Shown piece by piece: positions 1-52,647 of a stretch of DNA of 52,647 nucleotides. The position numbers were made by a program, and so were the translations under genes. Positions within the stretch are counted from its first letter, which is position 1. Every line of letters begins with the position of its first letter. The stretch comes from an uncultured Bacteroidia bacterium (GTDB lineage Bacteria > Bacteroidota > Bacteroidia > J057 > CALLMJ01), in NCBI GenBank assembly GCA_938006875.1, contig CALLMJ010000095.1, positions 1 to 52,647 of the forward strand, given 5' to 3'. The notes beneath the pieces are model-generated. The model had not been told where the DNA came from. It ran no database searches and saw nothing but the letters and a program-made list of their open reading frames with translations.

Positions 1-288
1 TATGGTTTCATTAATTAATAAATAACCAAGCCAAGTTTGAATTAGTTTTTCTTTAAAGTTACTTGCAAAAATCTGAAAAAAGCAAAAAATTTATCTTAAA
101 CAATTGAAATTTTTTCCAAATATCAATAGAGATTTTGAACAAGATTTTTGTTTTGACTACAACTAATTGTATTGAATGAAATTATGTAAGAGATATTGAC
201 ATTTTGAAACCTATTTACAAAGGTTTATAGTTTGATTTATCTAAATGTTGAAAATTTATTTTCTGATGGTTAGTCATGATTATTTTAA
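1..288. other. AT-rich spacer without recognisable gene
   Basis: All frames are broken by frequent stop codons, and no tRNA-like cloverleaf, terminator or conserved motif was seen. It may be the trailing end of a gene region lying left of the window, or plain spacer next to the tandem array. Confidence 0.6.
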
Positions 289-920
289 GGATTGGTCATT
301 GATTAGGCGAAGCCGTACCGAAATGACTATGTTTCGGGGAAATGCGGTTGTTTCGGTACGTTCGCTTCACTCACTACTCAACAACCGCAAATGGTTTGGT
401 CATTGAATTGGCGTTGTCGTACTGAAATGACCTTGTTTCGGGGAAATACGGTTGTTTCGGTACGTTCGCTTCGCTCACTACTCAACGACCGTATATGTAT
501 GGATTGGTCATTGAGTAGGTGTTGCCGTACCGAAATGACCATTTTTCGTGGGAAATGCGGTTGTTTCGGTACGTTCGCTTCGCTCACAACTCAACAACCT
601 TATATGGATTGGTCATTGAGTAGGCGTTGCCGTACTGAAATGACGACCATGTTTCGGGGAAATGCGGTTGTTTCGGTACGTTCGCTTCACTCACTACTCA
701 ACGACCTTATATGGATTGGTCATTGAGTAGGCGTTGCCTTACCGAAATGACCATTTTCGTGGGAAAGCGGTTGTTTCGGTACGTTCGCTTCACTCACTAC
801 TCAACGACCGCATATGGATTGGTCATTGAGTAGGCGTTGTCGTACTGAAATGACCTTGTTTCGGGGAAATACGGTTGTTTCGGTACGTTCGCTTCACTCA
901 CTACTCTACGACCGCATATA
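289..920. repeat. Six-unit tandem array of ~105-bp hairpin-forming repeats
   Basis: Six head-to-tail units begin at about 289, 393, 501, 606, 713 and 816, each opening with GGATTGGTCATTGA (GGTTTGGTCATTGA in unit 2) and spaced 103-108 bp. Every unit is itself an imperfect inverted repeat. The outer arms are GGTCATTGAGTAG and CTACTCAACGACC. The inner arms are CGTACCGAAA (CGTACTGAAA in units 2, 4 and 6) and TTTCGGTACG, around a short variable loop. The array is clearly GC-richer than the surrounding DNA. Unit lengths are mostly not multiples of three and no open frame is shared throughout, so it is not a protein repeat. It ends just before the nuoM terminator. Function unknown; REP- or MITE-like DNA is the nearest comparison. 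Confidence 0.93.
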
Positions 921-935
921 TACCTAACTCTAATT

Positions 936-965
936 AAAAAAGCCTTTGATTTCAAAGGCTTTTTT
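936..965 (-). terminator. Intrinsic terminator of the nuoD-nuoM unit, probably bidirectional
   Basis: The arms AGCCTTTGA (941-949) and TCAAAGGCT (952-960) pair perfectly and are flanked by A5 (936-940) and T5 (961-965). Each strand therefore has a stem followed by a T run. It lies about 20 bp past the nuoM stop codon. Confidence 0.88.
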
Positions 966-985
966 AAAAAAATATGTTGACAAAA

Positions 986-2620
986 CTAATTAAGACCTAA
1001 ATTAGGTAAAGAAATTTTTGATTGAAATACGGACTGAACAATTACGTCAGAACTCTTACCAATCTCGGATAGAAATGGGGTAGCGTGGAAACCAATAATA
1101 AACATTAATAAAATTAAAGGTAATAATATTCCAATTTCTTGCTTATTCAAATCGGTAATATTATGGTTATCTTTATGAATAATTTCTCCAAACATAACAC
1201 GTCTAAACATCCAAAGCATATAAACAGCTGCAATAATAACTCCTGTTGTGCTAATAATTACAAGACCATTAGAAACATAAGTAGATTTAAAAGAACCTAA
1301 TAAAATCATAAATTCACCTACAAAACCATTTAATCCAGGTAAACCTATGGAAGCCATTGTAGAAATGATGAACATTAGTGTAAAGGTTGGCACAATAGCA
1401 GCAATACCTTGGTATTTTTCTATTAAACGTGTGTGAGTTCTATCGTACATCATACCCACTAAAAAGAATAATGCGGGAGTAGAAATACCGTGATTTATCA
1501 TTTGTAATACAGCACCTCTCATAGCTTCGTTATTAAAAGAAAAAATACCCATTACAATAAAGCCCATATGTGCAACTGAAGAATAAGCGACTAATTTTTT
1601 CATATCAGGTTGAACCATTGCAGCCATACCACCATAAATGATACCAATCATTCCTAACCAACACATTGTGCTTGCATAAAATATGGATGCAGCGGGAAAT
1701 AAAGGTAAACAAAATCTAATTAATCCGTAAGTTCCCATTTTTAACAATACACCTGCTAAAATTACTGAACCAGCTGTTGGGGCTTGTGTGTGAGCATCGG
1801 GTAACCATGTATGTAATGGAAAAACAGGTACTTTAATTAAAAATCCTAATGAAAAAGCTAAAAATAACCACTTTTCTACTTCAAAAGGACTATACCCATT
1901 GTTAGATAACCAAGCTTGTATTTGTGAATATCCTTTAGATATGGCTATAAAATCAGTTGTAAATGTTCCATTTTTCAATGCATTCCCTGCAACATAGCCT
2001 AAAAACAATATTGCTACTAACATAATAAAAGAACCCACTAAAGTGTATAAGAAAAATTTTACAGAAGCGTAAACCCTTGCTTGTACTTCTCTTCCCAATA
2101 CAACTTGTGTTCCTTTACTTCCCCACATACCTATTAAAAAATACATCGGTATTAAACCCAACTCAAAGAATATATAAAATACCAATAAATCTAATGATAA
2201 GAACACGCCTAATACCCCAACTTCTAATAATAATAACATGGAATAATAAGTTTTGACTTTGTCTTCAATAGCATTCATGGAATACCAAATAGATAAAACA
2301 AAAAGAAATGTAGTAAGTAGAACCAAGTAAATAGAGATACCATCTACCCCTGTAATAAAGTTTACATCATAATATACATAACCTAAATTTGCTTTTAACC
2401 AAACATATGCGGATTTAAAAACAAAATCTCCCGCTGCGTCAATACTACTATGCTTTTGATACTCGGAATATATGAAAAGTGAAAGTATGAACGTAATAGC
2501 AGAAACACCTAATGCAACATACTTAGCTTGATGCTTCCCTAATGCTAGAATTAAGGGTACACCTATTATAGGTAGAAATATTAAAACATTCAATAATATA
2601 CTTACAGTTTCTTTTTCCAT
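986..2620 (-). CDS. nuoM: NADH-quinone oxidoreductase subunit M
   Basis: Membrane-arm, antiporter-like subunit of respiratory complex I, which couples electron transfer from NADH to quinone with proton pumping. The 544-residue length fits the family, and hydrophobic segments cover nearly the whole chain. Functional residues expected in the family are visible: the membrane Glu at 153 (FFELGLIPMY), Lys263 in LIKVPVFPLHTWLPDAH and Lys294 in VLLKMGTYGL. It lies 80 bp downstream of nuoD on the same strand and is followed by a strong terminator. The usual next gene nuoN is absent, as are all genes normally found between nuoD and nuoM. Identity is very secure. Confidence 0.97.
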   Translation of the reverse strand: MEKETVSILLNVLIFLPIIGVPLILALGKHQAKYVALGVSAITFILSLFIYSEYQKHSSIDAAGDFVFKSAYVWLKANLGYVYYDVNFITGVDGISIYLVLLTTFLFVLSIWYSMNAIEDKVKTYYSMLLLLEVGVLGVFLSLDLLVFYIFFELGLIPMYFLIGMWGSKGTQVVLGREVQARVYASVKFFLYTLVGSFIMLVAILFLGYVAGNALKNGTFTTDFIAISKGYSQIQAWLSNNGYSPFEVEKWLFLAFSLGFLIKVPVFPLHTWLPDAHTQAPTAGSVILAGVLLKMGTYGLIRFCLPLFPAASIFYASTMCWLGMIGIIYGGMAAMVQPDMKKLVAYSSVAHMGFIVMGIFSFNNEAMRGAVLQMINHGISTPALFFLVGMMYDRTHTRLIEKYQGIAAIVPTFTLMFIISTMASIGLPGLNGFVGEFMILLGSFKSTYVSNGLVIISTTGVIIAAVYMLWMFRRVMFGEIIHKDNHNITDLNKQEIGILLPLILLMFIIGFHATPFLSEIGKSSDVIVQSVFQSKISLPNLGLN

Positions 2621-2700
2621 TTATAATAACAAAATTTCGCTTGGCAAAGATAAATACATTTATATTTGATTTCCTAATTTTTTAAAAAAAATTTATGGAT

Positions 2701-3936
2701 TTATCTATCAACCTCCCCTAAAACTATATCTATAGAGCCTAAAATTGCTACTAAATCCGCCAATAAAACTCCTTTACTAAGTTCTGGTAGTACCGATAAA
2801 TTGCAAAAACTTGGAGCACGAACTTTACATCTATATGGAATATCCGATTTACCATCTGCCACAATAAAAAATCCTAATTCTCCTCTAGGATTTTCAGCTC
2901 GTGAATAAATAGTCTGTGCTTTTGGACGTATTTTTTTAGGACATAATTTTCTTGGGTCAAAATCGGGAGTTCGTTTATGCTCTTTCAATAATTTTTCTGA
3001 ACTTTGTTGAATAATTTTTAAAGATTCGTACATCTCAAGGACTCTAATTTTGTATCGCATCCAACAATCCCCAACCTTACCTACATCTCCTTCTTTTGCA
3101 TAAGGGACTTCAAAATCTATTTCAGGATAAACAGAATAACCATCTACTTTTCTTATATCATATTTTAAACCAGAAGCTCTTAGCATTGGACCTGTAATCC
3201 CAAAATCAATTGCAGTTTTTAAAGGTAAAATACCCACTCCAACGGTTCTATTTACAAAAATCGGATTTTCACTGATTAATCTTTCTAATTCAATAATTTT
3301 GGGATAAAAATATTCGCAAAATTCTAAACATTTTTCTTCAAAACCAATCGGTAAATCATAAAACAAACCTCCTACCCATATATAGTTATAAAGCATTCTA
3401 GCACCACATGTCCATTCCAAAAGATTTAAAATATGTTCACGGTCTCTAAAACACCATAAAAAAGGAGTAATTGCACCAATATCCATTGCATAAGTACCAA
3501 TAGCTACTAAATGCGAAGCAATTCTATTTAACTCTGAAACTAATACACGTATATATTCTATTCTTTTGGGCAGTGTTCCATATATTCCTAGCATTTTTTC
3601 AACTGTCATTACATAAGCAAATTCGTTATTCATTGCCGATAAATAATCCATTCTATCCACATAAGGAATAATTTGTTGATAATTTAAGGATTCCGCATGT
3701 TTCTCAAAACATCTATGCAAATAACCTAAATGAGGAATTACGTGAATCACTAATTCACCATCTGTAACTACTTCTAAACGTAAAACACCATGAGTTGAGG
3801 GGTGCTGTGGTCCTATATTTAAAACCATTTCTTTGGTAGATAATTCAGAAAGTTCTGTTTTATTGGGTTTAGAACGTTTTATAAGCTCTTCATAGCTAAG
3901 CTCATTCCATTCTGAATTCATCAATTTATTGTTCAT
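2701..3936 (-). CDS. nuoD: NADH-quinone oxidoreductase subunit D
   Basis: 49-kDa-type subunit of the peripheral arm of complex I. It forms much of the quinone-binding pocket next to the last iron-sulfur cluster. The signature GPQHPSTHG is at residues 42-50, and the C-terminus ([14 protein letters not shown]) is the expected one. The 411 residues are full length, with no fusion to NuoC. A start at Met1 or Met6 cannot be separated; Met1 is kept. A Bacteroidota -7 box lies 24 bp upstream on the minus strand. Its usual neighbours nuoC and nuoE are not present, and nuoM follows directly. Confidence 0.97.
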
Positions 3937-3960
3937 ATAAATTATTCAGTGATACCATTA

Positions 3961-3968
3961 CAAAATTA
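3961..3968 (-). promoter_or_regulatory. Promoter -7 box for nuoD-nuoM
   Basis: The plus strand reads CAAAATTA, so the minus strand reads TAATTTTG, a perfect match to TAnnTTTG. It sits 24 bp before the nuoD start. A CCAAG (CTTGG on the minus strand) about 19-20 bp further upstream is a weak -33 candidate. Confidence 0.6.
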
Positions 3969-4020
3969 AAATTAATAGGGTTCAAAACCAAGTAACAGAA
4001 TTACGATTATTTTTATTAGG

Positions 4021-4110
4021 GTGTGGCCCTCACTTCGTTTGGTTCTGGCTGCTACGTTTAAACTGAGCTAAAGTGAGGTTCGCTCTCGCATCGGTATTTG
4101 AACTTAATTT
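4021..4110 (+). repeat. Dispersed intergenic repeat, copy 1
   Basis: A GC-richer island inside the nuoD / outer-membrane-protein divergent spacer. It contains the inverted repeat CCTCACTT (4028-4035) / AAGTGAGG (4071-4078) and the palindrome GTTTAAAC (4056-4063). From GTTTAAAC onward it aligns with the reverse complement of the element at 28109-28281. The shared blocks are GTTTAAACTG, AGTG-G-TTCGC and TCGG-ATTT, in the same order. No coding potential was seen. Confidence 0.65.
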
Positions 4111-4149
4111 ATTTTTTAATCTTAAAAATCATGTTAAAGAAGTTTACTA

Positions 4150-4181
4150 TTTGGATTTTCTCATTTTAAGCATTAACTTTG
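4150..4181 (+). promoter_or_regulatory. Complete Bacteroidota promoter for the barrel protein gene
   Basis: The -33 element TTTG (4150-4153) and -7 element TAACTTTG (4174-4181) are separated by 20 bp, the expected arrangement. The ATG at 4194 is 12 bp after the -7 box. A TTG inside the -7 box (4179) could serve as an alternative start but would lie upstream of the predicted transcript start. Confidence 0.75.
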
Positions 4182-4193
4182 TCGATTAATAAC

Positions 4194-4928
4194 ATGAAAA
4201 AAATATTTCTTATTGCATTTTTAGCAATAGTTTCAATAGATTATGCACAAGAAAATCCATTAGAAAAAATATGGAAATTTGGAGTAAGAACTGGGCTTAG
4301 TGCTGGTGCTCCAATTCCCAATAAATTAGAGAAAGGAGAAGATGGTGAATTAGGCATCGGTCCATTAATTGGAATATACGGAAAATATTATCTTTCAAAA
4401 AAAATTTACCTAGAAGCCAATTTATATTATGATTCCAGAGGAAATTCTCCTTATACCAAACAATACCATAGAGATACGATTGTAGATGTAAAATTTGGAA
4501 ACACAACTACCCAGATGCCAACATTTTATAATGCTTGGGTAGCAGGTGATTTAAAATTACGTTATTTAACTTTACCTATAAATGCTTCTTGGTCAATAAA
4601 AAAATGGCTTGCAGTTCAATTAGGTTCTCAAATCCATTATTTATTGCGAGCATCAGATAAAGGAACTGCTAAGGTGATTGTAGGAGAAGGTGGAATCGTT
4701 GATGATATTTATAGAAATTATGAAAATGCTTCTGATATACAAAAATGGGACTATGGAGCGAACACTGGTGTCAGTTTTTATTTTTTCCCTGAATTTGAAG
4801 TACAAATTCGTTATCATAAAAGCTTTAAATCTATTTATAGAGAAGGCTTTTTTAGCGATAATAACCAAGAAGAAAGAAAATTTTTGAACTCCCATTTGCA
4901 AGTTGCTGTTAATTACCAAATCAAATAA
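4194..4928 (+). CDS. PorT-like outer-membrane beta-barrel protein
   Basis: Predicted secreted outer-membrane protein of 244 residues. The start at 4194 gives a clean signal peptide (MKKIFLIAFLAIVSIDYAQ) and fits the promoter just upstream. The mature part alternates hydrophobic and polar residues typical of beta strands, with segments such as LTLPINASWSIKKWLAVQLG, and ends in an aromatic/hydrophobic strand. The pattern resembles the eight-stranded outer-membrane beta-barrel domain family that also includes PorT. It precedes ubiE by 20 bp. No specific ligand or role can be read from the sequence. Confidence 0.8.
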   Translation: MKKIFLIAFLAIVSIDYAQENPLEKIWKFGVRTGLSAGAPIPNKLEKGEDGELGIGPLIGIYGKYYLSKKIYLEANLYYDSRGNSPYTKQYHRDTIVDVKFGNTTTQMPTFYNAWVAGDLKLRYLTLPINASWSIKKWLAVQLGSQIHYLLRASDKGTAKVIVGEGGIVDDIYRNYENASDIQKWDYGANTGVSFYFFPEFEVQIRYHKSFKSIYREGFFSDNNQEERKFLNSHLQVAVNYQIK

Positions 4929-4932
4929 TTGT

Positions 4933-4940
4933 TATTTTTG
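4933..4940 (+). promoter_or_regulatory. Promoter -7 box for ubiE-porT
   Basis: TATTTTTG matches TAnnTTTG perfectly and ends 8 bp before the ubiE ATG. The predicted leader is only a few bases or none. No good -33 TTTG is visible at the ideal distance. Confidence 0.55.
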
Positions 4941-4948
4941 CTAACTCC

Positions 4949-5677
4949 ATGTCAGAAACAGTAATTAAACCTTACAGCGAACAAGGTTCAAAAAAAGAGC
5001 AGGTAGAAAAAATGTTCGATAGTATTTCTCATAAATATGATTTTTTAAATCATTTTTTAAGTATGGGAATGGACATTTTGTGGAGAAGGAAAGCTATTCA
5101 ACTAATTAGTAAAATTCAACCTAAAATTATTTTAGATATTGCAACGGGTACAGGAGATTTCGCTATTGAAGCCGCTAAACTTCAACCCAATAAAATTATT
5201 GGTTTAGATATTTCTGAAGGTATGCTTCAAATGGGTAGAGAAAAAATGAAAAAAAGAAATTTAGATAGACTCATTGATATGCAAAAAGGGGATAGCGAGA
5301 ATTTACCGTTCCCTGATAATTATGCTGATGCAATCACCATTGGTTTTGGTGTCAGAAATTTTGAAAATCTTCATAAAGGTTTATCAGAAATTTACAGAGT
5401 TTTAAAACCGGGTGGAATGGTTGCAATTTTAGAGCCTGCTATTCCTTCTCAATTTCCTATGAAACAACTTTTTAATTTATATTTCAAAAATATTTTACCT
5501 ACTATTGGAAAATGGTTTTCAAAAGACCCTTCTGCTTATGAGTATTTGCCAAAATCTGTAGAAGCTTTTCCTAATGGTAAAGATTTTCTAGAAATTTGTC
5601 ATCAAAATCATTTTATTCAAACAGAATGGAAACCTTTAACTTTCGGTATATGCTCACTCTATCTATTAAGAAAATAA
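4949..5677 (+). CDS. ubiE: Demethylmenaquinone methyltransferase
   Basis: SAM-dependent methyltransferase of the MenG/UbiE family, catalysing the last methylation of menaquinone. The 242-residue length is typical. The N-terminal MFDSISHKYDFLNHFLSMG is the family signature. The SAM-binding motif DIATGTGDF is at residues 63-71, and GVRNFENLHKGLSEIYRVLK is the second conserved block. The product supplies the quinone used by complex I, three subunits of which are encoded in this window. It overlaps porT by 28 bp, an arrangement compatible with co-translation. Menaquinone rather than ubiquinone is inferred from the phylum. Confidence 0.95.
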   Translation: MSETVIKPYSEQGSKKEQVEKMFDSISHKYDFLNHFLSMGMDILWRRKAIQLISKIQPKIILDIATGTGDFAIEAAKLQPNKIIGLDISEGMLQMGREKMKKRNLDRLIDMQKGDSENLPFPDNYADAITIGFGVRNFENLHKGLSEIYRVLKPGGMVAILEPAIPSQFPMKQLFNLYFKNILPTIGKWFSKDPSAYEYLPKSVEAFPNGKDFLEICHQNHFIQTEWKPLTFGICSLYLLRK

Positions 5678-6345
5678 CTATTTTCATTTTTGTATTCATC
5701 ATAACTCATCAAATAGGTTTTTCACAGCATAATAAACATTATGATTGGAGACCTTTTAATTTAGGTTTTACTATGGGTATGAATTATTCTATGGTGAGAT
5801 TAGATTATGGAGATTTAGAAAATAATCCAAGAAGACCCGGTCTAAAAGATATTGTAGCCAAGCCTATTCCTGGTATCAATTTAGGTATGATTACCAACTT
5901 AAAATTAGCCGATATGTGGGATTTACGTTTTATTCCTTCGGTTTCCCTTCAACAACGTAATTTTAACTATAAAATTAATCAAGATTCCATTTTTTTAAGA
6001 AGATTAGAAGCCGCTTATTTAGATTTACCTTTATTGATAAAGTTTAAATCTCAATTTTGGAGAAATCATCGTGTTTATGTGATGGGTGGTGGAAAATTTA
6101 GTTGGAATTTATCTTCTGATAAAAAAGTAAAAGATGACCCTGATATCCTTAAAACCGAAAAATACGACCATTCTATTGTTGTGGCTTTTGGTATTGATAT
6201 TTATGGAGATAGAGTAAAATTAAGTCCAGAAATTTCTTATTCTTTTGGATTACCCAATATTTATGTAGGAGAAAATACCAATTTTGGTGAAAATATTCGT
6301 AGAATAAGAACCCATACTTTGCTTTTTAGCTTAAATTTTGAATAG
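5650..6345 (+). CDS. porT: Type IX secretion protein PorT
   Basis: Outer-membrane beta-barrel protein needed in related bacteria for type IX secretion. The start at 5650 gives a signal peptide (MLTLSIKKITIFIFVFIITH, cleavage near GFSQ) and 231 residues; an earlier in-frame start would lie deeper inside ubiE. PorT-like features are YLDLPLLIKFKSQFWRNHRV, then VMGGGKFSWNL, then LSPEISYSFGLPNIY, and a final aromatic strand (TLLFSLNFE). A ubiE-porT neighbourhood is known in Bacteroidota and supports the name. The 28-bp overlap with ubiE suggests one mRNA. Confidence 0.85.
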   Translation: MLTLSIKKITIFIFVFIITHQIGFSQHNKHYDWRPFNLGFTMGMNYSMVRLDYGDLENNPRRPGLKDIVAKPIPGINLGMITNLKLADMWDLRFIPSVSLQQRNFNYKINQDSIFLRRLEAAYLDLPLLIKFKSQFWRNHRVYVMGGGKFSWNLSSDKKVKDDPDILKTEKYDHSIVVAFGIDIYGDRVKLSPEISYSFGLPNIYVGENTNFGENIRRIRTHTLLFSLNFE

Positions 6346-6430
6346 TAGTTTGATGATTTACCAAGTGTGGAATTTCATATTATTCTAATTTGCACGTAAA
6401 GAGAAGTTCTCTAAATTCTTACCATCTATA

Positions 6431-7372
6431 TTATTCTGCAAAAACTTGGTCTATCCCGATAGATTTTAGTGCAAAACTGACTAAAAACAAAGCAAAAAAA
6501 GCCCATAAAAAATTAGGGTAAATATCTTTGGTTTTATTTTTTACAGGTTGTTGAAATAAAGATTTATATTCAAATTGAAGTTTTTCAAAAATGAGTTGTA
6601 GTTTTTGGTTATTTTGTGCTTCATAAGCATTTCCTTGGGTTAGGTTAGCTATTTTTTGAAGCGTAGGAAAATCATATTCTGTGTCTTCACCGTCTTTGCT
6701 ACCAATTCCTATTGCAAAAATTTTGATTCCTTTTTTGGCGGCTAATTCTGCGGCTGTAATAGGATTGATTTTTCCTTTATTAGAAACACCATCAGTAACT
6801 AATAAAATAATTTTTGATTTTGAGTCTTTCACATTTTGAAGCCTATTAATTGCTGTAACTAAAGCTGTACCAATTGCTGTTCCGCTACTAGGTAATGTTT
6901 CGGAGTTAATTTCTTGAATAATTGTTTTTAATAAATCTTTATCCAATGTAAGAGGACAAGCAGAGAAAGCATCCTCTGCAAAAATAACCAAGCCCATACG
7001 GTCTCCTTGTCTTTGGTCAATAAAATGAATTAGTTCATTTTTAGCTACTTCCAAACGATTAGGTAAAAAGTCATTGGCTTCCATGGATTTAGAAGCATCT
7101 AAAACCAGCATAATATCAATTCCTTCGGTAGTTTTTTGGGTATAAGATAAAATTTTTTGTGGACGCATCAAAGCAATAATAAGCATAACCAAAGCTAACC
7201 AAAGCAATATTTCAGGTAAAAAAACTATCCAAAAAGGAAATTTTTTTTCGTTGGTAGGTAATTTAGAAACAGTTAAAACCAATTGTTTTTTATAAAGTTT
7301 CCAACGATAAAATAAAGCAAAAAAAAATGGAAGAAATAAAAAAGCCCAATAAGGATTTGCCCAATACCACAT
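6431..7372 (-). CDS. BatA-like von Willebrand factor A membrane protein
   Basis: Inner-membrane protein of 313 residues with two N-terminal membrane helices (about 8-22 and 47-69), a vWA domain (about 85-265) and a C-terminal helix (about 288-307). The MIDAS metal site is intact: Asp92-Ala-Ser94-Lys-Ser96, a Thr in SSGTAIGTAL, and TDGVSNKG. This is the layout of BatA/Bacteroides aerotolerance proteins, which usually sit beside batB, other bat genes and a MoxR AAA ATPase. None of these is here. It is the last gene of a minus-strand run, 12 bp after the epimerase. Confidence 0.87.
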   Translation of the reverse strand: MWYWANPYWAFLFLPFFFALFYRWKLYKKQLVLTVSKLPTNEKKFPFWIVFLPEILLWLALVMLIIALMRPQKILSYTQKTTEGIDIMLVLDASKSMEANDFLPNRLEVAKNELIHFIDQRQGDRMGLVIFAEDAFSACPLTLDKDLLKTIIQEINSETLPSSGTAIGTALVTAINRLQNVKDSKSKIILLVTDGVSNKGKINPITAAELAAKKGIKIFAIGIGSKDGEDTEYDFPTLQKIANLTQGNAYEAQNNQKLQLIFEKLQFEYKSLFQQPVKNKTKDIYPNFLWAFFALFLVSFALKSIGIDQVFAE

Positions 7373-7384
7373 GAAAATTTACAA

Positions 7385-8380
7385 CTATTTTTTGTTCATA
7401 ACATTTTCTTGTAAAAACAAAGCTGCTGTTTCTCGTATGATAATATCAACAGGCGTATAAATTAAACCTAATTCTTTGGTAATCAAAGAACCATCATATT
7501 GAAAATTTAGACTAGAAGTTAAAGCGGTTTCCTTTGTAACTAATGAAGGATTTTTGAATAATTCACCGAAAAATTCGGAAAGAGAACCATAAATTAAAGA
7601 TATACTTTTAGGAATTTTCCATTTAGGTTCAGGTTTGTTTAAAGCAAAAGCAATAGTATTAAAAAGTTTTTGGTAAGTCATGTTACATTGAGAAAGGACA
7701 TATTTTTTCCCTGAGGGAATTGTAGCATCAAGCATTATACGAATAGCTTCAGCGACATCCACAGCACCCACAAAACCATTCATGCCTTCAGGATAAAAAG
7801 GAAAACCTTTGTATATCATAGAAAACATTTTAGGAGTACCTGAATTCCAATCTCCATAACCCATAATCATGGAGGGACTACAAATTACAGCATTTAAGCC
7901 TTCTTCAATACCTCTATAAACTTGTTTTTCTGCTAAATATTTAGTTTTTGCATAAAATGTATTGAGAGGCGACTCTTGCCATTTGGTATTTTCATTTAAA
8001 AGTTCATTTTTTTCAGTTCTTCCTAATGCAGAAACAGAACTCACATGAACAAGCCTTTTAACACCTTTTTCTAAACATAAATTAACAATATTTGCTGTTC
8101 CTGTTTCATTGACTTTTTTCATCAAACCATGTTCTTTTTTATGAAAAGTAACCGTAGCAGCAGAATGAATTACGTGGGTAACTCCCTCAAAAGCAGTTTC
8201 TAAAGAGGGAATATCTAAAATATCCCCCTTGATAATTTCCACGTGATTTCCCCAATCTTTTATAGCTTGATGGTTAGGATTTCTTACTAAGGCTTTTACA
8301 TAAAATTTTTCTCTTATAAGCCTATCAATTATAAAACGACCTAAGAAACCTGTTCCACCTGTAACCAATATTTTACTCAT
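7385..8380 (-). CDS. NAD-dependent epimerase / dihydroflavonol-reductase-like protein
   Basis: Extended short-chain dehydrogenase of 331 residues. The Rossmann glycine motif TGGTGFLG is at residues 7-14. A catalytic Ser lies in HVSSVSALG, and Tyr143-x-x-x-Lys147 (YAKTK) completes the active site. The sequence resembles dihydroflavonol 4-reductase-type or 3-beta-hydroxysteroid dehydrogenase-like members. The substrate cannot be predicted. The start codon overlaps the 3' end of the cyclophilin gene by 8 bp, so the two are translated from one mRNA. Confidence 0.85.
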   Translation of the reverse strand: MSKILVTGGTGFLGRFIIDRLIREKFYVKALVRNPNHQAIKDWGNHVEIIKGDILDIPSLETAFEGVTHVIHSAATVTFHKKEHGLMKKVNETGTANIVNLCLEKGVKRLVHVSSVSALGRTEKNELLNENTKWQESPLNTFYAKTKYLAEKQVYRGIEEGLNAVICSPSMIMGYGDWNSGTPKMFSMIYKGFPFYPEGMNGFVGAVDVAEAIRIMLDATIPSGKKYVLSQCNMTYQKLFNTIAFALNKPEPKWKIPKSISLIYGSLSEFFGELFKNPSLVTKETALTSSLNFQYDGSLITKELGLIYTPVDIIIRETAALFLQENVMNKK

Positions 8381-9200
8381 TAATTTTTACCGTAATTTTT
8401 ACATCTTTTGTTGGAATATCATTTTCTAATGTTTCAACTTGGCTAATTTTTTCAACAATATCCATACCTTCTACTACTTCACCAAATATGGTATATTGCC
8501 CATCTAAAAATGGTGCACCACCAATTTCTGTATAGTATTTACGTTGTTCTTGTGTAAACTTAAATTCTTTGGAAACTTTTTTATATTCTTCTTCTAATTG
8601 TTTATTGATAATTTGGTCCAATTTCATTAAAGAGTCAGGATTTTCTTTTTGAAGTTTGGGAACATCAATTTTACGAACCCAATCAAATTCAGGCTTTGCA
8701 ATTTGTTGATAAGCAAATTTTTGGAAATTGTTATTATTAATAGCTTTTTCTATTTGGTCTAACTCTTCATTAGTAGATTTTTTTCCTGTTACAATATAAA
8801 ATTGAGAGCCTGAGGATTTTCTATCAGGATTTACATTATCACCCATTCTGGCAGCAGCAACAGCCCCTTTTTTATGAAAGTATTTAGGATTAATTTCTGC
8901 TTCTTGTTCATAACCAGGACCACCCATACCCCATTGTGCTCTTTTTTCAGGATCTTTTGAGTTGGGGTCGCCCCCTTGTATCATAAATTCTTTTATAACT
9001 CTATGAAATATTGTATTATCATAAAAACCTTCTTTGGCTAATTTAATAAAATTTTCTTTGTGTTTTGGAACATCATCATACAATTTGATTTTTATAACTC
9101 CGTAAGAAGTCTGAATTTCTACTAAGTTTTTATCAACTTTTTCACAACTGCTTATCCAAAATGCAGCCAACGTTAAAACGAAAATTTTTTTCATTATCAT
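8373..9200 (-). CDS. Cyclophilin-type peptidyl-prolyl isomerase lipoprotein
   Basis: Prolyl isomerase predicted to be anchored in the envelope. The lipobox WISSC places the lipidated Cys at residue 19. The cyclophilin core is seen in YDNTIFHRVIKEFMIQGGDP and GSQFYIV, then again near the C-terminus in LDGQYTIFGEVVEGMDIV. Between these halves is an insert of about 80 charged residues (about 145-220), a layout seen in other Bacteroidota homologues. Met1 (9200) and Met3 (9194) are both possible starts. First gene of a three-gene run. Confidence 0.9.
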   Translation of the reverse strand: MIMKKIFVLTLAAFWISSCEKVDKNLVEIQTSYGVIKIKLYDDVPKHKENFIKLAKEGFYDNTIFHRVIKEFMIQGGDPNSKDPEKRAQWGMGGPGYEQEAEINPKYFHKKGAVAAARMGDNVNPDRKSSGSQFYIVTGKKSTNEELDQIEKAINNNNFQKFAYQQIAKPEFDWVRKIDVPKLQKENPDSLMKLDQIINKQLEEEYKKVSKEFKFTQEQRKYYTEIGGAPFLDGQYTIFGEVVEGMDIVEKISQVETLENDIPTKDVKITVKINE

Positions 9201-9209
9201 TTAAAAACA

Positions 9210-9217
9210 CAAAAATA
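9210..9217 (-). promoter_or_regulatory. Promoter -7 box for the cyclophilin-epimerase-vWA run
   Basis: Plus-strand CAAAAATA gives TATTTTTG on the minus strand, a perfect TAnnTTTG. It is 9 bp before the ATG at 9200 and 15 bp before the one at 9194. Confidence 0.55.
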
Positions 9218-9529
9218 AACCATTAAAATGGATTTTTTATTTTTTTGTAAAAAAATTTTTCAATATTAAATACAAAAGTTCTTTCATAGTTTTTTTAAGC
9301 CATCATTTCACTCCTTCTCGTACCGAAAGTGGGTAATTCGGGAGCTGAGCTTTAACAAAGCCATCTTTCAGATTTATTCGATTTTTTTCCATCAATTTGA
9401 AAATCAAACTAAATATTCCATACTGAAAAATTTACACATTACATTGTTTAATTAGAAAGTTTTTGAATTAATTAACCAAATGTTGATGCTATTGTAATTT
9501 ATGTTACAATTTACCTGTTGATTGATGAG
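9218..9529. other. Divergent spacer with a degenerate hairpin island
   Basis: No gene was seen between the divergent cyclophilin and DsrE-like genes. A GC-richer patch around 9300-9360 carries CGTACCGAAA (9319-9328), the same ten bases as the arm of the tandem array at 289-920. It also has a small CCGAA / TTCGG stem. It may be a worn single copy of a related repeat. The remainder is AT-rich. Confidence 0.45.
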
Positions 9530-9537
9530 TATATTTG
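9530..9537 (+). promoter_or_regulatory. Promoter -7 box for the DsrE-like gene
   Basis: TATATTTG fits TAnnTTTG exactly and ends 5 bp before the ATG at 9543. This position argues against the in-frame starts at 9522 and 9525, which would precede the transcript. Confidence 0.6.
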
Positions 9538-9542
9538 CGATT

Positions 9543-9947
9543 ATGAAAAGTTTATTTATTACCATTTGGGCAATAATATTGATAACTAATTTTGCAAATG
9601 CACAATTAAAAATTGTGTTTCAATTAACTACCAATGATACCCTTGTTCATAAAGCAGTCATTAGGCAGTTTAATAATATTTTAAAAGAAGATTCAACTGT
9701 AAAATTAGCAGTAATATGCCATGGTCCGGGTATAGAAATGTTGATGAAAGAAAAAACTATCGTAAAGATATCTATTCAGGAGCTTTCAAAGAAAGGAGTA
9801 GAATTTATTGCTTGTGAGAATACAATGACAGAAAAGAAAATTGAAAAAAGTCAGTTAATAGAGGGTTTAAAATATGTAAAAGCAGGTATTATTGAAGTTG
9901 CTAAAAGGCAAAGTGAGGGTTGGAGTTATATCAAAGCGGGTTTTTAA
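9543..9947 (+). CDS. Exported DsrE-like small protein
   Basis: A 134-residue protein with a signal peptide (cleavage near FANAQ) followed by a single DsrE/F-like alpha/beta domain. It has LKIVFQLTTND, LAVICHGPGIEML and GVEFIACENTM, the last carrying Cys91 at the position where DsrE-type proteins often have a sulfur-carrying cysteine; Cys59 is a second one. The export signal means it acts in the periplasm, not with cytoplasmic Tus or Dsr proteins. The start was chosen from the promoter and signal peptide. No linked sulfur genes, so its role is open. Confidence 0.75.
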   Translation: MKSLFITIWAIILITNFANAQLKIVFQLTTNDTLVHKAVIRQFNNILKEDSTVKLAVICHGPGIEMLMKEKTIVKISIQELSKKGVEFIACENTMTEKKIEKSQLIEGLKYVKAGIIEVAKRQSEGWSYIKAGF

Positions 9948-9999
9948 AAGTGGCTGAGCAGTTACATTCTTACCAAAGTCATAGTTTAGGTATTGTACG

Positions 10000-11001
10000 C
10001 TACTCGGAGAGCTTTATGATTTCATAATTTTGCATTTGTAATTGATTTAATATGTCTCTTACTTCGTTGATAGAATTGGAAGTACATAACTTAAGTTTAG
10101 TTTCTTTGAAAAAAGGAATAGATTTAAAATAATTTCCGTAGTGTTTTCTCATTTCCATCAAACCATATTTTTCACCTTTCCATTGTAAAGAAAACTCAAA
10201 ATGCTCTAAACAAACTTTTGCTCTTTCGGGTAGGGTAGGAGTGGGTAAAATTTCACCAGTTTTAAAATAATGTTTAATTTCATTAAATATCCAAGGATAG
10301 CCAATAGAAGCACGTCCAATCATAATACCATCAACTCCAAAACGATTTTTATATTCCAAGGCTTTTTGTGGGGAATCAATATCACCATTACCGAAAATAG
10401 GGATTTTGATTCTGGGATTTTCTTTAATTTTGGCGATTAAAGTCCAGTCTGCATTCCCTTTATACATTTGGACTCTGGTTCTTCCATGAACAGTAAGTGC
10501 TTTAATTCCAATATCTTGTAACCTTTCAGCAACTTCTTCTATATTTTTAGAGGCATCATCCCAACCTAAACGAGTTTTAACAGTTACGGGTAAGTGGGTA
10601 GCTTTAACAACGGATTCAGTCATTTTAACCATCAAAGGAATATCTTTTAAAAGTGCAGCACCAGCACCTTTACAGGCAACTGCTTTTACAGGGCAACCGT
10701 AGTTAATATCAATTAAATCAGGGTTTACAGCCGTTGCAATTTTTGCACATTCTCCCATTGTATCTACATCAGAACCAAATAATTGTATTCCAATAGGTCT
10801 TTCATATTCAAAAATATCTAATTTTTTTTTGCTTTGTGCGGCATCTCTAATTAAACCTTCTGATGATATAAACTCGGTATACATTAAATCAGCACCATTT
10901 TGTTTACAAACTTTACGAAAAGGAGGATCACTTATATCTTCCATGGGCGCAAGTAACAAAGGAAAATCCTCAAAAATTATATTCTCTCCAATTTTTATCA
11001 T
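10000..11001 (-). CDS. tRNA-dihydrouridine synthase
   Basis: FMN-dependent reductase that converts uridine to dihydrouridine in tRNA; DusB-type by motif. From the start at 11001 it has 333 residues. LLLAPMEDISDPPFR is the FMN-side loop, the catalytic Cys103 lies in NYGCPVKAV, and the phosphate-binding end is IFGNGDI followed by DGIMIGRAS. The start at 11001 lies one base past the PAP2 stop codon. An in-frame ATG at 11016 would overlap that gene by 14 bp and is less likely. Co-transcribed with the PAP2 gene. Confidence 0.93.
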   Translation of the reverse strand: MIKIGENIIFEDFPLLLAPMEDISDPPFRKVCKQNGADLMYTEFISSEGLIRDAAQSKKKLDIFEYERPIGIQLFGSDVDTMGECAKIATAVNPDLIDINYGCPVKAVACKGAGAALLKDIPLMVKMTESVVKATHLPVTVKTRLGWDDASKNIEEVAERLQDIGIKALTVHGRTRVQMYKGNADWTLIAKIKENPRIKIPIFGNGDIDSPQKALEYKNRFGVDGIMIGRASIGYPWIFNEIKHYFKTGEILPTPTLPERAKVCLEHFEFSLQWKGEKYGLMEMRKHYGNYFKSIPFFKETKLKLCTSNSINEVRDILNQLQMQNYEIIKLSE

Positions 11002-11002
11002 T

Positions 11003-11638
11003 TTATTCCATGGCAAATTTACTACGATTCTTGTAAATAATATATTTTGCGATGTTATATGCAGTTAAAGAATATAAAATTCCAAAGGGTATATCAATTA
11101 CATAATGTTGTTTGATAAAAACCGTTGAAAGACAAATACTGGTTGCAAGAATTAAAACGGGAATAAAAAATTTACGTTGATAAACATAAAAAAATACTGC
11201 AACTAAAACAGAATGCCCAACATGTAGTGATGGTAATAGATTATATCCAGGATCCACGGAAAACATACTATAAACCAATTGATAAGTAAAATTCGTAGGT
11301 TCAACAACAGGTCTTATCATTTTAGTAGGAAACAAAATAAATGTAGAAATTGCGGTGGCTTCTAAAATAGCAAATGATGTAACTACATGATAAAATTGCA
11401 ACCTTGTAGAGGAAATAGGCACCACTAAAAGCATAAAAGGAAAGTAAATGTAATAAGGGTAAATAAATTCAGGAACAAAAGGAATCCAATCATCCCATTG
11501 CGTTTTAATCATAGTAAATGCACCGCCACTTTTTTCTAATGCTAAATTAACTTCATTGGCATAAAAATAAAAATATGCCGCTAGCATAATAAATATTGTC
11601 GTTACCAATATTTTTTCTATTTTTAAGCTGATTTGCAT
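11003..11638 (-). CDS. PAP2-family membrane phosphatase
   Basis: Integral membrane protein of 211 residues with about six hydrophobic helices. The PAP2 motifs are PSLHVGHS (136-143) and the distal STVFIKQHYVIDIPFG with His178 and Asp182; the Arg of the first motif is probably in KMIRPVVEP. Such enzymes dephosphorylate lipid phosphates or act as phosphotransferases, and motif spacing resembles the inositol-phosphorylceramide-synthase-like branch. Substrate is unknown. It directly precedes the tRNA-modifying gene, probably just sharing an mRNA. Confidence 0.87.
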   Translation of the reverse strand: MQISLKIEKILVTTIFIMLAAYFYFYANEVNLALEKSGGAFTMIKTQWDDWIPFVPEFIYPYYIYFPFMLLVVPISSTRLQFYHVVTSFAILEATAISTFILFPTKMIRPVVEPTNFTYQLVYSMFSVDPGYNLLPSLHVGHSVLVAVFFYVYQRKFFIPVLILATSICLSTVFIKQHYVIDIPFGILYSLTAYNIAKYIIYKNRSKFAME

Positions 11639-11659
11639 AGTTATAATTTATTGGGGTTT

Positions 11660-11667
11660 CAAAAATA
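11660..11667 (-). promoter_or_regulatory. Promoter -7 box for the PAP2-dus unit
   Basis: Plus-strand CAAAAATA, minus-strand TATTTTTG, 21 bp before the PAP2 start. Confidence 0.5.
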
Positions 11668-11699
11668 AATATTTTTACTTTTAAAAACAAAAATATTGT

Positions 11700-11707
11700 T
11701 AATTTTG
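11700..11707 (+). promoter_or_regulatory. Promoter -7 box for the two-module secreted protein
   Basis: TAATTTTG, a perfect TAnnTTTG, lies 19 bp before the ATG at 11727. Confidence 0.5.
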
Positions 11708-11726
11708 CAAACTTAATGTATTGATT

Positions 11727-12440
11727 ATGAAGAATTATTTGAAAATCTTGTTTTTGTTCATTATTTCAAACTCATTGAGTGCAAATGCTCAATCCACAAA
11801 AGTTTATGATTTTTTTTATGAAAAGTTTGGATGTAAAAATTCTAATGGAGTTATAGAATATTTAAAAATCAGTAATGATAATCAAAAAATTCTTTATTCT
11901 ACTTCACATAATCCGCAACAGGACATTACACTAAAAATACTGAATCCTAATTCTACTTTTTTAGAATATTTTGGGGAAGGAACAAAAGTTCAATTTCCTA
12001 ATGATAGCAAAATATATATTTTAAAGGCTTATCCTTCTGATGAAAATTTTATTGAATGTATTAATCCTGATAAAACCCTACAAAAATTTTATATGTTTTT
12101 TGAATTAGCAGGTCCAAAAGGTACTTTCAGGTGTATAAATCCTGATAATACAATAGAATATCTCTATATCAGTTATACGAATTCCAAGAATTTGAATGTA
12201 AAATATACTTCTTCTAATAAACATCAATGGATAAATCTAAAAACTTCCAATATTAAAATAGAGAACTCTGTTTTTTTGAATTTTGAAGATATCCTGCAAT
12301 TTGATGTACAATTTCCCAATTCTCCTGAAAAATATACTATTATTTATCCAAAACTCAATGAACCCGTAAAATTTCCTGAAATTTTTGTAAAGAATCCTGA
12401 TGGTTCTACCCAAAAATTTCAATGGATTAATAAAGAATAA
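11727..12440 (+). CDS. Secreted protein with two tandem ~100-residue modules, function unknown
   Basis: A 237-residue protein with a signal peptide (cleavage near ANAQ). The mature chain is an internal duplication. Module 1 covers about 34-128 and module 2 about 134-237. Each opens with F-x-C-x-N followed by IEYLxIS (residues 34-49 and 134-149), has a central VQFPN (88-92 and 194-198), and closes with NPDxxxQKF (113-121 and 223-231). The Cys at 36, 111 and 136 align with the motif, but the last copy has Val221. I recognise no named family. The start was chosen for its ATG and signal peptide; an in-frame TTG lies 6 bp upstream. It stands alone, convergent with mutS. Confidence 0.8.
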   Translation: MKNYLKILFLFIISNSLSANAQSTKVYDFFYEKFGCKNSNGVIEYLKISNDNQKILYSTSHNPQQDITLKILNPNSTFLEYFGEGTKVQFPNDSKIYILKAYPSDENFIECINPDKTLQKFYMFFELAGPKGTFRCINPDNTIEYLYISYTNSKNLNVKYTSSNKHQWINLKTSNIKIENSVFLNFEDILQFDVQFPNSPEKYTIIYPKLNEPVKFPEIFVKNPDGSTQKFQWINKE

Positions 12441-12452
12441 TTCTTTTAGGGA

Positions 12453-15059
12453 TTATTTTTTTTCTAAAATTTCACGTTTAATTTCTTGAAGTTTAAGTAA
12501 TGCTTCTACGGGAGTCATACGGTCTATGTCAATATGAGACAATAATTTACGGAGTTTGAGAGTATCTTCATCCATAAGCTCAAATAACTTCATTTGAACG
12601 GGTTGGGTTTTTATTGGAATTTGAGTTGCTGTATTTTTTTGCTGAATTCTTAAATTTTCAAATTGTATTAAAACTTCATTAGCTCTATCAATAATAGATT
12701 TAGGTAAACCCGCCATCGCCGCCACTTGAATACCAAAACTATGTTCAGAACTTCCAGCTTCTAATTTTCTTAAAAATATAATTTTTCCATCAATTTCTTT
12801 AACTTTGACATTAAAATTTTTGACACGATTCAAGGAATTGGATAATTCTGTTAATTCATGATAGTGTGTAGCAAAAATGGTTTTAGCTTGAAAATTTTTT
12901 TCATTATGTAAAAATTCTACTAATGACCAAGCAATAGAAATTCCATCAAAAGTTGAAGTGCCTCTACCAATTTCATCTAAAAGAATTAAAGATTTAGGAG
13001 TTGCATTATTGATAATACGTGCAGTTTCGTTCATTTCAACCATAAAAGTGGATTCTCCTGCAGCTAAATTGTCTGATGCACCTACACGCGTAAAAATTTT
13101 ATCTACTAAGCCTATTTTTGCTTGTTGTGCGGGCACATAAAAACCCGCTTGTGCCATCAAAGTAATTAAACCAACTTGCCTTAAAAATGCAGATTTTCCT
13201 GCCATATTAGGTCCTGTTAATATAATAATTTGTTGTGTAGAGTTATCTAAATAAACATCATTAGGAACATAACTTTTATCAATAGGGAGCATTTTTTCAA
13301 TAACAGGATGCCTTCCGTTGATAATTTCCAAAACGTCATTTTCATAAACTTCTGGTTTACAGTAATTTCTTTGAATAGCAATTTGAGCTATATTGGATAA
13401 AACATCAATTTGTGCTATAATTTTAGCTGTTTCTTGAAATTTATTTAAGGATAATTGCAATTTTTGTAAAAGTTCTATATATAATTTTTGCTCCAGAATA
13501 ACCCTTTTTTCTTCAGCCGTTAAAACTTTGATTTCTAATTCTTTGAGTTCCGGAGTTATATATCTTTCTGCATTAGTTAAAGTTTGGCGACGTTCAAAAT
13601 GTTCAGGAACTTTATTTTTATTGGCTTTGCTAATTTCTATATAATAGCCATGAACTTTATTAAAATCTACTTTTAAGTTAGTTATACCTGTATTTAATGC
13701 TTCTTTTTGTTGAATTTGAACCAAAATTTTTTGGGCATGCTCTTGAATATTTCTCAGTTCATCTAATTCTTGCGAAATCCCTTCTTGAATAATAGAGCCA
13801 TTTACAGAGCTTAATGCAGGATTTTCAATTAAAGTATTTTTGAGTAATTCTACTTCCTTACTACAATCCGGTAAAAGATTTATTAAATCCTGAAAATTTT
13901 CAAAATCTTGAATACATTTTTTTATTTCAGGTACAAAAGATAAAGATTGTTTTAAAATTACAGCTTCTCTTGGATTCAATTTTAACATAGAAAGTTTTGC
14001 TGTAAGCCTTTCTATATCAGAAATATAACTAAGTTTTTCTCTAATTTCTGATAAAATTTTGGGATAATGAATGAGTTCTTGAACTTTATTTAAACGATTT
14101 TCTATAAGAGCTACATTTCTTAATGGCATTAAAATCCATTTTCTTAAAAGCCTTGCACCCATAGCAGTTTGGGTTTCATCTAAAATTTCTGATAACGATT
14201 TTCCTTCGTTATATTGAGAATGAATTAACTCCAAATTTCTGATAGTAAATTTATCTAAATACAAAAATTCTTCATCTGTAAAATAATGAATTTGCTTGAG
14301 GTGATGAAGTTGATGTTGTTCGTTATATTTTAGATAATGCAAAATGGCACCAGCGGCAATACTACCATAAAGTTCATCTTCTAAACCAAATCCTTTTAAA
14401 CTTTGAACTTGAAAATGATCTAATAATTGCTGAATAGCAAAATCTTTTTCGTATATCCAATCCTCTAAACGGTAAGTGTAAAAATCTTCATGAAATAAAT
14501 CTTTAAAAGTTTTTAAATCTTTTCTTGGTAAAATGACTTCTGATGGTTCAAAAGTAAATAAAATTTTTTCAAGCTTAGAAAGATGAATACTAAAACAAAA
14601 AAAATCGCCCGTAGAAATATCACAAAAGGCAATTCCTATATTTTGATTTTGATAAAAAAATAAGGAACAAATATAATTGTTTTTGGTATGTTCAAGAACT
14701 TTATCGTTAGTTAAAATACCTGGGGATAACACTTCGGTAACTCCTCTTTTTACAATTCCTTTTGCAAGTTTAGGGTCTTCTAATTGGTCACAAACCGCTA
14801 CTCTTAAACCAGCCTTAACCAATTTAGGCAAATAAACATCAATACTATGATGAGGAAAACCAGCTAATTCAATTTCTGATGCTTTTCCATTATTTCTTTT
14901 GGTTAACTGAATATTAAGAATTTTGGAGGCGTTGATAGCATCTGCACCAAACATTTCATAAAAATCTCCTACGCGAAAAAGTAAAATAGCATCAGGATAC
15001 TTTTGTTTAAAAGAGTGATACTGCCTCATTAAAGGCGTTTCATCATCATGCTTTGCCAT
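12453..15059 (-). CDS. mutS: DNA mismatch repair protein MutS
   Basis: Mismatch-recognition ATPase of 868 residues, full length. The N-terminal mismatch-binding domain has the DNA-contacting Phe-x-Glu in LFRVGDFYEMFGADA. The ATPase domain has Walker A GPNMAGKS (about 615-625) and Walker B LILLDEIGRGTSTFDG, and the C-terminal tail is the dimerisation/MutL-facing part. No mutL or other repair gene adjoins it. It is divergent from accA and convergent, 12 bp apart, with the two-module protein. Confidence 0.98.
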   Translation of the reverse strand: MAKHDDETPLMRQYHSFKQKYPDAILLFRVGDFYEMFGADAINASKILNIQLTKRNNGKASEIELAGFPHHSIDVYLPKLVKAGLRVAVCDQLEDPKLAKGIVKRGVTEVLSPGILTNDKVLEHTKNNYICSLFFYQNQNIGIAFCDISTGDFFCFSIHLSKLEKILFTFEPSEVILPRKDLKTFKDLFHEDFYTYRLEDWIYEKDFAIQQLLDHFQVQSLKGFGLEDELYGSIAAGAILHYLKYNEQHQLHHLKQIHYFTDEEFLYLDKFTIRNLELIHSQYNEGKSLSEILDETQTAMGARLLRKWILMPLRNVALIENRLNKVQELIHYPKILSEIREKLSYISDIERLTAKLSMLKLNPREAVILKQSLSFVPEIKKCIQDFENFQDLINLLPDCSKEVELLKNTLIENPALSSVNGSIIQEGISQELDELRNIQEHAQKILVQIQQKEALNTGITNLKVDFNKVHGYYIEISKANKNKVPEHFERRQTLTNAERYITPELKELEIKVLTAEEKRVILEQKLYIELLQKLQLSLNKFQETAKIIAQIDVLSNIAQIAIQRNYCKPEVYENDVLEIINGRHPVIEKMLPIDKSYVPNDVYLDNSTQQIIILTGPNMAGKSAFLRQVGLITLMAQAGFYVPAQQAKIGLVDKIFTRVGASDNLAAGESTFMVEMNETARIINNATPKSLILLDEIGRGTSTFDGISIAWSLVEFLHNEKNFQAKTIFATHYHELTELSNSLNRVKNFNVKVKEIDGKIIFLRKLEAGSSEHSFGIQVAAMAGLPKSIIDRANEVLIQFENLRIQQKNTATQIPIKTQPVQMKLFELMDEDTLKLRKLLSHIDIDRMTPVEALLKLQEIKREILEKK

Positions 15060-15066
15060 ATGGCTT

Positions 15067-15074
15067 CAAAATTA
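15067..15074 (-). promoter_or_regulatory. Promoter -7 box for mutS
   Basis: Plus-strand CAAAATTA reads TAATTTTG on the minus strand, only 7 bp before the mutS ATG. A leader of a few bases at most is predicted. Confidence 0.55.
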
Positions 15075-15208
15075 AAAAATTTCTTTTTCTTTATAGATAT
15101 TTAATGGAATTTTGGATTTCTTATGATTGAAACTAAATTAAAACATAAAAAACACTTAATTTTGAATGTAATTTATTTTTTTATTTACTTTGCGGTAAGA
15201 ATTTTTTT

Positions 15209-16159
15209 ATGGAACTTGAATTTGAAAAACCCATTTCTGAATTAGAAAAAAAACTTGCCGAAATGATAGCATTAGCTGACCAAAATAAAATTGATATGAG
15301 TACAGCAATTAAAGAGCTTGAAAATAAGGTAATTGAATTAAAAAAAAATATATACGGCAATTTAACAAATTGGCAAAAAGTTTTGCTTTCTCGCCACCCT
15401 GACCGCCCTTATACTTTAGATTATATTCAAAATATTTTTACGGATTTCTACGAGCTTCATGGAGATAGACTTTATGGAGATGATAAAGCTATTGTAGGAG
15501 GTTTAGCCAAATTAGAAGGACGCTCTGTTATGGTGTTAGGTCAGCAAAAAGGGAGGGATACTAAAAGCCGTCAGTTTAGAAATTTTGGAATGGCAAATCC
15601 TGAAGGTTATAGAAAAGCTTTGAGATTGATGCGTTTAGCAGAAAAATTTCAAAAACCTGTAATTACATTCATTGATACTCCCGGTGCATATCCTGGTTTA
15701 CATGCAGAAGAACTTGGACAAGGTGAAGCCATTGCTATGAATATTCGTGAGATGTTTCGTTTAAGGGTTCCAATTATATGTATTGTTATTGGTGAAGGTG
15801 CTTCTGGTGGTGCTTTAGGAATTGGAGTGGGTGATAAAGTGTTTATGTTAGAAAATACATGGTATTCTGTGATTTCTCCGGAGTCTTGTTCTTCAATTTT
15901 ATGGCATAATTGGGACCATAAAGAAGAAGCCGCCGAAGCTCTCAAATTAACTGCCGCTGATAATTTACGTCTTAAATTGATTGATGGGATTATTCCTGAA
16001 CCTCTTGGTGGTGCCCATAAAAATCCTCAACAAACATTTCAAAATGTTAAAAATACTCTATTAGAAGAACTCCCTAAACTTCAAAAAAAGAATATCTCTA
16101 AACTCATTTCTTTAAGAATTGAAAAATTCTGTAAAATGGGGGTGTTTATTGAACAATAA
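15209..16159 (+). CDS. accA: Acetyl-CoA carboxylase carboxyltransferase subunit alpha
   Basis: Alpha chain of the carboxyltransferase that makes malonyl-CoA for fatty-acid synthesis; it works with AccD, which is not in this window. The 316 residues match the family. Hallmarks are ELEKKLAEM near the N-terminus, [37 protein letters not shown] and [10 protein letters not shown]. An imperfect -7 box (TTACTTTG, 15185-15192) lies 16 bp upstream. The flippase gene follows after 3 bp, so the two probably share a transcript. Confidence 0.97.
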
Positions 16160-16162
16160 TTC

Positions 16163-17461
16163 ATGTCTTTTAAAAGATTTGCTTTTAGGCTTTACATTAA
16201 ACATTATAAAAATAATGCTTCTGTAAGAAGTTTTTTTGCGTTACTTTCGCTGGATATTTTAGTAAAAGCAGGAATGGTAATTCTTATTCCTCTTTACACT
16301 CAATTCATGAGCCGACCTGATTTTGGACTTTTTAATTATTTATTTTTTTATATTTCTACGGTTTCTTTAATTGCTAATTTGGGTATTTATGTACCTCATA
16401 CCAAACTACTAAATCAAACCCTTCAAGATGACCACTCTAAAATTAATGGAACTATATTTTTATTGTTTTTAGTTCCTAATCTTATCATTGCTACCATATT
16501 TTTAGGGTTTAGAATAGATTTATGGATAGCCAAAGCTTTATTTTATAAGAGCAATGTTAATTTTGAGAAATATCGTTATGGTTTACAATTTGCAGTATTT
16601 GCAGCAGCATTTAATTTTATGTTAAATGCTTGGCTTTTAGCTACCAAAAAAATTAAATTGATTCAAAAAATCCAAGTTTTTAGATTTTTCGTTCATATTC
16701 CTGTTTTATTGGGTTTATATTTTCATTGGTTTAATGAACCTGTTAGTTTTCGATTATGGTGTTTTTATGGATTAGATTTTATTATTACCGTAATAGTTTT
16801 TTTGTCTTTGCAAAAAGAAATTCATTGGAAAATAGAACAAAAATTTCTAAAACCGATTTTTAAAATTGCATTTCCTATTTTTTTAAATGCTTGTTTAGCA
16901 ATTATTTTAAATTTTTTGGATAAACTTTACTTAGAAAATTCAAGTTTTCATACACAAATGCCTTCCTATGCTCTTGCGACTCAATTAGCTTCAATTATTC
17001 CTATTGTGAGTATTTCATTTTTGAATGTGATGCTACCTGATTTTTTAAAAGTTACTGATTTAGAACATAATTTTGGTCATACATTAAGAACAGAAAAAAG
17101 ACTTTTTGCTTTACTTTTTGTAGCTGGTGTAGGGATATGGTTAGGTACTTGGTTAGGCTTAATTTTTCAAATTTTTCCATCCTCTTATCATGATGCTTTA
17201 TGGGTATTAGGGATTTTATTAATTGCTAAAATTATAGAAGCATTAGCTCAATTGTATGTCCGTTATACCATTTTATTAGAAAAAACTTGGTTAAGTTTAA
17301 TTTATTCCCTTATAGCCGCTCCAATTGCTTTTTTTCTGAATATATATTTTGTACCTTTGTATGGGATGAGTGCTTGTGTGATGGTAATTTTAATAAACTC
17401 TTTAATCACTTATTTCTTTTTTAAAGCGATAATTGGCTGGCAAGTTAAAAAGTTAATTTAA
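16163..17461 (+). CDS. Wzx-like polysaccharide / lipid-linked oligosaccharide flippase
   Basis: Polytopic membrane protein of 432 residues with roughly twelve to fourteen hydrophobic helices. The N-terminal pattern DILVKAGMVILIPLYTQFMS resembles the Polysacc_synt / MOP exporter superfamily, where the first helix leads into a loop and YTQFMSRPDFG-like sequence. Likely moves lipid-linked glycans across the inner membrane. Context supports an envelope-glycan role, since glycosyltransferase and UDP-glucose dehydrogenase genes follow on the opposite strand. Its stop codon overlaps that of the convergent glycosyltransferase. Confidence 0.82.
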   Translation: MSFKRFAFRLYIKHYKNNASVRSFFALLSLDILVKAGMVILIPLYTQFMSRPDFGLFNYLFFYISTVSLIANLGIYVPHTKLLNQTLQDDHSKINGTIFLLFLVPNLIIATIFLGFRIDLWIAKALFYKSNVNFEKYRYGLQFAVFAAAFNFMLNAWLLATKKIKLIQKIQVFRFFVHIPVLLGLYFHWFNEPVSFRLWCFYGLDFIITVIVFLSLQKEIHWKIEQKFLKPIFKIAFPIFLNACLAIILNFLDKLYLENSSFHTQMPSYALATQLASIIPIVSISFLNVMLPDFLKVTDLEHNFGHTLRTEKRLFALLFVAGVGIWLGTWLGLIFQIFPSSYHDALWVLGILLIAKIIEALAQLYVRYTILLEKTWLSLIYSLIAAPIAFFLNIYFVPLYGMSACVMVILINSLITYFFFKAIIGWQVKKLI

Positions 17462-18558
17462 TCAAATTGCAAAACTTTTCTAAAATTTTGGATTTCAAAT
17501 TCTAAACTAAATTTTTCATGAGTGGATTTTTGAGCATTTAATTGGATTTTATGATATTCATCATCAGACAAATCTAAAATTTTTTGTAGATTAAAAATCA
17601 AATCTGAGGAATCATGATTTTTAAAAAGTAATCCGTTATTTTCGTGAGATATAACATCTTTCATACCATCAACAAAAGAAGCGATTACAGGGATACCTAA
17701 AGCCATGGCTTCTAAAAGAACATTAGGCATTCCATCATAAAATGAAGGTAAAGCAATCCATTCGCATGATAAATAGTATTTTAGCAATTGAAAACGCTCA
17801 ATAAATTCTAATTTTTCGTAATGAAAATGATGAATCTCCAAAAAATGAATTACAGATTCTTCTAATTCTCCCGCAATAATGAAATGAAAATGATTTATAA
17901 ATCTTGCTTGTAAAACTGATTCTAAAAAAAATAAAGTACCTTTTTTTTCTTTCAATTGCCCAAATAAACCAATAATTTTTTTGTTTTCCATTTTTTTTCT
18001 GTATTGAATAGCAAATTGTAAATCATTATCAGAAGCTATCCAATCTTTTTCAATTCCATTAGCAATAAATTTTGCTTTTGTATTGCCTAACAATTGATTA
18101 ATTTTTAAAGCTTTATCTGTTGTATTGGTAATTACAGAATGAGCATTTTTTAGGGTATCTAATAAGATTGCTTTTCTTTGGTAATGAAAAATAGCAACAT
18201 CAAAATCATTTCCACGAATACAAACAGAATAAGGAATATTCAACCAACAAGCATAAGTTTGCACACACAAAATAGGTAAAAAACCTCCAAATGCAACGAA
18301 TTGTTGAGTATTGTTAAGTTCTTTTTCGAGGTATTGAAAGCCGATTTGTAAAGCATGAGGATAATTCTCAGAAGTAGGAATAGCAATATAATTTCCATTA
18401 AATTGCTTTTGAATAACAATATTAGCGTGCCGATTAGAAAAATGTAAAATATGAACTACCCAACCAAAATTTCTTAATCCATTCACAATTCTATCACATG
18501 ATTGAGCCATACCTCCTTTGTTGGGATAGTAGTTCTCGGTTATCCAAGTAATTACCAT
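17458..18558 (-). CDS. GT4-type glycosyltransferase
   Basis: GT-B fold glycosyltransferase of 366 residues. The N-terminal NYYPNKGGMAQSCDRIVNGL is the acceptor-side glycine loop. The C-terminal half has IGLFGQLKEKKGTLFFLE and the nucleotide-sugar motif PSFYDGMPNVLLEAMALG, ending in IPVIAS. This is the GT4 pattern; donor and acceptor are unknown. Same strand and close downstream of ugd and the HMA protein, so probably transcribed with them and plausibly using a UDP-sugar from that pathway. Confidence 0.87.
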   Translation of the reverse strand: MVITWITENYYPNKGGMAQSCDRIVNGLRNFGWVVHILHFSNRHANIVIQKQFNGNYIAIPTSENYPHALQIGFQYLEKELNNTQQFVAFGGFLPILCVQTYACWLNIPYSVCIRGNDFDVAIFHYQRKAILLDTLKNAHSVITNTTDKALKINQLLGNTKAKFIANGIEKDWIASDNDLQFAIQYRKKMENKKIIGLFGQLKEKKGTLFFLESVLQARFINHFHFIIAGELEESVIHFLEIHHFHYEKLEFIERFQLLKYYLSCEWIALPSFYDGMPNVLLEAMALGIPVIASFVDGMKDVISHENNGLLFKNHDSSDLIFNLQKILDLSDDEYHKIQLNAQKSTHEKFSLEFEIQNFRKVLQFD

Positions 18559-18596
18559 TTTAATAACAGTTTGCTAAATTTATTCAAATCATAAAA

Positions 18597-18815
18597 TTAG
18601 CAATTTCCGTTTATCTCTTCAATATATACTTGTGTTTTTTCAAATATATCATCTTCAAAACTTTGAACATCATGGATATCACCATGAATTTTTAAAATTT
18701 TAGAATTCAAATCAATTTTCCATGAATCTATATTTTTTTGATTTTGAAGAGCTTTTTCAATTTTTGCAACACAACCATTACAGTGAATATCTGTTTTAAA
18801 TTGATAACTTTTCAT
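18597..18815 (-). CDS. Heavy-metal-associated (HMA) domain protein, copper-chaperone-like
   Basis: A single ferredoxin-like HMA domain of 72 residues. The metal site is Cys12-x-x-Cys15 in DIHCNGCVAKIEKAL, preceded by a short beta strand and followed by DSWKIDLNSKILKIHG. Proteins of this kind carry copper to P-type ATPases, but none is encoded here. The start at 18815 is 7 bp past the ugd stop; longer versions would run into ugd and add non-HMA sequence. Its neighbours are glycan genes, so its position looks incidental. Confidence 0.82.
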   Translation of the reverse strand: MKSYQFKTDIHCNGCVAKIEKALQNQKNIDSWKIDLNSKILKIHGDIHDVQSFEDDIFEKTQVYIEEINGNC

Positions 18816-18822
18816 AATATAA

Positions 18823-20133
18823 TTAATGAATTGTAGGTTTTCCAATACTTTCGTAATAAAAACCATGTTTTTTTATTAATTGAATATCTAAAATGTTTCT
18901 ACCATCAAAAATTACGGGATTTTTTAACATAGATTTAATTTTAGAATAATCGGGAGTTCTGAATTCATTCCATTCGGTTACAATAACAAGAGCGTCAGCA
19001 TTTTCAAGTGTTTTATATTGATTATCGGCGTATTGAATAGGTAGTTGTGGATAAAATTTTTGATAGGATTCCATTGCAACGGGGTCAAAAGCAACAATTT
19101 TAGCACCTAATGCTAACAACTCATTAATAATAACAAGAGAAGGAGCTTCTCGAATATCATCAGTATTCGGTTTAAAAGCTAACCCCCAAAGAGCAATTCG
19201 TTTTCCTTCTAAGTTACCAAAATATTTTTGAATTTTTTTGACGATATGAGATTTTTGAATAGAATTTACCTCTTCGACTGCTTCTAAAATCTTAAATTTA
19301 TAACCATGTTCATGGGAAGTGTGAATAAGAGCCTTAACATCTTTGGGGAAGCAAGAACCACCATAACCTACTCCAGGAAACAAAAAACGATTTCCTATAC
19401 GAGAATCTGCCCCCATTCCTTTTCTAATTAAATCTATATTACCACCCACAATTTCACATAATTGAGCCATTTCATTCATAAAACTAATTTTTGTTGCTAG
19501 AAATGCATTAGAAGCATATTTAGTTAACTCAGAGCTTCTTACATCCATGTAAATGAGTGGATTACCACTTCTTAAATAAGGAGCGTAAAGCAAATCCATG
19601 ATTTCCTTCACTTTATCAGAAGAAGTACCCACAATTACTCTTTCGGGTTTCATAAAATCTTCAACGGCAGAACCTTCTCTTAAAAATTCTGGATTGGAAG
19701 CAACATCAAAAGGAATTTGAGTTTTACTTTTAATAATTTCCGTTACTTTATCAGCAGTTCCAACAGGAACAGTACTTTTATTTACAATTACTTTGTATTC
19801 TTTCATATAAACTGCAATTTCAGCAGCAACATTTAAAACATATTTTAAATCTGCGGAACCATCTTCCATTGGAGGTGTAGGCAAAGCAAGAAAAATTATT
19901 TCAGCAAAATCCACTGTTTCTTTTAGTGAGTCAGTAAAAAATAAACGATTTTCTTTGATGTTTCTAGAAAAAATCACCTCTAAACCGGGTTCATAAATGG
20001 TAATTAACCCTGATTTTAGTTTTTTTAATTTTTCTTGGTCAACGTCCACGCATAAAACTTCATTACCCGTTTCAGCAAAACATGTTCCTGTTACTAATCC
20101 TACGTACCCTGTTCCAATTACAGCAATTTTCAT
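18823..20133 (-). CDS. ugd: UDP-glucose 6-dehydrogenase
   Basis: Oxidises UDP-glucose twice with NAD to UDP-glucuronate, a precursor for capsule and other glycans. The 436-residue length is typical. The Rossmann motif GTGYVGLVTG is at residues 7-16, the catalytic Cys is in GVGYGGSCFPKD (about residue 261), and a C-terminal NAD/substrate domain has ALWGLAFKPNTDDIREAP. A related UDP-N-acetyl-sugar dehydrogenase is possible but less likely. First gene of the ugd-HMA-glycosyltransferase run. Confidence 0.93.
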   Translation of the reverse strand: MKIAVIGTGYVGLVTGTCFAETGNEVLCVDVDQEKLKKLKSGLITIYEPGLEVIFSRNIKENRLFFTDSLKETVDFAEIIFLALPTPPMEDGSADLKYVLNVAAEIAVYMKEYKVIVNKSTVPVGTADKVTEIIKSKTQIPFDVASNPEFLREGSAVEDFMKPERVIVGTSSDKVKEIMDLLYAPYLRSGNPLIYMDVRSSELTKYASNAFLATKISFMNEMAQLCEIVGGNIDLIRKGMGADSRIGNRFLFPGVGYGGSCFPKDVKALIHTSHEHGYKFKILEAVEEVNSIQKSHIVKKIQKYFGNLEGKRIALWGLAFKPNTDDIREAPSLVIINELLALGAKIVAFDPVAMESYQKFYPQLPIQYADNQYKTLENADALVIVTEWNEFRTPDYSKIKSMLKNPVIFDGRNILDIQLIKKHGFYYESIGKPTIH

Positions 20134-20151
20134 TCAATGATTTTTGTAGCG

Positions 20152-20159
20152 CAAAATTA
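20152..20159 (-). promoter_or_regulatory. Promoter -7 box for ugd
   Basis: Plus-strand CAAAATTA gives TAATTTTG on the minus strand, 18 bp before the ugd start. A CAAA (TTTG on the minus strand) at 20182-20185 leaves a 22-bp spacer, slightly long for a -33 element. Confidence 0.55.
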
Positions 20160-20244
20160 TAAAATCATTTATTCCAAATTACAAAGCCCATGTTACACAA
20201 AAAATAAAAATTTATATTTGACTATCATTTTGCAAGAAATACTT

Positions 20245-20252
20245 TATATTTG
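20245..20252 (+). promoter_or_regulatory. Promoter -7 box deciding the serine dehydratase start
   Basis: TATATTTG, a perfect TAnnTTTG, ends 7 bp before the ATG at 20260. An in-frame ATG at 20137 would lie upstream of this promoter and would add 41 residues not expected in the family. Confidence 0.6.
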
Positions 20253-20259
20253 CGTTTAT

Positions 20260-21177
20260 ATGCGTGTAAATTTTGAAAGTTTTTTGGAATGGAAAAACTA
20301 TTGTGAAAACAGTCATGAACCCGTCTGGAAACCAGTTTTGAAATATGAAATGGAACTTAGAAATCGTTCAGAAAACCAAATTTGGGACGGTCTTTCTGCT
20401 GCATATATTGTCATGCGTGATGCTATTGATAAAGGATTATCACAAAATATGCAATCTATAAGCGGTATGATTGATAATGGCGCAAAAAAAATCAAAAATT
20501 CTTCTATTACTGTATTAAGTGAAGAATTTAAAATGTTGGTTTATAGAAGTATAGCCGCAAAAGAAGTTAATTCTTGTATGGGAAGAATCGTTGCGGCACC
20601 TACTGCTGGAGCTTCGGGAATTTTACCCGGTGTATTAACTACACTTCAAGATTTACATCATTTAGAAAATCAAACAATTTATGAAGCCATGTTAGTTTCT
20701 GCGGGTATTGCATTAATTATAGAGCAAAGAGCCTCAATTGCAGGGGCAGTAGGGGGGTGCCAAGCTGAAACAGGTACCGCAGCAGCCATGGGTGCAGGGG
20801 CAATAGTTTATGCTTTGGGGGGAAATATTGACCAAATTTTTGACTCCGTTGCAATTACTATTATGAACATGCTTGGTTTAATTTGTGACCCCATAGCAGG
20901 TTTAGTGGAAGTGCCTTGTGTAAAAAGAAATGCTTCTGCTTCCGTAATTGCTTTTGCTTCTGCTCAAATTGCCCTAGCAGGGGATAGTTCCATAATTCCT
21001 GTAGATGAAGTAATTGATGTAATGGGCGAAGTTGGGCAATCTATGGACACCCGTTATAAAGAAACTGCTCTGGGTGGTTTAGCAGCTACTCCCACTGGAA
21101 AAAAAATTGCTGAAAAAGTTTTAAAAAATCCTTCTGAAATCCTTAATAATGATGATGAATACACAAATTCTTTATAA
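20260..21177 (+). CDS. sdaAA: L-serine ammonia-lyase (iron-sulfur type), alpha chain
   Basis: Catalytic domain of the iron-sulfur L-serine dehydratase, which deaminates serine to pyruvate. From 20260 the protein has 305 residues, the size of a stand-alone alpha chain. The conserved cysteines are in VNSCMGRIVAAPTAGASG, AVGGCQAETGTAAAMGAG, and LICDPIAGLVEVPC, which is the expected set for the 4Fe-4S cluster. No beta chain is encoded next to it, so it either lies elsewhere or is fused differently in this organism. Start chosen from the promoter and family length. Confidence 0.92.
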   Translation: MRVNFESFLEWKNYCENSHEPVWKPVLKYEMELRNRSENQIWDGLSAAYIVMRDAIDKGLSQNMQSISGMIDNGAKKIKNSSITVLSEEFKMLVYRSIAAKEVNSCMGRIVAAPTAGASGILPGVLTTLQDLHHLENQTIYEAMLVSAGIALIIEQRASIAGAVGGCQAETGTAAAMGAGAIVYALGGNIDQIFDSVAITIMNMLGLICDPIAGLVEVPCVKRNASASVIAFASAQIALAGDSSIIPVDEVIDVMGEVGQSMDTRYKETALGGLAATPTGKKIAEKVLKNPSEILNNDDEYTNSL

Positions 21178-22003
21178 ATTTTTCTTGATAATTTTCATTT
21201 TTGGATATTTCAATATTTTTGCTGAACCCAAAAAAATGCTTGATGATTTAGATTTCTCTGATGGTGATTGGGAAATGGTGGGAGTATCTTTACATAATTA
21301 TTGGTTAGTCCCTATTCAAACTGAAATAAGACATTTTGTTTTAAGAAATCGTGAAGTTCTTCAAGATATGAAAAAAAATTGGGAATTTGAACAAACTTAT
21401 AATGATTATTGTGAACATCATTACGCTTTGCGTTTCTATAAAAATGGTAAAATGATGAAATTTTTAAAAGTCAATTTACATTGTGGCTATATTTCTGACG
21501 GCGGTTTATCTTATAAAATGGATTCTACCCAGTTTACCCAATACAAAAAATATTTTTATCCGCTTAAACTCTCTAGAGTGGGTTATCGTTCTTTACCGAA
21601 CATTCGTAAAGCCATTAATATTCTACTTAACCAAAAAGATGTATGGCTTTATTATGACCATATTCCTTATAATTATGAAGGTTTTTTTGTCGTTAAAATT
21701 GACAGCCTTCCATGGAATGTTAATCGTGATTCAGTTCTTTTGGAAATGAAAAAAAAAATTACTTCTTTTACGGCTTCTTCTGATTTTTATTTAAAACAAT
21801 TTATTTATTTCATTGATGAGGGTATTCAGTCCATTCGCTATGAAGTTTATTGTGGAAAAGAATTAGCTCAAAAAGTCCCTTCAAATATGATTACAGCAGG
21901 TTGGAGGGGGCATTTTGAATTTACGGATAGAATTGATTTAATATTTGTTGGTATTAATAAAAGGGAATATTTTCAACTTGTAAAAGGAGATTTCAACGAC
22001 TAA
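21149..22003 (+). CDS. Secreted protein of unknown function
   Basis: A 284-residue protein with an N-terminal signal peptide (hydrophobic YKFFLIIFIFGYFNIF, cleavage near FAEPKK). The mature part is rich in aromatic residues and predicted mixed alpha/beta, with three cysteines (YCEHHYALRF, NLHCGYISDG and EVYCGKEL). I recognise no named domain. Three consecutive ATG codons begin at 21149, inside the last 29 bp of the serine dehydratase gene, so any of them may be used. Followed after 9 bp by the cobalamin adenosyltransferase gene. Confidence 0.72.
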   Translation: MMMNTQILYKFFLIIFIFGYFNIFAEPKKMLDDLDFSDGDWEMVGVSLHNYWLVPIQTEIRHFVLRNREVLQDMKKNWEFEQTYNDYCEHHYALRFYKNGKMMKFLKVNLHCGYISDGGLSYKMDSTQFTQYKKYFYPLKLSRVGYRSLPNIRKAINILLNQKDVWLYYDHIPYNYEGFFVVKIDSLPWNVNRDSVLLEMKKKITSFTASSDFYLKQFIYFIDEGIQSIRYEVYCGKELAQKVPSNMITAGWRGHFEFTDRIDLIFVGINKREYFQLVKGDFND

Positions 22004-22012
22004 TCATAATTT

Positions 22013-22561
22013 ATGAAAATTTACACAAAAAAAGGAGATCAAGGCACAACTTCTTTAATTGGAGGAACAAGAGTGCCCAAAAATCATATCAAAATTGAGG
22101 CTTACGGTACTGTTGATGAACTCAATTCTTGGTTGGGAGTTTTAAAAGATATGACTTCTCAAAATTTTTATATTAACTTTATTGAAAATATTCAAAATCA
22201 ATTATTTAATATTGGTTCTTTACTTGCTGAAGATAAAGAAAACTCTAAAATGAAATTACCTTCTATTGATGAAAATGTGATTATTGCAATGGAAAATAAT
22301 ATTGACCATTTAGACTCCATTTTACCAGCTTTAAAAAATTTTATCTTACCAGGCGGCAATCTGGGGAATTCTTATGCTCATGTTGCAAGATGTGTTTGTA
22401 GAAGAGCTGAAAGAAATGTCGTAGAACTTTCTCATATAGAAAAAATTGACCCTATAATTTTGCAATTCTTAAATAGACTTTCCGATTGGCTTTTTGTTTT
22501 TGCAAGATATTTATCTTATGTGGATAATAGCCCTGAAACTTTATGGAAACCCAATCCTTGA
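22013..22561 (+). CDS. ATP:cob(I)alamin adenosyltransferase, PduO type
   Basis: Transfers the adenosyl group of ATP to reduced cobalamin, making adenosylcobalamin for B12-dependent enzymes. The 182-residue length fits. Family motifs are KIYTKKGDQGTTSLIGG (ATP site), AYGTVDELNSWLG and HVARCVCRRAERNVVEL with the conserved arginines. No cobalamin pathway genes or riboswitch are nearby. It is the last gene of the run that starts with the serine dehydratase gene. Confidence 0.95.
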   Translation: MKIYTKKGDQGTTSLIGGTRVPKNHIKIEAYGTVDELNSWLGVLKDMTSQNFYINFIENIQNQLFNIGSLLAEDKENSKMKLPSIDENVIIAMENNIDHLDSILPALKNFILPGGNLGNSYAHVARCVCRRAERNVVELSHIEKIDPIILQFLNRLSDWLFVFARYLSYVDNSPETLWKPNP

Positions 22562-22676
22562 ATTAGAATTATTTTATTGATTATCAATCCTTATTATAAA
22601 GTTTGATTTTTAATTTTTTTAAAATTGTGCATATTTGTAAAAAATTTCCGTTATAACTCAAAAATTCATCAAAAAC

Positions 22677-25600
22677 ATGAGGTTCCTTTTTAATGTTTTA
22701 GTATTTACTTGCTTTATAAATAACTGTTACAATCAAAATACTCAAAGTATAAACTGGGCTCCTGAATGGCTTAGCCCTTTATCCCTTAAAATTGGATTAG
22801 GAAAAACCCCTACCCAAAAAATTCCTTATTGCAAAGATTGTGTTTTTGATACCGATTATGAATTTATACCCGTTAAAACTTATTTATTACCGGTTGATAA
22901 TTTTACTTATCAATTAGCTGATATTTCGTCCCAATTCAAAGATACTGAAATCAAAATTGATTTAAAATACAGTAACTTAAAATTACAAGGTACGGAATGG
23001 TTTCCTCAACAATTAGTTCAAATTCAAGAAATTGTTTATGAAAAAGGTAAGCCTTTCGTTCCTATAAAAGTTTATGGAGCACAAGTAAATGCTCAAGGTC
23101 AGTTTCGTTTAATAGAAAATTTAGAGTTTAAACTTCAATCATCACAATTATCAACAAAAGCCCAAAAAACTCAAAGAACTTATGCACCTTCTTCAGTACT
23201 TTCCAATGGTTTAATTTTTAAATTGGGAGTTGTAAATAATGGAGTCTATAAAATTACTAGAAATCAACTTGCACAAATGGGTTTTGATGTCAATAATTTA
23301 GACCCAAGAAACATAAAAATTTATGGAAATGGAGGCAGAATGCTTCCTCAACCCAATTCTCAACCCATTTATGATGATTTATTTGAAAATGCTATTTATG
23401 TTTATGGTGAAGATGATGGACGTTTTGATGCTAATGATTATATCCTTTTTTATGGGGAAAGTCCTCATAGAATTAATTGGGATACAACAGGTTGTGTTGA
23501 AAAGCATGTAATCAATATCTATTCTGATAGCACTTTTTATTTTATCAAAGTTGATAATTCCAAAGGAAAAAGAATTGATTTTAGAGCCAATACCAATATC
23601 CCGGGTACAACCATCAATACTTGCAAAACAATTGAATGGATTGAAGAAGAACAAGTAAATTTATTACAAACTGGTAGACTATGGCTTGGACCAGTATTTG
23701 ATTTTGTTACATCAAGAGATTACAATTTCCCAATCAATAATATTGTTCAAGGAAGTAATTTAACCATAAGAACGAGAGTCTTTACAAGAGGCGGTATGCA
23801 GAGTAATTGGACGTTATCCCTGAATGGCAACCCAATTAGCAATATTATTGCTGCTCCCGTTAATATTTTTAGTCCAGATTTGCTTTATGCTTCTAATACC
23901 TACAATTGCAGAAATATTCCTCAATCACAAATCGGAAGTAACCTTGTTCTAAATCTTAAACATAACAAAACTTTTGATTCCATTGGATGGTTAGATTTTA
24001 TTGAAATTGAGTATGAACAAAACTTAAAACATTTTGGTAGTAACTATGTATTTAGAATAGAACATCAAGGCAATGCTAGCCTTTCCTTAGAAGGAAATAG
24101 AAATTTATGGATTTGGGATGTTACCAATGGTCAAGAACCCATCCTTCAACAAACTAATCATGATAATACCAATCATCTTTTTAATTTCATTGCTAACAAT
24201 AATACTTTTGTTTCCTTTGACCCTAACCAATTGCCTAGCCCTATTTGGGTTCATCGTGTGGATAATCAAAATTTACATGCTTTAGACTGGGCTAATTATC
24301 TATTAATAACCCCCATAGAATTACGAGCCGTAGCCGAACAATTAGCGAATTTCCACAGATTTCACTACCAAAGAAAAGTTCATGTTGTAAATATTCATGA
24401 AATTTTTAATGAATTTGGTGGTGGAAGAAGAGATGTTACAGCGATAAGAAATTTCATCAAAATGTTTTATGACCGTGCTGTTGGAAACCCTGAACAAAGA
24501 CCTCAATGGGTTTTATTATTTGGTGACGGGCATCATGATCCCAAAAATCGCGTTCAAGGAGTAAATTATATACCTACCTATCAATCCCGAGAATCCTTAA
24601 ATCCTCCTTTCTCTTTTGTAAGTGATGATTATTTTACTTTTTTAGATGATAATGAAGGAAATTGGGCAGAACCCTCTGAAATTCATTATTCCGATATTGC
24701 TATTGGAAGGTTACCCGTTGAAAACTTAGTGGATGCTCAAAATGTTGTAAATAAAATATTACATTATTCAAATCAACCAGAAACTTTCGGAGAATGGAGA
24801 AATAGAATTTTATTTGTTGGAGATGTGAAATTAGGGGGAAGTTTTCCTGAATGTAATCACATGAACGAAGCAGATAATCTGAGCAGAAAAGTAGAACAAA
24901 ATGCTCCGTGTATTTATATTGACAAAGTGTATTTAGATACTTATCCCGCAGTAAACTCTCCTGACGGAATTAGATTTCCACAATCAAAAACCCGTTTATT
25001 AGAAAAAGCACAAGCAGGGAGTTTGATTATAAACTATACAGGACACGGCGGAGAAGACGGTTGGTCTAATGCAAAAATATTTGAAATTCCTGATATACAA
25101 GCTCTTTCTAATTATAATTCTTTACCTTTTTATGTAACTGCAACCTGTGAATTTGGTAGATGGGACGAATATAACTTTCGTTGTGGTGGAGAATGGTTAC
25201 TCTCAAACCCCAACGGTGGTGCTATTGGTTTATTTACTTCTGTTCGTGTAGTTTTTTCTTCTGCTAATTTTGCTATTAATACTCGTTTTTATGATTATGC
25301 TTTTAGTTTCGATTCTACCCATCAAACTTATTATACAATCGGTGAAATTTACCGTTTAACCAAAAATGCCACATTTCCTGTTGCTACCACTAACACTCGC
25401 AGTTACTCTTTATTGATGGACCCAGGCTTGACTTTAAATTATCCAGAAAAAAAAATAGTAATTACTCAAATAAACCAAAATTCATCAGGTCAGGACACTA
25501 TCAAAGCTAAACAGTTTGTAATTCTAAACGGAGAAATCCGTAATTATGATAATTCAATAGACCAAAATTTTAATGGAACTTTATATGCCAATATTTATGA

Positions 25601-26513
25601 TAAAGCTTCTATGATTAGAGCCTTGAATTGCGGCACTAATTTCCCATTATTTAAAAATATTTTGTTTAATGGTCAAGTAACTGTTCAAAATGGTTTATTT
25701 ACTGTTCAGTTTGTTGTTCCCTTAGATATTTCCTATGAAATGGGAAATGGAAAATTTATTTTTTATGCTCAAAGCCTTAAAACTGACGCTGCAGGTTGTA
25801 GAAACGATGTAGTGGTTTGTTGCACAGATATCAATGCTCCTGTTGATAATCAACCTCCATTCGTAAACCTATTTCTAAATGATACTTGCTGTTGGATTAA
25901 CGGTGGTATGACAAACCAAAATCCAATTCTCATTGCATTAATTCGTGATGATATGGGTATTAATACAAGTGGTTTAGGTGTTGGTCGTGAATTAATTGCC
26001 ATTATTGATAACGACGTTAATAATCCCATCATCTTAAATGACCATTACAAAGCCAATAAAGATTCTTATAATTCTGGTAAAATTGAATATCGTTTGCAAA
26101 ACCTCACTCCTGGTGAACATTGTATAAAAATTAAAGTTTGGGACGTTAGCAATAATTCCGCAACCGATGAAACCTGTTTTATTGTAGAAAATAATGCAAA
26201 ATTAGCCATAGACAGGTTGTTAAATTATCCTAATCCTTTTACTTCCAAAACTCAATTCTTCTTTGAACATAACCGTACAGGAGATGAGCTCGATATTAAA
26301 ATTGATATTTTTACTATTTCTGGTAAATTAGTTAAAACCTTGCAAGATAAAATTTATGCTGAAAGCAAAATCTGTAATCGTTTGGAATGGGACGGTCTAG
26401 ATGATTTTGGAGACCGAATTGCAAGGGGAACTTATGTTTATAAAGTTACTGTTCGTGCTCCAAGAACAGGTGATGTTGTTTCTAAATACGAAAAATTAGT
26501 AATCTTGAGGTAA
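22677..26513 (+). CDS. porU: Type IX secretion system sortase PorU
   Basis: Cell-surface Cys peptidase of the gingipain (C25) family that removes the C-terminal signal from T9SS cargo and attaches it to the surface. The 1278-residue chain has a signal peptide, an N-terminal beta region, and the C25 domain from about 540 to 900. The catalytic His is about 790 (NYTGHGGEDGW) and the Cys about 824 (TATCEFGRWDEY). The C-terminus (about 1180-1278) is a FlgD-Ig-like beta domain beginning LLNYPNPFTSKT. An imperfect -7 box (CATATTTG, 22630-22637) lies upstream. The usual partner porV is not adjacent. Confidence 0.93.
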   Translation: MRFLFNVLVFTCFINNCYNQNTQSINWAPEWLSPLSLKIGLGKTPTQKIPYCKDCVFDTDYEFIPVKTYLLPVDNFTYQLADISSQFKDTEIKIDLKYSNLKLQGTEWFPQQLVQIQEIVYEKGKPFVPIKVYGAQVNAQGQFRLIENLEFKLQSSQLSTKAQKTQRTYAPSSVLSNGLIFKLGVVNNGVYKITRNQLAQMGFDVNNLDPRNIKIYGNGGRMLPQPNSQPIYDDLFENAIYVYGEDDGRFDANDYILFYGESPHRINWDTTGCVEKHVINIYSDSTFYFIKVDNSKGKRIDFRANTNIPGTTINTCKTIEWIEEEQVNLLQTGRLWLGPVFDFVTSRDYNFPINNIVQGSNLTIRTRVFTRGGMQSNWTLSLNGNPISNIIAAPVNIFSPDLLYASNTYNCRNIPQSQIGSNLVLNLKHNKTFDSIGWLDFIEIEYEQNLKHFGSNYVFRIEHQGNASLSLEGNRNLWIWDVTNGQEPILQQTNHDNTNHLFNFIANNNTFVSFDPNQLPSPIWVHRVDNQNLHALDWANYLLITPIELRAVAEQLANFHRFHYQRKVHVVNIHEIFNEFGGGRRDVTAIRNFIKMFYDRAVGNPEQRPQWVLLFGDGHHDPKNRVQGVNYIPTYQSRESLNPPFSFVSDDYFTFLDDNEGNWAEPSEIHYSDIAIGRLPVENLVDAQNVVNKILHYSNQPETFGEWRNRILFVGDVKLGGSFPECNHMNEADNLSRKVEQNAPCIYIDKVYLDTYPAVNSPDGIRFPQSKTRLLEKAQAGSLIINYTGHGGEDGWSNAKIFEIPDIQALSNYNSLPFYVTATCEFGRWDEYNFRCGGEWLLSNPNGGAIGLFTSVRVVFSSANFAINTRFYDYAFSFDSTHQTYYTIGEIYRLTKNATFPVATTNTRSYSLLMDPGLTLNYPEKKIVITQINQNSSGQDTIKAKQFVILNGEIRNYDNSIDQNFNGTLYANIYDKASMIRALNCGTNFPLFKNILFNGQVTVQNGLFTVQFVVPLDISYEMGNGKFIFYAQSLKTDAAGCRNDVVVCCTDINAPVDNQPPFVNLFLNDTCCWINGGMTNQNPILIALIRDDMGINTSGLGVGRELIAIIDNDVNNPIILNDHYKANKDSYNSGKIEYRLQNLTPGEHCIKIKVWDVSNNSATDETCFIVENNAKLAIDRLLNYPNPFTSKTQFFFEHNRTGDELDIKIDIFTISGKLVKTLQDKIYAESKICNRLEWDGLDDFGDRIARGTYVYKVTVRAPRTGDVVSKYEKLVILR

Positions 26514-26598
26514 CTTAATGCTAAAAAATATCTAATATATTGCCATTGAGTTATGACCATTTTTTTTAATTATTTTATGTTCATAATCAAAAAAAACT

Positions 26599-26606
26599 TA
26601 AATTTG
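26599..26606 (+). promoter_or_regulatory. Promoter -7 box for the papain-like lipoprotein
   Basis: TAAATTTG is a perfect TAnnTTTG, ending 13 bp before the ATG at 26620. It separates this gene from porU as a distinct transcript. Confidence 0.55.
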
Positions 26607-26619
26607 CCATAATTATATT

Positions 26620-28074
26620 ATGAAAAAGTATTTTAGCATTTTGATTTTAGGTTTTTTGATTGCATGCGGAGGCTCTAAAAAAGATTCTACTGTAAATAGC
26701 GAAAATTCTAATGATAAAACAACAGAACAGACTTCAGGTAATGATGGAGGTGGAAAAGGTTGTAATATTAGTAAAGACGAATTTAAAAAAGCGAAAATTT
26801 TTGAACCTTTATCAGAAGCAGAATTACCTGCCTCTGTGAGTTTATTAGAATATGCACCAGAAAGAAAATCTCAGGGTCGCCAAGGTTCATGTGTAGGCTG
26901 GTCTAGTTCTTATGCAGCAAGAACCATTCTACAAGCTGCGACATTTGGGGATGACCCCAATCAAATTGCTTTTAGTCCTAGTTTTGTTTATAACCAAATT
27001 AAAGTAGCGGGTTGTGATAGAGGTTCTTACATCAATGATGCAATGGATTTGCTTACACAAATGGGAGATGTCCCTTTGACGGATTTTGAATATGATGAAA
27101 ATGTATGTTCTGATATACCCAATAATCAACTCAAACAAAAAGCAAAAAACTATAAAATTTTAGGATATAATCGCTTAACGACAGGCCAAACTTTTGATAT
27201 TAATTATGAGGCTATGAAACAAAATTTAGCACAAGGTGCGCCAGTAGTGGTGGCTTTGCCTGTGGGGGGCTCTTTTGAAAATATGTGGGGTAAAGAATTC
27301 TGGAGACCCAACGATTACGACTACGAACAATTAGAAATTTATAAAAGTAGCTACGGCGGTACATTTGGCGGGCATGCGATGTGTGTAATTGGATATGACA
27401 ACAATAAAGGTGTTCAAATTATGAACTCTTGGGGAAAAGAGTTTGGAAAAGACGGTGTTTTTTGGATGTCTGAAAAAGATTTTAAAGCTTTTTGTATGGA
27501 AGCTTACGGTTTATTCCCTTTCCCTCGCGAGAAAAAAGAAACACAAGGATTGGATTTTTCTGCTGAAATTGGTTTCAAAATTAATAAAACCAACGAATTT
27601 ATCCCTTTAAATAAGGTTTCTGATTATACTTTTACTTCTACCAATAAAGTTCCTAAAAAAACCAAGTTTAAGGTTAGCGTAAAAAATGATATGGCTTGTT
27701 ATGTTTATGTAATTGGTCAAGAAACTGATGGCTCTTCTTATATTTTATTTCCTTATACTAAAGACCATTCTCCATACTGTGGTATTACTGGTACTCGTGT
27801 TTTTCCTGCTGACCATTCTTTGATGGTTGATGATATTGGAAGTAAAGATGTTATGTGTGTAATTCTATCTAAAACGGAATTAGATATTAATCAAATCAAT
27901 GATTTTGTGAATAATAATCGTAATGAAAGTTATGAAAGTCGTGTAAAAAAAGCTTTAAGTAAAGAACTTATTGCCAGCCAATTTTTACAGTCGCAAGCAG
28001 GAAACAAAGTAAAAGTTCTTGTAAAAGACACTCCTGCTAATGCAATACCTTTATTCATTGAAATTAACAAGTAA
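26620..28074 (+). CDS. Papain-like (C1) cysteine peptidase lipoprotein with DUF4384-like tail
   Basis: Surface or periplasmic lipoprotein of 484 residues. The lipobox LIACG places the lipidated Cys at residue 16, followed by a Ser/Asn/Gly-rich linker. The C1 peptidase domain spans about 60-300. All expected active-site residues are present: Gln85 and Cys91 in QGRQGSCVGW, His252 in FGGHAMCVIG, and Asn269 in IMNSWGKEFG. From about 310 a DUF4384-like beta domain follows (ACYVYVIGQETDGSSYILFP). Substrate unknown. It lies downstream of porU but has its own promoter. Confidence 0.9.
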   Translation: MKKYFSILILGFLIACGGSKKDSTVNSENSNDKTTEQTSGNDGGGKGCNISKDEFKKAKIFEPLSEAELPASVSLLEYAPERKSQGRQGSCVGWSSSYAARTILQAATFGDDPNQIAFSPSFVYNQIKVAGCDRGSYINDAMDLLTQMGDVPLTDFEYDENVCSDIPNNQLKQKAKNYKILGYNRLTTGQTFDINYEAMKQNLAQGAPVVVALPVGGSFENMWGKEFWRPNDYDYEQLEIYKSSYGGTFGGHAMCVIGYDNNKGVQIMNSWGKEFGKDGVFWMSEKDFKAFCMEAYGLFPFPREKKETQGLDFSAEIGFKINKTNEFIPLNKVSDYTFTSTNKVPKKTKFKVSVKNDMACYVYVIGQETDGSSYILFPYTKDHSPYCGITGTRVFPADHSLMVDDIGSKDVMCVILSKTELDINQINDFVNNNRNESYESRVKKALSKELIASQFLQSQAGNKVKVLVKDTPANAIPLFIEINK

Positions 28075-28084
28075 TTGAAAAATA

Positions 28085-28100
28085 CGCAAATGATTTTGCG
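28085..28100 (+). terminator. Weak hairpin after the papain-like gene
   Basis: CGCAAA (28085-28090) pairs with TTTGCG (28095-28100) around TGAT. Only a short, broken T run follows (AATTTTA), so termination is uncertain. Confidence 0.35.
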
Positions 28101-28108
28101 AATTTTAC

Positions 28109-28281
28109 GTGAGTGATGCGAAGGGCTTAGCACTCCCTTGGCTGCAAAAGACGAGCAGGTAAAGGATTACGATGATGTATTGAGTTTTGAAATGCCGAAG
28201 CTATTGCGAAGCCCACTTCAGCAAGCCCAGTTTAAACTTAGTGCCCCGAGCCGAATGATAAGCATGAGCTTCTGTCCCTTA
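28109..28281. repeat. Dispersed intergenic repeat, copy 2
   Basis: GC-richer block in the spacer between convergent genes. The core at 28161-28201 (AAAGGATT ... ATTGAGTTTTGAAATGCCG) is repeated with few changes at 37617-37656. Read on the minus strand, the part around GTTTAAAC (28230-28237) aligns with 4056-4110. It ends in a TTCTGTCCCTTA block that has a counterpart, TAAGGGACACGCTC, in copy 3. An open frame crosses it by chance, but the similarity is at DNA level, so no protein is called. Confidence 0.75.
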
Positions 28282-28287
28282 TATTTA

Positions 28288-29991
28288 TTATTTGCTATTT
28301 TCTCTACTACTAAAATAAATTCTTTGAATGAGAAACCAACAAATTATGGCTATAATAAAACTGACTATTCCGTAGCCATATTGCAATAAAATCAAATATC
28401 CAATACCAAAAAGTCCTGCATAAATTCCAATAACTCCCAGTAACCACGAAAGGATTAAATATCCTAATGAATTAGAGGAAGTCGTGGGACTAAATTGACC
28501 CCAAAAACCAATAGGTTTAATTTTTTGATAAAATTTAATCAGTGTGGAATTATCCGTTGGAGGCGTTAAATAAGTTATAATCAAAGTAACAGCAACAGAA
28601 ATAAGTACTAAAAGATATAAATTGGAGCTATCTTTTAGAAAAGATAAAGGTTCAAAAGCATAGCTTAAAAAAAGTATAATGGCAGGTGTAACGGTTGCGG
28701 TAATTTCAGACCATGCAGATATTCTCCACCAAAACCATCTCATAATCAATACAAAACCTATACCTGCTCCACATTGTAATAAAAATTCCCATGCTTGTTT
28801 TACGCTTTCTAACTTGGTACTTACCCATAAAGAAAATAACATCAAAATAAATACAGTGATTTTTGAAATTTTTAGTAAAGTTTTGTCGGAAAAATTGAAT
28901 AAGACGTGAATTCCATCGTTAATAATATAGGAAGTTCCCCAATTGAATTGGGTAGATAAAGTGGACATATAGGCAGATAAAAATGCTACTAACAAGAGCC
29001 CTTTAAGACCCATGGGTAGGTAGTTTTTCATCAATAAAACAAAGGAAATAGAATAATCTTCGGGTTGAGGATATAAGATGTAAGCACATAAACCAATGAT
29101 AATCCAAGGCCAAGGTCTCAAAGCATAATGAGCAAATTGAAAAAATAATGTTGAAAGAATAGCATCTTTTTCAGATTTTGTGGACATCATTCTTTGAGCT
29201 ACATAACCACCACCACCAGGCTCTGCACCGGGGTACCAAATTGCCCACCAATTCAATAATAAATATCCTAAAATGGTGCTTAAAGGTAAATTTTCTGATG
29301 TTGGAAAAAAATTTAAATGATTAGTAGGGATTTTTTGCTTTAAATTTTCTATTCCTCCAATATTAGGTTGATAGAGAATATAAAAAGCCATGGCAATACA
29401 ACCGAATATAGCCACTGCAAATTGAACAGCATCGGTTATCATAATTCCTTTGAGTCCTGCAATAGAAGAGTAAAAAGCTGTAAATAGCATTAACGCAAAT
29501 AAAATCCAAAGAGCAGTTTCATTAGGTAAATCAAAGAAAAGGATTAGAATTTTGAGCATAGCAAAATTGACCCAACCAATAATTAGAGCATTCATAAAAA
29601 TTCCTAAGTACAATGCTCTAAATACCCTTAAAATAGTTGCTGGAGTTCCTGAATATCGTAAATGAATGAGTTCTAAATCGGTGGTAATACCTGCTCTTTT
29701 CCAATATTTAGCGAAAAAAAAAGTGGTTAAAACGCCACTAATCAACATGTTCCACCAAATCCAATTTCCTGAAATTCCATTTTTACTCACAATTTCAGCA
29801 ACAGCTAAGGGTGTATCTGCTGCAAAAGTAGTTGCAACCATGGATAAACCTGCTAACCACCATGCGTTATTAGAACCCCCCAAAAAATAGGATTTTACAT
29901 CTTGTTTTTCTTTTTTTCCCCAATAAATCCCAATTCCAAGGCTGATAATTAAGTAAAGAATAATTACGAACCCATCTAAAGCGGTTAGCAT
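28288..29991 (-). CDS. Sodium:solute symporter family protein
   Basis: Inner-membrane transporter of 567 residues with about thirteen hydrophobic helices. The SSS pattern is seen in helices 1-2 (FVIILYLIISLGIGIYWGKK, then SYFLGGSNNAWWLAGLSMVA, then TTFAADTPLA) and in the helix 5-6 region (AFYSSIAGLKGIMITDAVQF). These surround the Na+ and substrate sites. The substrate cannot be told from the sequence. There is no neighbouring catabolic gene or regulator. A near-match -7 box (CAAATTAA on the plus strand) lies right before the start. Confidence 0.9.
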   Translation of the reverse strand: MLTALDGFVIILYLIISLGIGIYWGKKEKQDVKSYFLGGSNNAWWLAGLSMVATTFAADTPLAVAEIVSKNGISGNWIWWNMLISGVLTTFFFAKYWKRAGITTDLELIHLRYSGTPATILRVFRALYLGIFMNALIIGWVNFAMLKILILFFDLPNETALWILFALMLFTAFYSSIAGLKGIMITDAVQFAVAIFGCIAMAFYILYQPNIGGIENLKQKIPTNHLNFFPTSENLPLSTILGYLLLNWWAIWYPGAEPGGGGYVAQRMMSTKSEKDAILSTLFFQFAHYALRPWPWIIIGLCAYILYPQPEDYSISFVLLMKNYLPMGLKGLLLVAFLSAYMSTLSTQFNWGTSYIINDGIHVLFNFSDKTLLKISKITVFILMLFSLWVSTKLESVKQAWEFLLQCGAGIGFVLIMRWFWWRISAWSEITATVTPAIILFLSYAFEPLSFLKDSSNLYLLVLISVAVTLIITYLTPPTDNSTLIKFYQKIKPIGFWGQFSPTTSSNSLGYLILSWLLGVIGIYAGLFGIGYLILLQYGYGIVSFIIAIICWFLIQRIYFSSRENSK

Positions 29992-30293
29992 ATAGAATGC
30001 AAATTAAAGAAAATTTATGAATGAAAAATCTTTAGATAACCGTTTTTTGTTTCAATTATTTTTTATCCTTGTACAGTTAGTAAGATTACTAAAAATAAAT
30101 TATTTAATAAAGTTTCCGATTACAATTTATTTAGAATAGCTATCGATGCCATTTATATTTGATAAAATTGAAATTGTTAGAGATAAATATACGGTAATTA
30201 AGTTGGATTAATGAAAAGTGTATTTTATTTTGTAAAAAATAGGAAAATTAATGATGAAAAAATGAAGAGTAGGGCATGAAACAAATATGCAAT
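29992..30293. other. AT-rich spacer, nothing recognised
   Basis: This ~300-bp stretch between the symporter start and the photolyase stop codon has no open frame of note, no hairpin terminator and no copy of the dispersed repeats. Confidence 0.6.
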
Positions 30294-31601
30294 CTATTTT
30301 TTCAAATACTTTTGGTAAAACTCAATGGCTTTTTTAGCAGATTCTTGAACATCAACGATGGGTTTGGGATACTGAAAAGTTTCTAATTCAGGTACCCATT
30401 TTTTGATATAAATTAAATGGGGGTCAAATTTTTGAGTTTGTAAATATGGATTAAAAACACGAAAATAAGGAGCAGCGTCTACTCCACAACCCGCTACCCA
30501 TTGCCATGAACCATTGTTAGAGGCTAATTCAAAATCTAACAATTTCTCTGCAAAATACTTTTCTCCCCATTTCCAATCAATCCATAAATTTTTTGTTAAA
30601 AAACTAGCAACAATCATACGAACACGATTGTGCATATAGCCAGTTTCGTTTAATTCTCGCATTCCTGCATCAACAATAGGAATACCTGTTTTACCTTCAC
30701 ACCAAAGCTGAAAAAGTTTTTCGTCATGATTCCATTGAATATCATTAAATTCTGGTTTAAAACAACTATGAACTACATGAGGAAAATGATAGAGAATCAT
30801 CATGTAAAACTCTCTCCAAATCAATTCATTAACAAATTTTTCACTAACCAGTAAAGCCTGCTGATAAATCTTACGAATGCTAATAGTGCCAAATCTTAAA
30901 TGAACACTTAATTTAGAGGTTCCAGTTTCATCACTAGGTATGTCCCTGCTCTCCGCATATTTCAGAAGTGTTACATTTTTTAATTCTGAACTAAAAAAAT
31001 TCAATTTTTGATTTTGAAAACCCATTTCTTCTAAACTATGAACATAAAAATCCTCATTTTGAACACAATTATGAAGATAACTTTCTGATGGAAAATGAGT
31101 TATACCTTGATTTTTTACAACCACTTTCCACTTTTTGGAATAAGGAGTATAAACTGTAAAAGGTTTACCATCATCTTTTAAAACTTCGTTTTTTTCGCAA
31201 ATCACTTGGTCTTTATAAGTAAAAAATGAAATACCCATGGATTTTAATAATTTTTCAATTTTTGTGTCTCGCTCTAATGCGTAAGGTTCATAATCATGAT
31301 TGGTAAAAACCGCTTTTATGTCATAATTTTGAATGATTTGATACCATACTTCATAAGGTTTACCATAAAAAGTTTTTAAGCCTGATTGAAAGTTTTGAAG
31401 TTTTTGATGAATTTTGGTAAGATTTTGATGAATAAAAATCAGTCTTTTATCTAGTTTGGGTAGAAAATCTAAAATATCTTGGTCAAAAATAAAAATAATA
31501 AGAACAGGAAAACCTGATTGTAAAGCTTTAAATAAAGCATGGTTATCGTCTAATCTTAAATCTCTACGAAGCCAACAAACAGAAATAGGTTTTTTTTCCA
31601 T
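30294..31601 (-). CDS. phrB: Deoxyribodipyrimidine photolyase (class I CPD type)
   Basis: Light-driven flavoenzyme that splits cyclobutane pyrimidine dimers. The 435-residue length fits. The N-terminal alpha/beta antenna domain starts with VCWLRRDLRLDDNHAL. FAD-binding motifs follow: GTSKLSVHLRFGTIS, then the catalytic-domain blocks WCEGKTGIPIVDAGMRELN, GYMHNRVRMIVASFLTKNLW and ASNNGSWQWVAGCGVDAAPYF, which hold the tryptophan electron path. A cryptochrome-like member cannot be excluded. Monocistronic on the minus strand. Confidence 0.93.
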   Translation of the reverse strand: MEKKPISVCWLRRDLRLDDNHALFKALQSGFPVLIIFIFDQDILDFLPKLDKRLIFIHQNLTKIHQKLQNFQSGLKTFYGKPYEVWYQIIQNYDIKAVFTNHDYEPYALERDTKIEKLLKSMGISFFTYKDQVICEKNEVLKDDGKPFTVYTPYSKKWKVVVKNQGITHFPSESYLHNCVQNEDFYVHSLEEMGFQNQKLNFFSSELKNVTLLKYAESRDIPSDETGTSKLSVHLRFGTISIRKIYQQALLVSEKFVNELIWREFYMMILYHFPHVVHSCFKPEFNDIQWNHDEKLFQLWCEGKTGIPIVDAGMRELNETGYMHNRVRMIVASFLTKNLWIDWKWGEKYFAEKLLDFELASNNGSWQWVAGCGVDAAPYFRVFNPYLQTQKFDPHLIYIKKWVPELETFQYPKPIVDVQESAKKAIEFYQKYLKK

Positions 31602-31681
31602 GAATTTCTAAACTAAAAAAAATAAAAAAAAGTTTATATTTTTTAAGCATAAGAAGTTGCCACTCGGATTACGATATATAA

Positions 31682-31719
31682 AATACTATGGTTGCATTTT
31701 TTTATGCAGCCATAGTATT
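31682..31719 (-). terminator. Long hairpin downstream of purA
   Basis: A 16-bp stem (31682-31697 with 31704-31719; AATACTATGG / CCATAGTATT outer part) with a single wobble and a T6 loop. On the minus strand it lies 17 bp past the purA stop and is followed by TTTATATA, a modest T run. Likely terminator for the fur/STAS/purA run and insulator before the photolyase gene. Confidence 0.6.
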
Positions 31720-31735
31720 GATTATTATAACAAAT

Positions 31736-32989
31736 TTATTGATAAATGGTTTGGTTTCTATCAGGTCCGATAGATATAATTTTTATTGGAATTTGAAGCC
31801 AATTTTCAATTTGAGTAATATATTGATTTAAAGTTTCAGGAACTTGAAGAGAGGAAAAATCATAATTATGCCAACCTTTTAATTCTGCATAGATAGGTTG
31901 AATATTTTCATAATCGGTTGAATAATCAGAAATTTCTCCATGTTTAGTTTGATAATGAGTACAAACTTTAACATTTTCAATACAATTCAGTACATCACTT
32001 TTCATCATAGCCAAACGGGTAACACCATTAATCATGCAAGCATAACGTAATGCAGGAATATCCAACCAACCTACTCTACGAGGTCTTCCAGTAGTCGCAC
32101 CAAATTCTTTACCTTTTTCACGAATTAAATTACCAATATCACCAAAATTTTCAGTAGGAAATGGACCTGAACCTACTCTTGTGCAATAGGCTTTGAAAAC
32201 CCCTAAAACATCTTGAATAGAAGATGGTGGCACACCTAAACCTGTGCAAACACCACCAATAGTAGTATTAGAAGACGTTACAAAAGGATAAGAACCAAAA
32301 TCAATATCTAGCATGGAACCTTGAGCACCTTCTGCTAATACTTTACCACCATTTTGTAAAATTTCATTAATCCATATTTCACTTTCAATGAGTTGAAGGG
32401 ATTTTAAATATTCAATAGATTCCCAAAAATCTTTTTCAAATTCTACATCATATTGTAAATCAGTAGGGTAAATTTTACATAAATTGAGGTGATAATTTTT
32501 AATTTCTAGATATTTTTCTTGAAAATTAACTTTTAAAATATCCCCAACTTTTAAAGTTAAACGAGCAATTTTATCTTGATAAGCTGGACTAATTCCCTTC
32601 AAAGTAGATCCAATTTTTTTATCTTTTTTACTATCTTCTTGAACCTTATCCAAAAATTTATGGGTAGGAAGAATTAGAGTTGCCTTTTTAGAAACATAAA
32701 GCCTTTGAGTTAAAGTATTATCATGGTTCAATAGATGATGAATTTCTTTATGCAAAATTACTGGGTCTAAAACGACACCATTTCCAATTAAGTTTTTGCA
32801 ATTTTTATGAAAAATACCTGAAGGTAATAAATGTAAAACATGCTTTTGACCATGAATTACAAGAGTATGACCAGCATTAGCTCCACCTTGAAATCTAGCA
32901 ATCACATCATAATTAGGAGCAATGGCATCAACTAATTTACCTTTTCCTTCATCACCCCATTGAAGACCTAAAATTACATCAACAGGCAT
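31736..32989 (-). CDS. purA: Adenylosuccinate synthetase
   Basis: Joins IMP and aspartate using GTP, the first committed step to AMP. The 417-residue length is typical. The GTP-binding P-loop-like motif QWGDEGKGK is at residues 10-18, followed by GGANAGHTLV, the hallmark EGAQGSMLDIDFGSYPFVT and TGRPRRVGWLDIPALR. It starts 3 bp after the STAS gene stop codon, so the two are co-transcribed. Confidence 0.98.
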   Translation of the reverse strand: MPVDVILGLQWGDEGKGKLVDAIAPNYDVIARFQGGANAGHTLVIHGQKHVLHLLPSGIFHKNCKNLIGNGVVLDPVILHKEIHHLLNHDNTLTQRLYVSKKATLILPTHKFLDKVQEDSKKDKKIGSTLKGISPAYQDKIARLTLKVGDILKVNFQEKYLEIKNYHLNLCKIYPTDLQYDVEFEKDFWESIEYLKSLQLIESEIWINEILQNGGKVLAEGAQGSMLDIDFGSYPFVTSSNTTIGGVCTGLGVPPSSIQDVLGVFKAYCTRVGSGPFPTENFGDIGNLIREKGKEFGATTGRPRRVGWLDIPALRYACMINGVTRLAMMKSDVLNCIENVKVCTHYQTKHGEISDYSTDYENIQPIYAELKGWHNYDFSSLQVPETLNQYITQIENWLQIPIKIISIGPDRNQTIYQ

Positions 32990-32992
32990 ATT

Positions 32993-33352
32993 TTATGGTT
33001 TGAAATGATTAATAGCTTCTTCTATGTTATGTAAAATAAGAAAAACAGAAGTAAGTTTGGTAATTTTCATTAAATTAGCAATAGACTGAGAAGGATTACA
33101 AAGAACCATTTCTCCATTTTTACTTTTTATTTTTGTTAAGATAGTTATAAAAACACCAAGCCCTGTGGAGTTAATATGTTTTAATTCCGATAAATCTAAC
33201 ACAAATTTATGAATACCTTTATCTAGATAATCAATAATATCGTTTTTGATTTGATTGTTTTCAGGGGTACCAAGCATGTTACCATCTAATTTAAAAATAG
33301 CAATATCGCCATTTAATTCGTGAGTATATTTCATATTGTCTACTAATTCCAT
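32993..33352 (-). CDS. STAS-domain anti-anti-sigma-factor-like protein
   Basis: Single STAS domain of 119 residues. The putative phosphorylation site Ser62 lies in HINSTGLGVFITI, the position used in SpoIIAA-type proteins that switch partner proteins. No anti-sigma kinase or phosphatase is encoded nearby, so its partner is unknown. Starts at Met1 or Met7 are both possible. It follows fur and precedes purA by 3 bp, and has its own -7 box. Confidence 0.85.
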   Translation of the reverse strand: MELVDNMKYTHELNGDIAIFKLDGNMLGTPENNQIKNDIIDYLDKGIHKFVLDLSELKHINSTGLGVFITILTKIKSKNGEMVLCNPSQSIANLMKITKLTSVFLILHNIEEAINHFKP

Positions 33353-33360
33353 AAAGAACG

Positions 33361-33368
33361 CAAATTTA
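33361..33368 (-). promoter_or_regulatory. Promoter -7 box for STAS-purA
   Basis: Plus-strand CAAATTTA reads TAAATTTG on the minus strand, 8 bp before the STAS start and just downstream of the fur stop codon. Confidence 0.55.
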
Positions 33369-33372
33369 ATAA

Positions 33373-33846
33373 TTATTTTTTGTTATCGCAAGAAGGATTT
33401 TTACAATTGCCATAAAGTACTAAGGAGTGATGATTGACTGTAAAATCTAGTAAATTACCAATCATGTTTTGGATTTCTGCAACGCGAGGGTCACAAAATT
33501 CAAAAACATTACCACAATCTAAACAAATCAAGTGGTCATGTTGCCGAAATCCATAGGCTTTTTCATATAAAGCTTGACCAGAATTAAACTGGTGTTTTGT
33601 AACTAAATTACAATCAACGAGTAAGTCTAAAGTATTATAAACAGTCGCTCTGCTTACACTAAAATTTTTATTTCTGATTTGAAAATATAAGGTTTCTACA
33701 TCAAAATGATCGGAACGTTTATAAATTTCTTCTAATACAATAAATCTTTCTAATGTTTTTCTATGCCCATTTTTATCTAAATAAGCTGAAAAAATTTTTT
33801 TTATTTCCTCTAATTTTTCTTCTGTTAATGGGGCATTTTTATCCAT
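33373..33846 (-). CDS. Fur-family metal-responsive repressor
   Basis: Winged-helix repressor of 157 residues. The DNA-binding part contains SVSRATVYNTLDLLVD. The metal-binding half has HDHLICLDCGNVFEF with Cys108 and Cys111, and a second Cys pair Cys148/Cys153 in GNCKNPSCDNKK, the structural zinc site. This class includes Fur, PerR and Zur; the metal or peroxide signal cannot be decided from the sequence. No clean -7 box was found before it. Confidence 0.88.
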   Translation of the reverse strand: MDKNAPLTEEKLEEIKKIFSAYLDKNGHRKTLERFIVLEEIYKRSDHFDVETLYFQIRNKNFSVSRATVYNTLDLLVDCNLVTKHQFNSGQALYEKAYGFRQHDHLICLDCGNVFEFCDPRVAEIQNMIGNLLDFTVNHHSLVLYGNCKNPSCDNKK

Positions 33847-33930
33847 AATTTTTTTGTTAATGGACGTTTAAGTCAATAAATAGCGGCAATATAGATATAA
33901 ATTTTGTGATATAAAAAAAAAGTTCATAAG

Positions 33931-34725
33931 TTATTCAAATTCAGACCAAAATTTTAAGAGAAGATTAACAAATTTTTCGGTGTGGGTATAAATTAAAGCA
34001 TGTCCGGCGCCTTCTATTGAACGTAACCTTGCATTAGGTATGTTATAAGCTAAAAACTCTTGGTGATGAGGTGGAACTACTAAATCATCTTTTGAACTTA
34101 TAACCAAAGTAGGTTGCATAATGTTTTTAAGCCAGTCGCGGCTATCAAAATTCATAATAGTTCTTACACCATGATAAATTTTTTCATCATCACACATCAA
34201 AATCATTTTTTTATAAGCTTGCCAATGGTCGTCATTCATTTCTTGTCCTCCAGACATACCTTTAAAAACATATCTTGCTAAACCTTTTGACCCCAGTCTT
34301 TTAATAACATAAGGTGCTAATGTTTTTTCCATTTTTTCTTTGACTGACAATGGCTTATAAGAAAATGTACAACATAATGTTAATGTTTTGACTTTTTCGC
34401 TAAAATCTTTCACAAACTGTTGTGAAATAATACCTCCTTTTGAATAACCGACCAAATGAACAGGTTCTTGAATATTTAAGTCCTCTAAAATCAAATTTAA
34501 ATCTTTGGCTAATTCTTTAATATCCATTGATTCTCCAACCTTTGAACTTCTTCCATGACCTCTAATATCAGGAATAATTAATTGATATTGGCTTTCCAAA
34601 AAAGGGATTATATGATTATACATGTCTCCATTAGCCAAATAACCATGAACTAACAAAACAGGTTTTCCTTGACCAGCAGTTCTATAGAATATTTTTTCTT
34701 TATTATCAATTGTATGAAATTCCAT
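33931..34725 (-). CDS. Alpha/beta-hydrolase
   Basis: Cytoplasmic alpha/beta-fold hydrolase of 264 residues. Oxyanion motif HGYLANGDMY follows the second strand, the nucleophile Ser95 is in GYSKGG, the acid Asp is in SSKDDLVVPPHH (about 214) and the His in GAGHALIY (about 241). No transit signal. Substrate unknown; esterases and haloperoxidase-like hydrolases share this layout. Single-gene unit. Confidence 0.87.
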   Translation of the reverse strand: MEFHTIDNKEKIFYRTAGQGKPVLLVHGYLANGDMYNHIIPFLESQYQLIIPDIRGHGRSSKVGESMDIKELAKDLNLILEDLNIQEPVHLVGYSKGGIISQQFVKDFSEKVKTLTLCCTFSYKPLSVKEKMEKTLAPYVIKRLGSKGLARYVFKGMSGGQEMNDDHWQAYKKMILMCDDEKIYHGVRTIMNFDSRDWLKNIMQPTLVISSKDDLVVPPHHQEFLAYNIPNARLRSIEGAGHALIYTHTEKFVNLLLKFWSEFE

Positions 34726-34747
34726 TTTAAATTTTAAAAAAGGGATA

Positions 34748-34755
34748 CAAAATTA
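34748..34755 (-). promoter_or_regulatory. Promoter -7 box for the alpha/beta-hydrolase gene
   Basis: Plus-strand CAAAATTA, minus-strand TAATTTTG, 22 bp before the start codon. Confidence 0.5.
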
Positions 34756-34855
34756 ATTTATTTTCAATTAAAAATGAAAATTAAGATAAAAAATCCGTAT
34801 TTATACTTAGAATTTATTAATAAATTTTCAAACATGATAGCAAAAAAATAAAAAA

Positions 34856-34881
34856 CTTCCTTTTGTTTAAACAAAAGGAAG
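34856..34881 (-). terminator. Strong intrinsic terminator of the propeller gene unit
   Basis: A perfect 26-bp palindrome: arms CTTCCTTTTG (34856-34865) and CAAAAGGAAG (34872-34881) around TTTAAA. On the minus strand it is followed by a T-rich run (TTTTTTATTTTTTT). It lies about 100 bp past the stop codon of the propeller-like gene. Confidence 0.9.
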
Positions 34882-34978
34882 AATAACCACTCAATCGCAA
34901 ACTTTAAATTATAGAAACTTAAATTTTTGCAAATATAATATGAGATTTTATTTTTTCAAAATTTTTTGAAAAATTTTT

Positions 34979-35827
34979 TTATTTTGAGTTTTTTAATGAG
35001 TATTGCCAAACTCCTAATGAATCTAATAAATAAATTTGATTTTCACGGATATAAAAATCAATAATTAAATTTTTATGCTCTAAAATTGGAATAACATTCT
35101 CATTTTTGTAAATAATATAAACTTGATTTTTATAAGATGCAAGAAGATTTTGATTGTTAGCGATAATATTTTCAAAGTTTATTGAAAATTGAAAAGATTT
35201 TTTAAAATTTGCATTGTGGTCAAATTGGTATAATTTTTTTTCACTATTAACCCAAACATAGAACCATTCTTTTGTACAAGTCATATTTGCGTAATCGGTA
35301 ATGGAAGCTTCCGAAAAGTTATTACCACCAATTATCCTATCCATTTCTCCAAACACATTCACTCTATAAATCATTGAATTGAGTTTGTTTTGTATAAACA
35401 TCTCACCCGTAGGGGTAATGGTAGCATTTTGAATTTGAAAAGGCTGGTATTCATCTTGAATCTGATTCAAATTCCAAATTTTTTGAATTTTTAAATTGAT
35501 ATTTAAAAACTTAATATCATTTGCTAGTAAATCAATAATAAATATAGATTTACTATCGGGAATTAAAATTTCACTAGGCTTAACAAAACTTTCTTTTAAT
35601 GACAAATTTTTACCACCAATTGTAATACTGGAATCAAATTTTTGGTCATTGTAAAATTTTTTGGTTAATGTGGCTTCTTTAGAGTTAAGTAAGTATAAAT
35701 TTTTTTGTTCATCAATCGCAATATGCTCAAAGTTATGATTTTGTAAAGGTAAAATAAGTTTTTGAGCATAAGTAAAAGCTAAAATACTCTTAACGACGTA
35801 AATCCAAACCAGACATTTTCCAACCAT
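34979..35827 (-). CDS. Exported beta-propeller-like protein, function unknown
   Basis: A 282-residue protein from the start at 35827, which gives a signal-like N-terminus (WIYVVKSILAFTYAQ). The mature part repeats a pattern of short strands separated by turns, such as IAIDEQKNLYLLNSK, IFIIDLLANDIKFLN, ATITPTGEMFIQNK and IIDFYIRENQIYLLDSLG. This is typical of NHL or six-bladed beta-propellers. No catalytic motif seen. The start lies 38 bp inside the upstream gene, so translation is probably coupled. Earlier starts would lengthen that overlap. Confidence 0.68.
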   Translation of the reverse strand: MVGKCLVWIYVVKSILAFTYAQKLILPLQNHNFEHIAIDEQKNLYLLNSKEATLTKKFYNDQKFDSSITIGGKNLSLKESFVKPSEILIPDSKSIFIIDLLANDIKFLNINLKIQKIWNLNQIQDEYQPFQIQNATITPTGEMFIQNKLNSMIYRVNVFGEMDRIIGGNNFSEASITDYANMTCTKEWFYVWVNSEKKLYQFDHNANFKKSFQFSINFENIIANNQNLLASYKNQVYIIYKNENVIPILEHKNLIIDFYIRENQIYLLDSLGVWQYSLKNSK

Positions 35828-36482
35828 TGGGTATTCTAAATTGTTCCTTTTGTAATTTTTTGGGTTCAATTTTGATTGCAGTTGTAGTAATTTGTAAATT
35901 ATTTGCTTTTTGTATAGTTTTAAGAGGTATTCTTCCCTCTAAACCTTTAGTAAGAAAAGCGGCTTGAGCTCGTGTTTTTCCTTTAAATAATTTAGTGTTT
36001 ACGCGGTATTTATCTGATACATAATAAATAATGGTTCTATTGGGTTTTTCTACTTTGTACTCTTTACATTCAATTCCTGCCACTACTAATTTGTTGCCTG
36101 TAGCAATTGCAGTTGGAGGAGTTGAAGACTCTGGTTCATATTCCTCAAAACGAAAAGCTCTTTTATTCTGTACATCTAAAGTGTATGTTCTATTAGAATC
36201 TGCTATAAATAATCTGGTAGTAGGAAATTCGCCATTATATAAATTGATGATAAAATCACCATCCTTAAAAAACATATCCATATTTTTACAAGGTTTTTTT
36301 TCTAAAAATGCTTGTGATTCTTTGCTTGGTGTACCTTTAATTCCTGTAATCTCTACATTGTACTTTATTAATCCTTCAAAATAAGTTTCTTTACCTGTTC
36401 CGTCAACGGTTTTTTCTAAATCTTGCCCGTGGATAAAATTAAAATTAATAAAAAAAATAACTAAAGCTATGCAGAATTTCAT
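35790..36482 (-). CDS. Secreted protein, GLPGLI/DUF4412-like, function unknown
   Basis: A 230-residue protein with a signal peptide (cleavage near FIHGQ). The beta-rich mature chain begins YFEGLIKYNVEI and has a DNKRAFRFEE-like strand pattern, then GNKLVVAGIECKEYKVEK and RTIIYYVSDKY. That organisation, with a reporter-like VAGIECKEYKV block, resembles DUF4412/GLPGLI-type Bacteroidota proteins, but the assignment is tentative. Its -7 box is 4 bp before the ATG. Coupled to the propeller gene downstream. Confidence 0.65.
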   Translation of the reverse strand: MKFCIALVIFFINFNFIHGQDLEKTVDGTGKETYFEGLIKYNVEITGIKGTPSKESQAFLEKKPCKNMDMFFKDGDFIINLYNGEFPTTRLFIADSNRTYTLDVQNKRAFRFEEYEPESSTPPTAIATGNKLVVAGIECKEYKVEKPNRTIIYYVSDKYRVNTKLFKGKTRAQAAFLTKGLEGRIPLKTIQKANNLQITTTAIKIEPKKLQKEQFRIPNGWKMSGLDLRR

Positions 36483-36486
36483 ATTG

Positions 36487-36494
36487 CAAAATTA
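36487..36494 (-). promoter_or_regulatory. Promoter -7 box placed almost on the start codon
   Basis: Plus-strand CAAAATTA, minus-strand TAATTTTG, with only 4 bp between it and the ATG at 36482. A leaderless mRNA is predicted. Confidence 0.55.
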
Positions 36495-36534
36495 GATTTT
36501 TTTTTAAATTCAAAGGAAAATTTTGTGATAAAGT

Positions 36535-37347
36535 TTATTTAATTTTTGAAGTTAAAGGATATTTCAAAAAACTCATTTCTTTAATATCAGCTTTGATTGA
36601 ACCCACTAAAATTGGGGACTCAATTCTTAAAGGAACGTAATTCGCATCATCAGTAACCCAAAGTCTCATTCCTTCATTATCCTTAAAAACTCTATCCGCA
36701 ACTACCAAAGGTTGAATTTTAATGGCTTTGAATTTTCCTAAATCCGTTTTAATGGTTTCTCTTCCTAAAACTTTAAAACCTAATTCATACAATTCATTAT
36801 CCAACCAAATTTTTACTTTTATAAGTTTACCTACTGGAAGTTCCCCTAAATTTATACAACGTGTTGCATATAAACAAGTTAACATATCATGGGTTTTCCC
36901 TTGTACTTTAAACTCCCCCTTTTTACTGATAATTTTATCTTCTTTACTAAAATCCACTTCATCTATAAAATGATACCCACCTTCATGAACAGCTCTATAA
37001 TATTTTACAGGATATAAGCTTTCTTTATCCATATAGCTATAAAAAGTATCGCGAACTTCAAAAAACCAATCAAAAGTAGATGCAGATTTTCCAAATCCTT
37101 TTAGCAAGAAACAATTTTTATCAGCAATTTTTCTGGATTTATTGTCCACTTCAAAAGTTGCATCACCAGCTGTGATCCAACCGTAATGAACTCTCATCAC
37201 AATTTTTTCTCCAAAATTAAAAGCAGTTTCTTTGATTTTAAACTCATAGGTTTCTAAATTATCAATATGAGAAGAATAACTAGAAATCATCTGAGGAATA
37301 AAAACCACAATACTGAATAGTAACCATTTCGAAATTGTGTGTATCAT
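36535..37347 (-). CDS. DUF3108-family exported protein
   Basis: A 270-residue protein with a signal peptide (hydrophobic ISKWLLFSIVVFIPQMIS). The mature part has the DUF3108 pattern: FNFGEKIVMRVHYGWITAGD near the N-terminus, SASTFDWFFEVRDTFYSYMD, then PVGKLIKVKIWLDNELYELG and a C-terminal WVTDDANYVPLRIESPILVG. Such proteins are beta-rich envelope proteins of unknown role. It lies 52 bp upstream of the GLPGLI-like gene on the same strand. Confidence 0.83.
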   Translation of the reverse strand: MIHTISKWLLFSIVVFIPQMISSYSSHIDNLETYEFKIKETAFNFGEKIVMRVHYGWITAGDATFEVDNKSRKIADKNCFLLKGFGKSASTFDWFFEVRDTFYSYMDKESLYPVKYYRAVHEGGYHFIDEVDFSKEDKIISKKGEFKVQGKTHDMLTCLYATRCINLGELPVGKLIKVKIWLDNELYELGFKVLGRETIKTDLGKFKAIKIQPLVVADRVFKDNEGMRLWVTDDANYVPLRIESPILVGSIKADIKEMSFLKYPLTSKIK

Positions 37348-37519
37348 AATTGAGTGATTGATTAATTTTTAAAGTTACAAAAAAAGTACCAATTATTTGA
37401 TTCATAATGGACATTTTCAAAAACCTAACTTAGATTCATCATAGAAAAGGCGTTTCTATATGTGTTTATAATCTATCATTAAATCCAATATTTTGGTAAG
37501 AACCCCATGGCTAATGTTA

Positions 37520-37700
37520 AGGGAAGTAAGCGTGAAGGATTGAGAGTGGCACAATTTGATAATACTCATTGACCACGAAGTTGCACTGCCTTTTGACGCT
37601 TTTGAGAAAAGTGGAAAAAGGATTGTGATACATTGAGTTTACTGAAATGCCGAAGCCTGAAGAGACCCCGACCCTTAGCGTAATAAGGGACACGCTCAAA
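37520..37700. repeat. Dispersed intergenic repeat, copy 3
   Basis: Same orientation as copy 2. The core at 37617-37656 (AAAGGATT ... CATTGAGTTTACTGAAATGC) matches 28161-28201, and both elements also carry a GAAGG-AG block on the left and a TAAGGGACA or its complement on the right. The left half diverges more. GC-richer than the flanks. Confidence 0.65.
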
Positions 37701-37827
37701 AAAACTCCTATACAAACAAGAATAAGTAAAATCTTCAATTTTCATAATATTTAATAAAAATTGTTAAACTTTAATGACTTAACATTTTTTTGTTAGACGA
37801 TACAATAAAAATATAAAATAAACCGTT

Positions 37828-37835
37828 TATATTTG
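37828..37835 (+). promoter_or_regulatory. Promoter -7 box upstream of the ECF sigma gene
   Basis: TATATTTG, a perfect TAnnTTTG, 94 bp before the sigma start. No well-placed -33 box seen. The resulting leader would contain two 11-bp direct repeats and a possible small ORF. Confidence 0.45.
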
Positions 37836-37853
37836 CAAAACAATACTCAGTAA

Positions 37854-38018
37854 ATGAATAAAATTTTTACGCTAATTACAAAAACAAAAATGAACAGAAA
37901 TTTTACGCTAAGGTTATTCATATATAAAAATGCAAACAAAGTACAAAAACCTAAGCGACGAGGAGTTAATCAAAAAATTTTTGGAGGGACACACTTCGTT
38001 CTTCAATGCCCTTATTAA
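37854..38018 (+). other. Possible leader ORF overlapping the sigma factor start
   Basis: An open frame of 54 codons starts 18 bp after the -7 box and runs past the sigma ATG in another frame, ending 89 bp inside that gene. Its first part includes both TTTTACGCTAA repeats in frame (each read as FTL), 36 bp apart. It could be a real leader peptide or chance. No similarity to known proteins is claimed. Confidence 0.25.
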
Positions 38019-38499
38019 TAGATATAGAAATAAATGGCACTACGTCATTTATTTAGTTGTAAAGGATAAAGAATTAGCAGAGGATTTATTACAAGATGCA
38101 ATTATAAAAATTTATAATGCTTTTAGTGAAAATAGTTATAAAGAACACCAAAAATTTTCTTCATGGGCTGGAAGAGTTTGTAAGAACTTAGCTATTGATT
38201 ATCTTAGAAGCCAAAAAATTTGTGTTCAAGATTTTGAGAATTATGTAGAAATTAAAGACTATTCAACTTCAAGATTGGAAAGCTTAATTAATGAAGAAAA
38301 TCAAAAAATGTTAAGAAATGCTATCAATTTATTACCTCCAAGCCAAAGAGAAGTGGTATTTTTAAGATACTTTGAAGATTTAAGTTTTAAAGAAATTGCA
38401 GAAAAAAATGAGATTAGTATCAATACAGCATTAGGTAGAATGCGTTATGCAATTATTAATCTTCAAAAAATTATTGGAAAAAAGAAAGCCATTTATTAA
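37930..38499 (+). CDS. ECF-type RNA polymerase sigma factor
   Basis: Alternative sigma factor of 189 residues. Region 2 is seen in FFNALINRYRNKWHYVIYL followed by KELAEDLLQDAIIKIYNAF and the -10-recognising FSSWAGRVCKNLAIDYLRSQ. Region 4 is LPPSQREVVFLRYFEDLSFK followed by EIAEKNEISINTALGRMRYA. No anti-sigma gene adjoins it. An in-frame stop just upstream excludes an earlier start. bamD follows but has its own promoter. Target genes are unknown. Confidence 0.93.
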   Translation: MQTKYKNLSDEELIKKFLEGHTSFFNALINRYRNKWHYVIYLVVKDKELAEDLLQDAIIKIYNAFSENSYKEHQKFSSWAGRVCKNLAIDYLRSQKICVQDFENYVEIKDYSTSRLESLINEENQKMLRNAINLLPPSQREVVFLRYFEDLSFKEIAEKNEISINTALGRMRYAIINLQKIIGKKKAIY

Positions 38500-38504
38500 T
38501 TTTG
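38497..38504 (+). promoter_or_regulatory. Promoter -7 box for bamD-rpoZ-coaBC
   Basis: TAATTTTG overlaps the sigma stop codon. TTGG (38474-38477) lies 19 bp upstream as a -33 candidate. The bamD ATG is 10 bp downstream, and an upstream TTG at 38509 is less likely as a start. Confidence 0.6.
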
Positions 38505-38514
38505 CATTTTGATA

Positions 38515-39321
38515 ATGCACAAATATTTATTGCTGATTCTCATCGCTATCATTTGGATAAGTTGTTCCAATAAGTATGCTAAAATGGCAAAAAAAGGAAG
38601 TATAGCAGAAAAAGATTCTGCTGCAGTTTATTTTTTTAATAAAAAAAGCTATGAATCTGCTATGCCTTTATTTGAGGAATTATTAGGAGTTTATAGAGGC
38701 ACTGCGCGTTATCAAAAAATATTATATTTTTATGCATACTGTAAATATGGTATGAATGATTTTATAACCGCAGCTTTTTATTTTGAAGAATTTACTAAAC
38801 AATTTCCCAATTCAGAATTTACTGAAGAAGCTCAATTTATGGTGGCTAATTGCTACAGGGCTATGTCCGCAAGTTATGTTTTAGACCAATCAGAAACGCA
38901 AAAAGCCATAGAAAATTTTGAGTTTTTTATGGAACAATATCCTATGTCTCCAAGAGTAGAAAAAGCGGAAGCCCACATTAAAGAACTCCGTGAGAAATTA
39001 ATGATTAAGGCTTTTGAACAAGCTAATTTGTATTATAAGATTGGCTACTATAAATCAGCAGTTATAGCATTTAAAAATTTTATTTCTGATTATCCTGGTT
39101 CACCATATCGTGAAGAAGCAGCCTATAAAATGATAAAATCCTCTTTGGAATATGCAAAATTAAGTATTGAAACAAAACAAATAGAAAGATACGAAAAAAC
39201 TATTGATTTATATCAAAAATTTATTGAGCGTTACCCCAATAGTAAGTTTCTGAAAGATTCTGAAGAATGTTACACAATTGCTCAAAAATCCTTAGAAAAA
39301 ATAAAAAAAAATATACAATAA
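38515..39321 (+). CDS. bamD: Outer-membrane assembly lipoprotein BamD
   Basis: Lipoprotein of the BAM complex that inserts beta-barrel proteins in the outer membrane. From 38515 it has 268 residues. The lipobox IWISC is followed by a chain of TPR-like helical pairs: AMPLFEELLGVYRGTARYQ, YFEEFTKQFPNSEFTEEA, NFEFFMEQYPMSPRVEKA and AFKNFISDYPGSPYREEA. These are the usual BamD repeats with PxS turns. rpoZ starts 1 bp after its stop codon. The order bamD-rpoZ-coaBC is common in this phylum. Confidence 0.93.
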   Translation: MHKYLLLILIAIIWISCSNKYAKMAKKGSIAEKDSAAVYFFNKKSYESAMPLFEELLGVYRGTARYQKILYFYAYCKYGMNDFITAAFYFEEFTKQFPNSEFTEEAQFMVANCYRAMSASYVLDQSETQKAIENFEFFMEQYPMSPRVEKAEAHIKELREKLMIKAFEQANLYYKIGYYKSAVIAFKNFISDYPGSPYREEAAYKMIKSSLEYAKLSIETKQIERYEKTIDLYQKFIERYPNSKFLKDSEECYTIAQKSLEKIKKNIQ

Positions 39322-39322
39322 T

Positions 39323-39628
39323 ATGAATATACCAGATAATTTAGAACCCAACATTCAACCCCTAGATTTATTTAAAATTCTTGATGAAACAGGGAGTATT
39401 TACAGGGCATTAATTATTATAGGAAAGCGTTCAAACATGATTGCCCAGCAAATGAAACAAGAAATTGTTTCTAAAATAACGGATTTTTCTAGCTATTCAG
39501 ATAGCGTTGAAGAAATTGTTGAAAATCGTGAACAAATTGAAATCTCAAAAATGTATGAGCAAATGCCTAAGCCTACCATCATTGCTCTTTACGAGTATCA
39601 AAATAATTTGATTGATTGGAAATTATAA
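39323..39628 (+). CDS. rpoZ: RNA polymerase omega subunit, Bacteroidota type
   Basis: Small polymerase subunit that helps assembly of the beta' chain. The 101-residue chain has the RPB6/omega pattern NIYRA-like TGSIYRALIIIGKRSNMIAQ, with the conserved Arg/Asn residues. The phylum's version is divergent from enterobacterial RpoZ, and its position between bamD and coaBC is the main supporting clue. Overlaps coaBC by 13 bp. Confidence 0.85.
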   Translation: MNIPDNLEPNIQPLDLFKILDETGSIYRALIIIGKRSNMIAQQMKQEIVSKITDFSSYSDSVEEIVENREQIEISKMYEQMPKPTIIALYEYQNNLIDWKL

Positions 39629-40851
39629 ACTCTTTTTTTATAGATACTAATCAACCTCTGAAAGGAAAAAAAATTCTTTTAGGGGTTTGTGGTAGTATTG
39701 CTGCCTATAAATCTGTTTTTTTATTAAGATTGTTACAAAATCAAGGTGCTGAGGTTCAAATTATAATGACTCAAAATGCACAGAAGTTTGTAACAACTTT
39801 AACTTTTTCTACTTTATCACAAAAACCTGTTTTTTCTTATTTATGGCATGAAACTACGGGTAACCAAGATTGGTCTCAGCATGTTCAGGTTGCTCAAAAT
39901 GCGGATTTAATTATTATTGCTCCAGCAACCATGAATACTTTGAGTAAATTAGCCCACGGAACCTGTGATGATGCTTTAACGGCTACGGTTTTTTCTGCTT
40001 CTTGTCCTGTTTTGATAGCTCCAGCAATGGATAAAGAAATGTATATTTCCCCTCAAAATCAAAAAAATCTCAATCTTTTAAAAGAATTTGGATATCAAAT
40101 TTTACCTTCAGAATCAGGATTTTTAGCATCAGGTTTAGAAGGTTTGGGGAGATTACTTGAGCCTGAAAAAATTGTTGAATATTGTATTTCTGCTATAACT
40201 CCTAAAATCTTGAATGAAAAAAAATTCTTAATTAACGTCGGTCCTACCCAAGAATCGATTGACCCCGTTCGGTTTATATCAAATCATTCAACCGGAAAAA
40301 TGGGAATTGCAATTGCTAAATGGGCTTTTAGAATGGGTGCTCAAGTTACTCTTATAGCTGGACCTACAACAGTTCCTATTCCTGAATATTTGAATTCTAT
40401 TTCGGTGAAAAGTGCATTAGAAATGTTTGAAGCAATGCAAAACCATTTTCATGAAGCAGAAATCATTATCGGTACAGCTGCAGTTGCAGATTTTAAACCT
40501 AAAAATTATGCATCTCAAAAAATAAAAAAAATAGATGATTCCGATACTATGAACTTAGAATTATCTAAAAATCCCGATATTTTACTTGAACTGGGTAAAC
40601 AAAAAAAGACATACCAAAAATTGATTGGTTTTGCATTAGAATCCCAAAATGAATTGGAAAACGCAAAATCTAAATTAAAGAAAAAAAATTTAGATTTAAT
40701 TGTATTAAATTCCCTTCAACAAGAAGGTGCTACTTTTGGTCATGATACTAATAAAGTTTTTTTTATTTCCCCTAATTATATTATTGAATCAGAACTACTT
40801 CACAAAGAGCAAATTGCAATTCAATTACTTCAAATTATAGCCAATCTTTGA
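39616..40851 (+). CDS. coaBC: Bifunctional phosphopantothenoylcysteine decarboxylase / phosphopantothenate-cysteine ligase
   Basis: Two steps of coenzyme A synthesis in one 411-residue protein. The N-terminal CoaC flavoprotein domain has LLGVCGSIAAYKS, the active His in DWSQHVQVAQ and IAPATMNTLSKLAHG. The C-terminal CoaB domain has NVGPTQESIDPVRFISNHST followed by GKMGIAIAKW, and the conserved Lys in QKIKK. No ATG is available before the conserved domain: an in-frame TGA is at 39613 and the first usable codon is TTG at 39616, just inside rpoZ. A CTG about 45 bp later would also give a plausible start. Confidence 0.94.
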   Translation: MEIINSFFIDTNQPLKGKKILLGVCGSIAAYKSVFLLRLLQNQGAEVQIIMTQNAQKFVTTLTFSTLSQKPVFSYLWHETTGNQDWSQHVQVAQNADLIIIAPATMNTLSKLAHGTCDDALTATVFSASCPVLIAPAMDKEMYISPQNQKNLNLLKEFGYQILPSESGFLASGLEGLGRLLEPEKIVEYCISAITPKILNEKKFLINVGPTQESIDPVRFISNHSTGKMGIAIAKWAFRMGAQVTLIAGPTTVPIPEYLNSISVKSALEMFEAMQNHFHEAEIIIGTAAVADFKPKNYASQKIKKIDDSDTMNLELSKNPDILLELGKQKKTYQKLIGFALESQNELENAKSKLKKKNLDLIVLNSLQQEGATFGHDTNKVFFISPNYIIESELLHKEQIAIQLLQIIANL

Positions 40852-40855
40852 TTTT

Positions 40856-41728
40856 ATGTTGAATAAACAAAATCTCAAAGGTATTTTTTGGGCTTCAAGA
40901 CCCATCAATTTATGGATTACTTGGATAACTTTTTCTGTTGCTGCTTATTTTTCCTTTATTTACAGTTTTCAATTTATTTACTCGTTGAATTACTGGTTAC
41001 AATCTATTGTTATTGTGATAGTTACAGCTTCTGGATACATTGTAAATGATTTATATGATTATAAAATTGATTTAATCAATAAACCTCATAAAACTTATGT
41101 AAATTTTTATGCTTCTTCCAAAAAATTCTGGACTGCGTACTTTATAATGATTTCCATGGCTAGTTTGATGAGCTTATTTTTACCCATTAAGTTTTTGATT
41201 ATCAATATTTCATCTATTATCATTTTATTTTTATATGCTTATTATTTCAAACGTTATGCTATTGTAGGTAACCTCATTGTAAGCACCTTGACTTCCATGG
41301 TAATTATTTGTGGTGGTTTATTGGTTCATATTAAGCTTCCTTTGATGTGGATGTCTATTTTTGCTTTCCAAATTAATTTGATTCGTGAGATTATCAAAGA
41401 TGTTGAAGATATAAAAGGAGACTTAAAAAATTTTTTAAAAACACTTCCAATTATAGCCGGTCTTAAACTTACTCAAATCATTTTGTTTAGCTTGATTATC
41501 ATTTTAATTTTAAGTATTCCATTACCATTTATTTTTCATTACATCTTTTTTCAAGAGTATTTATGGAGTTATTTATTCATAAGTTCAATATTGGTAATTT
41601 TACCTTTGTTTTTTGTGCTTCGTACCTTGTTGAATAAAGGCTTTTTTATTGAAAAATATACTCAAACCAGTTCTTACTTGAAGTGGATTATGATTGGTGG
41701 AATAGTATCTTGCTTTTTTTTAAAGTAA
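40856..41728 (+). CDS. UbiA-family prenyltransferase, geranylgeranylglyceryl-phosphate type
   Basis: Integral membrane aromatic/lipid prenyltransferase of 290 residues with about eight or nine helices. Both Mg/diphosphate motifs are visible: NDLYDYKIDLINKPHK in the first half and IREIIKDVEDIKGD in the second. The NDxxDxxxDxxNKP form is typical of the Bacteroidota members annotated as geranylgeranylglycerol-phosphate geranylgeranyltransferase-like enzymes. The acceptor is uncertain; a menaquinone or heme route is possible but less likely. Four bp after coaBC. Confidence 0.83.
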   Translation: MLNKQNLKGIFWASRPINLWITWITFSVAAYFSFIYSFQFIYSLNYWLQSIVIVIVTASGYIVNDLYDYKIDLINKPHKTYVNFYASSKKFWTAYFIMISMASLMSLFLPIKFLIINISSIIILFLYAYYFKRYAIVGNLIVSTLTSMVIICGGLLVHIKLPLMWMSIFAFQINLIREIIKDVEDIKGDLKNFLKTLPIIAGLKLTQIILFSLIIILILSIPLPFIFHYIFFQEYLWSYLFISSILVILPLFFVLRTLLNKGFFIEKYTQTSSYLKWIMIGGIVSCFFLK

Positions 41729-41735
41729 CTTTTTG

Positions 41736-41743
41736 TAATTTTG
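41736..41743 (+). promoter_or_regulatory. Promoter -7 box almost touching a start codon
   Basis: TAATTTTG ends 4 bp before the ATG of the small membrane protein gene, so the mRNA is predicted to be leaderless. Confidence 0.55.
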
Positions 41744-41747
41744 CAAT

Positions 41748-41978
41748 ATGAAAATTATTGAACTTTTTTGGTTATTTATGACCATTTTCATAAGCCTTAT
41801 TTTCGTTACAAACTATGAAAGTTTAGCTTTGAGAGAAAAAATTTTATATTTAATTGCTTTATTACTTTCTACTTTTTTGTATTCTTTTAGAAGATATTCA
41901 AGAATAGCTCAAAATCGTTCTTCAGAAAATGAAGAATCAACCCGTATTGATGAAAACCCTAATATAAAAAATGACTAA
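41748..41978 (+). CDS. Small two-helix membrane protein, function unknown
   Basis: A 76-residue protein with two hydrophobic helices (about 4-21 and 31-46) and a short charged, Ser/Glu/Asn-rich cytoplasmic tail (YSRIAQNRSSENEESTRI). No named family recognised. Its stop codon lies 8 bp inside the GldE-like gene, so the two are translationally coupled and probably work together or share regulation. Confidence 0.72.
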   Translation: MKIIELFWLFMTIFISLIFVTNYESLALREKILYLIALLLSTFLYSFRRYSRIAQNRSSENEESTRIDENPNIKND

Positions 41979-43239
41979 CTGGATTATACTTTGTGTGATT
42001 GTATTAACTATTACTGGTTTTTTATCAGGTACTGAAATTGCTTTTTTTTCTGCCAATCGTTTTAAAATTGAATTAAAAAACTCAAAAGGTGATTGGTCAG
42101 GAAAAATTTTGTCTTACTTTTATAAAAATGTGCCTGAATTTATTTCTATTTTGTTGATTAGCCATAATTTAATGTTGGTGATATATTCTATGATTATGGC
42201 TTTTATGATAGACCACTTAGCCATTCAATATGGATACGATTTAAAAAATCTAGGAATAAAATATACCCTGCTTCAAACTGCTGTTTCTACTTTTATTGTT
42301 TTACTCTTTGCTGAATATATTCCCAAAATATTATTCAAAAAACATGCGGATAGAGCCATTATTTTTGCTACACCTATTATTTATTTGATTTCTAAAATTT
42401 TAAAACCTGCTGTTTTATTACTGAATTTTTTAAACCATAACATATTATTTCCATTATTTAAACTAAAAGAAACTGAAAAAGAGAAAGCATTCACCAAAAC
42501 CGATTTACAATTTTACATTGAAGAAAATTTTCAATCTAACGAAAAAGAACCAGAAATTAATCCTGAAATTTTTTCTAATGCTTTATATTTCAATGAATTA
42601 AAAATTCGTGAAATTATGATACCAAGGACTGAAATTATTGCAGTTCCTTTTAATATTTCTATACAAGAACTTGAAAATCAATTTATTAAAACAGAGCTTT
42701 CTAGAATGATTGTTTATGAAAATTCTTTGGATAATATTGTGGGTTATATTCACGTTTTGGATTTACTAAAAAGACCAACAAGCCTTAACGATATACTCAA
42801 AAAAATTATCAAAGTTCCTGAATCTATGCTTGCTCATCAACTACTTTCAGAGTTTAATTCCAAGAAAAAAAGTATTGCTGTGGTGTTAGATGAATTCGGT
42901 GGAACTTCTGGTTTAGTAACTGTTGAAGATTTAATTGAATCTGTTATTGGTGAAATTGATGATGAGTTTGATGAATTCAACGAAGAAGGTCTTACTGAAG
43001 AAAAAATTTCTGTAAATCATTTTATTTTCTCTGCAAGACACGAAATTGATTATCTCAATAAAAAATATGAACTCCATTTACCAGAAGGAGAATACACCAC
43101 TTTGGCAGGATTTATTACAAGTATTACCGGATTAATTCCCCAAAAAGATGAGATCATTGAATTTGAAAATCTAAAAATTAAAATTATAGAGGCTACTCCT
43201 ATTCGTATTGAATTAGTGGAAATTTTTATCAATCAATAA
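41971..43239 (+). CDS. GldE-like CNNM/CBS/CorC-HlyC membrane protein
   Basis: A 422-residue protein of the hemolysin-C / CNNM family. An N-terminal CNNM domain has three to four helices and SGTEIAFFSANRFKIEL. A CBS pair follows, with REIMIPRTEIIAVPFNISIQ and AVVLDEFGGTSGLVTVEDLI. The C-terminal CorC-HlyC ion-transport-associated domain ends LKIKIIEATPIRIELVEIFI. In gliding Bacteroidota GldE has this layout and is next to gldD; no gldD is seen here. Role is either divalent cation transport or support of gliding/secretion. Confidence 0.88.
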   Translation: MTNWIILCVIVLTITGFLSGTEIAFFSANRFKIELKNSKGDWSGKILSYFYKNVPEFISILLISHNLMLVIYSMIMAFMIDHLAIQYGYDLKNLGIKYTLLQTAVSTFIVLLFAEYIPKILFKKHADRAIIFATPIIYLISKILKPAVLLLNFLNHNILFPLFKLKETEKEKAFTKTDLQFYIEENFQSNEKEPEINPEIFSNALYFNELKIREIMIPRTEIIAVPFNISIQELENQFIKTELSRMIVYENSLDNIVGYIHVLDLLKRPTSLNDILKKIIKVPESMLAHQLLSEFNSKKKSIAVVLDEFGGTSGLVTVEDLIESVIGEIDDEFDEFNEEGLTEEKISVNHFIFSARHEIDYLNKKYELHLPEGEYTTLAGFITSITGLIPQKDEIIEFENLKIKIIEATPIRIELVEIFINQ

Positions 43240-43242
43240 TCT

Positions 43243-43540
43243 ATGGAAAAACAAAAAATACTATCCGATACAGAAATCCAATTTATTTGAAGATGGTAAA
43301 ACTTACAGTTATAGAGGACGTATAGGAATTGGTTTGTTTTATAAAGAAGGAATTTATTATCGCATTAATTATGATGATTTTGACACAATAACTTATCCTT
43401 CTTTTAATTCTAAAACATGTATTCACCCAACAATTTTTATTGTTTCTCTTGAATACCTTCAAGTATCAATTCATTTTGAAAATTTAAAGGTATATCCTCT
43501 AAAAAAAATGGATTATGAGACAAATCTAATATCTCAATAG
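43243..43540 (+). pseudogene. Small gene with an apparent frameshift near its 5' end
   Basis: An ATG 3 bp after the GldE-like gene opens MEKQKILSDTEIQFI and then meets TGA at 43288. In the next frame, open across the same point, the sequence continues as FEDGKTYSYRG, then RIGIGLFYKEGIYYRINYDD and DFDTITYPSFNSKT. The joined product looks like ordinary protein. This suggests a one-base indel near 43280-43290 (or a sequencing error). The second frame runs on to 43540, antisense to the end of the LRR gene, so the original 3' end is unclear. No family recognised. Confidence 0.4.
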
Positions 43541-44147
43541 ATTGGGCAAAATTTTCATGAAATCCATTTAATTTTTCAATTTTGTTATGAGCAACCCAAA
43601 TTTCTTGTGGAGAGTTTTTCCAAAAAGTAAAATCTAATTCTGTTAACTTATTATAAGAAGCATCTATTATTTTTAGATTTTGGGCATTTTCTAATCCATC
43701 TAAAGACTTGATTTTGTTATGACTGCAATATAAAACTTCTAAATTAGAACGGAAAAGTGGAAATAAATAAGAAATTTGGTTGTAAGAAACGTCTAATACT
43801 TTTAAATTTTTAAGAAAAAAAACAGGATATAAATTTTTTATTTGATTTTTGGGAACAATTAATTCATTCAAAAAATTTAAGTTTTCAATACCATCAAGGT
43901 TATCAATAGATGTATTGGAGATGCAAAGTTTTTTGAGGTAGGGAGTAAGCTTCAAGCCAGACAAATCAGTTATTTGGATATTTTGAGTATCAATAGATTC
44001 AGAGAAATAAATACATTCTAAAAACTTTTGGGATATAAAAAAAGTATTCCAATGAGAAAACTTTAAGATAGGAATAGAAAATTGTTGGATAAAAATGTTT
44101 TTCCAGTCATTAGAAATTTCATTCCACAATTTTCTTAAATAGGACAT
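43437..44147 (-). CDS. Leucine-rich-repeat protein
   Basis: A 236-residue protein without a signal peptide. From about residue 60 it has six to seven leucine-rich repeats of 20-23 residues, with cores such as LKKLCISNTSIDNLDGIENL, LKVLDVSYNQISYL, LEVLYCSHNKIKSLDGLENA and LKIIDASYNKLTEL. The first ~55 residues are unlike the repeats. LRR proteins bind other proteins; nothing more can be said. It starts 3 bp after the alanine dehydrogenase stop codon, so they share an mRNA. Confidence 0.85.
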   Translation of the reverse strand: MSYLRKLWNEISNDWKNIFIQQFSIPILKFSHWNTFFISQKFLECIYFSESIDTQNIQITDLSGLKLTPYLKKLCISNTSIDNLDGIENLNFLNELIVPKNQIKNLYPVFFLKNLKVLDVSYNQISYLFPLFRSNLEVLYCSHNKIKSLDGLENAQNLKIIDASYNKLTELDFTFWKNSPQEIWVAHNKIEKLNGFHENFAQSIEILDLSHNPFFLEDIPLNFQNELILEGIQEKQ

Positions 44148-44150
44148 AAA

Positions 44151-45398
44151 TCATAAATTAGAGGCGTGCAATAAGTTAATATCAATATAGTCCATTCCAA
44201 AAATTCTCGCTAGATATCGGTTTGTGATATGTTTATGATGAGTATAGATGCCATTTTTAATAGTTGTAGAATTTTGTAGAACACCAATACCACCATAATG
44301 AATAATTTTCAAGATAATGGAACCCAAAATATTACTTAATGCAACGGAACCAGTGTAAGGCACACGAGAAGCAATATTAGGTACACAATAATGAATAACA
44401 CCATGTTTCACAAAAATAGGATTTTCATGAGTAGTAGGTTTAGAAGTTTCAAAACACCCTCCTTGGTCAATAGCAATATCAATGGCAATAGAACCCTCTT
44501 TCATTTTGCTAATCATATTTTCAGAAACCAAACAAGGAGTTCTATGACCAGGTTTATAGATTGCACCAATAATCACATCAGAAGAAGTAACCGCTTCTTC
44601 AATAAACTGAGGTAAGGTTACGGCGGTATAAATTTTTGTTCCTAATTTTTCTTCCAGGCGTCTTAATTTATACACTTCTTCATCAATAACTTTTACAGTA
44701 GCACCCAGCGCTAATGCAGAACGAGCAGCATTTAAACCTACTGTCCCCGCACCAATGATTGTAACTACAGAGGGTGGCACTCCTGTTACTCCTCCTAGAA
44801 GCATACCTTTCCCCCCTTTATTGGCGGTTAAAAGTTCTGCGGCAATATGAATAGCATTAATTCCTGCAATTTCTGACATCATCTGCATAATAGGAATGCT
44901 TCCATCTTCCCCTCTTAAAAATTCATATCCAATAGCTGTAATATTTTTTTGAATAATCGTTTTTAAAAATTCAGAAGTTAAACTTCCTAAATGCAATGCA
45001 GAAATTAAAATTTGACGATTTCTCAGATATTCAATTTCTTGATAATTGGGTCTCTCAATTTTTACGATAATGTCAGCTTTTTCAAATACTTCTGGTTTAG
45101 AATAAGTAATAAATGCACCGGCTTCTGAATAATCTCTATCCGAAAAACCCGCATCTAAGCCAGCGTCATGTTCAACAAAAACTTCTGCACCATTATTCAC
45201 TAAAACATCAACAACAGCAGGCGTAAGAGGAACTCTCCTTTCCTGTGAAGAAGATTCTCTCGGAATTCCTATTCTGATAATTTTTTTTTCTTTTTTTACT
45301 TGAACAGCAGATTCTTGTGTAACCTGTAAGAGTGAGGGAGAAATAGAATATTTCTGAAAATGACTTCCTTCTGACGCTGATTCTAAGTTTTGCTGCAT
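44151..45398 (-). CDS. ald: Alanine dehydrogenase
   Basis: NAD-dependent enzyme that interconverts alanine and pyruvate plus ammonia. From the start at 45398 it has 415 residues. The N-terminal substrate domain has IRIGIPRESSSQERRVPLTP. The Rossmann motif is VVTIIGAGTVGLNAARSALA, and NIASRVPYTGSVALSN is the second substrate block. About 40 extra N-terminal residues precede the conserved part. An in-frame ATG at 45425 lies upstream of the -7 box and is rejected. The transhydrogenase alpha subunit is related but has a different arrangement. Confidence 0.9.
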   Translation of the reverse strand: MQQNLESASEGSHFQKYSISPSLLQVTQESAVQVKKEKKIIRIGIPRESSSQERRVPLTPAVVDVLVNNGAEVFVEHDAGLDAGFSDRDYSEAGAFITYSKPEVFEKADIIVKIERPNYQEIEYLRNRQILISALHLGSLTSEFLKTIIQKNITAIGYEFLRGEDGSIPIMQMMSEIAGINAIHIAAELLTANKGGKGMLLGGVTGVPPSVVTIIGAGTVGLNAARSALALGATVKVIDEEVYKLRRLEEKLGTKIYTAVTLPQFIEEAVTSSDVIIGAIYKPGHRTPCLVSENMISKMKEGSIAIDIAIDQGGCFETSKPTTHENPIFVKHGVIHYCVPNIASRVPYTGSVALSNILGSIILKIIHYGGIGVLQNSTTIKNGIYTHHKHITNRYLARIFGMDYIDINLLHASNL

Positions 45399-45414
45399 AA
45401 ATTTTCTAACTTCA

Positions 45415-45422
45415 CAAAAATA
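45415..45422 (-). promoter_or_regulatory. Promoter -7 box for ald-LRR
   Basis: Plus-strand CAAAAATA reads TATTTTTG on the minus strand, 16 bp before the ATG at 45398. It fixes the ald start. Confidence 0.55.
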
Positions 45423-45460
45423 CAAAAAAAATTAGTATTTCAACATATCAAAAAAATAAA

Positions 45461-45468
45461 TAATTTTG
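45461..45468 (+). promoter_or_regulatory. Promoter -7 box for hemE
   Basis: TAATTTTG, with TTTC (45438-45441) 19 bp upstream as a near -33 element; 15 bp before the hemE start. Confidence 0.55.
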
Positions 45469-45483
45469 CAAGTAATTATCTAA

Positions 45484-46518
45484 ATGAAAATTCAAAACAT
45501 TGAGAATGATCTTTTGCTAAAAGCATTAAAACAAGAAAAAACAGAGAGATACCCAATTTGGCTTATGAGACAAGCAGGTAGATTTTTAGTGGAATACAGA
45601 AAAGTTAGAGAAACTGCTGGAAGTTTTAAAGGTTTATTAGAAAATCCTAATAAAGCTGCTGAGGTTACTCTTCAACCTGTGAGTATTTTAGAGGTAGATG
45701 CTGCTATTATTTTTTCTGATATTTTGGTTGTACCTGAATCCATGAATTGTAATTATATCATGGAAGAAAAAAAAGGTCCTTATTTTCCTGAAACCATTCG
45801 AAATAATGAAGACTTAAAAAAATTACAATTACCTGATCTCTACAAATCAAATCTACGATATACTTTGGAAGCCATAGAAATTACTAAGGAAAAACTACAA
45901 AACAAAATTCCTTTAATTGGATTTTGTGGAGCTCCTTGGACAATTTTTGCTTATTGTACAGAAGGATCAGGTTCCAAAACTTTTTCAGTAGCTAAAAGAA
46001 TTTTATATCAAGACCCTGAATTTGCTCATCAATTTTTAGACTTAATCACTGACGCAAGTATTATATATTTAAAAGGTCAAATCGAAAAAGGAGTCAATGT
46101 AATTCAAATTTTTGATTCTTGGGCAGGAATTTTATCAAAAGAAGACTTTGAAATTTGGTCTTTACCTTATATTCAAAAAATATGTGATTCAATTCATGAA
46201 GTACCTAAAATTGTTTTTGCAAAAGGTGCAAATTTTTCATTAAATAAAATTAATCGTATAAATTGCGATGCTATTGGTTTAGATTGGAATGTTCCAATAG
46301 AATTTTCCAAAACTCAAATCAATAAAACAACTCAAGGGAATTTAGATCCCTGTTTACTTTATGCAGATAGAAATTACTTAAATAAAAAAGTAAATGAATT
46401 TTTGGATTCACTTCCAACAAACCATATTGTGAATTTAGGACACGGACTATATCCAGATACACCTAGAGAAAATGTTATTGAGCTTGTTAAGCTAGTTAAA
46501 AACTATATAAAAAAATGA
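45484..46518 (+). CDS. hemE: Uroporphyrinogen decarboxylase
   Basis: Heme-pathway enzyme that removes four carboxyl groups from uroporphyrinogen III. The 344-residue length is typical. The N-terminal substrate motif RYPIWLMRQAGRFLVEYRK holds the conserved Arg residues, and IIFSDILVVPESMNC and GFCGAPWTIFAYCTEGSGS are the other signatures. The final residue and stop overlap the next gene by 4 bp (ATGA). It opens a run that continues with polysaccharide-export genes. Confidence 0.97.
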   Translation: MKIQNIENDLLLKALKQEKTERYPIWLMRQAGRFLVEYRKVRETAGSFKGLLENPNKAAEVTLQPVSILEVDAAIIFSDILVVPESMNCNYIMEEKKGPYFPETIRNNEDLKKLQLPDLYKSNLRYTLEAIEITKEKLQNKIPLIGFCGAPWTIFAYCTEGSGSKTFSVAKRILYQDPEFAHQFLDLITDASIIYLKGQIEKGVNVIQIFDSWAGILSKEDFEIWSLPYIQKICDSIHEVPKIVFAKGANFSLNKINRINCDAIGLDWNVPIEFSKTQINKTTQGNLDPCLLYADRNYLNKKVNEFLDSLPTNHIVNLGHGLYPDTPRENVIELVKLVKNYIKK

Positions 46519-47279
46519 AAATTCAATCAATAATTATTATCATAATTTTTTTTCTTTCAACGGGTTGTAATAAAATGATGTTGCTACAAACAGATAATGA
46601 AAAGGATTTATATAAATCCTTAAAAGTAGAAGGAAAAAGTATAACTAGATATCCTTCCTCCAAAGATACAACTTATTATATACCCAAAATTAAAATTGGC
46701 GATAATATTTTTATAGAATATATCAATCAACCTGTTACGGAGGATGTAGCAACTGTATCAAAGGAATATTTTGTAAATAATAATGGAGAAATACTGCTAC
46801 CTTTGTTAGGGAAAATTAAAGTTGAGGGATTTACAACCTACGAACTGATTGATACACTAGAAAAAAAATATGCTAATTTTTATGTTGACCCCAAAATTAA
46901 CGTACTAAATAAATCTATGAAGGTTTATGTATTTGGAGAATTTAATAAAACAGGAGCCATTTCTCTTCCACATGAAAGAATGCATCTAATGGAAGTGATT
47001 GGTTTGGCTGGTGGTGTAAATAATTTTGCCAAAATAGATAGATTAAAAATTATAAGAGGGGATTTAAAAAAACCCAAAATTATCTGGGTAGATTTAACGA
47101 AACAAAACATCTTAAAAGCTGAAGAGTTAATTGTTCAAAATGGAGATATTTTATACTTAAGACCCAAATCAATAGCATTATTTACTAGAAATGTATTACC
47201 TTGGTTGCAGTTAACATCTATAGTTTCTTCTATTGGAAGTATTTTAATTATTTATTTCAGATTACAAAGCTTGAGGTAA
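46515..47279 (+). CDS. Polysaccharide export lipoprotein, Wza-like
   Basis: Outer-membrane export component for exopolysaccharide or capsule. The lipobox FLSTGC places the lipidated Cys at residue 18. A Poly_export domain (YYIPKIKIGDNIFIEYINQP) leads into SLBB-like repeats (KVYVFGEFNKTGAISLPHE). At the C-terminus is a hydrophobic segment (WLQLTSIVSSIGSILIIYF), which some Bacteroidota Wza homologues have. Its start overlaps the hemE stop codon as ATGA. The Wzc-like gene follows after 3 bp. Confidence 0.9.
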   Translation: MKIQSIIIIIIFFLSTGCNKMMLLQTDNEKDLYKSLKVEGKSITRYPSSKDTTYYIPKIKIGDNIFIEYINQPVTEDVATVSKEYFVNNNGEILLPLLGKIKVEGFTTYELIDTLEKKYANFYVDPKINVLNKSMKVYVFGEFNKTGAISLPHERMHLMEVIGLAGGVNNFAKIDRLKIIRGDLKKPKIIWVDLTKQNILKAEELIVQNGDILYLRPKSIALFTRNVLPWLQLTSIVSSIGSILIIYFRLQSLR

Positions 47280-47282
47280 TTT

Positions 47283-49604
47283 ATGAAACAAGATAATCAA
47301 AATTTTGAGTTACAAAGACTATTAAAATTTCTTTTGAAATATTTTTATGTCCCCATAATTTTTACGTTTTTTTTTGTTTTTTGCGGATTTTTGTATTTGA
47401 GATATGTTGAATATAATTATCAATCAGAAGCTATTTTAAAAATAGAATTACAGTCAGAAATTTCATTAGAAAAAAAAGTCATGGACTTGGGAGAAGAGTT
47501 AGAGGCTCAGCTTGAAGTTATAAAATCTAATGAAATCATTAATAAAGTAATTTCCTCTTTAAAATTAGATACCAAGTATTTTACGGTTGGCAAAATTGGT
47601 AAAACAGAATTTTATAAAAATTGTCCCATAATTTTTAGATATGATAGCACAAATTTTAAGCTTTTTAATTCGTTTATAAACATTAAACCACTTAACGAAA
47701 AAGAATTTATTCTTTGGGTAAATCAACAGGATACTATTAAAGGGTTATTTGACAACCTTTTAAATTATAAAGGTAGTGAAATTCTTGTAAGTAAAAAAGG
47801 AATGATTTCCTCTGAAATTTATTACGTTTACGTTCAATCAACAGAAGAAGCGTTTTCTTATTTTGCTAAAACCATAAATTTTGCACCTTATAAACCTGGA
47901 ATTTTTAAAATTGTTGTTACTGATGTAATTCCTGAAAGAGCATACGACTTTTTAAAAGAGCTACTAAAAGTGTATTTAGAAGATGAACTTTCAATAAAAA
48001 AACGATCATTAGACCAAAAAATTCAGTTTATTGATACTTTAATTATTGATTTTTCTCAAAGACTTCAAAAGTCAGAAACTGATTTGGAAACATTTGAAAA
48101 AGCATATGAAATTCCAGCAATACAATCTAAAAAACAAAGTATTTTAAATACAATAACTCAATTTGAAAGTGAACTTTCTAATATTAAAATTTCAGATAAA
48201 ACACTTAAAGATTTGGAAAAATATGTAGATTTAAAAATTAACCCTCAAGACAAAGATATTGTTTTTGCGCCTAATATGGAAGGTCTGGCGGATCCTATAC
48301 TTGTTCAAAATGTTAATCAGTTAAATCAATTATTAGTTCAAAAGTCTATTTTACTTAAAAAACATACTATCAACAGTCCATTAATACAAAAAATTAATGA
48401 CCAAATATCCGAATCAAAAAAAGTTCTTTTAGAAAGTATTGAAAATGCAAAAGAAAAAAATAAAGAAAAACTTATTTTCATTAAACAAAAATCTGCTGAG
48501 GCAAATATAAACTTATCCAATATGCCTTCTCTTGAAAGAGATTTATCTACTGTTAAAAAACCTTTTGAGCTCAATGAAAAAATTTATTATTCCTTATTAG
48601 ACAAAAAAATGGAAACCTCAATCCAAAAAGCTTCTATTGTATCTAATAGTAGGGTACTAAATAAACCAACTATGCCAAAAATCCCTATTTCTCCTGACCC
48701 TAAACAAGTTTATGCTATAATTATTTTCATTGGTTTAATACTAGGATTGGGATTCATTTTAATAAAATATCTAACTGATAGAACCTTAACCTCGCGTGAA
48801 GAAGTTGAAGCTTCTACTGATATTCCAATATTAGGAACAGTGATTAAATCTAATCAAGATTCTGAAGTTGCGAGTATGCAAGTAATTACTAATCCCCGTT
48901 CTCATCTTACAGAATGCTTTAGAACACTTAGAGCTAATATTTTGTTTTCATTAACAAATGTTGAAAAACCCATTCTATCAATAACATCTACAACTTCTGA
49001 AGAAGGAAAAACTTTTGTTTCCGTTAATACTGCTGGTGTTTTATCTCTACTCGATAAAAAAATTATTTTATTAGACTTAGATTTAAGAAAACCTCGTTTA
49101 CATTTAGCTTTTAATTTATCAAATGAAAAAGGGGTATCCAACTTATTAGTGAATCCTAAATTGGACTTTAAAGATTTTGTTCAGTTTTCAGGTTATCCTA
49201 ATTTAGATATAATAACTTCTGGTCCTATTCCGCCTAACCCTTCCGAGTTGCTTAATTCTCAAGAATTTACTGAATTATTAAACAAATTAAAATCTGATTA
49301 TGACATGATTATTTGTGATACAGCACCTATCGGCTTAGTTACTGATACTATACCAATACTCAAATTATCTAATCTTTCTTTATATGTTTATCGGGCTAAT
49401 AAATCTGATAGAAACTTTTTAAGAAATGCTGAAGTTTTAAAAAATGAACATAATTTGAAACATTTGTATTTACTCATTAATTATTTAGATACTAACACTT
49501 CAAGATATGGTTATGGCTACGGTTATGGTTATAATTCTGGTTATTATGTTGAAAATGAAAAAACTTCACTCTTAAAAAAAATTATTAATTATTTTAAATC
49601 CTAA
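47283..49604 (+). CDS. Wzc-like tyrosine autokinase / polysaccharide chain-length regulator
   Basis: A 773-residue inner-membrane protein combining a Wzz-type N-terminus and a BY-kinase C-terminus. Helices lie at about 20-40 and about 480-495, flanking a large periplasmic coiled part (about 240-440). The kinase has Walker A (SITSTTSEEGKTFVS, about 565-575), Walker A' (ILLDLDLRKPRL) and ITSGPIPPNPSELLNS. A C-terminal tyrosine cluster (RYGYGYGYGYNSGYY, about 742-756) is the expected autophosphorylation site. A PHP phosphatase, the usual counter-enzyme, follows after 2 bp. Confidence 0.93.
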   Translation: MKQDNQNFELQRLLKFLLKYFYVPIIFTFFFVFCGFLYLRYVEYNYQSEAILKIELQSEISLEKKVMDLGEELEAQLEVIKSNEIINKVISSLKLDTKYFTVGKIGKTEFYKNCPIIFRYDSTNFKLFNSFINIKPLNEKEFILWVNQQDTIKGLFDNLLNYKGSEILVSKKGMISSEIYYVYVQSTEEAFSYFAKTINFAPYKPGIFKIVVTDVIPERAYDFLKELLKVYLEDELSIKKRSLDQKIQFIDTLIIDFSQRLQKSETDLETFEKAYEIPAIQSKKQSILNTITQFESELSNIKISDKTLKDLEKYVDLKINPQDKDIVFAPNMEGLADPILVQNVNQLNQLLVQKSILLKKHTINSPLIQKINDQISESKKVLLESIENAKEKNKEKLIFIKQKSAEANINLSNMPSLERDLSTVKKPFELNEKIYYSLLDKKMETSIQKASIVSNSRVLNKPTMPKIPISPDPKQVYAIIIFIGLILGLGFILIKYLTDRTLTSREEVEASTDIPILGTVIKSNQDSEVASMQVITNPRSHLTECFRTLRANILFSLTNVEKPILSITSTTSEEGKTFVSVNTAGVLSLLDKKIILLDLDLRKPRLHLAFNLSNEKGVSNLLVNPKLDFKDFVQFSGYPNLDIITSGPIPPNPSELLNSQEFTELLNKLKSDYDMIICDTAPIGLVTDTIPILKLSNLSLYVYRANKSDRNFLRNAEVLKNEHNLKHLYLLINYLDTNTSRYGYGYGYGYNSGYYVENEKTSLLKKIINYFKS

Positions 49605-49606
49605 AT

Positions 49607-50350
49607 ATGTTAAATCTTTTCAAATCCATATTTAAAAAAGAATATACTCCCAAGAAAATCGTTGAAATTTTACAACACGATTTACATTCCCATTTAATTC
49701 CTGCTTTAGATGATGGTTCTCAAAATCTCGAAGAAAGTGAAATTTTAATTCAATCTCTTATTGATTTGGGTTACAAAAAACTTATCACCACTCCCCATAT
49801 AAATATTAACTATCCTAATACAAGTGATATTATTAAAAAAAATTACGAATCTCTCATTAACTTCTTATCCTCTAAAAATATTTCTATCCAACTAGAATAT
49901 GGGGCTGAATACATGCTTGATGAAGGCTTTTCTTATCACCTCAAAAATGGATTATTGTCATTTAGTAAGCAAAAATTTGTTTTAATTGAAACTTCACACC
50001 ATATAAAACCCGATAGATTTAAAGAAATTGTTTTTGATATTTTAATGAAAGGTTACAAACCTATTTTTGCTCATCCTGAAAGGTATTTATACCTATGGAA
50101 TCATAAAGAACAATATTTTGAACTAAAGGAACAAGGTTTATTGTTTCAACTTAATATTAATTCCTTATCTGGTTACTATACAGAAAAACCCAAGGCTATA
50201 GCAAAATTTCTAATGAAAAATCATTTAATAGATTTTGTAGGAACAGATACTCACCATCAAAAACATATTGAAATGTTAAATAAATCTCTGATTGATGACA
50301 ATTTGATTTCATATATTCATTCTGGTAAAATCTTAAATCCTATTTTATGA
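49607..50350 (+). CDS. PHP-family tyrosine-protein phosphatase, CpsB/YwqE-like
   Basis: Metal-dependent phosphatase of 247 residues that likely dephosphorylates the Wzc-like kinase. PHP motifs are HDLHSHLIPALDDGS, KKLITTPHININY, the metal Glu in EYGAEYML, FAHPERYLYLW and FVGTDTHHQKH. A low-molecular-weight (Wzb) phosphatase is absent, as in other Bacteroidota and Firmicutes. Its stop codon overlaps the start of the next gene as ATGA. Confidence 0.92.
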   Translation: MLNLFKSIFKKEYTPKKIVEILQHDLHSHLIPALDDGSQNLEESEILIQSLIDLGYKKLITTPHININYPNTSDIIKKNYESLINFLSSKNISIQLEYGAEYMLDEGFSYHLKNGLLSFSKQKFVLIETSHHIKPDRFKEIVFDILMKGYKPIFAHPERYLYLWNHKEQYFELKEQGLLFQLNINSLSGYYTEKPKAIAKFLMKNHLIDFVGTDTHHQKHIEMLNKSLIDDNLISYIHSGKILNPIL

Positions 50351-50796
50351 CTAAAAATATGGGTTTATTATTGGTGCTATTGGGTATTTTTTTAGTTGGA
50401 GTTTTTTACTATGCAATTTATTGGTTTAGTAAAAATCCTAATTGGCAAGATAAAAACGTGATTTATGCCAGAAAAGTTTTGGGGAAAGGTTTTAAAGTCG
50501 CTTTAAATGGATTAGATTGGAACAGAAATAAAATTCCTGAATGTATTGCATTTATGCCCGTAAAGAAATTACAAAAAATTGCTCCGCATCTTCAAGCAGT
50601 TAATAAAATTGCTGTAATAGAAAACGATAGCATCTTATTTTTTTGGCATTCCCGAGATTCAGTAGCCTTTATTCCTTTGGTAAATTCTTTACAAAAAAAT
50701 GAAATTCCAATTGTTTTTTCTAACCAATTAGATTCCATAAATTCTAACCAAATTTTTTATTTAAAATTTTATCACCAATTTCAAATCACTAATTAA
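50347..50796 (+). CDS. Membrane-anchored protein of unknown function
   Basis: A 149-residue protein with one N-terminal transmembrane helix (about 6-26) and a soluble domain of mixed alpha/beta. It contains KNVIYARKVLGKGFKVALNG, IPECIAFMPVKKLQKIA and a C-terminal KFYHQFQI. No named family recognised. It is translationally coupled to the PHP phosphatase (ATGA) and is followed after 7 bp by nuoA, so it sits at the join of export and respiration genes. Confidence 0.72.
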   Translation: MTKNMGLLLVLLGIFLVGVFYYAIYWFSKNPNWQDKNVIYARKVLGKGFKVALNGLDWNRNKIPECIAFMPVKKLQKIAPHLQAVNKIAVIENDSILFFWHSRDSVAFIPLVNSLQKNEIPIVFSNQLDSINSNQIFYLKFYHQFQITN

Positions 50797-50803
50797 AGTA
50801 ATT

Positions 50804-51280
50804 ATGGAAATTTCAGAATTTGGAAAAGGTATTTTATATTTTATTATGGGTTTAGTTTTTATTATTTTAGGGTTATTAACTTCTTGGCTTTTAAGACCAT
50901 ATAGACCCAATCCTGAAAAAAATACTCATTACGAATGTGGTGAGGACCCGGTGGGAAACGCATGGAGCCAGTTTAATATTCGGTTTTATGTTATGGGTTT
51001 AGTGTTCTTAATTTTTGATGTAGAACTCATTTTAATTTTTCCTTGGGCTTTTTCTTTTTTTGATGAACAAATTTTAATTCATAATTCTGATTGGAATTTT
51101 TTTAGTTTATTGGAAATTTTATTTTTTATAATAATTCTTGTTTTAGGCTTATTGTATATTGGATTAAAAAAAGATATAGACTGGGTAAAACCCAAACCAT
51201 TAAAACCCAAATCATTAAATATTGTTCCTATTGATTTATATAAAAAATTCAATGAAAAGCATTCTCATATTTCTCATTAA
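50804..51280 (+). CDS. nuoA: NADH-quinone oxidoreductase subunit A
   Basis: Small membrane subunit of complex I at the junction with the peripheral arm. The 158 residues include three helices. The family signatures [20 protein letters not shown] and [20 protein letters not shown] are present; the first contains the conserved Cys of the loop between helices 1 and 2. A C-terminal tail of about 30 residues is longer than in many homologues. nuoB, the usual next gene, is missing; yidD follows. This places nuoA about 47 kb from nuoD and nuoM. Confidence 0.95.
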
Positions 51281-51461
51281 ATTCTATCAATTAGCAATTT
51301 CTCCGATATTTCCTAACTCTTGTAGATATACACCTACTTGCTCACAATATGCGATAGAAGCCCTTGAAAAACATGGAATTTTTAAAGGATCTTGGAAAGC
51401 ATTCAAAAGAATTCTACGTTGTAACCCATGGGGCGGCTGTGGGCATGACCCAGTTGATTAA
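51252..51461 (+). CDS. yidD: Membrane protein insertion efficiency factor YidD
   Basis: A 69-residue protein that helps YidC-dependent insertion. YidD signatures are all present: [20 protein letters not shown], then [20 protein letters not shown], then [17 protein letters not shown]. The start at 51252 is chosen for length and initial hydrophobic helix ([16 protein letters not shown]); it overlaps nuoA by 29 bp. No rnpA, yidC or rpmH next to it. Confidence 0.93.
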
Positions 51462-51480
51462 AAAATCTCAAAGCAATATA

Positions 51481-52434
51481 TCAATCCATGGATTCGTTTA
51501 ACGTTTGATTTTGTTTTTTTATTTTTGGAAAATCATCAGCAGATAAATCAGAAAAGAAATAATCTATGGGGTCTACAGGCTTGTAATTTTTTCTAATTTC
51601 ATAATGTAAACAAGGTCCTTTAACAATACCCGTTTTTCCAGATTTAGCTATTACCTGACCTCTTTTTACTTGGGCATATCTTGGAACTAAAATTTTAGAA
51701 AGATGACTATACTTTGTTGTGTAACCAAAACCATGATTGATAATAATATAAATACCATCTGCTTCATTGGGATTATTTCCAACTTCCATAACATAACCAT
51801 CGCCTGTTGCCATAACATTTGAACCCACATCTGCTTTAAAATCAATACCATTATGCTGTGCTGAGTCCTTTCTAACAGGATGTATTCTTAAACCAAATCC
51901 ACTAATAATTTCAGAAGGAATAGGTCTTATAGAGGGAATTGCTTTAATTTCAGCTTTTTTTTCTGTTGCTAATTGGTACAACATAGATTGATTATTGGTT
52001 TGGTCATAAACTTTTTCACGTAATTTTTTGATTTCTTCTTCAATCGCTTCCCAGGTAGCATTTTCTTTTAATGCTAAACTATCTATTTCATTATTGGTCG
52101 TATCTTCTTCATAATCAGAACCTAAAATCAATTTATAAACGACTTTGTTTTTTTCATTGAGTGTATCTAATAAAGATTTAATTTCTAAAATGGCTTTATC
52201 ATTTTCAGCAATTTGCTGTTCTAATTGCAGATTTTTTTGTTCTATATCAATTACAGAAGAATCATTATAAAACACCAAAAATAAGTAAATAAAAAAAATT
52301 ACAAAAAAAACTGACGATACAATAAGAACCCAATAAGTGCGTAGATAATAAATCCAGTTCTTGGATTCTTTTTTGTAGCTAAATGATTCATTATCAAAAT
52401 AATAAAATTCTTTGTTATTTTTTTCAGTTTTCAT
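51481..52434 (-). CDS. M23 (LytM-type) metallopeptidase, membrane-anchored
   Basis: Cell-wall hydrolase or an activator of one. 317 residues: a cytoplasmic N-terminus, one transmembrane helix (about 33-56), a coiled coil (about 60-145), then an M23 domain. The zinc ligands are His194-x-x-x-Asp198 (HNGIDFKA) and His277 in LHYEI, and His244 lies in KYSHL; all look intact, so it may be active. Starts inside the stop codon of prmA (ATGA). Confidence 0.92.
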   Translation of the reverse strand: MKTEKNNKEFYYFDNESFSYKKESKNWIYYLRTYWVLIVSSVFFVIFFIYLFLVFYNDSSVIDIEQKNLQLEQQIAENDKAILEIKSLLDTLNEKNKVVYKLILGSDYEEDTTNNEIDSLALKENATWEAIEEEIKKLREKVYDQTNNQSMLYQLATEKKAEIKAIPSIRPIPSEIISGFGLRIHPVRKDSAQHNGIDFKADVGSNVMATGDGYVMEVGNNPNEADGIYIIINHGFGYTTKYSHLSKILVPRYAQVKRGQVIAKSGKTGIVKGPCLHYEIRKNYKPVDPIDYFFSDLSADDFPKIKKQNQTLNESMD

Positions 52435-52647
52435 AACTTAATTAAATGCAATGCAATCCAACCATTTGACTCATAACGTTTTAATAATGAAAACCCTAAA
52501 GGTAAGTAAGTATCCAAAATACTTTTTTCATCAAAATCAAAAAAACCACTTAAAAACAAATCACCACGATTTTTAAGATGTTTTTGGTAAGTATTTGCAT
52601 GTTGGAGAAGTATATTTTTATTGATATTGGCAAAAATTGCATGAAAA
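52431..52647 (-). CDS. prmA: Ribosomal protein L11 methyltransferase, C-terminal part
   Basis: Only the 3' end of the gene lies in the window; the 5' part is beyond the right edge. The last 71 codons read on the minus strand from 52646 include FANINKNILLQH, GDLFLSGFFDFDEKSI and SNGWIALHLIKL. This matches the C-terminus of PrmA: the ANI motif after the SAM-binding strand, the GGxLxLSG strand and the closing W-A/I block. PrmA trimethylates ribosomal protein L11. Its TGA stop overlaps the M23 gene start codon, giving a coupled pair. Confidence 0.85.
   Translation of the reverse strand, partial: FHAIFANINKNILLQHANTYQKHLKNRGDLFLSGFFDFDEKSILDTYLPLGFSLLKRYESNGWIALHLIKL

Follow-up and report, generated by a model that had tools for sequence, protein, structure and literature searches.

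A tandem hairpin array in an uncultured Bacteroidia genome is probably the amplified core of a MITE with IS5-type ends

What is an array of six long hairpins, repeated head to tail and richer in G+C than its surroundings, doing in the genome of an uncultured Bacteroidia bacterium? The array lies in a window of 52,647 bp (the whole stretch of DNA that was analysed), which is contig C95 of a 2.87-Mb draft genome in 185 contigs that is 97% complete (G000); the genome of a sister species (G001) was used for comparison. Running TRF on the window identified a tandem array at 289–919 with a period of 104, 6.0 copies, 88% matches and a score of 950, in which profile searching combined with folding delimited the following full hairpin units.

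293–387, plus strand: unit 1, two facing palindromes
397–491, plus strand: unit 2
505–599, plus strand: unit 3
610–706, plus strand: unit 4
717–810, plus strand: unit 5
820–914, plus strand: unit 6

The arms quoted in the initial annotation of this DNA were found in the sequence, GGTCATTGAGTAG pairing with CTACTCAACGACC, CGTACCGAAA with TTTCGGTACG and GAAATGACC with GGTTGTTTC within a unit. Single units fold on the plus strand at −36 to −42 kcal/mol (z −4.0 to −5.9), with 0 or 1 of 200 shuffles folding as well as the real unit, and the array folded as a whole reaches a z of −17. Together with the TRF result, these values support the earlier description of six head-to-tail units, each foldable as a long hairpin, to which we add that each unit is also a facing pair of 35–41-bp palindromes that can fold alone. 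The G+C content of the array (46.9%, compared with 29.8% for the window and 22% for the left flank) is elevated, as had been claimed, and the six units are mutually non-identical, with a mean identity of 89.6%. An open frame of 111 codons on the plus strand (391–726) spans three units; since the length of a unit varies and is not divisible by three, this frame is most likely fortuitous, arising from the higher G+C content of the repeats.

A unit confined to this place and varying freely in its stems, the outcome that the initial annotation had named as contrary to its reading, was not what its proposed search of the genome and its relatives returned. A two-unit query matched 95 pieces of G000, and a profile of the six window units located around 40 array loci there, as well as related repeats at six loci in G001; the 40 stretches fetched contain 87 full-length units. 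Across 22 genomes of the order, the element was detected only in its own genus, save for one marginal 36-bp match, and searches of plasmids, phages and viral contigs returned no matches. The sequence immediately left of the array (window 128–288) recurs at about 25 other loci, stopping where the array starts, and a separate module of about 95 bp lies 3′ of the arrays at about 30 loci. The consensus order is an AT-rich left module (about 165 bp), a variable core and an AT-rich right module (about 95 bp), which by eye reads AGAGATTTTGAACAAAATTTTTGTTT...GGATT, then the array, then AATATATACCTAATGTTTTAAATTAACTTATTAATCGCTAACAATTAACTGGTAAACCATTTTTAATGAATTGTTCATAAACTCT. Per copy, the core consists of zero to eight copies of a 29-bp part-unit plus one to six full units, and copies with two ends measure 234–787 bp, compared with 804 bp for the window copy, whose parts are as follows.

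125–127, no strand: AAT, proposed left copy of a 3-bp target duplication, from the sequence and the AAT/ATT flanks at other copies
128–931, plus strand: whole MITE-like element, 804 bp, array included; the left end matches other copies and the left end of an insertion sequence (IS), and the right end keeps the terminal ACTCT
128–288, plus strand: AT-rich left module, including the left terminal repeat AGAGATTTTGAACAAGATTTTTGTTT; found at about 25 further loci at 84–93% identity
915–931, plus strand: internally deleted right module, in which GCATATATACCTA runs directly into the terminal ACTCT, as judged by eye against undeleted right modules (about 95 bp)
932–934, no strand: AAT, right-hand counterpart in the proposed 3-bp target duplication, from the sequence

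The initial annotation had placed the feature at 289–920; the array is there, but it forms part of a dispersed element that has AT-rich ends of its own, so that the feature as a whole extends from 128 to 931. In the right module, an internal deletion joins CATATATACCTA to ACTCT and leaves the end of the element at 931. Just outside it, at 936–968, a terminator-like perfect hairpin (AAAAAAGCCTTTGA/TTTCAAAGGCTTTTTT) lies at the 3′ end of a nuoM-like gene (986–2620, minus strand). The element encodes no transposase, and in being short, dispersed and multi-copy it has the general character of a MITE.

The two ends of the element are inverted repeats (AGAG.TT.TGAACAA), as is usual for MITEs, in an imperfect form: AGAGATTTTGAACAAGAT and AGAGTTTATGAACAATTC are identical at 13 of 18 positions. 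The window copy is flanked by AAT on both sides, and the 3-bp flanks are identical, always AAT or ATT, in 10 of 16 other two-ended copies, an agreement that is not significant (permutation P 0.07) because the target triplets are nearly invariant. Some mismatching flank pairs may be due to chimeric contigs, which we considered since C9, C38 and C52 have one left flank in common. An initial assignment of TA duplications was replaced by AWT, since the bases outside TA agree on both sides, as an AWT site predicts; an IS630-type transposase (DDE_3), considered while the ends appeared TA-flanked, gave no matches in our search. Among candidate empty sites in G001, the locus downstream of nuoM has no array and its intergenic DNA is unalignable, and at the L129 locus synteny does not extend beyond one gene. 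No clean empty site was found: the metK locus is no more than suggestive of one, aligning weakly across the joint because its intergenic DNA is too diverged.

In G001, following up a weak match to the left end uncovered an insertion sequence split over contigs C103 and C14, the halves of which overlap by 137 bp and join to a length of 970 bp. Pieces of its transposase match HTH_Tnp_4 (PF13613) and DDE_Tnp_4 (PF13359), and of the NCBIfam models ‘IS5 family transposase’ fits best, with a score below its cut-off because only a fragment was scanned. The right 18 bp of the element agree with the right end of this IS at 18/18 positions in a decayed G000 copy and at 16/18 in G001, against a background whose best match is 14/18 in 51 kb. 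At the left, 30 bp agree at 23/30 and 20/30 positions, where AT-rich background reaches 22/30; this match is weaker than that on the right, yet it is placed exactly at the end. Ends shared with an autonomous IS, a further trait of MITEs, are thus present, the left one less clearly. Duplications of 3 bp with the sequence ANT are typical of one IS5 subgroup (ISL2). In G000, a draft assembly from which collapsed copies could be missing, this IS was seen only as decayed copies and its transposase only as remnants, none of them intact.

Two further observations concern this family. In G001 contig C103 (L164, reverse strand, about 97–200), the IS5-type transposase shifts frame at a run of nine A residues (GTGAAAAAAAAAGCAC) where the frames overlap, a candidate site of programmed frameshifting or slippage. 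In G000 contig C42 (L138), sequence like the upstream part of an IS5-type element (AACAAGATTTTTGTATATT...TTGATTATTCATTCAAAAAA) adjoins the right end of a MITE copy and is perhaps an IS remnant.

Dispersed copies, common inverted ends that match an IS, and AAT/ATT flanks bear out the suggestion of a mobile DNA relic, one of four made in the initial annotation, next to structural RNA, REP-like binding sites and a recombination hot spot. We consider it probable that the array is the core of a MITE with IS5-type ends and a BOX-like build, in which a REP-like dimer has been amplified internally. The end similarities suggest that the element was most likely moved in trans by an IS5-type transposase (HTH_Tnp_4 plus DDE_Tnp_4), which would have inserted it at intergenic AWT sites. 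Its core would have grown by tandem duplication of a facing pair of REP-like palindromes on two scales, as 29-bp part-units and as whole units of about 104 bp with a local linker.

The palindromes themselves bear on where this core came from. Each unit comprises GGTCATT-GAGTAGGCGTAGCCGTACCGA-AATGACC facing, in reverse, GGTCGTT-GAGTAGTGAGTGAAGCGAACGTACCGA-AACAACC, and the half-units have a constant core with covarying arms (GGTCATT/AATGACC, GGGCGTT/AACGCCC, GGTGGCT/AGCCACC and GGTCGTT/AACGACC). In each of G000 and G001, complementarity of the half-palindrome arms exceeded that in 2000 of 2000 shuffles, by a statistic that ignores relatedness. Palindromes of 20–40 bp with conserved pairing, often arranged as facing dimers, are a trait of REPs, and the half-units display it. 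Outside the MITE, G001 has REP-like palindromes that stand free, densely clustered and in both orientations, in contigs C67 (L220/L221/L227, about 9,850–10,500), C33 (L219) and C34 (L223), with loops that vary between GGCGTAGCC, CGAGCAAAGCGAGC and a long GGTTTCGGCAAGCTCACCAACC form.

This architecture raises the question of whether the palindromes are REP/BIME sequences spread by a RAYT (Y1 tyrosine transposase), the surrounding modules being incidental. Their size, their facing dimers and the free-standing palindromes of G001 would all accord with such an origin. However, a search of G000 for Y1_Tnp/RAYT (PF01797) returned no matches in this 97% complete draft, while the same search was positive in 5 of 14 controls; no GTAG or CGTC tag stands unpaired at one terminus, GTAG lying inside the palindrome after GGTCATTGA; and most G000 arrays sit between the same left and right modules. 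A RAYT-driven origin is therefore very unlikely in our view, and of the REP-like character proposed in the initial annotation, the half-unit architecture stands, whereas the Y1/RAYT enzyme suggested with it was not found in G000. For the MITE that we favour, because G001 has free-standing palindromes without end modules, the core probably derives from a REP-like family that was already present.

Another possibility is that the arrays are under selection for a host function, either at the RNA level, as hairpins that terminate or stabilise transcripts, or at the DNA level, as sites bound by a protein such as gyrase or IHF, an idea to which the strong predicted folding and the covarying half-palindrome arms lend some weight. 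Against it, covariation in the long hairpin is weak (93.0% of cells paired vs 92.3% in shuffles), an Rfam scan of the window gave no matches, and the element is near-absent from the order outside the genus. The genomic placement points the same way. Insertions are essentially all intergenic, and the 25 copies flanked on each side by a predicted gene lie between tandem (15), convergent (6) or divergent (4) genes, close to the window's own arrangements (32, 9 and 8, respectively); relative to tandem genes, their orientation is 8 to 7, i.e. without preference. This placement fits neutral insertion combined with selection against gene disruption, and gene context gives no support to a terminator or 3′-end role. 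With no Rfam match, no preferred gene strand or arrangement and weak long-hairpin covariation, the structural RNA proposed in the initial annotation likewise finds little support. We judge a selected host function quite improbable and infer that the element has no dedicated one, although single loci could have co-opted a role later.

Within the variable core, the part-unit is the first 29 bases of the unit and precedes full units in many copies, so that, with F for a full unit and p for a part-unit, cores read F, ppF, ppppppppF or pFpFppFpFppF at a constant 29-bp step; the window copy reads FFFFFF. Because linkers are mostly locus-specific and units of one locus resemble each other more closely (91.7% identity) than units of different loci do (88.2%), the sequences point to local tandem amplification, which would most likely have followed insertion, through slippage during replication or unequal recombination. 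Could the arrays instead be partly an artefact of assembly? Many lie at contig ends, and some contigs have a common left flank and different right flanks (C9/C38/C52; C4/C33), suggesting chimeric joins in repeats. Nevertheless, multi-unit arrays also occur deep inside contigs (C110, C91, C153, C72 and C1), the window units differ from each other, and the window copy has AAT on both sides, making this explanation very unlikely. We regard as unlikely a further scenario, in which a distinct, structure-recognised family of palindromes, spread by an enzyme not yet known, would have entered an IS5-type MITE and be actively amplified there in steps of 29 and 104 bp, such that array length would vary rapidly between cells and tune neighbouring genes or chromosome structure.

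A pair of copies, one from each genome, also points to recent movement. The copy in G001 contig C22 is 98–99% identical to that in G000 contig C69, with unrelated flanks, and the gene beside the C22 copy is 76% identical to its G000 match. Separately, G001 contig C68 (L153) and G000 contig C151 (L162) share 1,595 bp at 99.4% identity, flanks included, where genes compared between the genomes are about 76–85% identical; this pair could reflect a recent transfer or a mis-binned contig, and we place no reliance on it.

Among known systems, the BOX elements of Streptococcus pneumoniae (boxA-boxB(n)-boxC) have terminal repeats that resemble a resident IS, together with MITE features (PMC3049150). 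Like the present element, they combine fixed left and right modules and IS-like ends with structured core units in tandem, the number of which varies (PMC3049150). Here, in contrast, the core unit is a REP-like palindrome pair amplified at 29 and about 104 bp, the core has a higher G+C content than the DNA around it, and the element resides in an uncultured Bacteroidia lineage; we draw the comparison as an analogy of architecture alone, claiming neither sequence relation nor membership. MITECca01, reported from Cardinium as a derivative of an IS982-family element, is similarly short, non-coding, high in copy number and mostly intergenic with IS-like ends, and differs in that the part of its description available to us mentions no tandem core (PMC9769881), whereas the present element has IS5-type ends and an amplified core. 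REP/BIME sequences linked to RAYT are short palindromes that frequently form facing dimers, folding as one larger hairpin, with occasional tandem clusters (PMC3733652), all features with parallels here; they differ in that we found no RAYT in G000 and no terminal GTAG, and in that the palindromes here travel within an IS-ended element. The element has most of the defining properties of MITEs and lacks two of the defining features of RAYT-linked REPs that were tested. We found no described element of similar kind in Bacteroidetes in the literature, a weak negative given that most subscription journals lay outside its scope.

The element shows that a BOX-like build, in which fixed ends enclose a hairpin core that can be amplified, also occurs far from Streptococcus, in an uncultured Bacteroidia lineage, and that REP-like palindromes are carried there in a MITE of the DDE-transposon type instead of with a RAYT. 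Its repeats also help explain the fragmentation of the assembly, as many of the 185 contigs end in them.
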